A DNA stretch of 64,000 nucleotides, taken from positions 1,772,494 through 1,836,493 of the forward strand of contig JAJEKV010000105.1 of assembly GCA_021234155.1 (NCBI GenBank). Reading direction: 5' to 3'. Below the pieces are notes generated by a model that was given only the letters and a program-made list of their open reading frames with translations, was not told the DNA's origin and made no database searches. Shown here one piece after another: positions 1 to 64,000 of the stretch (the first letter of the stretch is position 1; each line of letters starts with the position of its first letter). Origin of the DNA: Isoetes taiwanensis (lineage: Eukaryota > Streptophyta > Lycopodiopsida > Isoetales > Isoetaceae). The position numbers and the translations under genes were made by a program.

Positions 1-1214
1 AATTTTTTCCCTATGAATTGTTAAAAAAAATAAAAGCTATTAGCCCAGTCCATTTTAGTTTTCAAATCCAACAGGGTTCTATAGAGACTCAATAATAAAT
101 GAAGATAGTCTAGCTTCTAATAAAAGAAACCATGATGTGGTAATATACATTGCATAACTGCTAAATATCTTGCCTGTACGAATGCAGTAATATTTTGCTT
201 AGTTTGCACCGATAGTAGTCTAGTGCTCTTTGCCATAAAATGCCATGGGCAACAGGGATTAAGCTTCTCTTTTAAATCAAAGGATACAATTAGGCAATTG
301 TCTAAGTAGCAGGTACCTACAATCATTTAGCCATTCTTCTTATGCCAAAAATGACTTTAGACGTGTTGAGGTTAATCATCATAGGGCATTCTGGGATAAT
401 GTTTAACGCAATCTGAGTCATTCGTAGATGCTTGGAATATTTTCATCCTTGTCAAAGCTGTAAGTGGTGTCAATGTTAATGAATGTTTCCCTAAAGTGCA
501 GATAGCCAATTAGGCCAACACAGCAGCCTGCAATGCATTACTTAGATTTCCAACGAAACCTAAGAACGCATATTTTTTGCTTTGTTGGGAACTGTTGATC
601 TTTAACAGTCTGACAGTGATTTAGACAGTTCTAGACAGTCTGGTCAGATCTACAAGTTTCTGTTAACTCTTCTTGCCAAGAAAAGGAATATAAGGGAGGC
701 AGTGCTCTGATAAGCGTAAAACAGTTTTTTTGTGCGCATTTGGAAACATGGATTGACAACTAAATAGTTGAACTTATTTGAGGTTGCATGCATAGTTCTT
801 TCTACTTGAATTTGACAAATTTATAAGGATGACGAGGGAGGGAGTTTGCATAGACACTTCCAAGTTGGCCGATACCTTGGCCTCAGTTATAACCTGTTAT
901 AGCCTCGTCTGGATCTTCTGTTTGTGCCCCACACAGAACATGATAGATAATCTAGTTGCTTCAATAGACAATCTAGTTGCTTCATAGCCCAAAGCTCCAA
1001 TGAAGTAGCAGTTATTATCACATTATCTTATACTTTTTATGCTATTATTGCATTATTTTGATACCTCATATGCTGTTTTTGAATGTTGTCATTCTTTTAA
1101 CATGCTTTGGTCTCATGCTGAACGTTTTCATGGAATGATGCTTTATTATTGGTGCCCTTGGTGGCCCTAACCATCTTTAAATTCTTGTATGTGCTTAACT
1201 CTGTGCTAACTCAG
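1..1214. other. AT-rich non-coding stretch
   Basis: I see no convincing gene, RNA gene or repeat. Short open frames here lack codon structure or recognisable motifs. The right end may be intron leading into the possible exon at 1215. Confidence 0.4.
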
Positions 1215-1301
1215 GAAAGTGAGCTCATTAGGCTTGTTGAATTTGCCTCTATGGTAAAAGCTAAACAATGTGGCATTTTTGAAGATTGTGCAAGTGATAT
1301 T
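1215..1301 (+). other. Possible internal coding exon, unknown product
   Basis: An 87-base open segment begins directly after a CAG acceptor (1212-1214) and ends at a strong donor, GTAAGT (from 1302). It encodes 29 residues rich in charged amino acids, starting ESELIRLVEF and ending DCASDI. Both splice signals and the length divisible by three make an exon plausible. I cannot place the peptide in a family and found no confident neighbouring exons, so it may be part of a larger gene outside the window or a chance open frame. Confidence 0.3.
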
Positions 1302-4300
1302 GTAAGTAGTTATATTAAACTAGACCCACTCAAAAGCAACAGGCTTGTTAAGTGGATGTTATACTTGGCAAGGCGCTTTGACCTATGCCATACCGATTGC
1401 ACCTGGTTTGAGGCTTGCGTGTATAATACACGTCCAGGCTAGATACAGATTCATAGTCAACATTTTGCATCTGTTCTTGTTCTCGTTTGACCAGTATTTT
1501 GTTAAAATTCAGCTTAATATCTTGCCAGAACTCTAGCGGGGTGCACAAGAAAGATAAGAATGCGTATTTAATGGGTTTGATAATCTACAATATTTCTTGA
1601 TCTCGTAGGTTGATATTGTGATGCATTTGTGGCCAACTTCTTTTCAAAGGCAAGCATTATATATGTGCAAAACCTTTATCTATTTCTACACATCCTTATT
1701 GCTCTATCCTTATTGCTCTATCCTTATTGTTTGTTTTCGATCATTGGATCGAAGCATTATTCTATGAATGTGCCAAATCAAGGGTTGTGGAATTTCCACA
1801 TCAGACCCACGTATAAGTGTATAAGTTCGCGCACCCCATACGCCTAAATACGTACATACTTACATCATATAGTTGAATCCATACACACAAAAAATGCATA
1901 AGCTACCATTGTCCATTTACAGAACACAGATAAGAAGAACACAGATAACAGAGTCAAGAACAGAACACAGATAAGAAGAAACGAGAGCAAATGCGAGTTG
2001 CCATTCAAACAGAACGTCACATAAGAACTGCATTGAGCACAAGTTCGAGTCTTCTTCTGACTCCGAACAACGCCCCAAGAAAAACAAACAAGAAGGATTC
2101 ATAAAGCAGATATACGTCCACTTCTCGCCCTGCCTCATCCTTCTCTACCTCGCCGTTCTCTGCCCTGCCTCGCCCTCTGCAAAGATTTCTCAACAAAGAT
2201 TTGACAGCGAAGATTTCTCAGCAAAGATTTCTCCGCCCTGCCTCGCCCTCTGCAACCGGCTTCTGAGCAAAGATTCTCAGCAAAGCCGGTTCTTCAGCAA
2301 CGATTCTCAACCGGCTTCTCAGCAACGTCACTCAGCCGGACTACCTTTGCTTCCCGCCATGCTCGCACAGCAGCCGCCACGTCAAGCGCCACAATTAGCC
2401 ATCGTGCAGTTTTTTTTTTAACCCTAACCCTAATATCCCTCCCCAAACCACTAACGAAATCATAGTAAGAAATAAGCTCTCCCCCATTTTCCGCCAAACC
2501 ACTACCACAATCATACTAATTGGATAATTTGGGAACCTTATACACATTGCAGTTCAAACTTTGGGGCTCAATGCCTTATCTCGTATAACATCATCCTCAC
2601 TTATTTTTATTTCAATGTTGTGTTCGTACATCTTCTTATTCTAGAAAATATACGCTTTGCAATATATGCTAGAATATACGTTTGCAATATATACTTTGCT
2701 GATTATTCTGACGAGGTAAGAGGAGGAAGCTTTTCTTTTATGCTCATTTGTAAAAGCTATGCCAATATGCTTTAATAGGACAACAATAAAAACGACAACG
2801 AAGCTTGTTTAGACAATGCATATGAAGAGGATTATAGCGTTGAGCTAGCATTGAATTGGTTATGCTAGAACTCTAAAGACTATTTTGTTGACTTAATGCT
2901 TAAATCCCTTCCCTTGAAGCATTTGCTTGTAATCTCAAAAAAAATAAAATATTATAAGACTATAATCTAGTTGCTACATGGATTTAAGGTTGAGTTCTAA
3001 GTTTGACACAATTATCGCCTAAATGACGACTTTCAACTTGTTACATAAAGTGTTTCAAAACTAAATAATCTTTTGGTTACAGAATTTGCCACAAAATCTC
3101 TTATTGCTTGTTTTAGGGTGTGTTTCCATGAGACTATTCTCGACCCGAACTGGCTTGACCACGTGTGCCCAAATCAAGGCATTTTGGAGTGCCTGTTTTC
3201 TGAGGCAAGGCTCCGACTGTTGGCATAATCTACAATGACGTAAGCTTGACTTACCATTTCTTCAAGAACAAGTAGGGTGGAAAAACGTGCAAGAGTCTAG
3301 TGTAGGCTCATCTCATTGGCGACAACTTGGTGGAGTCGCCCGGAAGGGTAGCCCCCCTTCGGAAGTCCGGTGGTGATTCCTAGGCCATGTAGGCACCAAG
3401 GTTGGTTTAGCAGGGCATGAGAACGGGTTTTGATGCACCCCGGCTTCCAAGTCCGGATATAGTGACTAAGTTTGGGCATCATTTTATTCCTACATGCTCA
3501 TATGGGCTTTATTTATTTATTACAATGTATTCAACGAATTTGACATTCAATAGTTAGAATTTGAAGGGCCTCGAAAGTTGAAGTTGAAGTCAAACGAAGA
3601 AGAGAAGGAAAAGTACTTGGAAAACGGGCCGAATCGATGCGGTTGGCTGAGAAAGGGCGAAATTGGTCCGTAAGGGCAAATTTCAATCTTTGGAGGCTTA
3701 AGCAAACCCCGGATTGCAGTGTTAGAGCTACCATAGCCGGAGCTGTTAACACTAGAGTTGTCTCAGGGACCTGTTTGGGTTCATCAACCCGTATGGGTCC
3801 CTCAATCCCGTCTCCATATTAGGCACTAGTTCTTCATGATACTTATGAGATTTTAAATATGAACACCTGAATTGTAAGATTAACTTGAAGTTGTACCACC
3901 ATATTCAATGGCAAAATAAAATTCTTCACAAGTTTGGCACAATTGTATGAGCGTAGCCTACAAATGCTACTCATTTTCAAATTTCATATGATTTCATAAA
4001 AATTTGATGTATCAATGAGCAAATCATAATTTCAATCCTCGAGAGACCCAGTCAGGTTCCTAAGGAATTTCTGAAAAACAGACATCCAAGAGCCATTTCA
4101 TATCCATAATATTTGAAATAGAATAAGAATGTGAAGGCACTATTATTTTTCAATGGAAATAGATACTAAGTACTACACGCCTTGCTAAATGGATTTCATT
4201 TTTCAAAAGTGGAGCAAGACTATGAATTTTCAAAATTTTGACCCTCGGGGACCTAACTGGGTCCATAAAGAACTTCTGAACTTCAAACTTTAAGGAATTA

Positions 4301-5247
4301 TTTCTCGAAAATTCTACCATAGATTTTTCTAATTCTTCTTGTGATAGATTTCTCATATCATGATTTACAAGATGGAACAATTAAAATTCCTAGGAAAAAT
4401 CATATTTGCAAAATGTGAGAAATGTTAAACACTTTGAGAATAAACTTGACCCCTTTGCATTCGGCTCCACATTATGTTTGGCAATAGAAGCTTTCTATAT
4501 TTTTCACAATTTTTTCCTTATATATACACTCATGGAGGACAACATATTGTGATTATGTAGACAAATTCTTTATCTCGGAGCTATAATAGAATTTCAAAAA
4601 GTAACGAATGAACCCATTTGGGTTCATCAAGGGATAACTCTAGTGTTAAACGGCGTTGCCATGGCGTCAAAACGACCTGAAGAGGTCGGAATTGAGGCCA
4701 CAAGGGCCGATTTGAGATGCTAGGTCTCTGAGAGGCCGGATCGCAGGCATAAGGCTTTCGTTGGAGCTTCTGGGCCACGACCTGTTAGGGTCGAAGACGA
4801 GCCTGTAAAACAAATAAAAAATCAAAGTTAGGTTGACTAAAACAAAATAACTAATATTTGGGCTAAGGACAACTTAAAAATAGCAATACTAGGGTTGGGT
4901 TGTCCGCTTTCGCGGAAGTACCATACCCTGTGGTACCAAAGATCCCTTTCCTCACTGTCCCATTCCCCCTCCAAACGTGTGGCAAGCATCGCTCGTTCGT
5001 CATACCTGAACCCACGGTGCCCCGTACCAGGGACCCATCCTTCGCGCACCAGAATACCCTCCATCGTGGCCATCCCGAGGCATGATTCAATGCTGGGGGC
5101 TGAAATTGGCAGGCTAATTCCAGCCATAATCGCCTTGAATGAGATGGATTATCAAGATTACCCAGCTAGCTCCAGCAATTCCATCAAATATTCCTCAATC
5201 CGGCCAAGAATCAAGCCTGTCCCCTATTTTCGCTGCACACTGGAGCG
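1302..5247. other. Unassigned intergenic stretch
   Basis: There is no recognisable gene. At about 2170-2340 short phrases such as CAAAGATTTCTC and CCTGCCTCGCCC recur in loose tandem. A telomere-like TAACCCTAACCCTAAT lies at about 2419-2434, short enough to be a telobox motif. Around 3640-3790 and 4615-4790 there are weakly similar segments in opposite orientation, sharing ACTCTAGTGTTAA, which could be decayed ends of a small transposon; I could not define its borders. Confidence 0.35.
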
Positions 5248-6583
5248 ATGGTGTCGACTAGGGCCCGACCACAGATCGATGCCACAACTCCGAGCAGTGG
5301 CAGACTAATGGCAGCGGCTAGCAAATGGGTTTGTGTGCCCAAAGCCAAGAAGAAAGGGGCGGCAGCTAGCGGATCTGCACCTGCAATGCCAGGAAGACCA
5401 ACAAAGCGAGGGCAATGGACGGAGGAAGATATGTCAACCGCACTTAACGAGGTAAGTGAAAATGGAATTTCAATTAGAGAAGCATCTAGACGGTGAGACA
5501 TGCCAGAGTCGTCCATCAGGGATTGGCTGTATGGGTGGATTTCCAAGAAGAATGCAAGGCATCCCCAGATCCTGACACCAGCCCAAGAAAAGGAATTGGT
5601 TGATTGGGCAATAGGCAGGGCAGAGCAGGGAATGGGTGTGACGCTGGCTGCTGTGAAGGAGGCAAGTGAGGGTAATTCGGCCTTTGATGGTGTGCCAGGG
5701 AGCAAATGGTGGAAGCTTTTCAAGCAAAGACACCCTGAGATCTCCCTTAGGAGTGCTGAAACATTGGAGGTTTCACGTGCCCGGGCAATGAATCAAGCCA
5801 ACTTGGATGGCTTCTACACAAGAAATTTGAAAAGAAGTGTATGATAGGTTTAGCTTCTCCCCCTCAAGAATTTGGAATGCACGGGACGAGGCAGGGGATC
5901 CAAGTCGGAAAGTAAAGGGTTTGAGGATAATTGCCGGTGAAAGGGGAAGAATAGGGTTAGCGAGCTAGTGATGAATACAAGGGAATGGGTAACTATTCTA
6001 GTGTGTGTCAATGCAAAAGGGTTCAAGCTGCCTAACCTTTACATTTTCAAGGGTACAAGGATGAGGCAAGACAACAAACAAGGTGTGAAGAGGGAGCAAT
6101 TCAGGCAGTGCAACAATTAGCTTAGATGACCACTGAATTGTTCAAGTCATGGCCATTGAGGATGGACACACAAGGCTGGATTAACTATCTTTGCAGCCAA
6201 CACGGGCAGGAAATGAAGTTGTGCCTGCAATTGACAAGGCCAGGCATATTAGGGAGATGGCTGAAATAGGTGTAGATGCCCAAGCCCTTGCAACAGCACG
6301 TGGCATGGACGAGGGTTTCTTCAGGGTTTGGAGAGCAGACATGGCAAAGGTATAACCCTTTTATTATACAATTCATTCAATATAGCATTTGGTAACACCT
6401 CTGTTTATGCAGGTCCAAAAGGCTACACCAGCCATCTCTTTGAACACGAATGTTGCAGATAAGGTATGCCATCTGTTGCCCTGTGATTTGGGATGGACAG
6501 AACCGTTTATTAAATCTTATCAATTCATGCAGGATGATTATGAGTCGGACGAGACAGTTAGAAGAATAGAAGATTATACTTAA
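5248..6583 (+). pseudogene. Pogo/CENP-B-type transposase relic, spliced
   Basis: This is a transposase-derived gene of the pogo/Tigger (CENP-B HTH plus DDE) type. A psq-like helix-turn-helix lies at 5425-5560 (ALNEVSENGISIREASRR then PESSIRDWLYG), followed by a CENP-B-type second helix segment (LTPAQEKELVDWAIG). The start of the DDE fold follows at 5845-6100 in shifted frames: IWNA..DEAG, then VCVNAKGFKLPNLYIFKG. A WMTTELFKSW-like piece is at about 6125-6160. The 3' part looks spliced: an exon ends at 6350 before GTATAA, another runs 6412-6463 (CAG acceptor, GTATGC donor) and the last runs 6531-6583, ending in a stop. An in-frame TGA (5494-5496), a break after 5844 and loss of the middle of the DDE domain argue for a non-functional copy. 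No terminal inverted repeats were found. Confidence 0.7.
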
Positions 6584-8106
6584 TGGCCAAAGAAGCCATG
6601 GTAGAAAGAAGCCACAAAACTGTTTGTGTTATCAAATTTTGTAATGCAATAACATATTTCATTCAAAGTGCCTCTCGGGCAATTACATTGTTGACTCCAT
6701 AAAATGCATGTACAAAATACTCTTGCAAAATGGCACTCTTTCAAAATACAATAAAGCATAAATAAAAATACTCAAAAGGAAGTAGATACGATATGGGCAT
6801 ATGAAAAGGCATATTAGAATGGCATATAAAAACATGGCAGGTTTCAAAGGGTCGTCCATTTGGCCAAGCATCACCAGCATAGCTCAGGTCTCCGGATTGA
6901 CAGGACATTCAAACTTTACATTGTCCGTCGCCGCCCATCACACGCTAAAGATTGCACCAAGTCATGCTCACCCTTTGCATCTTTGGATCTGATCAGAGAT
7001 CTCGGGTGTGACCACCACATTGAGATTGGATCCGGGCAGCGTGAGATTTCCCTCCCGATTAACAAAGCGGTTCTTCAATATGAAGGAGCCAAGCTCCTTT
7101 ATCCGCCTGAGGCATCAGAATAATAGCGCTTCCTCTTCTTCGAAGGAGAGGGTGTCATAGGCAGACTTGTAGTACCCACCTCCTATAATGCCTTGGCCAC
7201 TACCCCTTCCATGGTGTTGCAGTCCAAAAGGAGATGAATTAGATAAACTAAACCCTACACCCACAGTCTCTTCGAAGAGCAAACATTACCCTTGAGCTCG
7301 GAGTTGCTCGGATGCAGGAATGTTGGAAGATGAGCAAGCCGGAATGAGGTGTTAGGATGTCAATTGAAAGAAAGTGCATCACTTTTTATATCTAGAATTA
7401 GCATGATGGGGGCTCTGCCGATTTGTGCGAGGCGCTGGAATCTATAAGCCTCCCAAATTCTGCGGAGAAGTCCCTGTTGAGGGTAGGTCGATCGCCTGGA
7501 GGAGAGAATTGTTTGGCAAAAGCTCGAAAAGGGGCCAGAAATGGTAGCGAATGATGGTCCCTGTACCATCGTTCAGTGGACCGTTGGGCCATGATGGCTA
7601 TTTCGGGCTGCGCGACCATGAACGAGACGTGAGGCCGTCGAGTGAGGTACCACCGCGATGTCAGTAGGCGAAGGGACGTGAGGCGGAGCTTTGGGCAGCG
7701 AAATAGGGTTACGCACGTGGCAGTACTAGGTTTCCATAATAGCGAAGGCTGGAACATGCCAGCGCGATACCTGGCTACCTATGTAGCGCAGGGGGCCTTT
7801 GGGAGGCGCGAAAGTAGGCTACAGCCATGGCATGAGAGGCAAGGTGTATGGCGATGGGGGCACTTACACCCCCTCCACTTTGGAGCCCTATAACTTTTTG
7901 ATCACAGATCATTTAAGGGCAATTTCTTGACAAACATATGGCGTATCTGATTAAGTATCCAATGACACCTGGATTGAATCAATTGGACCAATTTTTAACC
8001 AGTTCACGCCTCTTAAGTGCGCAGAACATGGCAACCCCACCCTAAGATCAAATAAACAACACCAGGGGGTTGCCACGGAGATTAAATTGGTTTAGCTAGG
8101 GTCCTG
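6584..8106. other. Unassigned stretch downstream of the transposase relic
   Basis: No supported gene. Overlapping open frames at 7360-7900 on both strands have no recognisable motif and a locally raised GC content. They could be decayed transposon sequence. Confidence 0.3.
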
Positions 8107-8239
8107 GAGGTTGAGCTAGTCACGGCTAAAGGGGATGCTAGTAAACACTAGTTAATGTCTGCACATTAAATTGAGGCTGAGCTAGTCATTGCTAAAGGGG
8201 ATGCTAGTAAACACTAAGTTAATGTCTGCACATTAAATT
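8107..8239. repeat. Two-copy tandem repeat, about 66 bp unit
   Basis: The unit beginning GAGG(T/C)TGAGCTAGTCA and ending TGCACATTAAATT occurs twice in direct succession (8107-8172 and 8173-8239), with only a few differences between copies. Confidence 0.85.
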
Positions 8240-9090
8240 ACGTAATTCCAATTTAATGCGAAACTATGGTCACCCTCATTAAATTATTATTAATAAGGAG
8301 CTTGGGTATAGAGACGGAATGTTAATGAAATAGAAGGGAAAATGCATATATTTTTAACAACATTAGAAACGTAATGTAGAAGTTAAGATCTTTCTCTATG
8401 GGAAGGAAGAGTTTGGAAATGTAACATAACTTGCAAGGCTATGGCATAGAGTTGGGAATGGAACTGGGGACATTCTATAGTTGCAAACTAGACTTAAATC
8501 TAGGGAAATCCATGACCAATGTTTGTTAGTATGAAACTAAAGGTAAATTTGGGAATGTTATGTGGTCATGGTTATTATACATGTTTATATGTCATTATCC
8601 ATGTGAATGTTGTGATATGTTAATGTGGCATGGGTATGGTCTCTTAGGATGCACATGTAAAAAACATGCATAGGATTTGCATTTGAGCTGTTTTGGCCTG
8701 GTATTACCATCATACATGATAATGTCGAGGAAATATAGTTAAGGTGGCATTTGGGGCATGTGGAAATATTAGAATAGAATATAATCTACTTTGTTAATTT
8801 GGGATTATCCGGTATGGCAAAAAAGGTTTTTGGAATTTTTTTAAGATTGATTTTCTAAGGTTTTCGAAGTTTTGGCCGCCGGAAAAAGTCCCGACACTCC
8901 AAAAATCGGGAAATATTTTGGGCTTAGGGTTTTTGCAGTGGATTTCATTCGGCTCCGCGATTATCCAATCGAGACGTATACTGCCGCATGCATGCATTTA
9001 ATTTGCATGGATCCGTCGACGCTTTATGAGAATATCTTCAAGGGATTTTCAAGGGGAATTTGCATGTTATCCCACAGGTGAGCATCGCTT
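8240..9090. other. AT-rich unassigned stretch
   Basis: No gene or known repeat is visible. Confidence 0.3.
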
Positions 9091-9330
9091 TACCTTTGTT
9101 AATTGTTCTTGAATCAGATTATCCTCTATTTTTTCCTGTTGCACCCAGCAGATACATCATATCTTAGCTCTATTTCGGCAAAAACATGCTTAGCTCTGCA
9201 CATCTATCTTTACCTTTGTTAATTGTTCTTGAATCATATTATCCTCTATTTTTTCATGTTGCACCCAGTAGATACATGATATCTTAGCCCTATTTCGGCA
9301 AAAACATGCTTAGCTCTACACATCTATTCT
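9091..9330. repeat. Two-copy tandem repeat, 120 bp unit
   Basis: The segment starting TACCTTTGTTAATTGTTCTT is repeated exactly 120 bases later (9091-9210 and 9211-9330) with a handful of substitutions, so it is a recent local duplication. It contains no coding signal. Confidence 0.9.
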
Positions 9331-11616
9331 TTAGTTGTTTTAAATTGGAAAAAAGGTAACACGGTTTACTATTTATCTGTTTGCTCATCACACAGGTAGA
9401 TTCCTGTGTGGGAATGGTCGATCAGTAGTTTCAACTTTGTCTTTCAGGTGGAGACTGGCCGTGCAAGGCCTTTTATTTTTTTGGAGTCTTCAAATTTTAT
9501 ATCAAGCTTAATCCCCTTTTGCTCTCTCGCAATCTTAAGTTGCTCTTTTTACTTTTAGATATACATGAAGTTTAATCTCGGCTTGCTCTTATGCAATCTC
9601 AACTTGCTCTTTCTTTCTTTTAGATGTTACATGAAGCACGCATATACATTAAGTTCCTTTACATTCTGAGATGGCCACATAAGTTTACATGGCAATGTGT
9701 CTTTGAATGGCCAAGAGCAAATAAGTCTCCTTTTTTGCCATGGTCGAAGATGGTTTATGAGTTTCTACATGAGTTAATTGATTTGAACACCTCTTCCAAG
9801 TACAATATCACTCTTTCTTTGTCGTCCAATTGAGCTGTTATTAGTGCATTTGCTTATCTTGGATTAATTCCCAAGCTCTCGTTCCTTCAAATCGTTATTC
9901 TTTCATACTTGTTAAATCGATTCCGGATGAAGCACCAAGACAAAACATATATCATTTTCTCCTTTCAAACATTAACTTAGCACTTGCTATCTATCCAAGC
10001 GGGGCATCTAATTCTAAAGGATTGAAGGTGGATCACCTTCTTATGAAGTATGGCTTGCCACAGTTTGAAGACCAAATTTAATGAATCAGAAACTACAACC
10101 AGGTCAACTTTCTTTTCATGCCCATTTCAATTTGAATGAGTTTTATTTTTTAGTTAGTGTTCCCAAGTAAATATTCCCATTATGTGTGGCAGGAACTAGC
10201 GGTAATCAATCAATCACTGTGTTGTTTTGTTACTTATTGTTTTGTTCCTTCATTTGTATACTATATGGTCTTATTTAGATGGGCATCCTAGGGTCTCATC
10301 TACTCTAATGCAACCATCTCGCAAAATTAAGGGATTTACAATCAAATATCTTTGCAAATAACATGGAGTATGGTGTAATGGTGCCATGTCAATGATGAGG
10401 ATTTTGCTCATCTTTGTATTCCCAGGGTCTCATCTACTCTAATGCAGCCATCTGCAAATTAAGGGGATTTACCATCAAATATCTTTGCAAATAACATGGA
10501 ATGTAGTGTCAATGGTGCCATGGCTGTTTCAGAAGATGAGTATGGCCAGTTAGTTTTAAACGAGCTATGTGGCCATACTGATCTTCTAAAACACTCATGA
10601 CTGTACCTGCTCCATTATGCTTAGCAATTCCATCTTCAAAGCAAATGAATCTACAGGTAATGTCTGATACAATTTTTATGCCTCCATAAAAGATATAGCA
10701 ATGAGTAGAAGAGATGTCCTTCTGTTCTTCTATTTAGGTAAATTGATTGTCCTAGCCTATGCCCGTGTGGGCACATTTGGATCCTATGTCAAAGACTGTT
10801 CATTTCTTCAGAAAGATATGGTTCAATAGCAAAATTATTTACCATCTCTTGGTTTTGTCTATTTACTTCTGTCCATAACATGGTTGCTTAAATCCTTTGC
10901 TTATACATTTCAATGCTTGCCTCTATAAAAGACGTTGCCTAGGATTTTACAAGTTATAGTAGTTCATTTAGATCTCGCAAAGTTTTATAGGGATCCTCCC
11001 AAAGATATGACTAAGGATACTTGGTGTGGCACATAGCATTTCATTAATTTTACATATTGCCATAATGGGCTTATCACTTGGTGGTATGTACATATCTTGA
11101 AAACCATAGTAGTTTCTCATGATGTAGTCATCATTCATGCAAACTGGCCGGGTCCATATCTCTAGCCATTGAAAAACTAGCTTATTGGTCCGATAACGCG
11201 ATAAGGTTTTCCCAAACCAGAATTCTTTGTATTTGTAACAATTAATGGTGTGGCAAGATGAGCATAGCATGTTAGCATATCTGATTTCCACATTAGGGGG
11301 CATATTTTCGAGCCTCACATGGATGTAATTGATTTGACAAATGCAAGAGCCATCATGGATATAGCTAAGTATTTGAATTCGTTGTATTCTTCACAAACAA
11401 GCCATATTGGGCGCTTTAAATAATAGATGGCATGCGGGGTTAACAACATTCCTCCGTATTTAGAGGTACACCGAGAATATATGAAATGTACTTTAGGGTC
11501 GATTGAAATGTACCGCTTTCATCTAACCACTTAAGCTTGAGTCATGCTATCCATTTTAATTTTATGGTTATGTTTGTATGTAAAGCGGTTAAAGATCTTG
11601 GAAAAGGGCGTTGATG
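9331..11616. other. Unassigned stretch with a local duplication
   Basis: No gene is recognised. A 69-codon open frame at 9624-9833 and a 116-codon frame on the minus strand at 10968-11318 have no motif I can place. The second has a plausible coding look but no homology I recognise. A diverged duplication lies at 10291-10530. Confidence 0.3.
10291..10530. repeat. Diverged direct duplication, about 144 bp apart
   Basis: GGGTCTCATCTACTCTAATG and the roughly 95 bases after it (10291-10389) recur from 10435. Several differences fall next to CATCTGC/CATCTCGC, again at a CTG-like site. Confidence 0.75.
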
Positions 11617-14110
11617 GAATAGAATAGAATAGAATAGTTTTTTATCGTCCATCGAGACCAATCGGCCTATGGGACCCGGAAGGAGGCGCCAGCTGAACTT
11701 ATTATCGTCCGTTAAAAACCCCCACTCAAGGGTTTTCGAGGGAAAACCGTGGCGATAATAAGAATGCCATCCAAACCGCATAAGTATACATCATCATGAA
11801 ATAAATGTGTATGTACATGTCAAGGCGTGCGAGGACATAGCTGATCTCGCATGTCCATGACCTCCCTGAAGGTATGATCCTAGCATCCGACGCGGATCGC
11901 CGTGCTCAACGTCACATGTAGCGGCTGGCCAGCCCGACCAACTCAAAGATAGGCGTCCGGATTTGATCATATGTCGGGCAACTTTGAAGGGTATGAGATT
12001 CATCCTCAATGACTCCCATTTGGCAAAGATTGACAGAGCACTCGGCCCCGACGCGGGCTCACCAATCCATCCGCCTGTCTCAATTCAAGATGATGTGCCC
12101 CTCAGGCGAATGGAGGCAATGAGTCCAAGGCTTTTCATGGGCAAGTGGGTGCCGCAGTAGCATTGTGGCCTCGTTCCAATGTGGGATTTATGTGGTATTT
12201 GGTAGTGTGCCGTCTTTGACTGTTCAAGGGCTGGCATCCCAAAGCTTGTTGATGAAGCAAGCGCCAAGATATTGCCTCAAGCTATGGCGTCGCCTCTGTT
12301 TGCACATGTATGCACCATTGCTCCCGCACATTCCATCTAGCCATCCATTGAGCTCTCTTTTCCCTCCGAGGCCTTGAGGCGTTAGGCCCCATTGCCATGA
12401 TATATAAGCTAGTTTTGGGAGACGAGCATCGCCCATGCCGACCACCTTCCGAAAATAGACAATGTGGCGATCAAGGGGCCCCTCAAGAGGCAAGAATCTG
12501 TTTCGCAGAGAATTTGATATGGACTGTGGACTTCACCCCCAGTGCTCATTACCAAGAAGGCTTTCGCACTGCCTCCAAGTCATTCCAAGTAGCTTAGGGA
12601 TACTCTTGGGCCCCATACTTCAACCCCGTGATAAAAGGACAGCTCCACTAAGACTTTGAACAGTGTGGACTGATGGGTCCAATCATACAACTCCGCTCTA
12701 TGACTATTGTTTTGCATTGCATATAGTGCTTTCCACCTTGCCGTAACTTCGTGGTCGTATGGATGTGTCCCAGTGCATAGTAGACGGAAAACCAACTCCC
12801 AAATATTTGTATGTGGATGCTACTTCCACATTCTCGCCTCGAATCCAAGGAGGGGGATCCTACCGTCCGGAAGATGATATGAAAACCACCTTAGTCTTGG
12901 CCAAGTTGCTGGGATATATATCGCCGCTTGACAAAATGTGTCCGTGGCATCGAGATGTCGCTGCATGTCCGTTGGTGTGTAAGTTAGAGGTCCACATCAT
13001 CGCATATATATTAACCGCTTGATGATCCTGGTAGAGAAGGTGAGCCCCGCCGCCCCATTATCGCCAAGCCGCCTCTCCAATTGATCAATGTAAAGCCCAA
13101 ACAATGTTGGGGAGAGAGGGCATCCTGGCGAACCCCGATACTACTATCAAATGGTTGGGTTTGTCGGCCGCGAACCGAATTCGAGCATCTTTCATAAAGC
13201 CTGCTTGCGATTCTCGCAAATCTTGGAACCCCAAATTGCCGCAATCTTGCCCATAACAGTTTTTCCCCGAGGCACGTTGTCAAATGCCTTTGCAAAATCC
13301 ACGGCAACAATATAGATCCCGGCGGCTGGTTCCGGCGTCTTCAACCGAGCTACTTAATGTGAATATGTGGTCAATGGTTGAGTGTGTCGCAGGTCCGAAT
13401 CCCGCCTGGGTGAGGGCCCGTATCTCTTTACGCCTTCGCGGCCCAATTAAAGCCGCCGAGAATCCCAAAGCAATTTTGCAAACACCGGCCGGACCATGAT
13501 TGTTCTGGTGAATTAGTCGGGCAAAGGCGGTCACCCGCTTTATAGATGGGAACAACTCGCTATTGGTCCTTTGCACGAAGCCTTCCGTAATGCCTTGTTG
13601 AACAAGGCGGTCAAAGCTATGGTATTATGGACTACCGCCCACTTAAGCAATTCCCGCACCGCATGCCATCCCTGTGGGGCTTTCCCATTGGCAAGACGCC
13701 GAAGCCTTGTTCCACGCCCGATGCGGATTTCAAAGATCGGGCCTTCTTGCGGGGGTAGTGCCGCATGTGCACCCCGAGGGTCGATTATAGCTATTTGCAA
13801 GTATTGCCTCCATTGCTTTCGGGAGTGATGTTCCCCGCGGGTCGCATCGCTTTTCTAAGAACCCTTCGCATAGGTCTCGGGTGACGCCCGGAGATAAAAC
13901 ATTTCCCTTTGATGTGCTGCAATGTACCGGCTTTCTTAGCTTTAAGGAAGACGTACCGCCTCTTGTCGCATGTGGGTGTAAAGTGGTCGGTGGACTTGGC
14001 GGAGCCAGCGTTTGTGTTCCTTGCACTCTGCATCAAACCATTGATTACGTGGGAAGGTTGTGTTCCTGGAGGTCCGTCGCGAAGGTGATTTCAAAGTTTT
14101 ATCTCTAGAA
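11617..14110 (-). mobile_element. 5'-truncated LINE (non-LTR retrotransposon)
   Basis: This is a minus-strand non-LTR retrotransposon keeping the reverse transcriptase half and 3' region. The RT start is at 13540-13800 (LRRLANGKAP..., then ELLKWA and LFNKALR, as in LINE RT). The catalytic YADD box is near 12992-13006 but broken by one base. A thumb/C-terminal segment follows (HPYDHEVTARWKALYAMQ at about 12700-12780, then GVEVWGP). The 3' end has a conserved palindromic module (11693-11756) and an AGAAT-type short repeat tail at 11616-11637. Homology to the longer copy at 17.0-21.9 kb stops near 14100, before the endonuclease, typical of 5' truncation during target-primed reverse transcription. 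The reading frame is broken many times. Confidence 0.85.
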
Positions 14111-15374
14111 CAACGTATAGGAAAAGAGTAGGATCTAAGTCATAAGTCTTGATAATTTGGTTTGTGGCAGGTATGGCAAAGAATAGCACCTGGGTTGATT
14201 CACAAGTTTGATAATGAGGAAATGGTACCGTTGATCGCTCCAACGCCTTTGCTGATATTGAATAGTTTGTGCTTTGTGTCTATCTATTAAGGCCAAAAGA
14301 GTTAAATCCACATATTAAAGACCCCTTTAAAAGGCAATACACAGGAACTCCTGAATGATCATGGGCTTGCTTTTAAGTTCTTTCTTGAAAGTAGTTTGAT
14401 TGATGTACATTGTGATTTAAAAATTTGGGTTTCCAAATATTCGTGTATGCCAAAATCATAGCAGCCAAGAACAATACACATATAGATAATTGATGCATTC
14501 TTTGTTTCAAGGCCTTTGACTGGTAATCCCTGTTCTTTGTTACATCATGACAATTAGTAGCAGCTATACACATTGAAACTAGCTGCTAAAATTTATAAAA
14601 TTTTATTAAGACTAAAAAGGATGTCTCAGACCAAGTGAAAACTAAGATGTAGGTGCATTTCATGTTCTTTGGTAACTGGTTTTGTCTGAATTTGCATGAG
14701 CATGGTTTTTTCACAGTTTGAGAAAAAAATAGAGTTTCAGTTTTTTTCAACAGGTTTTATCCCGTGTCGGCCTCGCCATGGCCTGGCAAGGGCCTCTTGC
14801 TAATAATATGACGGTCAAATAGTTATTTAAGAATTAAAGAAGATGAGGTAAATTAAGCAGGTCCACATGAATTGTGACACTTTCATTTACTAAAGAACAT
14901 GATTATGTTATAGCTGATGTTCAGTTAAGCAAGTCTACAGGAATTGTAACACTCATATGCCCATATGAACTATGAGATTCATGTTAACATTTCTTCATCT
15001 GAACTGTGACATGCATGTGCCCACATGGATTGTCTCATTTGGGTGCCACATCAACTGTGACATTGGCAACGTTTCTTCATTGGGTATATCATGTATAAAC
15101 AAGCATGTGAACTAGACATGAACCCTATGTGCAAGATCTGGTAGTAAACTTGCTGTATATTATTTTTTTGAGCATAGTAAATAATCTGTTTAAAATGCGA
15201 ATATTCATTTTCAAAGTGGCATTGGATCTTGAATCTAATTATTATCAATGGGGCAAATTGTAGATGTGCATGAATATTAATAGAAGTTTCAAGTATAATT
15301 TAAGAGGCATTTATTTGTGAAGGGTGTATACCTCTTATTCCACAAGCGCTACAATTGTATGAAGCTAGGAACCT
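14111..15374. other. Spacer between LINE copies
   Basis: AT-rich sequence with no gene. Loose repeats of phrases such as 'ACATG.AATTGTGACA' occur at 14860-15060. Confidence 0.3.
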
Positions 15375-15668
15375 GTGTTTGACATCAGATGCGATAAAAA
15401 AGAATGCAAATCTATATAGGAGGATCACCATAGTGCATCATGGTCCAAATGTGGATCAGAAAAATATAGATAAAATTCTCCAATAGTAGATCCGGCCATA
15501 ATTATTATATCAATCTAAACCGTGTTTGACATCAGATGTGATAAAAAAGAATGCAAATCTATATAGGAGGATCACCATAGTGCATCATGGTCCAAATGTG
15601 GATCAGAAAAAGATAGATAAAATTCTCCAATAGTAGATCCGGCCATAATTGTTATATCAATCTAAACC
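15375..15668. repeat. Near-identical tandem duplication, 147 bp unit
   Basis: The units 15375-15521 and 15522-15668 are almost identical, starting GTGTTTGACATCAGATG and ending CAATCTAAAC(C). Only about three bases differ, so the duplication is recent. No open frame of note is present. Confidence 0.92.
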
Positions 15669-15884
15669 ACTAAAGTTGAAAAAAAAGACCTATTCTTAAC
15701 CATTAAACCTTCATACGATTGGGGCTTTCAATGAGTTCTTTCTATTTTTAGATTTTATGGTAATACATATCTACATTTTTTGAACAAAAATTTGCAAAAT
15801 ACTTAGAACTATGATTTTCTTAACTTTCAACTTAATTCAAAAAAATTTATTTGGAGCTTTTCGTTATCTATCCACTATTGCCCC

Positions 15885-15921
<37 letters not shown>

Positions 15922-17008
15922 AGATGGTGGTGAATACAATAACTCTTTTTTAAAACTATAGGTTCATAGGATGGGAGGCCAACCGTAAAACCAAAATGTT
16001 CAATTGTATAAACCAAAATGTCCAATTGTATAGGCTTATAGGACAGGATGTCAACGTAAAACTATAGGCTTATAGGATGGGATGTCAAAGCATAAACCAA
16101 AATGTCCAATAGTAAACCCTTGCTTGCACCACATGTGTTTATCTAGGGATCACTATACAAACCTTCTCATTGTAACATTTAGGCTAAGCACCGTCAAATC
16201 AACACAAGTTCTTCCCAACACGCATCGATGCATGTGAACCAAAATCCAACAAGCATTGTACCTGCACATGTGAAAATAATATCATAAAACCCAACCTTCT
16301 CTTTTCCATACTAGCAAATATCTAATATCCAAAGTTCATACATCTTTATCCACAAAACAACTATTACGTGGCTCTATCCCATCTTATAAACCCTCGACTT
16401 AAGATATAAAGTTCATTACACATAGCTCAATCCCGTTTTATAGACCATCAACTTAAAATATAAAGTTCACTACACATAGCCCAATGTTCTCTCTCCATAT
16501 TCTATTCTATATTAGCAAATATTATATTATGGTGAATATTATATTGAAACAAAAGTTTCCAACATCTAATTTGTCAGTCCATTTTGTTTGGCATCATATA
16601 ATAGTATCCAACCAAAAATAGCTCACGTTAGCTCTATAAATCATTGACCTCCTCCTCATCATTAGCTAATTTCACAGTGTGACATCCATGTTCGACTTTA
16701 ACAATTAATGGTCTATCTACAATCTATTTCCACTCACTTATAGTACATGCATAGAAAATGTTTTCGTGCCACTACATTTAAGTTCAAAAGCTACAACTTC
16801 AACACAACCACCATCCCTATAGAAAAGAAATACCAACATCCAATTTATTTAAGCTCGGCCACCCCAGGCAATGTTACTATAGTCTTTTAAATTCACTTTT
16901 AGGCTATATGTTCTCTTCCGCATCTAGCAATTTCTAAATGGTGAGGTTGCTTTACTTATCCACATCTTTTCAAAGCATTACTAGCAAAGAACGCCGCACC
17001 ATAACTAG
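15669..17008. other. AT-rich spacer with poly-A tract and short tandem repeats
   Basis: A run of 33 A lies at 15886-15918 (plus strand) and could be the tail of a retroposon, though I see no body. At 15955-16110 a unit around 'ACCAAAATGTCCAATTGTATA' and 'GGCTTATAGGATGGGATGTC' repeats three times. A 50-60 bp unit with 'TATAAAGTTCA(C/T)TACACATAG' repeats twice at about 16381-16485. No genes. Confidence 0.6.
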
Positions 17009-17572
17009 TAGAATAGAATATAGTTTTTATCGCATACCGGAGACCAATTGGCCTATGGGACCCAAAACAGAGGCGCAAATGTTTATTCTGCTCGTTAAAA
17101 ACCCCTTCCCCTCTAAAGGGTTGTTTAGGGAAAAATCGTGGATGAATAGGTTATTTTGCCAAACCGCATACAAATACAAATACAAATACAAATATAGACA
17201 GAATTATGTACATATATCAGGTAAGTGCCCGAGGACCGAGCTGATCACGACGATCCATGATCTCTTGAATGTATGAGCCCAACCTTCGCATACCAAGCGT
17301 TGCTCAAGATCTCATGCGAGGGGGTGGCGGGGCGGACCAAAAGCGAAGAAGCGTGATCCGAATGTCATCATATCTTGGGACAACTCAAGGATGTAACATT
17401 CTGTCTTCCACAGCTCAAACCTGGCGGCGTTGATAAAGCCTCTCCCGACCTGACTCCCCAACCCACCTCCCTGTCTCAATCCGAAGATGGTATACACCTG
17501 TGCGGATAGAGGCAATGGATCTGCGCTTTTTCATGGGTAGATGAGTGTGCAGGTAGCGTTGCGGGCCGCGCT

Positions 17573-19168
17573 CTAACATGGAATTGATGTGGCGTTGATA
17601 ATATGCCGTCTTGACCTGTTCAAGGGTGCTCGCATCCCATAGCTTACTGAGGAAGTATCTTTGTCAGGTCTTGTTCGAGACTCCGCTTGGCGACCGCCTC
17701 GTTTTTGCACTTGGATGCACATGTGCTCTTGCACATTCCATCTGGCCAGCAACTGAGCTCTCTTTTCCTGCCAGCAGGCTTTTAGGCATTGAGGCCCCAT
17801 TGCCATAGTGTAAGCGAGGTTAGGGAGACGAGTATCGTCTATGCTGACCACCTTCTAGAAGTAGACGATGTGTCTATCAATGGCCCCTCTTTGAAGAGGC
17901 AAGAAACCTGTTTCCTGCAACAGTATCTTGTATGGGACTGTGGACTTCACCCCCAGGGCCCGTGCCAAGAAAGCTTTTGCACCTGCTCCAAGTCATTCTA
18001 AGTGGCGAGGGAAATCACCGCCCCGTGACGACCGCTGCACAAAAGTTAGGGGGTTCTACTAGCACCTTGAATAGGTGCAATTGGGGCCCAATCATACGGC
18101 TACCGCTTTGTGGCTATTGTTCTCCATTGCATAGAGTGTTTTCCAACTCGCCGCGGCTTCGCGGCGATGGAATTGTCCCGATTCATGGGCGGACGGAACT
18201 CCACCCTAAATATTTGTGTTTTACACCATTTCAACATTTTGGCCATGATAAGTGAGGATTGGAGGCCTTGGCCGTCGCAGCGATATCGAACTACCTTTTA
18301 GTTTGGCTAACTTGACGCACATGTCAATTACCCGCAAAATATGTCGGGACATCGAGATGGCGTTGTTTGTCCGCCTCGAGTGTGTGCTAAAAGGTACACA
18401 TCACGGCATAGATCACCACCGATGATCCGGTATATGAGGTGAGCCCCGGTGCATCCATTATCGGCCCGAGCCATCTCTCCGTGATCAATATACACAGTCA
18501 AATAGTGTGGGAGAGAGGGCATCCACCGGCGGACCCGGATAATGCTCGAAATGGTTGGCCCGCTAGTTTAAACCCGGTATGTCTCTATATATCTCATATA
18601 ACATCGCTGCGTTTTGCAGCTTGGCGGGGATGTCTAGTCGCCGCAACCTTGCCCACGCTTTTTTCCGAGGCACGTATCAAAAAACCTCGGGCGGAGGTCT
18701 ATGAAGCAACAATACGATCTTGCCGACGGTTCCTCGCTATCCTCAACCTTAGTCCCGGCGTGAAGATATGATCTATGGTTGAGTGCCTCGGCCCAATCCC
18801 GCTTGTATGAGTGCTTTCGCCGACTGGCGCCTCGCCCATCGGGGATTCTCGGGCGAGGAGTCAAGGCAAACACCGAAAGCTGATCATTATGGTTCAGTAA
18901 TTGGCCAGGCAATATGGGTCTCCTGCCTTGTAGATTGGGACAACCCTACTAGTGGTCCATTGCGGGGAAAACCTCCTCGCAATGCTTTATTGAACATGTC
19001 AGTCAGTACCGGTGCCATGGATGGTCCCGCCCACTTGAGTAACTCTCGCATGCCATCAAGGTTTGGTGCTTTTCCATTGGCTAGACGTTGCAGCCGTTGT
19101 GATACCTCCGCCTCTGTGATTTCCAGTACCGGGCCTTGTTGGGGGTAATGCCGCCCGTGCACCCTCAT
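17573..19168 (-). pseudogene. LINE reverse transcriptase region, frame-broken
   Basis: The clearest RT block is 18887-19168: LQRLANGKAPNLDGMRELLK, then LTDMFNKALRGGFP, matching the opening of the non-LTR RT domain (gKAPG.DGi..E.lK). The YADD catalytic box corresponds to about 18396-18410, where the frame is off by one base. The C-terminal piece at 17573-17851 (TRLPNLAYTMAMGP) matches the same place in the other copy. The order is endonuclease, then RT on the minus strand, as expected of a LINE ORF2. Reading frames switch repeatedly. Confidence 0.8.
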
Positions 19169-19435
19169 GGTTGTAGAGCTGCTGTAGGTATTGCCCCACT
19201 AGTCTGGAGTGATATTTCCCGCGGGGCGTAATCGCCTCCTAAGCACTCTCCGCCGGAAGGTCCCAGGATGACGTTCTAGGGAGGAAGAACATTTCGCTGA
19301 TGGGCGAATGTACCCGCGGCCTTTCCATTTTAAGGAAAGTAAGCGCATTGCTTGACTACATCCCAGGGGAAGCGTGGTGCGTGATTTCCATTTGAGCCAG
19401 CGATTTATGCGTTCTTTGCACTCGGCATCGAACCA

Positions 19436-20330
19436 CTAGTTACGTGGAAAAGCCGTAGTTCTCGAGGTTTGCCGAGGGCAACTTCTTTCAAAACACCTGT
19501 CTGCAGCAGCCCCGAGGACGTCAATGAGCCCGCCGCCGGGGCCGCTCCAGTTGAGCATTGTGAGATGCTTGCCACATCCTCCGTAGCATCCGGGAGTAAG
19601 TAAGAGTGCACTCATAGTCCGCCCGGGGCGGGCAAAGGAGATGTTGGAAAGCGCTGGAACAACCTGCCAAGCTAGCTGCAAGTAGAGCGGCAGGTGGTCT
19701 GAGTCCACCTCCTCATCCCTACCAGCCGTTCCCACTCGAAAATGTTTGACGAGATGCATGTCCCCTTTCGCCACCAAAACATAGTCTACCGGATTTGGAC
19801 CCACCTCTCCGGGTTCTCCCCGCCTACAAGTGTGTGTTGGCTGGAGGATGTCCATTGTGCTAGTCCATTGCAAATCACTAGGTTAAAGATAATCTGAGGA
19901 GCAGCAAGAATTTCAGCCTCCCATAGCCGAGACCGAATGTCAATTGATGCCCGTGGTCAAGCTCCTTCCGAAGGGCTCAACCGCAACACATCATCCGCTA
20001 GAGGGTCAAATCTCATCGGTTGTTTCAGGTCGTTGGGGGCATTGAAGTCTCCAACGAGCATGACCCTACCCTCCTAGGCTCACTCTGTATGTCATCGTGA
20101 TAGATCGACATAGAGCTCCAACATATCCACACCCGGATAGTTGTGATAGAAGTTGTTCTCTAGATGCGAAGTAGCAGTCGCCACAAAGAGGGCTACCATT
20201 GCAATTTTGCACACGCACCCACGTACCTATTATGTTTGTATGTCTTACACGCGGGAAATTAACCGTGGATGGGGGCCCCAGAGTAGAAGGCGACCCTTCC
20301 GTGCCCCCCTTTCTGATACGCGGCATTTGT
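19436..20330 (-). pseudogene. LINE apurinic-type endonuclease region
   Basis: The segment contains VDYVLVAKGDMHLVKHFRVG followed by VDSDHLPLYLQLAW; SDHxPL is the C-terminal signature of exonuclease-endonuclease-phosphatase folds. Upstream on the same strand are GTWVRVQNCNGSPL (about 20190-20235) and a GDFNAPND-like motif near 20055, matching the expected order in LINE ORF2. This enzyme would nick target DNA to start reverse transcription. Frames are interrupted between 19873 and 20066. Confidence 0.75.
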
Positions 20331-20998
20331 TGAAGACTGAGTAGCGATGGGATCCTCGCAAGTCGGGTAGTCTATGTCCAAAGATGCTCCCATGTTTCCA
20401 TGAGGAAGATGAACGCCCATATCGGCGGCAATCGAAGTTGAGATCGCCCCTTCAAGGCTCTCAACTCCGACCGACTCTCGCTTCAAAGGCACCGCGACGC
20501 TTTGCATGATGGTGGCGGCCTCCGCGAACTTCTCGATTGGAGCGGGAGATGGTTGCCCCTTGTCTCCCCGACAAACCTGCCGCCTATCTTGTGCCATGGT
20601 GTCTATGATGGTGGAGAGGGAGTCCACACGAGCCCGAGGTCCAACAAGATCTTGCTTACGCTATTGTCTTTCGGTGTGCCAAGCGGATGTCTTCTTCCGG
20701 GGTTGTTGTGTATGCGTCTCCATCTCTCGCAAGCCGTTGCCTCTCGCTACCGGTTGTCTTACCCGAGAACATGGGGCCGGGACTAGATCTCTTGTGCCAA
20801 GTCTGCAATTCGGGTCATGTTGCATGCGATTGGCGCCTCCAGTTTTTTCAAGGCCGTCGTCTGTGCCTGGTCTGCCATGGAATCTGAATAGCAATCAATC
20901 TCCTCTCGGGTCGATCTCGGTGATTGGGCCTTTGCGCTTACACCTCTCTCCTCATGGAAGTGGCCTCTCCCTTGGTCTCGATGATCGATAAAAATCAT
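20331..20998 (-). pseudogene. LINE ORF1-like region
   Basis: Overlapping minus-strand frames (20259-20627 and 20783-20998) encode polar, weakly conserved protein upstream of the endonuclease, where ORF1, the nucleic-acid binding protein, is expected. The possible start is at 20998 (MIFIDHRDQGRG). I see no clear zinc knuckle or RRM. The related fragment at 35.4-36.8 kb supports assignment to the same element. Confidence 0.45.
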
Positions 20999-20999
20999 C

Positions 21000-21000
<1 letters not shown>

Positions 21001-21030
<30 letters not shown>

Positions 21031-21033
21031 TTC
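21001..21033. repeat. CTTT microsatellite
   Basis: A run of TTTC units lies immediately before the ORF1-like start on the minus strand, where it reads as GAAA repeats. Confidence 0.9.
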
Positions 21034-21900
21034 TTATTCTTGCCGCCTAGTGAGGAGCCGTTTATGTGGAGGACCATCCGCTTGATTCTCTTGGGCGGGC
21101 TCATCCTGTCTAAGATTGGTAGCTTGGAGGCATGCTTGCAAATATGAATGATTTGGGCATGGGCCTCGGTTTGGGTTGTGGCTTGAGGGGTGTCTCCATC
21201 CAGTGGGGGGTTTGGGTAGAGGGGTACATAAGTGGCCATTGTTGATTGAGTCCGCAAAGGTCAAGAAGTTTAATTAAAAGTGTACAAGGAGTATTTAGGG
21301 ACTCAAAGATTAAAAGGGAAAGCATAAAGATTAAGTGCGCACAAGGAGTATTTAGGGAATCAAAGATTAAAAGGAAAGCATAGAGAATGCCCATCCTTAG
21401 TGGTTGGCATGGGGGGGTTCAGCCCTATGGGTGGGGGGTTCAATTTCGGTTATTGCCAGAATTCTTTTGGAATGGGAAGGAGTTGGAAGGTAGGCTGTTC
21501 GAGCTCTTGGCCTTGAGTCTAGAGAGAGAATATAGCTTGAGGACTTAGAACCAGAACCTAGGCTTCAATGCAACACACAGAACCTAGGCTTCAATGCAAC
21601 ACACCAAGCGCATGCTGCTGCTGGTGGTGGTGGAATCTACAACGCAACGCTAGACACAACCAGAAGCGTGGTCAGAGTCGCCTTTGACAAAACCCTAGAG
21701 AGAGAGTGTCTGGCTAAAGTACCACAGGGAGAGGAAAAATGTGCAAGGACAATGGCTAGAAGGCCCAAAGGAGACAAACTGTGCCAGGAGGAAGGATGAA
21801 ACAAGGAAGAAAGGATTGTGCAACCACTGTGAGAGCGAATTCTAGAGAGAGAAAGCATGCTAGAGAGAGAATGCATGAGCAGTAGCTAGAGAGAGAAGGA

Positions 21901-22922
21901 GCAAAGGCACATAATGCATAATCTCCGTGGGCGGGGAGCGGTGCACGAGAATGCATAATCTGGGGGGCGGGGTCCATTTTGCGATGGTGTGCGTGACATC
22001 AACATTGTTATCCAAGGCTAGATTCTTTGTCGCACTACATGGCGAAGTGGTCTTCCAATCTTTGGACGCTTGGTGTAGATGGGTAAGTACACATGAAGCA
22101 AACCCCCCACCAGGTGGCTGGGGCCCGATCGGCCCGAATGGCATATTAGAACCGAAGTAAGGCCTCAGATCGCGGATGAGATTGGTAATGCAAGGAATAT
22201 GAGGTGTTATTATGGTATATCTATGCATACCAATCTGGTTGGTTGGATGCAGTAGGACTATTGGTGGTAAGCTTGCATAGGTGCTATGGTATAAGTTGTT
22301 ATGAATGAATAGTTCCTAGAATGCTCCAAACCCCACTTAGTCTTTAGGACTAACCCCCGTGTGATGTAAGAAGTATCGGATGGAGTCGAGTGTAGCAGGA
22401 CAGCCGAGACACTGGGTTAGAGGCCCTGATAGGATTAGGAGCTCTCTAATGGAAGGCCTTCCTCATAGTTAGGGTGTATATCTGATAGATTGTGAAAATT
22501 GTATATCTTGGATATTTGGATGTATATATATGTATTATATGATTTGTCTTTCACATTTGTTGGATATTTAATGGAAATAAAGATTGGATTCTTTTCTTAG
22601 TGTTATATGGGTTTACAAGTTGCATAATTAGGATATTCAATTAGCCCAACCTCCCTTGACAAGTGCTAGTAGTAATGTAATGGAAACTAGCAGGGATCCC
22701 AAAATACATGTCTCCGGAGAGGCCCGACTTGGCAATCCCGCTACATTTTCTCCAATCAAAAACCATCTAATCTATATTGAAATATATGATGTCTAATAAT
22801 GATCACATCTAATCTATCTTGAAATATAGGATGTCTAATAATGCTTAATATGCCAAGTATAATAACATGTAGCCCCTTTTGTCCGAGAGGGAGCAGGCGA
22901 GGTCAATCCCATATCCAGGAAT
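21901..22922. other. Unassigned stretch
   Basis: No gene is recognised. A short duplication of 'ATCTAATCTAT(A/C)TTGAAATATA' and the bases after it lies at 22767-22845. Confidence 0.3.
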
Positions 22923-23246
22923 ATGGTAGCTGATACCATGATCCAGCTGAAGCAGGAAGTTGTGCATGCCATGGCTTTAAGAAGGATGTTGGATCGAAAG
23001 GAGGTCTGGTATTATAATGGCTTAAGGCCATATTTTGAGAACCTATTTCACCAGTGGCAGCAGAAGCGTGAGGCCCATGTATTGATGTTCTTGGACTTCT
23101 CTACATACACCATTAAGCAAAATTTGGATAAGATCTTTTGCTTATCTTTGGAAACACAAACTGCGGACGACTATGCGAGGATCCGATTGATGCAAAACAC
23201 CACGTTTGAAGACAATGTTAGGAATGTGGCAAACTATGAACACTAA
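22923..23246 (+). CDS. Hypothetical ORF, 107 residues
   Basis: An open frame from ATG at 22923 to TAA encodes a 107-residue, balanced, soluble-looking protein (MVADTMIQLKQEVVHAMALR..., with YYNGLRPYFENLFHQWQQKR and FLDFSTYTIKQNLDKIF). Composition is more protein-like than that of chance frames in the area. It may be an exon, since AG dinucleotides and an open frame extend slightly upstream. I do not recognise the family. It sits just before a Helitron-like pair and could be a captured or transposon-encoded piece. Confidence 0.35.
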   Translation: MVADTMIQLKQEVVHAMALRRMLDRKEVWYYNGLRPYFENLFHQWQQKREAHVLMFLDFSTYTIKQNLDKIFCLSLETQTADDYARIRLMQNTTFEDNVRNVANYEH

Positions 23247-23332
23247 GGCCTACAAGTGGTATTATAATTTATGGTTTTGGCTAACCTTTGGTCTCACTAT
23301 GCCAAAGGTTAGATTTAGGCTATTCTAGGATG

Positions 23333-23999
23333 GGGCTCGCATGAAACCAACAAACCGCCCTAGATAGGCTTCTCATTCATCTCAGCAGATTTTCTACAAT
23401 GGTGGATAGTGGGTAGCCGCACACATGCGAACTACCCACGAAAAATAAAGGAAAATCCAATTATATCATTTTGACCCCAAAAATACAATGCTAATAGATG
23501 AGTGGTTGATGTACCGCCGAAAGCTTATCAAGGGATTAAAAACCCGCCCTTCGGGTTTCGAGGAAAACCCTAGTGATAGCCTTCAAGAAGGGGCTTGGAC
23601 AAACATAAGGCATAGAAATCGCTCCCAAAACCCCCGCATGGAGAAGTCGAAACAGATGCCACTCTCCCCACATCACCAACACAACAAATGAGACAACACA
23701 AACATACAGGAGGATAGCATCACCCAAGGGGTGGAAAAAAGCATCACCCAAATGGGTGGAAGAAAAATATGATAATGTAAATTTGTGCACAATACAATAA
23801 ACAAAGAAGGGGAGGGTGGGTTCAAAGAGAATAAGGTGCTGGCGAGAGAAGAGGAAGCCCGATGAGACGTTGATGCGAACCACGCCTAAAATAGCAAAAC
23901 CCCAACCGCGGGAAGGGCATGCGCCGCATGCATGCATGCAAGACATGCATGCTGCCCCCATCCTAGAATGTCGATCCGATGTCTCCGGATCGACCCGGA
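23333..23999 (+). mobile_element. Helitron-like element, copy 1 of a head-to-tail pair
   Basis: The 667-bp element starts TTCTAGGATGGGGCTCGC, has an inverted copy of that start near its end (GCCCCCATCCTAGAA, 23952-23966), and ends in a palindrome CGATCCGATGTCTCCGGATCG followed by ACCCGGA. A start repeat, an inverted repeat set back from the 3' end and then a terminal hairpin match the asymmetric inverted repeats of Helitron2/Helentron elements. The next element begins at the following base. The flank is A on the left. Internally it holds the three-part palindrome at 23523-23578. No Rep/helicase gene is present, so it is non-autonomous. Confidence 0.7.
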
Positions 24000-24360
24000 T
24001 TCTAGGATGGGGCTCGCGATGAAACCAACAAACCGCCTAGAATACCGAGAGAACTTCCTTATCAAACTAGAATCGAGGACGAAGGTCACAGGACGAAGGC
24101 TAAAGGCCGGAAAAGGACAGCAAGAAAGAAACGCCAAATTGGCCAAACCAAGCAGGAAGAAGCCCCTCCTTGCCTGGAAACAATTCAAAGAGAATAAGGT
24201 ACTGCTGAGAGAAGAGGAAGCACCGATGAGACGTTGATGCTGAACCACGCCTAAAATAGCGAAACCCCAACCAGGAAGGGCATGCGCCGCATGCATGCAT
24301 GCAAGACATGCATGCTCGCCCCATCCTAGAATGTCGATCCGATGTCTCGGATCGACGGGA
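24000..24360 (+). mobile_element. Helitron-like element, copy 2 of the pair
   Basis: This 361-bp element begins TTCTAGGATGGGGCTCGCGA at the exact base where copy 1 ends, and finishes with CGATCCGATGTCTCGGATCG and ACGGGA, followed by T. Its 3' 180 bases match the 3' end of copy 1 (23819-23999) closely. The middle is shortened and different (24040-24180). Head-to-tail arrays are typical of rolling-circle transposition. Confidence 0.7.
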
Positions 24361-25299
24361 TTATTGATCATCCTTCATAACTTTCATAGCTTTCATATTT
24401 TGATATATCCTTCTTTTAGGAAGGATGACATGAAAGTGAGTTATCTCACTTCTTTTTCTTATGTAATTTTCTAAATGAAATATAAAAAACCAACCTTGCC
24501 CTCAAAAAAAAATAAAATAAAAATAACATGGTATTTGATCACATGATATCTTGATATATTGTTTGTGCTAATCTTAATTGCAAAATAATATGAAAAATTA
24601 GCAATTTGTCATCATTACTTCATTATGATAAATTTATTTGATTTATTGATGCTACTAGTAATTGTTTCCCATGGTTTTGTATGATAAATTTACCTGGGTT
24701 TTATGCTAGTATGATTATTTTCCATGATATTTTTACGCATGTCACTTGAGTTTTTTCATTTAGGTTTTTATTTGGTTCAAATATCAACCACCATGTATAA
24801 ACTTGCATCAAGCGTCAAACATCTAACGTGACGAGGGATTTGAACCCAGGTATTTCCATTTCTCTTGGACAAATGAGAGACAACATTAACCAAACATGCA
24901 ACTTCGGCACATGTATGAGGCGTCCCCATTCAAGGTCTCGATCAATATAATCAAAGAGCTTTACATATCCACCAAGTCTTACTCATTCAAATAATTACGC
25001 TTTAGTGCGCAAAGAAATGAGCATCTTGGCCTATTCCACCATAAGCAATGAGCTCACAAGAAAAAGAGAAAGCCTACCATAATCCCTAATCGATCCTCAC
25101 GATAGTTATATGGAACTCAAAAATCAAATCAAATCTACTCCTCATCTTTTGCATATTCTGAGATCAAAATTTAGAGAAACAAAGCATTAACTAGACATGC
25201 AACTTAGCACATGTATGAAGCGTCTCCATTAAATGTCCAACATCTCCATCAGAGAGCTTTCCAAATCCATCAATCTTAGAAGTTTGCAGATATTGAAAG
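24361..25299. other. AT-rich spacer with a diverged duplication
   Basis: No gene. The segments 24895-24975 and 25196-25270 are related ('GCACATGTATGA(G/A)GCGTC(C/T)CCATT', then 'AGAGCTTT.C..ATCCA'). Confidence 0.4.
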
Positions 25300-25889
25300 A
25301 AACTATTAACATCCAACATATAAAAATTAAATCCCCCAACATATAACGACCAACACATAACAACATCAACAACCAACACATAACTACCATTGACATTAAT
25401 TAACACAACCATTGGGTCCAACACATTTAAATTAAAATCCCCCTTAAACCCCCTTTGGTTTGGGTGCATATTCACACGGGGGTGACTCGCAACAGAGTAC
25501 GTTGGATAGGCATATTCACCCTTATTCCTTAATCTACACCGCACACGTAAAGTTCCTCATTTGTGGGGTATTCAAGTACAAAATTTGCTATCTTGTATAA
25601 CAAGATTCTTAAAAATACTATAAGATTTCAAGCTTTAATACTATATGGTGTTGATTTCGTGCATTGCGGCAAAATACAATTATGAGGGCTCACTGCCCTA
25701 CGTCACCCCCCGTGTGAATATGCACCCAAACCAAAGGGGGTTTAAGGGGGATTTTAATTTAAATGTGTTGGACCCAATGGTTGTGTTAATTAATGTCAAT
25801 GGTAGTTATGTGTTGGTTGTTGATGTTGTTATGTGTTGGTCGTTATATGTTGGGGGATTTAATTTTTATATGTTGGATGTTAATAGTTT
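25300..25889. repeat. Near-perfect long inverted repeat
   Basis: The arm 25300-25486 and the arm 25702-25889 are reverse complements with a single one-base length difference in a C run, separated by 215 bases. Because the arms are inverted copies, both strands show the same predicted peptide (containing HPNQRGFKGDFNLNVLD), which is a by-product and not evidence of a gene. A transcript across it would form a hairpin with a stem of about 187 bp. It could be a young foldback transposon; no target duplication was established. Confidence 0.93.
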
Positions 25890-26568
25890 GTGTTGCAAAA
25901 AAAAAAATTTGGCCCCTTCGGGGACTTAGGGACGTCACCCCCTCCCCCCCGGTGTGACAAAAATTTTAGAATTCAAATAGAATTCATTTGAGGCTTTCAT
26001 CACCTGTACTGTAGCTTTTGAATTTCATCACAATAAAACAAATAGAACATAAGTAAAAGTTACCATAAAGATAGAGCAGATTGATCCCATTATTCCGAAA
26101 GTCATAAAGTTTGCAACACCCATACACAAACATTTTTCATTTGGAATTTAACAACAGAGTTTGACCTCCATGGATTCTTGTGGTGAGAAACCAAAGTGGG
26201 GAACTTTTCTGCTTGTTAGCACAAGGATCTAGAAGCCTTGGAATTTGCTTAATAACTGCCTCAAAATCTAAAAATGCATGGTAATTATTTGCAAGCTTCA
26301 TTCGAATGAGCCATAAAACAATATCCAATAAGCGCAATCAGATTAATCAACCGGTAGGATGTGAAAACCTACCAAACCCGGCCGAAAAATTGCTGTTTTA
26401 GCATAGATAACTTAACCAAACATATCCATATCATACACTATCAAAAGATCTGGAGAGAGCTTTCCAACGCAATAAAAATCATCTCAAACGAGTTTCGGAT
26501 CAAAAGTTATAATAAGAAATGTGTTGCCGGGGAAAACGCACTACATGCGCCCTTCAAGCCCTTCATGT
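25890..26568. other. Unassigned stretch
   Basis: No gene is visible. There are C-rich and A-rich runs just right of the inverted repeat (25895-25960). Confidence 0.3.
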
Positions 26569-26760
26569 GCCCATTATGCACCACACACACAAAAAGAGGG
26601 CTTTTGTTGTGAGCCATTGGTTGTTGACCATTATGCACCACACGCACAAAAAGGGACTTTTTGTTGTCACCATTGGTTGTTGACCATTATGCACCACACA
26701 AAAAAAAGGGCTTTTGTTGTGAGCCATTGGTTGTTGACCATTGAAAAAAAAAAAGGGCTA
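26569..26760. repeat. Three-copy tandem repeat, about 57 bp unit
   Basis: The unit 'CCATTATGCACCACAC' plus an A-rich tract and 'GGCTTTTGTTGTGAGCC', then 'ATTGGTTGTTGA', is repeated at about 26569, 26627 and 26682, with differing A-tract lengths. Confidence 0.88.
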
Positions 26761-27753
26761 AAATCAATGGCTCGGAAATGGTGCACTCTAGATGTACGCA
26801 TTAGTACATCCATTTGAAATACATCACGAAATCATAGGAAAACCTTAGTGAAAAGCGCACAAAAACACAAAGAAAACCCCCGTTATTATGCTACATATTC
26901 TTGCAAGAACTAATGTAATGGCATCGAGAACGAGCTCTGTCTCACAAAATGCACCTCATCGATATGCCATGGCCAAGAAGCTTGGAGAACATCTACCATA
27001 ATCCCACGCTTAATCCTTGCCAATACTTACCTGTAATGCAAAAGTAAATCAAATCTGCTCCCTTACTATTGCATGTTACGGTTCAATGTTTTAGACCTAG
27101 AATTTCAATTTATTACAAGCATTTGATGAAGAAGCCCGGATATCTACAAATCTTAAAAGACATTATGAAAATAAATAAGGTTTTTTACATCATTAATTGC
27201 CTCCACAACCTATCAATTTCCATCCGTAGAACGGACCATACATTCGTAAGCATATCATTAACCGGGTTTACGGATAAATGCAATCTATCTTGTGTCCCTA
27301 CAGAGGTAGCAAGTTTGGCTTCGGATTCATAACCATAGTAATCGCCATAATAGCACGCAATTTTAACCAAGCTATAGTCCGGTTAACCGGCAAGCTGAAT
27401 CAAATAAAACTTCACACTCCCACGGTACTTTTACGGATATGCCCCATCATCATAGCCATGGGCGCAATGCATCGGCATCCACATATTGTTGAATCCATCG
27501 CCATGAATCGCGCAAAGGGATCTGCAAAGCAATCAAACCAAGAAATCAGTAGCAAGCATTTTGCATCTAATAAATGGCCAAGACATCGCGATCATGCATT
27601 GAAGAATACAACTATGAGAACCATCCTCATATAAACAACTTAATTGCATCCCGGTACAAAACCCATACGTTGTTTTATTATTCCACATCAAATTTATGCC
27701 CAACGAAGAGACAAAGATTGCATCATGAGAATATAATACCAAAGCATTACAAA
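26761..27753. other. Unassigned stretch
   Basis: No gene is recognised. Overlapping open frames at 27069-27634 lack motifs. This is flanking DNA of the Helitron-like pair to the right. Confidence 0.3.
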
Positions 27754-27802
27754 TGCATGCGATCCGACACCGTCGGATCACCATTTTGGGGAGAGACGAG
27801 GC

Positions 27803-27810
27803 TATATATA
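27803..27810 (+). promoter_or_regulatory. TATA box reading into element A
   Basis: TATATATA lies about 20 bases inside the terminal repeat. The following TACGACACTGGGCTC and 'CTCCATTATCGGCGTCTTC' are conserved in element B, so they look like a functional core promoter directed into the element on the plus strand. Confidence 0.5.
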
Positions 27811-27894
27811 CGACACTGGGCTCTTTCTCCATTATCGGCGTCTTCTCACTTGATTTTTTCTTGGGTCTTAGTCGCCGCCAAGCATTGATTATTA

Positions 27895-28185
27895 GTTCAT
27901 GTTTTCATTCTTTTGCTTCTCTTGCATGCACCAAATTGTGGATCTGTAAGTTTTAGGAATCATTCTTGCGCACTTTGGCTGTGGAATTTTTACTTGCATG
28001 CAGGGATCTTGAAGGTCCTGCATCAAATTCTCATGTGATTCGTTCATGTTTTCGTTCCTTTGTGTCTCTTGCATGCACGAATTTGTGGATCTATACGTTT
28101 TATGAATGGTTCTCGCTTGGGCTATGAAATTTTTGCTTGCATGCAGGGATCTTGGAAGGTACTGCCTCAAATTCTCATGTGATTG
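27895..28185. repeat. Two-copy tandem repeat, about 145 bp unit
   Basis: Phrases 'CTCTTGCATGCAC', 'AATTTGTGGATCT', 'GCATGCAGGGATCTTG' and 'TCAAATTCTCATGTGATT' recur in the same order 144-147 bases apart. Confidence 0.8.
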
Positions 28186-28519
28186 AGCGCTTTCAGTATT
28201 CTATGATTAACCGGCGATTTCCTTGAACCGATCTCTGGTTGTTTAATATTTTTCCCCTTTTCGCTCCCGCACTGCCTATTTGGAAAAATCGGTTGCTTCC
28301 TTTTGTGAATCGCCCTTACTAGTCTAATTCTGATCATCAAGCATAGCTCTTCTTCCCTCTGGCTTGATTTTGTGATCGAATTTGTTCTACCTGTTCTTTT
28401 CTTCTTCGTTTTTAGCATTCCAGAGTTCTCTCTTTTCTCTGCCGCCCTTTGTTCGGTTATCTATTCACAGCATATGACGGTTTTATGAAATCTCGATTTG
28501 TGTTTTAAAAGTTATATTT

Positions 28520-28600
28520 GGTTTAGCCTAGTGGTTACAGGCTTTGATTCGGATTTTGTTGGTGAAGGTTCGAGTCTCCCAATCAACTGTACCCTTTAAA
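28520..28600 (+). repeat. tRNA-like SINE head
   Basis: An A-box-like GTTTAGCCTAGTGGTTA (about 28520-28536) and a B-box GGTTCGAGTCT (28567-28577) are spaced as in a tRNA gene. No acceptor stem pairs, so this is more likely the Pol III promoter of a SINE than a working tRNA. Confidence 0.55.
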
Positions 28601-29036
28601 AGTGATTTCTTATTCAACCGTCTTCCTTACAAATGACTTTTTATTCCTTTTATCTATTTGCCACTATTGGTCCGCTGTGTTTTTTGTTTAGTTGCCATTT
28701 AGATTTGTTTGCCATGATTTCTTTCTATTTCCAAATTGTTCCTAGGGTTTAGTAGTTTTTAGTTTCCCCCAGTTTTCCTTCGTAACCACTTTGATACATT
28801 TAGCAATCTTCATATCTTGGCAATTACATTTGGGAGTTTTGATTTGTTAGGCATGGTATTTCTTTTTTCCTGATGCTCATTCAACATATGTCAACTTTAT
28901 AGTGGCAATCACACCTTGCTCATCATCTTATAGAAGTTCTCTTTTGATCGGCCGGTTTTCCCCCTCCAGACGAGTCTCTCACCAAAATGCATGCGATTCG
29001 ACACCGTTGGATCGCCATTTTGGGGAGAGACAAGGC

Positions 29037-29044
29037 TATATATA
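29037..29044 (+). promoter_or_regulatory. TATA box reading into element B
   Basis: TATATATA occurs in the same place as in element A, followed by TACGACTTTGGGCTCTTTC and 'CATTATCGGCGTCTTCTCAC'. It faces the captured Nudix exons, about 1.3 kb downstream on the same strand. Confidence 0.5.
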
Positions 29045-30374
29045 CGACTTTGGGCTCTTTCTCCATTATCGGCGTCTTCTCACAGCAGTTTTTCTTGGGT
29101 CTTAGTTCCCTCCCTCCCCACCCTAAGTTGTTTGCATTCATGTTTTTCATTTTGATTTGTGATTTCATTTCGCGTGGCTCCGTGACCAGCCCCTCTATAT
29201 TTGAGAGGTTATGTTGTTTTAAGATATGATGTTATGTCACGTGGCTCGCGTGATCAGCCCCTCTGTATTTGAGAGGTTATGTTCAGGGACTTCACCATTA
29301 AGAACCCGTATAGACCAACATCGGATTGGTAGGGGTTTTTAATAGGCAAAAGGGGTCCGTAGGCGAGGCGGGTTGGTTGTCTGAAAAACCAAGTTCTAAA
29401 GATTACTCAAAACGTTAGGGGTGGTGGGCGGGTAAATGGGCTCCGCATGGATCCAGGTAGGGTAGGGGTATAGGGCATTCGTGCTAGTATGATAGATTTA
29501 CACCCCCATATTTAAAATGCGTCAAGGCTCGAATGGCTCTGAATGATAGAACCAAGAAGCAAAACTTTTCGGCATTGGACATAGGGTTTCAATCAGCAGG
29601 GGAGTCGGAATCTCGGCGATGCAGAGGAGTCGTATTGAAGGAAAGAAAGCTTAAGGTAGAATCTTTTTCCTTTGAGTAACGATTTTTAACCTCAAAACTT
29701 GGATCTCTAACACAACTTTGGATTTCTTTGTCTCATATGACTCTTGATCTGCTTAAAAGCTGGCAAATTCCAAATGGGTTTAATCTAAATCTCTGATATC
29801 TAACGTGGATTTAGGGTGTACCGATTCTTGAGATTATGGCTATGGTAGCAGTCTCTTTCAACTATGGAAGATCCAGCTCAAGTGGTTTGGTTGTCCTAAA
29901 ATATAGAAATTTATTCAATGGAAGGAGGATATGGTTATCATGATAACATAAGTTTGATGCTAATACATCTTGTTCTAGAGCATCATTATTGCTAATAATC
30001 ATCCATGTGTGCTCTGTTTTTTTATTCCAAGATTGCATCATTTACCACCATAATCTATTATGGATGATCCATTTGTCAAATCGTAGTCAATAACCATGTT
30101 CTTGTTCATCCTAGATTGGCATTGCCGGTTGTTAATGGAATAAAATCGCTAGGCCTAGCTCATATGCATTATCCGCTTTGTCACAAATCCTCGCATGGGT
30201 TTGCTAAGAAATTTCCGATTACCACTTAACGAGCGAAGAAATTGTGAGGAACATCATGAACTTGTGATTCACATAAAGTGCCGATTTGCTAAAATCAATA
30301 ACATTGAATTAGATATGATAATATTTGTATAGCCATTTTTCAATTTATCACGTTTGGTCGTGGTTATTGTGTAG

Positions 30375-31299
30375 ATTGTGGGTTGCTTAGTGGAGGATGA
30401 ACATAAAGTTACGCTTTGCAAGAGAAGCATTCAACCATCATATGGTCTCCGCAAGTGTTCCTCTTTGTGTTCTCGTAAAAGGATGACGCTTCAATAGCTT
30501 GTAGCCATTTGGGTACCTTTTATAGGACTCTACTGCGGGCTATATGGAACTTGGAGAGTCATTTCTTGAAGGGGCTATGAGAGAAACCAGGGAGGAAGCA
30601 CAGGCAGATGTTGAGCTTGTCTCTCTTTTTGCCCACCTTGATATACCTCGTATTGGACCGGGTTAAGTTGCATCAATGTTGCATTTATGTATTGGATTGC
30701 CAACACTTGTTATATTGTGCGACTATCTTGTCATTCATGCAAATCTGCAGAGCTATATAATATTTCGTGCGGAGTTCAAGAATCGGCACTTTGCTCCGTG
30801 ATTGGAGTCCCTTGAATGCACTTTTGACTTGGATGAAATACCCTTTAATAAGATTGCTTTTTTCCTCTCGTTAATGTGGCATTACAAATGGTGCGTCTCG
30901 ATTCTAAAGATATATAACATTTATAAATTCTCTCTCTCTCTAATGCTTCATATTATTCCTTTGCTTTGTGCAAATTGTTTGATTGCACTAAGTGATACTA
31001 GGAGCCAAGACAATGTTGATGTGCAATGGCTTTTATTGTTACAAAGTGATTTTATATGCATGTGCCTCGTGTGCTTGTCTCGAATATTAATGAGTTGCAT
31101 GTTTGCGAGATCTTGATGACTATAGGTCAGGTCGATTCAAGGTGCACCATGTCATCGATAAAAGGTAACTATTGTCCTTTTTACGCCTTGGAACCTAGAA
31201 GATTGGAAGGATGTATTTAGTGTGTTATTTTTTTCTAGGCTTGGGTTTGGTCCATCCGATTGTGAAGGTTTTGTTCTTCGGGACCATTTGTCGCATTAA
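30375..31299 (+). pseudogene. NUDT23-type Nudix hydrolase, 3' exons only
   Basis: These are the last exons of a plant chloroplast FAD/ADP-ribose diphosphatase-like Nudix gene. Exon 30375-30450 encodes IVGCLVEDEHKVTLCKRSIQ; 30526-30661 holds the Nudix box ([21 protein letters not shown], fitting GX5EX7REUXEE, the final glycine replaced by Q); 30751-about 30891 encodes IIFRAEFKNRHFAP and LDEIPFNKIAF; 31131-31164 encodes RFKVHHVIDKR; 31239-31299 encodes GPSDCEGFVLRDHLSH and a stop. Most introns keep GT/AG borders. The N-terminal zinc-ribbon exons are missing. Defects are one base lost just before the Nudix box, a TGA after HFAP, one codon missing after LEC, and a GC-type or damaged donor at about 30452. 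Several defects sit at CTG sites and may be sequence errors. The fragment lies wholly inside Helitron-like element B, which suggests capture. Confidence 0.82.
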
Positions 31300-32889
31300 C
31301 ACAGATACTTTAGCACAGATTCACTATAAGGTATATTTCTTGTAAGAATGAAGAGAGAATGGGGAAAGCAGATTTTTCCTGCACCGAGCAAATTTATGGA
31401 TAAAGATAATTTATTCTTGTAGCTTAAGTAAGCGCTGATTATGCTTTCAGGATATAGAAGAAATGAAGTGTAAATTGCATTAGCTATTTTTTTTAATGGA
31501 ATATTATTGCTTAATCTTTTGTTCTTTGAACAATTTCCTATTTCTAATCATTGTGTCTGTGTCGACATATCTGAATCAACATAAGGGACCACCTGCATAA
31601 ACAGGAATCATAAACATGTTTAATTGTATCATGGTCAGTACTATGCCCACAAACGCGAGAAAATTGCTTCCTGGTTTTAATGGTTTGTCATCTAAAGGTA
31701 GACAAAACAAATTGCAAGTAATTAATGCGCCTTCATTGTGCAATGAGCTTAGAATATACTTGGTTGAATATAAAAACATCTACTAATCACGTCAAAGCAC
31801 CATTCTTTTCTAATTTCTACTGTTTACCTATAAGTCCATTCTAGACTTTTAATAAGTTATACTAAGTCCATTAATCCTGGAGTTTTATTAAGACAATCAT
31901 ATTCTACTTCAAAATTCATTCTCATATAAACACATCCTTCACTTATGCGCGGCCACACATTTATTAATGTTATAAAATTGACAAACGTTGCCTTGCTAAT
32001 ATCAGCATGTTGCTGTCGAAATAGCATATATGCATGATAAAGGGAAATACATGTCGGGACACATTAGCTAAGAATGCCGGCACACGCGCCTACCCTAATC
32101 AACTTAGATCCCCCTTTTAACCTTGCATTATGATGTTAATCCCCCTTTTAACATTGCATTTAATATGGGCTTCTATTTGAATAATCAAACTCCAAACCCC
32201 TACAACAAACTAGCTTAGCTAGCTCTTGTAATGACTAAAAAAATATTCAAAAAATGATGTGTTACCATGGGCTAGGACTTTTCTTATGGTGTCCAGTATA
32301 TGTATGGGAAAGGGTATATGGATTGCTAGTTGGGATTTGGAGTACATGTATGGATAAGGGGCCAAAAAATTAAAAATTCATATATATGGTTGGGGGTTTT
32401 GTTAAAGTCGTATCTGGGGGTTTTGATCGACCCCTTGCACGCACATGCCATATGCTCTATATAAAGGGGTGAAGCCCCCGGGGTTATGTTCTTTATATGC
32501 TCTTATGTCGCGTGGCTCGCGTGACCAGCCCCTTCTCTTATTGGAGGATTGTGATTTGTCATGGACCAGCCCCCTTGGGAGGCTTCGCCGAGCCGGCGTG
32601 ATGGCTTCTATTTTTTGAGTTAATTGCTTCTTTTTGTGTTGTTTCTTTTCAGGTCATCTCATCCTATGGCGATTTTGTTGCGTTACTTTTCTAACGTCTA
32701 ATGCATTATGTTTGTTTTCTTTTCTCTAAGTTTTCAGGTGATCATGGCTATTTCTTTCTTTTGTTCGGCTCTCCCATGGAGTTTGAGATGCATCGCCCCG
32801 ATTCGGCGACCTCCATCTTGTGCTTCCCAGACTTTTTTCATCAATGATCTCCACTTTGATGGCGGGCTTTTCCTTTGGAGCCGTCGGGT

Positions 32890-32960
32890 GAAGGTTTATC
32901 ATTAGGGTTTTCCTCGAAAACCCGAAAGTGAGGGGTTTTTCATCCCGGTGATAAACTTTC
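32890..32960 (-). repeat. Three-part palindromic module
   Basis: GTTTATCAT...GTGATAAAC forms the outer stem. Inside are GGGTTTTCC, TCGAAAACCC and GGGGTTTTT, three segments that can pair in two mutually exclusive ways. Related modules lie at 11693-11756, 17078-17150, 23523-23578, 41578-41640 and 46545-46610. Confidence 0.75.
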
Positions 32961-33180
32961 GCACGTTGCCTCCTATTTGCCTTTCTTATTTTACGCCATC
33001 TTAAACGGGCCTGGGTTGTTCCTATGGCAGGTCCCCTTTAGTATTATTAGTGGGTAGTCAGACCCAATTGGTGGACTACCCTCCACCTTAGATATTTTTT
33101 CAAAATGTTTGTACACTGCTGTGATGAAAGATATGCCTATCTAGCCGGTTTTCCCCCTCCAGACGAGTCTCTCAGCAAAA

Positions 33181-35400
33181 TGTATCCAAATATGATATCT
33201 CTACATGTCATAACCTGATCATGTGAACCATGAGATAATAACATAAAACCATGAAATAAATGTGAAAACCATGAGATAACCATAAGCATGCAGTGCAACT
33301 CCAGTTCTATGCAGGCCACCCCAGCTGATCCGACACTGCAGCAAATACAAGCAGGGTAAGCCTTATGTGCACACACCTTCCTAGTCAAGCGGTAAAGCAC
33401 TAGGGGGCCACTTGCAAGCCATGTAGCGTGATGAATCACCCTCGTCGGGGTAACAATGCCCGATGTCAAGAACAAGAACAACCGCGAGTCCAAGCCACCG
33501 TAAATGGATGCCGATTCTGGAGAATATGCACTCATGCACCATTAGCATCTATCCAACATGTCAGAGTCATCATCAATTCCATGATACTATAGCATATCCG
33601 TGACATAGCCAGGACTAGCATATCAATGTGCATAACCATGCAATTACATATTATGATCATCAAATCTTAACAATGATAGCTCATAACATCATCATACAAT
33701 AATTATACAAGCACATACTAATCTCATGTGATACTAGCATCATGACTATGTATTTCAAATGCAAAGGTATAACTTTCATGTGACATTCAAGTACAAGATC
33801 CGGAGATTATATATATCAACTTATCCGCAGTATTCATTCAAGTAATGTCAAAACTATAAATATACATTACTTGTCATTATATCTATGTGATCCTTACATA
33901 CAAGGTACTAAAAATATCAGGATGCATCATTTATAAATTTACATATCTAGTTTGATACTTCACAAGGAGTTTTATAAATACCTGCATTTCCTCCATTAAG
34001 GAAAGCTCATCCTAGGATGGTATTATGTCCAATGCACTAGTTATCGCTTTACATGGCAAATCTTCACATCCAATACCTCTATAGGGCTATGCCCATCATC
34101 ACTTGCAATGTCCCTTTAGAACCATTCCTCTCATAAGGAATGCAATATCTTACCTTAATGTAGCGGCTGAATCCACTATCTATGCCTCGTTATTTAATCC
34201 ATTTCATGTCTTATAATTTTATTAGTCCCATAATGGCTTCTATTATAGCCATATTCTTAGCCTAAAGCTTCTAAAAATCCTTCTCCCTATAGAGAAGTAG
34301 CATCCCACATGACTATGTTATATGATTTCCTTAGCTTTAATTTGTCTTTATCAATTCGATGTGCCAAGATGCATCTATTGTGTTTACTAACATCCAGCAT
34401 GATTCATTTTCTTATGCACCATTGATTCTTGATTCAATCACCATCAATATCAAGTGACTTTATCCAAAAAGCCTTCCAATACAGTCCAAGAGCACCATTT
34501 AAACAATTCAAGAGCAACCCCTGGTGTAAGACTTAACCACCCACTCGAGAACCGCTTTAAGAATGGTTCTTTGGCATCTTTTACTTTTTTCTTCAAAAAT
34601 AAATACCTGTGAATCGACCATACAAAAAGATACACAGTGCAGTCAATTTTGAATCACTTTAGTAATGACTTTAAGGATTGAAAAATTGTATGATAAAGCT
34701 GCAGAATAACTAGATCATAAAAACTTAAAAGGATAGTAAATAACAACATCAAAAGGTCATTGCATCTTTGCAAAATTCGACATGGTTTTGAACTAAGAAG
34801 AATAACTTCATAGAGTAAAAAATTTGCAGAAAAACATATATGATAATGACAACTAGCATTTGAAAGCATCCAAAATCATAGTATTGAAAATGTATACGTA
34901 AAAACCATCAAATAAATTGATGAATGATTTCAAGAAACTAGTGTAAAATCTAAGACGATATATAATTAAACGAGAATATGAATTAGCAATGGTTTTGCAA
35001 AATCAATATATGCTTAAAACACAGCTCCAAAGCACTGATTTAAAAAAACTATTGTATGATGTAGAATTCATGTAATTAAACATGATATGTACTAGGAATG
35101 CTTTTGCAAAACCAATGGACACTTAAAATCCATCTTACAAACTAATGTTGATTTCTTGGAACCAATGTAAATTTTAGAATTAGTACAAAAAATATGATAT
35201 AAACTACTAACGATTTCACAAAACTATGAAGGACACATGGTTTTTGGTGACATTATAAATTGTTGCTTAAAAAAACCATAAACATATTGGTTTTAATGCT
35301 AATTTTTTATGCAAGTTCATTTTTGGAGGCCTTGTGGCTGTTTGATATCTGCAAGCGACAGGTGTTGTCTGCCACGTGCGTGGAGCCGCAACCTTTTTGT
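33181..35400. other. AT-rich spacer without recognised genes
   Basis: No gene found. At 33225-33285 'CCATGA(G/A)ATAA' is repeated. At 33384-33420 a phrase CTAGGGGGCCACTTGCAAG recurs in similar form at 49850-49866. The rest is AT-rich with short non-significant frames. Confidence 0.4.
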
Positions 35401-36800
35401 CGGCTAATGGCTAATGGCTGCAGGTGGGGTGCCCCGATGCTTGTCTAGGCTAATGTTGCGTGGGTGTTTGGGCATGTGCTGTGGCTGAAGTGCATGGGGA
35501 AATCTCCGTCTTCCGGAGCTCAGCTTCTACTGAAATTGTTTCTGCCTTTCCAACACGTCTATACATTGTTGCAGAGTCTCATGTACATTGGCATGAAGGC
35601 TTTTACCTTGTTGGAGTACAGCTGCCCGTAGCTTATGTACCTCTTGTTCTCTAGCAAGAGAACTATGTTCCAAATTCTGTACCCTAGAGGTGACCGCAAT
35701 ATCTCTTGGGGCGTGGATCTTTGTCTCAATTGTGGCGACCCCTATTTTGAAAGGCCGGGTGGGCGGTAGCTTTCTATGCGACTACTGGACCATGTGATGG
35801 TGATGTCTAACCAAGATGGGAGATAGCGGTGGTAGTCTCCGCTCAAGGCGTTCCCTATCGTATCATGGCTTGACTCTAGTAGACATGGCATCTATGTGCC
35901 TATAGGTTAGTGAGAGCTTTTGCCTATATATCTGCTCCCTCGATTCAAATTGCAACAAGCGAATCTTTGTCTTGCAATGTCGTTGCATGTGGGTCTCCAT
36001 CTCCACAACATGTTGCTTTCTGCAGATAAACTACCTCTTGGCTTTGTAATCGCGAGGATTGTTGCTCCCTCAAGGGCGGTTGTGTGATCCAAATAGTGTT
36101 ATCCTCATTTGTCCTTTTGCATTCATTGCCATCTTGCCATGCATGGTCGGGTGTCTTTGCCCTTGTTGAGTCGCAATCATGGAGTCATTTAACCTGGGTT
36201 TGTCGATTGCATTTTAGCGGGCTTCTTTCCTCATGGAAGAGGCCTCGGCCCGGGCCATTTTGTGGTGGGCCATTTTTGGTAGGCCGTCTTTACAATTTCA
36301 CATTGAGAGTTCAAAGAATGAAAGCAAAGCATGAGCGATGCCCCCCCTCTAGTGGTTGGCACGGGGCGAGGGAGTTTTTACTTTTGGGGGGTCATCCCTA
36401 TGGGTAGGAAGTTTGATTCCAGCCAATGAATAGGATTTGGGACTCGGGCTATCTATGAGTGATGTAGCAAGCTTTTGGCCTGAATGACACTCACCCCGCG
36501 CTTTTTATTTGTAGGGAAGTGTAGCTACAAACAGATGCGTGGTCGAAAGCTTTTGGCTGGAATAACACTCACCCCATGCTTAAACATGTGCGTGGTCAGT
36601 CGCCTTTAACCCTAGATATAAAATGTAGGTGAAAGTGCTCGAAAGAGAAAGAACTTACATGGCATAAGGTTGGGTAGAGAAAGTGGAGAAGAGTTCGAGA
36701 GAGGAAAAGTGGAGAAAAGTTCTAGAGAGGGGATGCGACCAAGGCGCTAGAGAGAGAATGAAACCAAGGCGCTAGAAGAGAATGCAATGGACAATATGAA
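35401..36800 (-). mobile_element. LINE 5'-region fragment
   Basis: The segment repeats, in the same order and orientation, phrases of the 5' part of the LINE at 20.6-21.9 kb: TCCTCATGGAAG.GGCCTC (36225), CTAGTGGTTGGCA (36349), GCGTGGTCAGTCGCCTTT (36590) and CTAGAGAGAGAATG (36750). It covers the ORF1/5'UTR part and lacks endonuclease and RT, the opposite of what 5' truncation produces. It was therefore probably cut by a later rearrangement. Confidence 0.6.
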
Positions 36801-37581
36801 CCTTGATTTAAAAAAAAAAAGAGAGACCATGTTTAGCAGTCGGTTTCCATCGTGGCAAGAGAACTCTAATGCTTTAGACATTCTTCAAAATCTTGTACAC
36901 TAAGGCCCTATTTACTATAGCGGACTTCCTTGATGCAGAAATAGCAGTTTCAAGAGCTACAACACTAGCAACTTATCTAAAATACAAGTAACATACATAA
37001 TAACATATTAAGTATATAACATGGCAACATTCGCAGATATAGCAAGCCTATGCATGGAGGTGTATAATGAGTCAGGCAATAGTTAGAAATTTTTAGGAAG
37101 ACCTGCTATGTTAGCATTTTGACCTCACCAAAATTTGAGGCAGATGATTCCGAAGAGGGGATGCAGAATATGCTCAACAATCTTCTTGACATCCATAGCT
37201 AAGTAGAGCAGTAATAGGGTGATAATAGAAATTTGGAGTTGACTTGCATATTGTATACATGCATAGCTCATTATATTACAGGAACATCATACTCATGGAT
37301 TCCTTACATTCATGAGTATGACATCTAGACATATTAGATTTTGGTTTAGATTATTTCGTATCTAGAAGACTACTGTAAGCGCCAACTTTTTTAAAGATCT
37401 AAAAGTTAATTCTCAAAATTAATGGATGTCATAGAGATTGAATGGCTCAATTAAGCCCTTTAAGTATTACATGTACAGATGAATAAGAACCTTTTATTCT
37501 CCTTCAGTGGCAAATTTGGTGATCCTTCCAGTCCTTGCCATTGATAATAGCCTGATTATTAGGTACCATAACATTTGGAGA
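36801..37581. other. Unassigned stretch
   Basis: No gene. A short perfect stem CATACTCATG/CATGAGTATG lies at about 37288-37320. Confidence 0.35.
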
Positions 37582-37688
37582 AGACGTGAGCTCAATCACC
37601 CAATGCTCGGTTGTTCTGGCAAGTAAACAGAAGCGCTCCTGTGTTTACTCACCGGAACATCCTCCCAGGATGATTGAGCCCCTCTTAG
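37582..37688 (+). ncRNA. Candidate miRNA-type foldback
   Basis: The 5' arm (from GAGCTCAATCACCC at 37588 through GTTGTTCTGGCAAGTAAACA) pairs over about 42 positions with the 3' arm (TGTGTTTACTCACCGGAACA through GGATGATTGAGCCC, ending at 37682). The terminal loop is about 10 nt (GAAGCGCTCC). Mismatches and a bulge are confined mostly to one internal stretch. Length and shape fit a plant pre-miRNA. The 3' arm GATGATTGAGCC resembles the start of the miR170/171 family only by its first bases, and I do not recognise the mature sequence. It is not in a transposon I can define. No small-RNA evidence is available here. Confidence 0.45.
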
Positions 37689-38024
37689 AGTATAGCTTGT
37701 GGTTATAGCTTGTTTGGGATAATCCAAGCCATTATGCCTCATAAAGGGGCTGGCAAGCCCATTAGCAAGCTAGGTTTGGATAGTTGGGTTCGGGGGCAAT
37801 ACGATTTGAACGAGACACAAGGAGATTTGAAGTAGAAAAAACAACATATATAAAATTGAGGTTTTATAAATGGCACATTGCTTTTGCTGGATCATTGGGT
37901 TTTCAAATTCTCATTTGATAATGTAGCAGCCATACAAGAGCAAAGGCATAGTAAACATTCAAAGATGTATATTATGGATATCTATATATGTCAAATATAC
38001 ATACATAGAGAACACCTATGAAAT
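37689..38024. other. Downstream flank of the glycine-rich gene
   Basis: Presumed 3' untranslated region and terminator of the minus-strand gene at its right end. No clear polyadenylation signal can be singled out. Confidence 0.35.
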
Positions 38025-38501
38025 CTAAGGAGCTTTAGTTTTGCCATCCCCAGGGATACCACCACCAAAGAAAAACCCAGGATTTAAGTTACCACCACCA
38101 CCACCGCCGCCACCATAACCTTTACCACCCGACCCATAACCGTAACCAGAACCAGACCCGCCAGAACCAGAACCGGACCCATAACCATAACCGTAGCCAG
38201 AACCGGAACCGGAGCCATAACCAGAGCCTTCGCCGTATCCGGATCCGCCAGAGCCCCCGCCATAGCCAGAGCCTCCACCTCCACCGTGGGCAGACCCGCC
38301 CGAGCCCGCCCCGTAGCCGTAGCCATAGTTTTTTCCGGCATGGCTGTAGCTCCTGCTCTGCCCATTTGGGCCCGATCCATATCCATAACCATATCCCCTG
38401 TTTGATCCATACTGAGACCGCGATTCGCTGCTCGACGGAGGCCTCGCTGCGGCCATCGAAGCGATGGCGCACAATGTGAGCAGCAGGATTAATCGCGCCA
38501 T
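38025..38501 (-). CDS. Secreted glycine/tyrosine-rich structural protein
   Basis: An intact single-exon ORF of 158 residues on the minus strand, ATG at 38501. Residues 1-20 form a signal peptide (MARLILLLTLCAIASMAAAR; hydrophobic core and small residues before the cut). Residues 20-45 are polar, Ser-rich. Residues 35-140 are built from GYGYGYG, GSGSG and GGGGG blocks, with alternating Tyr-Gly typical of plant glycine-rich cell-wall proteins that can be cross-linked through tyrosine. A short unique tail ends GDGKTKAP. The protein is likely exported to the cell wall. A TATA box lies about 32 bases upstream of the ATG. Frames overlapping on both strands are by-products of the low-complexity codons. 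I am confident of the class; the exact role is unknown. Confidence 0.88.
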   Translation of the reverse strand: MARLILLLTLCAIASMAAARPPSSSESRSQYGSNRGYGYGYGSGPNGQSRSYSHAGKNYGYGYGAGSGGSAHGGGGGSGYGGGSGGSGYGEGSGYGSGSGSGYGYGYGSGSGSGGSGSGYGYGSGGKGYGGGGGGGGNLNPGFFFGGGIPGDGKTKAP

Positions 38502-38532
38502 TTTTGAGAGCTTGGCAGAGGTTTTTGGTGGG

Positions 38533-38541
38533 ATTTTATAG
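38533..38541 (-). promoter_or_regulatory. TATA box of the glycine-rich gene
   Basis: On the minus strand the sequence reads CTATAAAAT in a GC-rich context (GGCCGGG just upstream). It is about 32 bases before the ATG, implying a very short leader, or use of this ATG soon after transcription start. Confidence 0.6.
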
Positions 38542-38799
38542 CCCGGCCGGGTTCTCTGTTATGAATGCGCCTGTTTTGCAGTAGGTGAGCCTCAATCCGA
38601 TCGTTGTGTGTGTCATTTACAGAGGCACGGTCGGTTCAACCATAGTCTTGCGGCCGACCCCACTTTGCTTTTCCAAAAGTTGAACCGGACCAATTTGCAC
38701 CGACTTACCTAGCCCCTTTCCCCATTCTTTTTCCCATTTTTTTACCCCCCTCTTTTTACCTTGCCACCTCTCCATGTCATGTCACCCTTCCCCCTGCCT

Positions 38800-38945
38800 C
38801 CCACGTCCCTTTCTCGCCCCTCCACATCATTGCCCGCATGTGCGCGTCGCCTCCACGTCCCATCCTCTCTCCACATCATTGCCCCCCATGTGCCTGTCGC
38901 CTCCACGTCCCCTTCTCGCACTCCGCTTGTCGCCTCCTCGTATCG
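38800..38945. repeat. C-rich tandem repeat, about 55 bp unit
   Basis: 'CCTCCACGTCCC', 'CTCTCCACATCATTGCCC' and 'CATGTGC' recur about three times between 38800 and 38945, giving long open frames in several phases that are not genes. Confidence 0.8.
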
Positions 38946-41250
38946 CTTCTTCACATAACCATCCCGATTTTTTACTGCCTTTCACATGCTCATTTCTCAC
39001 CTTGCTATCAACAAATTTATCTTCATTCCATCCCATCCCTAGCTTTCGATTCTGACCTCCTAGCTCTTTAGCTAGCATGATTAGAAACATCTGGTAATGC
39101 TGCACATGGATAGCTGTGCATCCGAGGAGCACACGACATGATTCTACATCTAGTACATCATGACATTTACACTTTCATGCCTTAGTACACATCATGAAGT
39201 TCACATTGGTAAATACCATTCCATAAGTTTGGACATGGTACTCACTTTTGTATGCATCTATATTTATGCACGTTATATGATATTTTGTTGGAAACTGTAT
39301 GCACTTCTATGAAGTGTGTACTAAGTTTTGTTGCAATGAATAAGATAAGAATGTAGAAGTTTTGAGATCCAACCTAATTGTCATTTTATGGCACTGGTTA
39401 TAGAAGTTTTAAATTACTACTAACAATGACCATTTGAATTAAATTGAATTGAGTTTTATTGTCCATGGAGACCAAGGGGCCTAAGGGCTATATAGCAAAC
39501 CTTATGCAAACCAACATTAGCTAACGTTTTGGTACACAATAAAGTTTGTAGGAGAATGGTGTTTAGTCCGGAGTGGTGGAATGGCAGACTAGACACCATT
39601 TCCTTAAAAAATAGAAGTAGGGGGTTGTTTTTACCAAAATCTGACAGTTTTATAGAGTTCTACTAGTTCTTGCAAAGATTCGTTATTCTTTGAACATATC
39701 CAACAAAGAAACTCCCGGTGATTTGCTACCTACAAAGAACTATACGTCATCTGCTCTGCTTAATACCTTGCGATCTACTAGCTGTGAAGGTCCTTATTGC
39801 GAAGGACTGGTCTGCACTAAAGAACATTTGTTGTATGTGGATCTTGGAGAACTGGTGGCAGTTGCAACCCTAAAAAAGAAAAACTGGAGAAACACTTGCA
39901 CAACCAATAATGTGGAATGGATGGAACATTTTTCCATTCTGCAGTGTAGGGAGGTTCCAAGTGACACCATGAAAATGCACGCCCGCAAAAAATATTGACC
40001 CTATTTCTATTTTGTTATAGATTGATAACAGCACCACTTCTGCTAATTCCTGGCATAATTTAATTAGTATTTTATCACATGTTCTTTGCCAACTCAATTG
40101 CAAGTGCAACATTACCATTTCCAATAATGGTGTGATTTTCTTTAAAATTCGGGAAATTAGAGGTATTTTTCTCAAAACCCTAATAAATATAAATAAAAGG
40201 TGGCATTTTTGCTTGTTAGTACAAAATCTAACTTCGAGGTCTAATAGAACCACGATAATTTAAAGTAATCGGGGAGTGATGAAGGTTACCTCTTTGATTT
40301 TATTTTTTTTTTTTGGTTATTTTTCCAAAATTTCAATAGAAATTTGCCTGCATCTATTTCATCAAATCTAATATTTCCAACTTTAATCTTAAAAAATTAT
40401 GAAGAGGAATTCTTCCCCACCCTCCCCAATTTCAACCCTTGGGTTTTATATTTCAGGTAAATTTTGGGTTCCCTGCTCAGGTGGCACTCTAGCGGCACTG
40501 CCAACATAGTTTCATCTCTGATAATCTGCTTCCACGACCATAACTATACGAGAAAGATTATAGGAGGCTCTGCATCCCGAGACAGATTGAGGAGCATTTT
40601 AGGGCAGAGCAACCGAAAACCTACAAGTCGTAGTTTCTCCCATACTTTAAGAATGTCTATTCGGTCTATTAAGATAAGATATATCCATATGTTTCATAAA
40701 GAAGTATTACTAAATTTGTTGTTTGTGGAATTGGTCACTAGATATATCATTCCCAAGATGGCTAGGTATTTTCCTTCACACTTCCAACATTGTATTTTAG
40801 TCTTGATATTCTTGTTTGCTTACAAGAAATAAAATTTCATCCTTGACATAACGAGAGGAGTGAATAAGCTTTTATAACGTTGGCTTAAAAGTCTCCAACT
40901 GTCCATACCATCATTAATAACCAAATACTCGTCAAGCATTGGCACACAATTCCTTTGTATTATTGGTCAATGGCCTTGAAGAGACAAGTAAGGGCATGCC
41001 AGATACAATGAGAGCCTGGAAAAAAGTATCTTTGACCTTATTCCTGGGATTAAATCCATATCATCTTTTACTTCAAACAATTGAACTCTTTCAACTTGGA
41101 TATTGTGAAATGGATCCTCGAAGGCCTTGGAATATGCAACAAGAGTGCCTAGATCTTCCAACAGAGAGCTCATAAGGCTTTCAATTCAAATACATGAAAA
41201 CAATATTTGCGTAAATATTTAAAATCAAAGGGAGGGAGGCTAGATGGGAC
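38946..41250. other. Unassigned stretch
   Basis: No gene can be supported. The longest frames (40464-40832 plus, 122 codons; 39870-40253 minus, 127 codons) have no motif, and 40967-41173 on the minus strand (LLEDLGTLVAYSKAFEDP) looks somewhat protein-like but is unplaced. Confidence 0.3.
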
Positions 41251-41259
41251 CAAGGGTAC

Positions 41260-41650
41260 TACTGAGAGATGAGAAAGCACCAATGAGACGTTGAAGGAGA
41301 ACCTTGCAATAAATAGAGATGTTTCACCGTAAATGCATGAAATGCATATGTGTCGCCTGCACAGAACCATGATCCGATGTCTTAGATGGGGTGGCATCCT
41401 CAAATTGTCGGGCATCTCGTGACCAGCCCCTTTATTTTGAAGAAGTTTATGGCATGTAGCGCGATGAACGGTCTCTCCTTTTGGGATGTTTGTTTTCTTA
41501 TGATTGTGCACTAGTATTGGTGATGTGCAGGTATGACGATGATATGTATTTTGTCCAAGTCCCTTATTGAGAGCTTATCACTAAGGGTTTCCTCGAAAAT
41601 TCAAAAGGTGGGGTTTTTCTAATCCGGATGATAAGCTCTTGGCAAGTACA
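41260..41650. mobile_element. Decayed Helitron-like remnants
   Basis: 41260-41395 matches the 3' part of the 23.8-24.4 kb elements (GAAAGCACCAATGAGACGTTGA, then GATCCGATGTC). From 41405 the sequence reads in the opposite sense, with CTCGTGACCAGCCCCTTT as in element B, ending in the palindromic module at 41578-41640. Two remnants in opposite orientation appear to be joined. Ends cannot be fixed. Confidence 0.5.
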
Positions 41651-41721
41651 TGAGCCAACATGGGGCTTGGTTTGGTGAGGATGTGTATAATATCTTTCTG
41701 ATTCCAAGAAAACGACGATGA

Positions 41722-41915
41722 TTGGATAAGATCCTTGACTCGGGTTGTATCTCTCTCATCTCCAAGTGTAAGAACCCTCTTCAATTTCGGACTAGTGTCC
41801 CATTACCTTATTGTCTTTTGTTTACAAGATCTTTGCTAAAGCATATGCCCAAAGGCTTCAGGACATTTTTGCCGATTTTATTTTCTCTACACAATGGGGC
41901 TTCCTAGCAGTTGTT
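41722..41915 (+). pseudogene. LINE reverse transcriptase fragment, different family
   Basis: The fragment encodes ISLISKCKNP and, after a frame change, FVYKIFAKAYAQRLQDIFAD followed by FSTQWGFL. This matches the conserved block of L1-type RT (lipK..P, RPI, YKi.aK.lA.RL, Q.gF). It is on the plus strand, about 65 codons, truncated at both ends, and unlike the LINE family at 11.6-21.9 kb. Confidence 0.75.
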
Positions 41916-41959
41916 GTATTATAAACAATGTAGCTGTAGTCTATGAGGGCATATATAAT

Positions 41960-42480
41960 ATAAATATAGTAGCTCAGGGGGTGTGGTGTTAGTCTTGGCG
42001 GACTAGCATGGGTGCATAAGTTTGACAAATTATTGGCATGGCAAGGCAAGGCAATTGAATGGCAAAGAAAACCTTGTAAAAGCTATGGGTTAAATTATAT
42101 CCTTTTATGAAAGGTATATCTACGCTTAAAGGTTTGAGATAAAAATAAAACATTAAGAGTCAACTAGGGGGCTCGAAAGTTAGAAAACGAGGAACAACGG
42201 ACCTTTAATAAGGGAACCTCGTGATCCAAGGGGCGGACATCATCGATTAAGTGGCGCTTGTCTTCAAATGACCGGGGAACCACAAGAACCAACCGGTTCA
42301 AACTGAATTATCTACGATTAGCCTATGACCCAAATCGGATTCTTTGAAGATCATACACATAATTTTCTTTGTCCAAATAAAAGAAAACCTGAATTGCTAA
42401 TTTGCCATTGCCTACAGCTTTGCCAAATTTGCCAGTTCTTAGGACTGATCCAGTTGGATGGTGAACTACCATAATTTGGT
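41960..42480 (+). repeat. Segmental duplication copy 1 (copia empty site)
   Basis: The sequence from TAGTAGCTCAGGGG to GGTGGATGGTGAACTACC-like matches 43300-43511 joined to 49467-49715. The junction here reads GAGTCAACTAGGGGG, uninterrupted, showing the pre-insertion state of the site occupied by the copia element. The first 40 bases (GTAGCTCAGGGGGT) vaguely recall a tRNA A-box. Confidence 0.8.
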
Positions 42481-43299
42481 TATGATGATATGAATCTCTT
42501 TCAAATTAAGCCATAATCAAAATTGACAACCCATCTCCTTGCCGGGATGGATCTCCGATTAAACTCTCTTCCGCAACTATGATAGACTTAATCTATCTTT
42601 ATTTGAAATCTAAAGCTTGAACAATGTAAACTGCAATTTTTATGAGTCCATTGCTTCTAGTTGCTGGTGATTAGAGTTTGCTTATAATTAATTGTGGATA
42701 TACATATGGGAATTGAGAATCTGTTAAATCTTTATGAAGTGGTTAGTGCAATTAGAGAAATTGTAAATCGATCTTATGATTTTTATGATTTTAAGATTTC
42801 CTTTTGATGGGTGATCATGTCATCAATATTTTTGCAATATTATGGTTTGTGCCATAAGTATTTGATATTAGTGGATGACATTGAAAATTTTAGATTGGTG
42901 TCTAAAATTTTGAGCAGTAGTTGATGCTACTGGTTGAGGTTGGTACTTCAACAAAACTCCATTACTTTTTCTTAAGCCTTACCTATTCTTTGATATTAGA
43001 AATTTACTCTATAGTTAGTACAACTTAAAACCTTATTAATAATATATTTCAACTCTGTAGATCAATTCAATCCTTTCAGTATCTTTTTCCTAAATCCTTA
43101 GCCATTAGCAATTGTGATTGTAATAGATGGTGCTATTTGTGAGATCATAATCCTAACCTTTAGACATTGAAATGGGCCGAGTTGTTGCTCAAGTATAAAC
43201 GCATCGAAGTTGGTCTTTGAAGTGTCTCAAATTGAGTTGGTGCTTATTTGTGTTTTATGGATATAACTGAGGTCAATTGTTTCTTAAAAATAGAAGAAT
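42481..43299. other. AT-rich spacer between duplicated segments
   Basis: No gene or named repeat is visible. Confidence 0.35.
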
Positions 43300-43511
43300 G
43301 GACGAATATTGTAGCTCAGGAGTATGGTCTTGGATGATAGTCTTGGTTAACTACCATGGGTACGTAAGTTTGGCAAATTATTGGCAAGGCAAGGCAATTG
43401 AATGGCAAGGAAAACCTTATAAAAGCTATGGGTTAAATTGTATCCTTTCAATAAAAGGTATATCTATACTTAAAAGTTTGAGATAAAAATAAAACATTAA
43501 GAGTCAATTAG
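43300..43511 (+). repeat. Segmental duplication copy 2, left part
   Basis: Same sequence as 41960-42170, ending in ATTAG (43507-43511), which is the left target-site copy of the copia insertion. Its continuation is at 49467-49715. Confidence 0.8.
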
Positions 43512-43957
43512 TGAAGAGTATTGACATGATGATGAGTTCATTGAATATAGTTGAGGTTGATTAAATGATATTGCAATGGTCTTATGAACTACTAAGATTA
43601 TTTCCAATGGTCAGATGCAATATTGAAAGTTATTTATAGTTAGACCTAAGACCTAGCTCGGTGAACAGTGTTCCCGGCCAGGTGCTTTCAAACCCAGAGA
43701 TCTAGCTGCCGACCTCATAAATCAAAGGGTAAGATTAATGGATTGCCGGAATGCGGTGATCCGAAGCAAATTTAACTTAAGCATATCTTGTACGTGGATA
43801 TATAGTTTGATCGTAATAGTGAACGAAGTTTGATGTTTGGCTTTGATATTTTCTTCGATGCTATTTGATTATTATCTGTATTTGAGATTGTGTGTGACAT
43901 TGGCTTTTTAACAAGTGTGGTTGTATAGGTTAAAGTGATAGAGAGAATCATCTAACA
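43512..43957 (+). repeat. Copia 5' LTR
   Basis: TG...CA ends. Differences from the 3' LTR cluster at 43761-43840, for example CCGAAG versus CCAGAAG and GAACGAAG versus GAACTGAAG. Confidence 0.95.
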
Positions 43958-43958
43958 G

Positions 43959-43970
43959 TGGTATCAGAGC
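43959..43970 (+). other. Primer binding site, tRNA-iMet
   Basis: TGGTATCAGAGC, complementary to the 3' end of initiator tRNA-Met, lies one base after the 5' LTR. Confidence 0.95.
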
Positions 43971-43980
43971 AAGCTAAACC

Positions 43981-45050
43981 ATGTCCACACGTTTTGGAGC
44001 TACACTTCTAAGCCAAATGGAAGTGTTCCAGGAGTTGGAGGCTTTCGATATGGAAGGAGAGAATTAAAGAAGTTTCGTATAGTTTGAGGGATTATGGAAT
44101 ATTGTTGAGCCAAATCGGCATTGAGGATGAAGTAAGCAGCTTGCCAAAGAGGAGACACATCAACAAATTAAACTGAGAGTCTGCACGCGAAAATCCAAAG
44201 AGGTGAGTGTCAGTAGTGATAAAACAAGCGATGATTTGAAAGTAAGTCAGGCTAAGGCAATAATCATGTGCAAAGTTGCACCAAGTATAATGCTTAAGCT
44301 AAGGGATCTGAGCCCAAGGGATGCATGGAAGTATTTAATCAAAACATATCGACTAAAAGCTCCTCTAGATAGATGTCTTGGAAAAAGAAATCAAAAATGA
44401 AATTTGATGATAAGTCTGATCTGACCACTATGTTTCACAAGTTTGATTCCCTTTGTGCAGATTTAGAAGCAGCTGGGGTAAGTATGTCAGTAAGTCATCA
44501 AATCTTGGCAATTTCTAAAATGTTTTCTAACTATGGAACATTGTCTACATTAATAAGAACTGTAGCAAGAACTAGAGAGGAAGCTGAGCAGATTGCTAGA
44601 ACAGAAATAGAGCAAAAAATGTGGATTGAAAATGATAATGATGAGGAGGAAGAATCTGCTGAGGTGTTGGTTGTGAAGAAAGGGAAAGTTTATAATGACA
44701 AAGGTAAGCAGATTGGCCCATGTTTTGGTTGTGGGGAAGTGGGGCATTTAAAATACAATTGCCCGAGAGGTGTTCAAAATGCTAGAACTTGTTACACATG
44801 TGGTGGAGTGGGACATATGGCTTCAAAATGCCCAAGTCCAAGAGACAGTGGCAGGGGCAGAAGTAGAGGCAGGGGCAGGCCTAATAATTGGAATAAAGGA
44901 AGAGGCAGAGGTGCCAAGGCAGCAAGTACAAATGCTGCTGTTATAGAATGTGAGGAGGAAGATTCAGAAGAGGAGGTAACAAATGCATTTTCTAATTATT
45001 TGAGCAAAGCACAAACTTCTAAAGTGTCTTTTGTTGTAGATCTGAGCTGA
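43981..45050 (+). pseudogene. Copia gag
   Basis: The start is ATG at 43981 (MSTRFGATLLSQMEVFQ), just after the primer site. After early breaks, the open segments 44203-44400 and 44373-45050 carry a UBN2-type gag domain (KAIIMCKVAPS..., MFHKFDSLCADLEAAG). Two CCHC zinc knuckles follow: CFGCGEVGHLKYNC (44721-44762) and CYTCGGVGHMASKC (44790-44831). Then comes an Arg/Gly-rich stretch and an acidic tail. The product would package element RNA. The frame shifts between the two segments within RCLGK, so the protein as read is interrupted. Confidence 0.9.
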
Positions 45051-45056
45051 AAAGAA

Positions 45057-46345
45057 CAATCATAGAATCTTGATTTGCTAATCCAGATGGGATAAGGAGC
45101 AAAAGACAAGGAGTATAATGATTGGGAGATGGCGAGAATTAGAGAAGTGAAGGCAGGAGGCATGCTGAAATTGTTTGATTTACAAGGAAACCCTGTAGAA
45201 ATTGAAAAGGTTCTTTGTGTGCCCTCTATAGTGAAAATTTTGATTTCTGTAAGTCAATTAGTTGACCTGGATTATCAGGTCCTATTTGACAAGTTTGTAT
45301 GCAGAATTGTTAAGGATAATAAAGTATGTTTTTTGGGAAAAAGAGTTGGTGATCTCTTTGAGTTGAATGCTTCAGATAATGTTGCAGCAGTCAATAATGT
45401 ATCTCTTCCAAACTATAAAACTTGGCATGAACGTTTAGGGCATACAAACATAAACAATGTGAAAGCCTTGAACAAACTTGGATACATTAATGCTGCAGAT
45501 GGGGATCAAAAGAATTTTATTTGCAGGGGTTGTATGATAGGCAAAAGCACTAGGATTCCTTTTTGCAGGAGATCAAAGAGGGCTGAAACACCATTGGAGC
45601 TGATACATACTGACATATGTGGCCCTCTCAATGTAAGAAGCTACTCTGGAAAAAGGTATTTCATCACTTTCATAGACGATTACACTAGAAAAGCTAAATG
45701 CTATTGTTTATCAAAAAAATATGAAGCTTTGAGAGCATTTAAAGTTTTGTAATGTAAGTAGAACGAGAAACAAAGCTATAAAAGTGAAGTGTCTAAAGAT
45801 CGACGAGAGGTGGTGAGTACATATCAAAGAAATTTAGAGCCTATTGCATTGAAAAAGGAATTAAGAGGCAATTGACATGTGGGTATTCACCTGTGCAGAA
45901 TGGGGTTGCAGAAAGGAAGAATAGAACATGTTTAAATGCAGTGAGAGCAATGTTGAAACATGCTGGTTTACCAAATGTATTTTGGGAAGAAGCCTTAAAA
46001 ACTGCAATTTATATTCAAAACAGGGTTCCAAGTGCAAGTATAGATGGAGAAATATCGGAATTCTTGTGGACCAAAAGAATGCCAACACCTATGGGTGTTT
46101 AGCTTATGTTCACATCCCAGAAGAATTGAGAAATAAATTAGATGTGGGCTGTAATTGCTTTTTCGGACGGGTATGACGAGGAGTCAAAAGCATATAGACT
46201 TTATGCTCCAAGCAAAAAAGATTTTGATAAGTAGAGATGTTGTATTCTCGTAAGAGCAAAATGCATAAAGATCTCAAAGATCCGGAACATACAAGGCAAA
46301 AATTAAGGCAACTGAAATGGAGAAGACACATCATAATGATGAAAT
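45057..46345 (+). pseudogene. Copia protease and integrase region
   Basis: The end of the aspartic protease region is visible as VLCVPSIVKILISVSQL (45200-45260); its catalytic DSG motif is not readable. The gag-pre-integrase zinc segment follows (WHERLGHTNINNV...CRGCMIGKS, 45425-45550), then the integrase core: HTDICGPL with the first Asp, FIDDYTRK, and in a shifted frame TCGYSPVQNGVAERKNRT holding the third catalytic acid (45872-45930). The frame breaks near 45752 and again near 46100. The ORF is cut at 46345 by the Helitron-like insertion and resumes at 46999. Confidence 0.9.
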
Positions 46346-46998
46346 TCTAGAATGGGACTCGTGATGAAACCAACAAACCGCCCGACTTAGACTTGCTTCT
46401 CATTCATCTCAGCAGATTTTCTACAATGGTGGATAGTGGGTAGCCGCACACGCGAACTACCCATAAAAATAAAGGGAAAATCCAATTATATCATTTGGAC
46501 CCCAACAAAATACAATGCTAATAGAGACCTGGTGTGTACCGTAGAAAGCTTATCACCGGATTAAAAACCCCGCCCTTCGTGCGTTTTCGAGGAAAAACCC
46601 TAGTGATAAGCCTTCGCAAGGGGGGCTTAGACAAACGAAGGCAAAAAAATCGCTCCCAAAACCCACTAATGGAAAAGTCGAAACAGATGCCACTCGCTAA
46701 CCCAGACCGCACATCACCAACAAAAACAACAAGACAAACCAAACCTCCCGAGTGGAGGGTTGATTCTGTAGCGTTAATGCCGATAAAAATACAATAACAA
46801 AGAAGGGGAGGGTGGGTTCAAAGAGAATAAGGTAATCGGGCCGAGAGAGAAGAGGAAGCTACCGATGAGAAGTCGAAGCGTAAACGCCTAAAATAGCTTA
46901 ACTCCCCAACCGTAATCCGCATGCGCCGCCCACATGCATGCAAAACATGCATGCTCGTCCCATTCTAGAATGGCGATCCGATGTCCGGATCGATGGGA
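46346..46998 (+). mobile_element. Helitron-like insertion inside copia pol
   Basis: The 653-bp element starts TTCTAGAATGGGACTCGTGA, has the inverted counterpart CTCGTCCCATTCTAGAA at 46954-46970, and ends with the palindrome CGATCCGATGTCCGGATCG and ATGGGA. Removing it joins ...GATGAAA and TCAGCGCTAGTGAT into an open frame (NDE-ISASDDDDENP), so the insertion made no target duplication and lies between A and T. This is the strongest evidence that the family transposes like Helitrons. The palindromic module is at 46545-46610. Confidence 0.8.
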
Positions 46999-48790
46999 TC
47001 AGCGCTAGTGATGATGATGATGAGAATCCTAACAAAAATAATACAAGGAAACATTGAAGCAAATGACCTCAACCGCGGAGGGTGAACAAGAGGGAATTAA
47101 TGTAATCAAGCAGAAAAAGAATGACAGAGGCGTAGAGACTAAAAAAAGAACTTGCACAAGGAATTGAAATTTATGAGCATGGGAGAGAGACTCGATGGAA
47201 AGAGTAAAAGATTGAGGCTTTAGAAGAAGTGATTCCTCACTTGATGACAGCAATGGAAAGTGACCTGCCACAAACATATGAAGAGGCCATGACTAGCAAA
47301 GATTGCAAACACTGGCAGATTGCAATGGATGAGGAAATGACAGCATTCAAGAGAACTGAAACCTTTGAGATAGTAGACAGGCCTGAAAATAAAAATATTG
47401 TAGGAAATAAGTGGATTTATAAGATCAAGGAACTTCCTGATGGAGCAAAGAAATATAAGGCCGGACTTGTAGCTCAAGGGTTCACACAAAGAAAAGGGGA
47501 TTGATTATAACGATTACTTATTCTCCCTATTGTGAAGATGTCAAGCATAAGAATGATGCTAGCATTAGCAAATATAATGGATTTGGAGGTTCACCATATG
47601 GATGTTAGTAACCGCATTTTTAAATGCGTAACTAGAAGAAGAGATCTACATGAGACCTCCTTTGGGATTTGAAGTTAAAGAAGGGAAAATTTGGAAACTA
47701 AAGAGGGCGCCTATGGGCTTAAAACAATCACCCGTGGCCCGGTATTCATGTATGGACAAATATTTGGTGATCAAGGATTCATGAAATTAAATGGTGATGG
47801 AAACTTATATGTTTACAAACAACATGAGCAGTTTTGTCTTATTGCATTGTATGTGGACGACATGTAATGTTCTCTAATAACTGACTGTTTGAAAATTTGC
47901 AAAGGGTTGCTTTAAGTCCGATTTAAAAAATGATGATCTAGGAGAGTTGAAAAAAGTTCTTGGGAATTAGAGTAACCAGAAATAGAGAAGAGAAAACCAT
48001 GAGTTTAAGTCAGCCGATTATGTGCAAGGTGTACTTGAAAGGTTTAAAATGACGAATACAATGTAGCAAGTACTCCCTTTGGCACCGTGTCACGGGATAA
48101 GTCAAAAGATGTGCCCCGCAAATAAAAAAAAAGAAATTGAACAGATGAAAAGGACCCCGCATTTAAGGTTGATTGATGTCTCTTGCATTTGGTCGGAGCA
48201 ACAAGACGTATGACATAGCCTTTTTGTTAATTTGTTAAGTAGATACAACAACAACCCGTGGAGGCAACATTGGACACCGCCAAACGATTTTGAGGTATCT
48301 AAAAGGGACAATAAATCATGGAATAAATTTCGAGATAAAGGATGCAATCTTGATGCTTTTGCGATGCAGATTGGGGGAGATGATCAAAGGCATTCAACTT
48401 CAAAGTTATATAGTAATGCTTGGTGGAAATCCAATAAGTGGAAATGCAAAAAGCAAAGTACAGTGGCATTGTCAAGCCGCAGAGGGTCGAAAGTACTCCG
48501 CCATAACTTTGGCATCAAAAGAAATAATTTGGATACCTGAGATTACTTGAGGAAGTTGGAGTAAAAAGTCGAGCCAACCACATTATGGTCCGATAGTACC
48601 AGTGGGATTGCTATGACACAAAACCCTGTGCTTCATGAACGATCAAAACATATTGAGTTGAAACAACATTTTATCAGAGAAATGGTTCAGAAAAAGCTCA
48701 TAGCAGTAAGATATATCCCAACAGAAAATCAAGTTGCGATATACTCACTAAAGCTCTCGTGAGAACCAAGGTTTGTTATGCTGAAGGAGG
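46999..48790 (+). pseudogene. Copia reverse transcriptase and RNase H
   Basis: The RVT_2 domain begins at 47229-47504 (HWQIAMDEEMTAFKRTETFE, KWIYKIKELPDGAKKYKAGL). It continues in broken frames: EEEIYMRPPLGFEV (47630-47675), a K..YGLKQSP block (47700-47740), and the catalytic YVDDM at about 47848-47862. RNase H signatures include RYLKGTINHGI (48296-48328), STS and LGGNPIS, and SKHIELKQHFIREMV (48645-48690), with an ADILTKA-like end near 48735-48760. Frame breaks include a CTGG site at the invariant Trp codon of PRAWY, here CCGG. Confidence 0.9.
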
Positions 48791-49001
48791 TTATGAGGAT
48801 TCAAAGTTCTAGAGGTAGTAAATACGGTTGTAAAGCTTAAAGTAACCGACCCGACATATTCATGTTTCGGTGAAAATAATACGATTTATACGGACTCAAA
48901 GAAATACGGGGGCCAGGTGCATAAAGAAATCTAACGATATATTTATTCTCCCGAAGAAGTAACACGTATACATGCTCAAAGAAATTGGACAGATATATTC
49001 A

Positions 49002-49013
49002 ATGATGGGGAAG
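49002..49013 (+). other. Polypurine tract
   Basis: ATGATGGGGAAG directly precedes the 3' LTR and is the expected primer for plus-strand DNA synthesis. Confidence 0.7.
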
Positions 49014-49461
49014 TGAAGAGTATTGACATGATGATGAGTTCATTGAATATAGTTGAGGTTGATTAAATGATATTGCAATGGTCTTATGAACTACTAAGAT
49101 TATTTCCAATGGTCAGATGCAATATTGAAAGTTATTTATAGTTAGACCTAAGACCTAGCTCGGTGAACAGTGTTCCCGGCCAGGTGCTTTCAAACCCAGA
49201 GATCTAGCTGCCGACCTCATAAATCAAAGGGTAAGATTAATGGATTGCCGGAATGCGGTGATCCAGAAGCAAATTTAACCAGAAGCATATCTTGTACAGA
49301 TATATAGTTTGATCGTAATAGTGAACTGAAGTTTCGATGTTTGTCTTTGATATTTTCTTCGATGCTATTTGATTATTATCTGTATTTGAGATTGTGTGTG
49401 ACATTGGCTTTTTAACAAGTGTGGTTGTATAGGTTAAAGTGATAGAGAGAATCATCTAACA
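49014..49461 (+). repeat. Copia 3' LTR
   Basis: Matches 43512-43957 with about six local differences. It ends TCTAACA and is followed by ATTAG. Confidence 0.95.
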
Positions 49462-49715
49462 ATTAGGGACTTAAGTTAGATAAAGGGAAACAATGGACCT
49501 TTCTTAAAGGGACCTGCATCGAAGGTGGGGACAATATCAATTAAGTAGTAGCTTTGTTCTGCGATCAGGGACCATAAGAACTAGCTGATTCTTAGCCTGA
49601 ATTACCTGCCGCTTCCAGATAACAGGAAATATGAATTGATAATTTGCCATTACCAATAGCTTCGCCAAATTTCCCAATTCTTAGCATCGATTAACCGGAT
49701 TGGGTGGTGAACTAC
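49462..49715 (+). repeat. Segmental duplication copy 2, right part
   Basis: Starts with the right target copy ATTAG, then continues the sequence that runs uninterrupted at about 42166-42480 (ACGGACCTTT..., GAATTG.TAATTTGCCATT, GGTGAACTACCAT). Confidence 0.78.
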
Positions 49716-49867
49716 CATTGAATCATTATTATGGTGACGCCCAAAGACAAGATATGGTTCCGGGGCGATCGATATTGATTTTGCACACGCCGCATTACCG
49801 CCATCCCGATTGACGTGTACGCCGACGTGTAGCCAAGCAAGTAGCACCCTAGGGGGCAACTTGCAAG
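49716..49867. other. Spacer before the LTR-like region
   Basis: No gene. It contains TAGGGGGCAACTTGCAAG, also seen near 33400. Confidence 0.3.
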
Positions 49868-51324
49868 TGTGTACACATTTAATTATGTGCACATTTACCC
49901 ATGTGTACACATTTACCCATTTGTACACATTTATCCATGTGGACACTTTATGCCACTTAGTTAATAAAGGTAAGTGGACCACACCATTTATCCCACATGC
50001 TCAAAGGGATAATGGGAAACCCTAGCCCTAACCCTTAGTCTATAAGTATAGGAAATCCTAACTTTCTATTTTCGTCCACAACCTTCTAGAACTCTGTTTT
50101 GCTTGATCCAAGAGCCCATCTCGCCTCCCAAAGTCTGTCTGAGCAGCCTAGCTCAGCAGCTTCCCTTTCTAGCTTCATCTTCGAGTAGATCTCAGAGCAT
50201 GGATGCGCTCAGCAGGAGGAGCAAGCCAAGGATGGGGGTATTTTGTCAATTCAATAGTCTAATCCGCCTCCCAGACATAGAATAAGTAGGTTTAGCCTAT
50301 TGAATTGCCCATAGCAGCCATCTAGATCTCTAGATACCAAACCATAACTAAAGAACCTAACTCTGTGATTTAGATTAAATCTCATTCTTTAGTTCTTCTA
50401 TGATATGTATGTGATAATGATCTCTGTGGACTCATTGTATTGGGAAGGGGGGTAGAGGCCTTAAAAGCCTAGTAGTATGATGCTCCTAGCCAACCCTCTT
50501 TAATGCACTATTAAATTCGGCCTGTGTACAAGATCCACATCTAGTTGTGGGTGAAAGGGCCAGACTGGCTTACAAGGAGGTTCATGTCCTGACTCATGAT
50601 CAGTTAGTAAAGCCTATCGGGGACTATTGTGCACTAGACCTAATGCTCAGCCACTGCGTGAGGGCTTTGCATGGGTTCGACACTCTTGGGGTGGTGGACA
50701 CCTTCCATGGAGTTCAAGTCGAGTACGGGCAGTGGCCCTCTAGTCACCTTGAGTCAGCATGCCAATCTCTGGAGGGAGTGATCCCTACCTGCCCCATCGG
50801 GACTGGGGAGATGCAACCCAGGAATAGCCCTTTGGCTATGCACCCGGAGGGCTACAGTCGGGTCCCAACACTTTTCAACCTACTCTGCAAAGTGTGCACA
50901 GGAGGGGCAGATGGAGTGGACTACCCTAAACCATGCTCTTATGCCAGCCAAATCCATTTGCCATGAATTCTGTCTGCAATGACTTCTGGAGACCCAAGCC
51001 GTCAGTCATCCCCGTTGAGTCTGAGCCTTGGGTAGGATCTCCATATGTGATGTGTTGATCTTTGTCTATGCAGATATGTGGAGGGCCATCCTTCGGGATG
51101 GTCATGTGATGTTGATGTTGTATACTGACATGTATGTTTACGTTTCCGCAGCTAGGTAAGCCCTAAAGGGAGACAGGGTAAAATGACCCCTTCATTCTTC
51201 CCACTGGAACTCATCAAGGTTGCAGTGATATGTGGAGGGCCCTGTATTAGTATGGAGCTGGTATGGGGGATGAACTCCTGTTTGTATACGGTGAGAGCAC
51301 CGTATACGAGTAGGAGACGTCACA
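49868..51324 (+). repeat. Probable 5' LTR of a second retrotransposon
   Basis: The right end is fixed by the sequence: GTCACA, one base, then a tRNA-iMet primer site. The left end is a guess at TGTGTACACA. Within it are five related copies of GTACACATTTA(C/T)CCAT (49868-49945), teloboxes (AAACCCTAGCCCTAACCC, 50018-50035), a TATA-like CTATAAGTATAGG (50040) and a 139-codon open frame at 50547-50966 without recognised domains. No second LTR lies in the window, so the length is unconfirmed. Confidence 0.5.
51284..51307 (+). other. Perfect hairpin just upstream of the primer site
   Basis: GTATACGGTG, loop AGAG, CACCGTATAC. A 10-bp perfect stem ends 18 bases before the primer site, at the U5 end of the LTR-like region. 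Confidence 0.85.
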
Positions 51325-51325
51325 G

Positions 51326-51337
51326 TGGTATCAGAGC
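51326..51337 (+). other. Primer binding site, tRNA-iMet
   Basis: TGGTATCAGAGC, identical to the copia primer site and likewise one base after a CA dinucleotide. Confidence 0.85.
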
Positions 51338-51533
51338 AATGTTCTTGGTGACCAAGAGCAAAGCACTGACCATGCTCCCAGTAGTACTAACTTAGTAGGA
51401 TTCTCAAACCTCAAAAAAGTGGGAAATTTTTTTTTCTCATTTTTGTAGTTATGCTAAGCTAGTAACACTTAAAAGAACTGAAAACTAAGAAAACTAAAAA
51501 GTTGATCTAAATTTTGACCTAAGGCAGGAATGT

Positions 51534-51596
51534 CTCACAGTATGCGCCAGAGCACAAACCTAAAATTTAGGATAAGCCCTGGGCGCACACCGTGAG
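51534..51596 (+). repeat. Palindrome H1 (CTCAC..GTGAG type)
   Basis: The left arm CTCACAGTATGCGCC and right arm GGGCGCACACCGTGAG are 63 bases end to end. The loop has an internal AAATTT palindrome. It is the first of four related units. Confidence 0.85.
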
Positions 51597-51745
51597 TCAC
51601 TGGCCATAATCACCTTGAAACATGATGAATTTTAACAAGGTAATATGCTAGATCGAGTTTTAAGGTAAGAATTAGATAGATTTGTATGTTACACCCCTAA
51701 GAATATGCCTAGAAATCATATAATTTAGTCTAAAATGCAAAATGT

Positions 51746-51804
51746 CTCACGGTATGCGCCAGAGCCTTGATCTGAATATTAATTCGGGCCCCTAGCGCAC
51801 TGAG
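51746..51804 (+). repeat. Palindrome H2
   Basis: The left arm is CTCACGGTATGCGCCAG; the right arm AGCGCACTGAG is shortened by a few bases. It starts 212 bases after H1. Confidence 0.75.
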
Positions 51805-51963
51805 TCAAATTGTTTAGAAAACTCTGAAGTAAGTATATGTTTTAGGTTAATAGGTGCTTTGACAGAAAAAAAAAGTAACTTAGAATTTGACCTCCGCTTA
51901 GAAAAATTGCTCCGCTTTTTGAGGCGATTTTTTGTTTTCCTCGGACATTGACGGACGTAAGAC

Positions 51964-53258
51964 ATGGCGCACACCAAAGAGACTGCTCGGGTTCCTCGAG
52001 GAGGTGAAACAGCCAGCGCCCAAGTGCAGCAGATGCTTCGGGAGCGTCTTCTCGCGGGAGGAGGCCAGTCTTCATCAGGTGGGGAGACCACTTCAGAGGA
52101 GCAAAGATTTGGCGGTGGATCCGTAGGGGATCGAGAGGAAAAGCTAACCAACACCATCGACTGTGAGCTAGGACGGAGGAGCAGAGGTGCATTCAAAGAC
52201 CCTCAACGGAAGTACTCGAGGAAATTGAAGGGGATTAATTAAATCCAACGAAGTCGCCGAGCAGATGGAGAAGGAGAAACAAGAAAAGGCAGAGCAAGAG
52301 CGGGAGGCCAAGGCACAGGAAGAGCAAAGGGAGCCCACCCCCGAGCCGACTGAGGAAGAACAGCTTGAAGCCTGGATCAAGATGCATGAGGTGAAGGAAC
52401 AAATAAGCAGGAGAAGAAAAAAAGGGTGGAAGAAGAGGAAGAGAGAAGAAAAGGAGGTCAAAGAGGCAGAAAGAAAAGAAGAAGGCAAGGGCAAAGCCGT
52501 GGAGGAGCCCAAGAGGAGGGTGAAGAAGACCCCGAACGTGAAGGTCGTCATCAAGGAACGGCCAGCTGACCAGCCCCCAACCTCCGATGACTCAGACGAC
52601 GAGGATTTCAACCCTAACCAAGAAGGAGGGAGCTCCTCCAAGCCCCCAAGTGATGAGCTTGACAGACCAGAGCGGTGCGTAGCAGATCGCCAGGGCGCAG
52701 ATACCCCCCCGCCCCTATCCAACTTGGGAGAAAGATAAGGACCCCAAGAAGCCGCCCCGACCCGAGAATCATACGTGGTAGACCATCTTAGGGTCTACCA
52801 GAAGAAGTTGAAGGCACATCATGAGTTCATGAAGAAGTGGGAGGCTTACAACTCCTACTATCAGGCGAACAAGGTCACTTTTGTTGCAGGAGGACGGCCG
52901 TCAAAGAAGCAGACTCTGAGGCCACCTCCTGAGAAGCCCATTCCCCCAAAGAAGCCAATCAAAAGGAAATCCAATTCGGTGAATCGAAAGCAATCAGCAG
53001 ATCCGACACTTCCAGAGAAGCTATGGCTTCCTAATACCCCGTGCACCGTTCGCCAGGCTGGTGAAGGAAGTTGTGCAAGAGTTCGACACCAGCATGAGGG
53101 TAACAGGCGAGATGCTGCTAGCCTTACAAGAAGTAGCCGAGCAAAAGCTAGTGCAGCATTTTGAAGACTCAACAGCATGCACTGTACACGCCAAGAGGGT
53201 GACTCTCATGAAGAAAGACATGCACCTGGCTAGTCACATTAAAGGGGAACCTCATTAA
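51964..53258 (+). CDS. Histone H3-like protein with long charged insert (frame-disrupted)
   Basis: The ATG is at 51964, 626 bases after the primer site. Residues 1-14 read MAHTKETARVPRGG, close to the H3 tail MARTKQTARKSTGG: T3, K4, T6, A7 and R8 are kept, K9 and S10 are lost. A region of about 300 residues follows, rich in Glu, Lys, Arg and Pro, probably coiled or disordered (EKEKQEKAEQEREAKAQEEQ; acidic DDSDDEDFNP). The C-terminal 70 residues (53046-53258) are an H3 histone fold: APFARLVKEVVQEF, FDTSMR loop 1, ALQEVAEQKLVQHFED (alpha 2), ACTVHAKRVTLMKKD (Cys110 and His113 equivalents kept), then MHLASHIKGE and a stop. Loop 1 has the canonical H3 length, unlike CENH3. The frame shifts near 52243, about 52738 and about 53040, by decay or sequence error. 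Four palindromes flank it, two on each side. Position after the primer site suggests a retrotransposon-borne gene; a captured or co-opted H3 is the alternative. Confidence 0.8.
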
Positions 53259-53401
53259 CTTTGTAAATAATAAATTTTGTGAATACAAAGTGTTTTGAGT
53301 AAATTATAAGTGTATAATTGTTGTCAATTAGGTTGAATTAGCAATAATTGCCTTTTGTTTTAGTCAAATCGGACATTTCAAGGCCAAATAGTGAGGAATG
53401 T

Positions 53402-53464
53402 CTCACGGTGTGCGCCAGGACCCAAAACTAAACTTTGGTTTGGCCTCCCAGCGCACACCGTGAG
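53402..53464 (+). repeat. Palindrome H3 unit, perfect stem
   Basis: CTCACGGTGTGCGC and GCGCACACCGTGAG pair perfectly over 14 bp, 63 bases end to end. It lies 143 bases after the stop of the histone-like ORF. Confidence 0.9.
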
Positions 53465-53604
53465 TCTTTCACACCGAAACTAGCCCTAAACATCTCCAAA
53501 TCGGCCAAGTAAGAGGTCAATCTTATATATCTCGGCGAGATAATCATGTTTTGACCCTTAGTTCATCTTGTTTGGACAAGTCTTGACCAAATTGGGCCAA
53601 ATGT

Positions 53605-53667
53605 CTCACAGTATACGCCAGGACCTCATCCTAAACTTTAGCTTGGCCTTCCAGCGCACGTCGTGAG
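53605..53667 (+). repeat. Palindrome H4 unit
   Basis: The left arm is CTCACAGTATACGCCAGGA, the right arm CCAGCGCACGTCGTGAG, 63 bases, starting 203 bases after the previous unit. The loop shares CTAAACTTT..TTGGCCT with it. Confidence 0.82.
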
Positions 53668-55400
53668 ACCTTTCAGCAATTTCTCTAGCATGCCACATCC
53701 AATTGACCTCAAGTTTGTTGCAATAGGTTCATTAGATAGTCCTATTCATGCTCAAACCCTTAAATTAGCTTTCCAATCCCCGTCATCATCCTACAAGTTT
53801 GCTCCCGACTTTTAGGCGATCTTTCAGCTCCCTTAGGCGCTTCAGCAACTGTTTGTTAGTCCAATCCCCTCAAGATCCATGGCAACTGCAGACTTTAGGC
53901 GATGGTACAAATACAAGTGCTCATGTAGCTAAGGCTAATGTCAATTCCATTTTCTAGATTTTCCAGAAGGAGATAGATGTCCAAGCCACTCTGCAGGGTC
54001 AGGCTAGGGGTAGGACCGCCCTTAGTAGCTCCCCTCCCCCTTGCACCGGATATTTTGTCCCCAGTGCAGTCCCTCCAAGCAGCCTTAGGTGTCTGTCCCC
54101 AACATTGCCAAATATCGACCAATAAAGCTGCTGGGTTGCTGATTACATGGTCTTGACCGCCATTAGGACCAAGTATTTCTCCTACACCCATTTGCCCTAG
54201 CCATCTTTCTTCCCACCATGCCCGTAACCCAATCGGGGAAACCTCCATCCTTGCCATGAACATAGACCCCTTAGCCTCCTCAGCAGAAGGTCCGCTCCTA
54301 TTGCAGTATCAAGCGGAGCAAGAAGAAAGAGCGAAGACGTTATCGACTCGATGATTTAAGACTACGCCGAGCTCGACCCATAACAAGAGCTGGCATTCAG
54401 CGAAAGGTGGCACCAATTCTCGAACAGGACCGGCAGACCCTCAGGATCGCTCCCCCGCTCGGGCTAGGCATTATAAGCCTAGCCCCCATCATCATCATCA
54501 ACAGCCGAGTACCTCGCTCCTAAGTGACATCCTTTAACCTCCCCGAATGCGCGAGGAGAGTACCGAGCTTTGACGAAGTTGTCGATCTTCGCGGCAACAA
54601 CCGCATCCCTAGATGACTTCATCACCGAGGCTTCCCGGACTTCCCAATTCAGTGAGAGAAGCCGACACCTACCGCAAAGGAGTCGACTTCGGATATCCAG
54701 CGCATACAACAAGATCCCAAGCAAAATGATGGAAGCTTCGGGATTCGCTTCGCCCGAAGAAGAATTTTACGCCATCCAAGAATGGATGGGGATCCGCGGG
54801 CAAGACCACAAACATTTTGATGCCGAAGTTCTTCGACACCAGCTCCCCCAGAGAGAAGAGGCTAAATCGACTGAGGCTTAATCACATCGCGACTGGGACT
54901 TTGCAAGACCTCACGAGATTGACGCCAACTTAATATGCTGGGAAGACATAGAGCCGGCGCACCGACGTATCTAAATCAGCAAGCCAGCGGGGACAGGTCA
55001 CTAAGGTATTATCTTCCCTCACCGATGGATCTAAGGATAGCCATCATACACCGCAAGTTCAGCCCAAGGGCGCAGGAAGGAGTGTTCATGCTCATCGCAC
55101 TCGTGCTTTGGTAGGCATGCTCTCGACTACTCCCAACAGCTTGACCATGTCATCCTAGTCAAGAGAACGATGGCACTTGACATCTTCAACTTCGCCGCCG
55201 CACCATACCGACGCAACGGTGGAAGACTAGCAAAGGACTGACCGACCTATACTTCCCGACGCAGGTAGAAGACTTGGTGCAAGCCTTGCAGGGCGGGTCA
55301 TCAACGAACATCCTCAGGAACTTGGGATGCTCGGTAGGAACGACCCAAGTTAAGAAGTTTCTTCAGGATAACCCATCCTATCGGCGATTCCAAGAATAGT
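53668..55400 (+). pseudogene. Degenerate second ORF of the same element (unknown)
   Basis: The region is coding-like (GC-rich against its surroundings) with broken frames. The best segment is 54570-54881, which continues in the same frame past a stop (SHRDWDFARPHEIDANLIC, DHVILVKRTMALDIFNFAAA at 55143). After one more shift it reaches YFPTQVEDLVQALQGGSSTN and FLQDNPSYRRFQE with a stop at about 55400. I do not recognise a domain. A gag-like or 'plant transposon protein' role would fit its place behind the H3-like ORF, but this is inference. No protease, integrase or RT follows, so the element is non-autonomous or truncated at 55425. Confidence 0.4.
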
Positions 55401-55449
55401 TAGACTCTTGATCCCAGAGGCATTAAGTCGTATTTAATTAAAGTGGGAC

Positions 55450-56167
55450 TCATTCCATTCCCATTTTTTTTCGGAACTCTGTTAATTTACACAAAAATAA
55501 GCACCCCGACCAAAAAACCGCCATAATTGAATTTTTTTGTCTATTAGTGTGCATCCAAGCTTTTCTTCCAGTTTTTTTTGGATAGCGTGTCGAGAACAAG
55601 AACAATGCAACGCAAAACATGCATTAGACCTATCAAGTTCTAATTGAAAAGATTCTTAGTTGAACATTTTGGCTCTATTTTCTTAGGTGGGTAGACAATA
55701 GATCACAAATTCCAACAAAAATTATGCAAATCGCTTACTTAATCACCCAAAAAATACTAGTTTTGAGATACCTTATATTTATAAATGGGCTCATTACAAT
55801 ATATATTACAGTGGGGTGAAGAGACCATAGTGGTCGATGGGCACAATCATTACACCCTCTTCACACATGAACCACCTAGTGCAAAGGGCGGCGTGGAGCT
55901 CTCTCCTAGTCATGGAGCAACTTACAGACTATAGAAATTTGTATGAGGAGTTCCTTTATGGGCCACGTGCTTGTATGTCCAACTCGATGTCACCACCCCT
56001 CTTCAAGCACCTTTCTTTAATGAAATGATCTTTTCATTGCCCCCAAGCATGTACTAGTTGGTCGAGATAAGGACCGCAAGAGACAAAATCAAATTAGTCA
56101 AGGATGCTACATGCAAAAAATAAAAAATAAAACATAGTTCTTAGGGCCATTTTGAAAAAATATGGGC
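55450..56167. other. Left interior of the TIR element
   Basis: AT-rich sequence with no recognised gene. Confidence 0.3.
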
Positions 56168-56455
56168 ATGAGAAAGGCAGCTCAAAGCCGAAACGCAGGT
56201 TTTATAGGTCGGGAAGGCCTTTCTCGACTCATGAAGTCGAGAAAGGCAGCTCAAAGCTTCTAAACGCAGGTTTTATGGTCAGAAGGCCTTTCTCGACTCT
56301 CGAAGTCGAGAAAGGCAACTCAAAGCTTAAAAAATGCAAGTTTTAGGGTCGGGAAGGCCTTTTCGACTCGCGAAATCGAGAAAGGCGTTTCAAAGCTTAA
56401 AAATGCAAGTTTGAGGGCCTTTCTCGACTCGAGAGTCGAAAAAGATAGCTTAGAG
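56168..56455. repeat. Four-copy tandem array of palindromes, about 69 bp unit
   Basis: Each unit contains GCCTTTCTCGACT...AGTCGAGAAAGGC, an inverted repeat of about 13 bp per arm, then CTCAAAGC and AACGCAGGTTTTA. The units start near 56170, 56239, 56308 and 56378. Such subterminal arrays often bind transposase. Confidence 0.85.
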
Positions 56456-57252
56456 TAAAAAAGGGGCAATTTCAAAGCTCAGAGTCCGAGAAGGTCGAAA
56501 ATGAATAACCTTCAAACATCCTATGTATTTTCTATGAAAAAATACCCTCCCCATAAATTTCCTACGTATTTTCCATGAAAAATAGACCCTCCCCATGTAT
56601 TATCTAATGGACACATATCCAATGGACCCTCCCCCTTTCTAATGGACCATACCATATAGCTATATGAAGAGGGGACTATTGGGCTCATATATAGCTATGT
56701 AAAGAGTAATGCCTAATGCACATGTAAATAGCAACATTATAACCTATGAGAGCACATTAGACCTATGCATTAAATCTATTAATATGCACTAATATGTACT
56801 TGTCCCCATTTTGTGTCTAGAACCTTCAAAATGGGTTAAACAAGGTGTAATTTATATCATGATCTATGCAAAGTTAAATTTTTACCTTAGAATAAGAATA
56901 TATGCCTAGAAAACGTTCACCATGGGAACATAATGTTTAACGGTGAACATAGTAGCACACGCCAAAATATAATCCTATATTATTAGCATTTATTTTACAC
57001 TTTCTTTTCAATGTATTATTTTAACCTTTTTTTTTCTAATACTCCACTTTTTTCCCGCCCATGCTTGAATTTTAAAATCATTTATTTTACACTTTCATTT
57101 TCAACGTATTATTTTACCCTTTTTTTTTCTAACCCCTCCCCTTTTTTCCTCCGCCCATGCTTGAATTTTTTAAACTTTGGTACATACCTTTGAGATGGGG
57201 CTTCATTTGTACCGCTTGGAAGAAGCTCCCAACGCCATAGCTCCCACCGCTT
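56456..57252. other. AT-rich interior with short repeats
   Basis: 'TATTTTC(T/C)ATGAAAAA.A..CCCTCCCCAT' recurs at 56525-56600. 'TTATTTTACACTTTC.TTTTCAA(T/C)GTATTATTTTA' recurs at 56990 and 57080. No genes. Confidence 0.5.
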
Positions 57253-58620
57253 TTACTCCACCTCCGATCCATCACCGCAGATGGATTTCACGACTTCACA
57301 AGCGCATCCATCACCGTGGGAGAAGCCTTCATCTTGCCTAGAAGCGCAGCCCTCTTCCGGCCATCGTTTCCACTTGCTTAGATGTGAAAGCACAAAAATG
57401 GAGCATCGACACGGGAAGCTCAAGCATATCTGGCGATTTGGGTATGTACCTTGCCATGGATTATTCATCGTTTTCAGATTCTTCAAAGATTTTCTTGGCA
57501 CTCCGCCATTCTCGCTACCGAAAATAGCAACAGATCCAAGATCCCCGAAAATAGCACTTTTTGAAAATACAAGGAGGGCGGATGTCTTTGGATCCAAGAA
57601 GGTGGATGCCAGCGAGCCATTTGCAGTAGGGGTTCGATGTGTGGAAAATAGGGGGTTCTTCCGGCGAAAGCTCATGGAAATAGGCGTGGAAATAGGTTCT
57701 TTACTACTTTCACCGGAAATAGGCGTGGAAACAAGCTTCGCAGGCAATCCTTCTTCAACCATCCTCAGGTTTTCGCTAGCGCCGCTGGGCTTTCTTTGCT
57801 TTTTTTGCCGCAGAATCTTTGCAAACGGTTGAGTCCGGAGGGCGCCGCAAGCCGAGGGCAAGGGTTGAAGGAAGGAAATATTTCCTGAGAATGAATTGCA
57901 AGACAGCATAAGCTCTGAGAGGCTTGTTAGATCAGAAAGGGATTGAGGGACAGAGCCGGAAAGCTGGTTGGAATGGAGCCAAGATTCTTCAGCGATCCAA
58001 TTTGGAGTGGAATTGCACCTGTAAGACTGTTGGTGGCCAAGGAAAGCTCTTGCAGGCTGCTGAGATTGGCTTGGAGAAGGCTTAATGGCGTGGACATCTT
58101 TCACGTCTGCAGCAAAAATACTTTTGGTTATATAACCAGCCTAACCTAAGAAGCTGCTTATACAAAGCTTAAAATTAAGAGATAGGAGCCTTACCCTGAA
58201 GTCGGGGGGGTTGCCAGGCGCCATGCCATCTTGGTTGGCTGTCGTGAGATTTTCGGGCCCGATATTTCCAGGTCCCTAAGTTATGGCAATAAAAAGTGCA
58301 TTAAGTCTTAAGCTTAGTTTTGGACAGATAAGAATGGCATGAATGGCCTTACCTCGAAGTTAGCCTCTATCTTGGTTGGCTGTCCCGGGATCTTGGTTGG
58401 GTTGGTAGCACCTTGAGTAGGTGTGGTCATTTGAAGATTCCAAGCCGTTAAGCTGGTTGCCATCCAAATATAGTTGCCGGAGATTTGGCAAGCTCCCAAT
58501 CTCAGGCGGAATGCCTCCGCTCAACTCGTTGGTTCCCAGCCCCAATATTTTTAACGACACAAGGCGCCCAATTGAGGCCGGTATGCTGCCTGTCAGCTTG
58601 TTGTGATAGAGCTCCCTGAA
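57253..58620 (-). pseudogene. LRR receptor-type gene fragments
   Basis: The minus strand encodes plant-type leucine-rich repeats (LxxLxLxxNxLSGxIPxxI). 58440-58618 gives ELYHNKLTGSIPASIGRL, LKILGLGTNELSGGIPPEIG and LPNLRQLYLDGNQLNG in adjoining frames. A second block at 57880-58000 gives LHSNQLSGSVPQSLSDLTSL and LSELMLSCNSFSGNI. Between and after them lies non-LRR sequence, and the 283-codon frame 57253-58104 continues with Ser/Lys-rich sequence of unknown origin. The source was probably an LRR receptor kinase or receptor-like protein; no signal peptide, membrane span or kinase remains. The whole sits inside the TIR element, suggesting capture. Confidence 0.75.
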
Positions 58621-58859
58621 TAGATAAAAACAGAGGTCATATCTGGAAGAGCAGGTGGGACATGAAGAATTTACCGCAAACTAACAGAGCCTCTTTTTTT
58701 TCCTATTTTCTGTGTATTATCCTTGGGGATTTATGTTTTCCAATTCTCGACTCACTAGTCGAGAAGAGGAGGATGGTTTATATTTTTTTTATTGGTTATT
58801 TATTTAATTAAATTAATTAAATTATTTATAATTAATTAAATTAATTATTAATTATATTA

Positions 58860-59080
58860 TTTTGGCTTTCCCCCTCCCCCTTTCCCCTCTCCCTTGCCCC
58901 TTCTTCTCCCTTGCCCCTTGCCCCCCCCTTCCTTGCCCCTTGCCCCTTCTTCTCCCCCTTCCCTTGCCCCCTTTCCCCTTGCCCCTTCTTCTCCCTTGCC
59001 CTCTTCTCCCTTGCCCCTCTTCTCCCCCTCTCTCTCACTCCCGTCTTCCCCCTTCCCCTCCCCCTTTCGATCTCACCTCG
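58860..59080. repeat. C/T-rich low-complexity tract
   Basis: Irregular repeats of 'CCCTTGCCCCTTCTTCTC' produce long frames of Pro/Leu or Arg/Gly/Glu that are not genes. Confidence 0.9.
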
Positions 59081-59861
59081 CTCAACTTTCTCAACTATTT
59101 ATTTGGAAATTCTGTAAGAAAATATTATGAACCATTCCTTGTTATATGATGTGAAATTTTGATGTCAATATGAGTCCCATTTTCAGTCCGAGTCCCAAAA
59201 TTTAAGATTTGTCCCACTTTAATTAAATACAACTTCATTGTAATAAAGTTATTATTATCAATCATATATATGTTCTTATGTTTGTCGCTTTTATCCGGAC
59301 CGTCCATTCGAGATCCGGACGGCTCACGTGGCTTTGGGACGTATCCTCTGGCCCAGATGGCTTGGGAGTTTACATATAATCCATATAGACACGCATTCTA
59401 CTGGCCCAGGTTGATCGATCGACCCGGCCGGTCCGAGATCTTACTACCACGGGCTTTGGGGCATATCGTGATGACCCGTGATGGCTTGGGAGTTTGTTTG
59501 TAGCTTATATGTAAGCGATCCTATGGTCCGTGTTGATTTGATCTTGATCGCCGGTCCGAGATCCTACGGCTCCACGTTGCTTTGGGACACATCCTACGGT
59601 GCACATGGCTTTGGGAATTATATGTAATCGATCCTACGGTCCAAAGTTGATTCGATCCCCGATCGCCGATCCGTGGATCTTACGGCTCACGTGGTTTTGA
59701 CACATATTCTACAAAGGCACATAACTTTGGGAATTATATGTAATAGATCCTATGGCTCATGTTGCGAAGATCTAAGACCCTTGATCGGGTCCAAGATCCT
59801 ACGGCCCAAGTTGAATGCTCATCCCTTAGGAAAAGGCTTTCAAAATTTTTATGGTGTGTGG

Positions 59862-59916
59862 GGGATTCGAACCCTAGCCATTAACCCCCCAACCCCCCAT
59901 TCTAACCACTAGACCA
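59862..59916 (-). repeat. tRNA-like SINE head
   Basis: On the minus strand the A-box is TGGTCTAGTGGTTAGA (59916-59901) and the B-box GGTTCGAATCC (59873-59863), perfect to the Pol III consensus. No closing acceptor stem is found, so it is SINE-like rather than a tRNA gene. Confidence 0.65.
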
Positions 59917-60005
59917 AGAATTAATTCTATGAATAATTTATGTTTCACATATACTTAAGGATAATGTTCCCATTAAGATAAAATAGACTATAACATTCTA
60001 GCTAG

Positions 60006-60290
60006 TTCAAGAAGGTTCTAGGATGTTCTAGAAGACTCTAGAAAGTTCTAGAATCTTCTAGAAAGTTCTAGAACATAAGAGAATCTAGGGGGGATGTAAG
60101 AAAATTCTTCCAGAAAGTTCCAAATTGTTCTAATAAGTTTTAGAATGTTCTAGAATATAGGGGAATCTACGGGAATGTAAGGAAATCTAGGGAAATACTT
60201 CCAGAAAGTTCTAGAATATATTGAAAGTCTTAGAATGTTCCAGAAAGTCTTAGAATATTCTAAAAAGTTCTAGAATGTAAAGGAATCCAG
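60006..60290. promoter_or_regulatory. Run of heat-shock-element pentamers
   Basis: From 60006 to 60073, alternating TTC and GAA triplets occur every 5 bases (TTC 60006, GAA 60011, TTC 60016 ... GAA 60071), 14 in a row with two one-base departures (GGA at 60021, CTC at 60036). GAA..TTC..GAA is the heat-shock factor site. Looser repeats of GAAAGTTCTAGAATG continue to about 60290. Confidence 0.5.
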
Positions 60291-60840
60291 AAGAATCTAA
60301 TAGAATATAAGAAAATCAAGAGAATCTAGGAAAATATTTACAAGCCTAAAGGAATCTCTTAAAATCTGGGGGATCTAAAGGAATCTTCATAAAATCTAAG
60401 GGAATCTAAGAAAATGTTGATGAAATCTTAGAGTATCTAAGGGAATCTTTATAGAATCTCTTTGAATCTAAGGGCAATATGATAAAATCTAAATGAATCT
60501 AAGAGAATCTAAGGGGATGTTCATAGAATCTTGGAGAATCTAGGGAAATTTAATGGAATCTAGAGGGAATCTTATAAAATTTAGAGAAATACTCACGAAC
60601 CCTCTAAGAGAACCTTGGTAGAATCTTAGAGAATCTATGAATTTCACGTAGGAACATGCTAAAACTCAAACATGCACCGTAGGACGCATTAAATTTCTTG
60701 TGTAATTATGTGTATATATTATCTGATCTATATATGTTCTTATGTTTCGAGCTTATCCGACCGTCCGTTCGAGATCCGACGGCTCACGTCGGTTTGGGAT
60801 GTATCCTACGGCCCAGATGGCCAGGGAGTTTACATATAAT

Positions 60841-61058
60841 AGGTGTACCATGGTCCTACGGTCCAGATTGAGGGGACACATCCTACGGTCCACGTGGCTT
60901 TGGGAATTATATGTAATAGATCCTACGGCTCATATTGCTTTCATATAATAGGTGTACCATGGTCCTACGGTCCAGATTGAGGGGACACATCCTACGGTCC
61001 ACGTGGCTTTGGGAATTATATGTAATAGATCCTACGGTTCATATTGCTTTCATATGGT
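60841..61058. repeat. Tandem duplication, 109 bp unit
   Basis: AGGTGTACCATGGTCCTACG and the rest of the unit at 60841-60949 recur at 60950-61058 almost unchanged. Confidence 0.9.
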
Positions 61059-61148
61059 GAGATCTTGAACGTTGATGGTGAGATCCTAAGGCTCATATTG
61101 AATGCTCGATTTCCTTAAGGAAAGGCTTTTAAAACTTTTATGTTATTG

Positions 61149-61205
61149 GGGATTCAAACCCCGGGTCCCCAACCTCCCAAACCCCCCACTCTAACCACTA
61201 GACCA
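61149..61205 (-). repeat. tRNA-like SINE head, second copy
   Basis: On the minus strand TGGTCTAGTGGTTAGAG and GGTTTGAATCCCC correspond to A- and B-boxes, in the same place as in copy 1. Confidence 0.6.
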
Positions 61206-61905
61206 AGCATTAATTCTATGAAGAATTTATGTTTCAAATATACTTAAGGGTAATGTTCTAATTAAGATAAAATAGACTATAATATTCTAGGATGTTTTGA
61301 AAGTTTAAAAATATTCCAGAAAGTTGTAAAATGTTCTAGAAATTTCTAGAATGTAAGGGAATCCGTGAGAATTAAAGGGAATATAAGGAAATCTCATAAA
61401 TTGTAAGAGAATCTAGGAAAATATACAAGTCTAACGGAATCTCTTAAAATCTAATTGAATCTAAGGGAATCTTCATAATATCTAAGGGAATTTAAGAAAA
61501 TCTTGATAAATCTTAGAGTTTTTTAAGATTTTGCAAAAGAGCTTACAATAGAATGTTCTAAAATGTTTCATAATAAAGGTGTACAATATAAATCTTGAAA
61601 AAAAAAAATATTCTAGATGCTCGTGGCAAGCACCTCAGTCTAAAAATAGAAAATATTTTAAAAATGTTGCACAGATCCAAAATAGATTATTTTAGAAGGT
61701 TTTAAATGCTCATGGGTAAGCACCCAATCAAAATAGAAAATTCTAAGAGAACCTAGGGGAATCTTCATGAATGCTATATAATACAAAGAATGTTGAAGAA
61801 TATAGAGGAATCACAAGAGAATCTCAGTAGAATCGTTGGTCACCGTAAGAACATGCTAAAACTGGAACAATGCGCCGTAGGACGTATTAATTTTCTTGTA
61901 TATAT

Positions 61906-62680
61906 ATATATAGAAGCCAAGACCTGATCCAAAGACCAAACCTAGGCACCCAACTCTGACAAGGATGAACCTAGCCAGGTTGGACTTATCGGTTCCAAAT
62001 CAATGAAAGGATAACCTTATAGGTAATACCAAGTGAGCCATACAGCAAGCCAGACTTCAAAGATGCAAAACAAACGCATGTTCAGCTTTTATTCAGTACA
62101 TTAAGCCAAATTCTTGTAGACATATTGTACTATGTTGATGCATTGTCATACCATCATGCATGTTATTAGATTGCTTAGATACCAATTTATTAAGACCAGG
62201 TTCTAAAACCTATGCCCATCTAATAAGCCAGTGAGAGAAGTCAGAGCCTTAGTGAATACAATATTGTAATACTACACAGTCGGACCGTCATAAGGTAAAT
62301 AGAAAACACCTTATATTCATTCTAACTCTTTGTCATGAATAATAGTATTATGCTAAAATGCTCAGCAATGCCAATAGATCCTTTAGACTAAATGTATACA
62401 GTTGCATTCGTTCATAAAACAGTCAATATTATATAACCAATGTCTGCAATTCATCTATAATAATATTTCATTTTTTAACTTATGAAACCAAACAGAGTGC
62501 TCATGGGAGAAACTCAAAGATATGTACGTTTTTTATTTAAGAAAGCCAAAAGACGTTTTTCAAAATTATTTTCCATTAATACTTGGTAAATATAGATGGC
62601 AGAGGTAGCCCTTTCTTAAACAGATATGGCAAACCAGATATGTCTTTAAGACTGCAAATGCATAAAACAGTAGTATTATC
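61906..62680. other. Unassigned stretch
   Basis: No gene or repeat is recognised. It may be intron or downstream sequence of a minus-strand gene to the right. Confidence 0.3.
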
Positions 62681-62956
62681 CTATTTATCCGAAATATTAA
62701 GGCTAGATAGGAACTCTTCTTCCACCTGATCAGCTTGATGCAGTATCATGCATTTAGAGCATTCAAAATTGGGGTAAAGAAAGAACCTGAATAGCTTAAA
62801 GCATATCTTTTGCTCAAGAAAAACAATATCTTTTTTAACAGTAAGAACGTTTTTGAACCAGATGTGTTTGCAGAACACGCATTGCACGGAGTGCTCCATT
62901 TTATTTAGAACTTGAGAAAAAGTAGAGGAAACTCCGGTTACCTGCAATCCAATCAA
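62681..62956 (-). other. Possible terminal coding segment, unknown
   Basis: A 91-codon minus-strand frame with several Cys pairs (VQCVFCKHIWF, FECSKCM) and a plausible C-terminus QVEEEFLSSLNISDK. It could be the last exon of the same gene as the segment at 63.4-63.7 kb. No family is recognised. Confidence 0.25.
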
Positions 62957-63420
62957 TCAAGCATTAGCCATAAACTGGGTAATCAAGAAAGGGATTAGCA
63001 GGTAAGCAAAAGAATCTCCTGGCTTATAGCCCTTCAACTTTAAAATTGAGATAAAGCTAAGTCATAAACTTATAATCAAGTAATGAGCAGTAACTGCTGT
63101 GCCTCTCAGCTAGAAACAGAGTTAAATGCTGTAGCATAGATACAAAATACCATACATCTAGATCATCATGGAAAAGATACACTGATATTTCAGAATGACA
63201 AAACAGTAAAATAACCTGACTTTATGAGGGTGAGAAAACTTCCTTTTATATCGGTCCAACAGATTCTTTATGTTGCTGAGAATCACAGCAATATTGGCTG
63301 CTAAATAAATCCAGCAGAACACTAAACATCTTAAGATAATTAAACTAGATATGCATGCAAAGATTTTTACTCCCCAAAGATTCGCTTTAAAACCCGTGTT
63401 TGATTACTTATTAAAGACCA
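62957..63420. other. Possible intron
   Basis: AT-rich sequence between two candidate minus-strand exons. No independent feature is visible. Confidence 0.25.
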
Positions 63421-63700
63421 CATAAATGTAAATGAACCCGATTAAGTGGCACGTTATCTTCCTCAATGAAATCGTCCTCATTGGTTGCAAGGTTAACACA
63501 GCTCCTAGCATTTGCATTTGTAGTTGTAGCTGCACTGGCTTTCCCATAGAGCACCAAATTGCATGCCTCCAGACTAGAATTAGGGCGCTTTCCAGTAGCA
63601 ACCCTTTTATTGGCATTGATATCAATTCCTGCCTGTTTAGCCATGTCTTCCAGAACTGCTTTCTTGATTGCTACACCATCATTTTTACAATCAATTCCCT
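63421..63700 (-). other. Candidate coding exon of a host gene
   Basis: A minus-strand frame, open upstream of its first Met, encodes DCKNDGVAIKKAVLEDMAKQ, then AGIDINANKRVATGKRPNSS and NEDDFIEEDNVPLNR. Composition is normal for a soluble protein and unlike the transposon relics. It probably starts after an AG near 63700. The 3' border is unclear: the frame meets TAATAA, but a GTAATC donor lies at the same place. I do not recognise the protein. Confidence 0.4.
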
Positions 63701-64000
63701 TCTCTTAACATGCTAATGATATCCGCCTTCGTTGCCTTTAGTATTCACAAGCGCCCTCAGTTCTTGTCATTGTTCTTGAATAAGCAACAATGGAATGCTT
63801 GCTCCCTCGCTTTACAATTGCCTTACCGCTTTTATGTTTTCGTGGCTTTAACAAAGCACAAAGCCTTACTATAGTCATGGCCGGCTCTCATCGCCGGCCA
63901 GATTTAATGTGATCCTTCACTAGATTTACGCTTTTCCCTCCATTTTACAATTACCAACCGCGTTTAATGCATGCTTTATCAGCAGGTTTACTTTAAATGC
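63701..64000. other. Unassigned right edge
   Basis: No feature is seen; probably intron or upstream part of the minus-strand candidate gene. Confidence 0.25.

Follow-up and report, generated by a model that had tools for sequence, protein, structure and literature searches.

A histone H3-fusion reading frame ahead of gag in chromodomain Ty3/gypsy retrotransposons of Isoetes taiwanensis

That an LTR retrotransposon of Isoetes taiwanensis encodes its own variant of histone H3 is well supported by an element architecture seen in one example of each of four subfamilies, by copy number and by low dN/dS. The window, by which we mean the whole 64,000-nucleotide stretch of DNA analysed (C914:1772494-1836493, in a searched genome of 1,658,258,908 bases and 1,110 contigs), contains a disrupted member of subfamily A, which belongs to a large family of chromodomain Ty3/gypsy elements with an H3 fusion as their first reading frame, ORF1. 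The observation of an H3 fusion made for this window in a first-pass annotation is confirmed as real, and it extends beyond that earlier description. The mobile DNA seems to bring along a chromatin component of its own. We regard the structure of the element as genuine, recurrent and under selection, and its action as inferred.

The element copy in the window

The features of the window copy are the following.

49732..51324, + strand: 5' LTR, ending ...CGTCACA, known from an LTR-LTR match to C1034 and the end motif; the start is approximate (diverged TG...GACG) and was set by comparison with L013
51326..51337, + strand: primer binding site TGGTATCAGAGC; B and D elements have the same site 1 nt past the LTR
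51526..51604, + strand: RNA hairpin (z -3.8) ahead of ORF1, its left arms also in A pieces
51738..51812, + strand: second, weaker hairpin-like repeat (z -1.1, folding no better than chance)
51964..53258, + strand: reading region of the ORF1 H3 fusion, interrupted by two stops (52240, 52736) and frame changes
51964..51990, + strand: H3-type N-terminal tail MAHTKETAR, which in sister copies reads MARTKQTAR(K/V)
51991..53000, + strand: charged linker from tail to fold, of differing length among copies
53001..53255, + strand: complete histone H3 fold (Pfam and PDB matches)
53394..53468, + strand: strong RNA hairpin (z -6.3) past the end of ORF1
53597..53671, + strand: second downstream hairpin (z -2.4)
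53879..55424, + strand: decayed ORF2, a protein without assignment beginning MATADFRRWY (DNA match to L015 and L018)
55425..61912, + strand: tandem-repeat-rich stretch, common to C914:1991000-2010800

The reading region opens at ATG 51964 with MAHTKETARVPRGG, and the stop at 53256-53258 follows the fold directly. In a profile search the fold (53001-53255) matches Pfam Histone with an E value of 4.4e-23; the best profile is a histone, so the first-pass annotation's own refuting condition, that the best profile hits would lie outside histone H3, does not apply. The match to PDB H3.3 (E 1.7e-21) spans H3 residues 52-134, and identity to one host H3 is 53% across 83 residues, ungapped. The annotation had described an H3-like tail start and an H3 fold end within one ORF region, with K4, T6 and R8 of the tail and the Cys110/His113 equivalents of the fold retained; all of this is borne out, the fold being complete. 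Also as described, the primer site, which we take to be of the tRNA-iMet type, begins at 51326, its end lying 626 bases upstream of the ATG. The tail is changed at R2, Q5, K9 and S10; the annotated loss of K9 and S10 is correct for the window copy, but K9 is retained in many sister copies.

Tail, linker and fold of the window copy each occupy a separate frame, and the annotation had raised the prospect that tail and fold would prove to belong to unrelated ORFs in other copies. Among 20 A copies fetched, which were chosen for long frames, 14 have tail and fold in a common open frame: 11 with the exact MARTKQTAR start (L045, L046, L047, L049, L050, L052, L055-L058 and L061) and three with one change in it (L051, L053 and L062), the start being lost or changed further in the other six (L048, L054, L059, L060, L063 and L064). 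The H3 ORF is likewise found again between LTRs in other element copies.

Beyond ORF1, tblastn matches to ORF2 fall at 54079-55319, and no match appears anywhere in the window when pieces of gag and pol from A and B serve as tblastn queries. Positions 48919-61912 of the window (~13 kb, including DNA 5' of the LTR) are 93-97% alike to L013/L014 (C914:1991000-2010800), at a distance of ~170 kb on that contig. This likeness suggests a segmental duplication as opposed to two insertions.

Two further observations concern the sequence around the element. RNA hairpins with TCTCACRGTRTRCGCC arms flank ORF1 on both sides in A copies; the left arms are present in A pieces L013, L016, L017 and L018, no match to the arms occurs in those pieces of B, C and D that were scanned, and a looser match lies at window position 26939. 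Further upstream, a 450-base repeat (43510-43957 versus 49012-49461, 97.8% alike) stands beside a second primer site of the tRNA-iMet type at 43959, the two together probably representing another LTR element.

Architecture, recurrence and selection across four subfamilies

One example of each of the four subfamilies, A to D, was read for its full element order, and in all four the H3-fusion ORF1 precedes gag, reverse transcriptase (RT), RNase H, integrase and chromodomain, with LTR pairs in the examples of A, B and D. The A element on C1034 has LTRs 91.6% alike and carries ORF1, ORF2, gag (2.4e-16), pol and chromodomain. The B element, found on C1045, has a primer site and LTRs that are 95.6% alike; it carries ORF1, ORF2, ORF3, gag, pol (RVT_1 1.5e-38) and chromodomain (1.4e-7), and a 5-bp target duplication, TAAGG, is seen on both sides of this one element. 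For D on C913 the LTRs are 96.1% alike across the part fetched and the ORF order is the same, as it is for C on C1007, where neither an LTR pair nor a primer site was found within the pieces fetched. The A, B and D elements have the structure of chromoviruses, namely LTRs, a primer binding site and a gag-PR-RT-RH-IN-chromodomain order. Two of the three cage aromatics are missing from each of the four chromodomains read (HP1 alignment by eye), which fits the published definition of group II chromodomains (PMC3350952).

The RT regions of A and B are 80% identical and their ORF2 products 25% identical (E 6e-7), which argues for one ancestral element for the two. ORF2 (~470 aa) is common to A-D, being seen at L040:56-1456, L041, L067 and L015:85-1232. 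Neither ORF2 nor ORF3 has a Pfam match, and the B ORF3 has no match in A pieces.

The four subfamilies have ORF1s of the following kinds. Subfamily A, the window lineage, has the tail MARTKQTAR(K/V), a charged linker and a diverged fold; B starts with MAITK, MANTK or MAPTK and has an N-domain of ~230 residues and a near-canonical fold; C starts with MEEVKQ or METVKQ, and D with MARTKGTK. The H3 tail extends up to residue 8 or 9 in A and is absent from the B and C copies read. The ORF1 linker is charged and lysine-rich, and amounts in A to some 300 residues. At ~409-467 aa, as against the 136 residues of canonical H3, ORF1 has neither the canonical length nor the full tail. Open-frame ORF1s of 409-450 aa match Pfam Histone at 1.3e-40 (B), 2.9e-41 (D) and 1.1e-24 (A).

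Two fold queries against the genome scored at least 285 element folds. The best 150 of 8,648 rough candidates for the A-fold query all have E < 1e-41, and 136 of these 150 matches listed are stop-free; the canonical H3 query returned, among its 150 matches listed (142 of them stop-free), 15 host H3 genes (identity 97-99%) and another 135 places (72-87%), both sets of matches favouring intact copies. The 150 A places and the 135 non-host places cannot overlap, since every A place listed has 84% or more identity to the A fold, and identity between A folds and host H3 is 49-56%.

The coding pattern for MARTKQTAR has 1,888 exact matches in the genome, its reversed control none. MARTKQTARK accounts for 1,051 of these, and an H3-like continuation (K9 followed by a Ser/Thr-type codon) for at most 25, the 15 host genes included. 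When six pieces with tail matches were read by eye, three (L076, L078 and L079) had recognizable ORF1 or H3 remnants and three (L075, L077 and L080) had neither, so that not every MARTKQTAR match is a proven element.

Selection was gauged from Nei-Gojobori counts on 24 element rows and three host H3 rows, the copies having been picked for open frames. Within A, the fold gives a median pS of 0.682, pN of 0.084 and dN/dS of 0.066 (66 pairs, 35 finite), and the N-part a median dN/dS of 0.201 (61 finite). For the 36 pairs within B, the medians are 0.028 for the fold versus 0.110 for the N-part, and host H3 compared with host H3 gives 0.038 (3 pairs); with many pairs saturated, these dN/dS estimates are good to an order of magnitude. 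Between B and C, the median fold pS is 0.96 and pN 0.082, the N-part pN is 0.479, and none of the ratios is finite. To judge from these codon counts, the fold is shown to have been under strong purifying selection while the elements multiplied.

Among the tail starts, when all other codons are kept constant, Lys is encoded at position 4 by 1,888 of 1,902; the figure for Gln at position 5 is 1,888 of 2,137, and for Ala at position 7 it is 1,888 of 2,346. Such counts track lineages as opposed to independent events, and those of Gln5 variants may be inflated by C-to-T deamination decay. On these genome matches K4 is shown to be near-invariant in tail-bearing copies.

The kind of H3 encoded and its possible use

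All 24 element fold rows align to host H3 with no gaps. Identity to host H3 is 86-90% for the 12 B-D folds, which agree with it at 9/9 listed DNA-contact and 7/7 listed H3-H3 positions, the listed core positions being altered only conservatively. C and D retain H87 and L90, a plant H3.3 mark, and B has F87. The 12 A folds differ from host H3 at R63, L103, L109, R129 and K56, among others, with P at 63, H/Y at 103, A/T at 109 and H/Y at 129. With contact and core residues so altered, the A fold may not form ordinary nucleosomes.

A comparison with centromeric H3, for which the plant CENH3 and CENP-A references were provisional, finds that of the 40 positions at which the majority of A departs from host H3, 11 have the residue of a plant CENH3 (five in all three references, six in Arabidopsis alone); human CENP-A matches four of the 40, and B-D match CENH3 at two of nine differences. 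When the changed residues are shuffled, the mean number of CENH3 matches is 3.5, and 11 or more occur in a fraction of 0.0006. In a fold tree with long branches and provisional references, A and two plant CENH3s lie across a 98/89 branch from human CENP-A, and a single clade of A with B-D is mildly rejected (p-AU 0.043). The 11 residues are shared with plant CENH3, and the tree tentatively puts A on that side; A ORF1 is unlike plant CENH3 in the canonical loop 1, in the ~300-residue linker and in being encoded by a mobile element. Loop 1 of A has the canonical H3 length, two residues shorter than that of aligned plant CENH3, and this, together with the provisional references and the long branches, disfavours a CENH3 origin of A. 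The CENH3-like residues of the A fold thus need confirmation. No host CENH3 was identified among the 150 best matches to a provisional Arabidopsis CENH3 fold; in the matches listed, the 15 host H3 genes came first and the rest were other histone-fold places.

We consider it reasonably probable that ORF1 is an element-encoded H3 variant that would enter host nucleosomes or tetrasomes and thereby tether or package element DNA. The ORF1 fold would pair with host H4, and the ORF1-H4 pair would join tetrasomes or nucleosomes, such that the N-terminal domain or tail would be displayed on chromatin. While the element passes through the nuclear stage of its life cycle, the likeliest use would be either to anchor its nuclear complex or cDNA on chromatin or to pack its own DNA as chromatin. 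In A, where the K4 tail is retained as well, tail readers might be involved. Entry into nucleosomes or tetrasomes is favoured because the constraint on the B fold is about that on host H3, which points to H4, DNA and chaperones as partners.

What all four subfamilies have in common is the fold and not the tail, and a pure tail decoy is not the common function, because B and C, without an H3 tail, retain a near-canonical fold. This bears on an account as a histone mimic, in which the MARTKQTAR(K) end would sequester the writers, erasers and readers of H3K4/K9 and weaken silencing of the element, which we regard as fairly unlikely; equally unlikely is its companion proposal that the fold merely stabilizes such a decoy or keeps it nuclear. 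The near-invariance of Lys4 (1,888 of 1,902 starts) and the K9 found in 1,051 of 1,888, with a real-H3-like Ser/Thr-type continuation in at most 25, speak for a mimic, but 837 of the 1,888 exact tails do not have Lys at position 9, the B and C copies read are tailless (MAITK..., MEEVKQ...) with folds still 86-90% host-like, and the lowest dN/dS is that of tailless B.

A packaging or scaffold role, with the H3 fold as a nucleic-acid-binding or dimerizing module within the particle and outside host nucleosomes, would accord with the charged, lysine-rich linker, with the position of ORF1 ahead of gag and with some altered DNA-contact and core positions of A. Charge-based binding would, however, have no need of the near-unchanged H3-H3, DNA-contact and core positions listed for B-D, and such a role strikes us as quite improbable. 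That the fold is a hitch-hiking pseudogene, a fragment of host H3 captured once and passively amplified, is most improbable: many copies are indeed decayed, the window copy and three of the six tail-match pieces among them, but frames are open, synonymous sites between subfamilies are near-saturated with pN low, and the pre-gag position is identical in four subfamilies.

Several points count against the favoured reading of ORF1 as a nucleosome- or tetrasome-entering variant: the altered A positions, the broken window copy with neither gag nor pol found in the window, the choice of open-frame copies and the saturated pairs in the selection estimates, the three tail-match pieces with neither ORF1 nor H3 recognizable, and the poor modelling of the H3 part. 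In a 12-row AlphaFold model of B ORF1, residues 11-50 and 131-230 are confident (pLDDT ~79-89), residues 51-90 have pLDDT 60-77 and residues 91-130 pLDDT 41-53, and the H3 part is of low confidence (36-49); the ORF2 model is unreliable (mean pLDDT 40). A Foldseek search gave nothing at E <= 0.001 (best 0.35 in the PDB, 0.015 among viral models). The best VIA-align Z was 5.2, for an R3H domain, and no fold was therefore named. Viral contigs scanned with the A alignment contained no relative.

Known systems and regional distribution

The closest parallel comes from a fungus. A family of hAT DNA transposons in Pyrenophora tritici-repentis carries an H3-like gene, H3L; the reference contains 26 such genes, closely alike and with transcripts, and the question of effects on chromatin is raised in that study (PMC3538342). 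In the fungal as in the Isoetes elements, an H3-like ORF is paired with a second ORF to which no function is assigned, and both multiply along with the transposon. The fungal element is, on the other hand, a DNA transposon with tens of near-identical recent copies, and its H3L is without a long N-terminal fusion; the Isoetes elements are LTR chromoviruses in many diverged subfamilies, with near-saturated synonymous sites and measured purifying selection. The first-pass annotation had known of no described example, a statement that fails for transposons generally, given the fungal case (PMC3538342), and stands for LTR retrotransposons within the literature searched. That literature, subscription papers and preprints aside, yielded no histone encoded by an LTR retrotransposon, and the main texts of the I. 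taiwanensis (PMC8566536) and I. sinensis genome papers, so far as these were available, showed no use of the word “histone”.

Like plant chromoviruses, the Isoetes elements have LTRs, a tRNA-iMet-type primer site, a gag with a CCHC knuckle, PR-RT-RH-IN and a chromodomain; unlike them, they have an H3-fusion ORF and an ORF2 without assigned role ahead of gag. Some chromoviruses read histone marks via the chromodomain. Core histone variants are also encoded by viruses, including giant viruses and, for H4, bracovirus; the likeness lies in a mobile genome with a core histone variant, and the difference in these being DNA viruses and not LTR retrotransposons. The accessible portions of five sources (PMC9033089, PMC12786077, PMC7264820, PMC3350952 and PMC2864245) describe no H3-bearing chromovirus. 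One of them does describe an orchid Ty3/gypsy lineage with an AlkB-type demethylase ORF (PMC12786077), which resembles the Isoetes elements in having an extra ORF akin to a host epigenetic enzyme in a plant Ty3/gypsy element, the orchid cargo being an RNA demethylase and the Isoetes cargo a core histone.

Within these searches, the LTR chromovirus setting, the fusion architecture and the many diverged subfamilies appear to be new, as do the selection, the retained K4 tail and the CENH3-like residues. Here a chromodomain and a histone H3 occur on one mobile DNA. The system would provide a natural H3 in which K4 is retained and S10 lost, it would bear on how retrotransposons choose or make a chromatin niche, and transposon-driven change in nucleosome composition would become directly testable.

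A bolder proposal, which we hold to be doubtful, is that lineage A carries a CENH3-like centromeric histone with an H3-type tail that seeds or finds a chromatin state, and so accumulates regionally. Were this true, the plant would harbour selfish H3 genes, some still live and others decayed, in numbers from many hundreds into the thousands, and these would compete, or would once have competed, with host histones. Clustering was examined for places on contigs of known length, namely 75 of the 150 listed A places and 71 of the 135 listed non-host places (B, C and D mixed). None of 5,000 uniform placements brought places as near together as those of A, a set comprising the closest relatives of the window copy, for which local duplication can add to clustering; B-D places are not clearly clustered (499/5,000). 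After merging of neighbours at 0.5, 1 and 2 Mb on contigs > 8 Mb, the corresponding counts out of 2,000 were 1, 4 and 4 (A) and 305, 345 and 702 (B-D). The A copies may thus be grouped by region, which needs confirmation. A role in targeting would accord with such clustering, but shuffling labels directly between A and B-D places gives no significant difference (557/5,000).

Start lineages other than MARTKQTAR occur in the genome (G000) as well, for example MARTKCTAR and MARTKQTYR. A further type of ORF1, MARTKQTARKYNERP..., is seen in L079 (G000:C217:131000-132595), which is one of three tail matches on C217, at 120974, 126783 and 132564, spaced ~5.8 kb apart.
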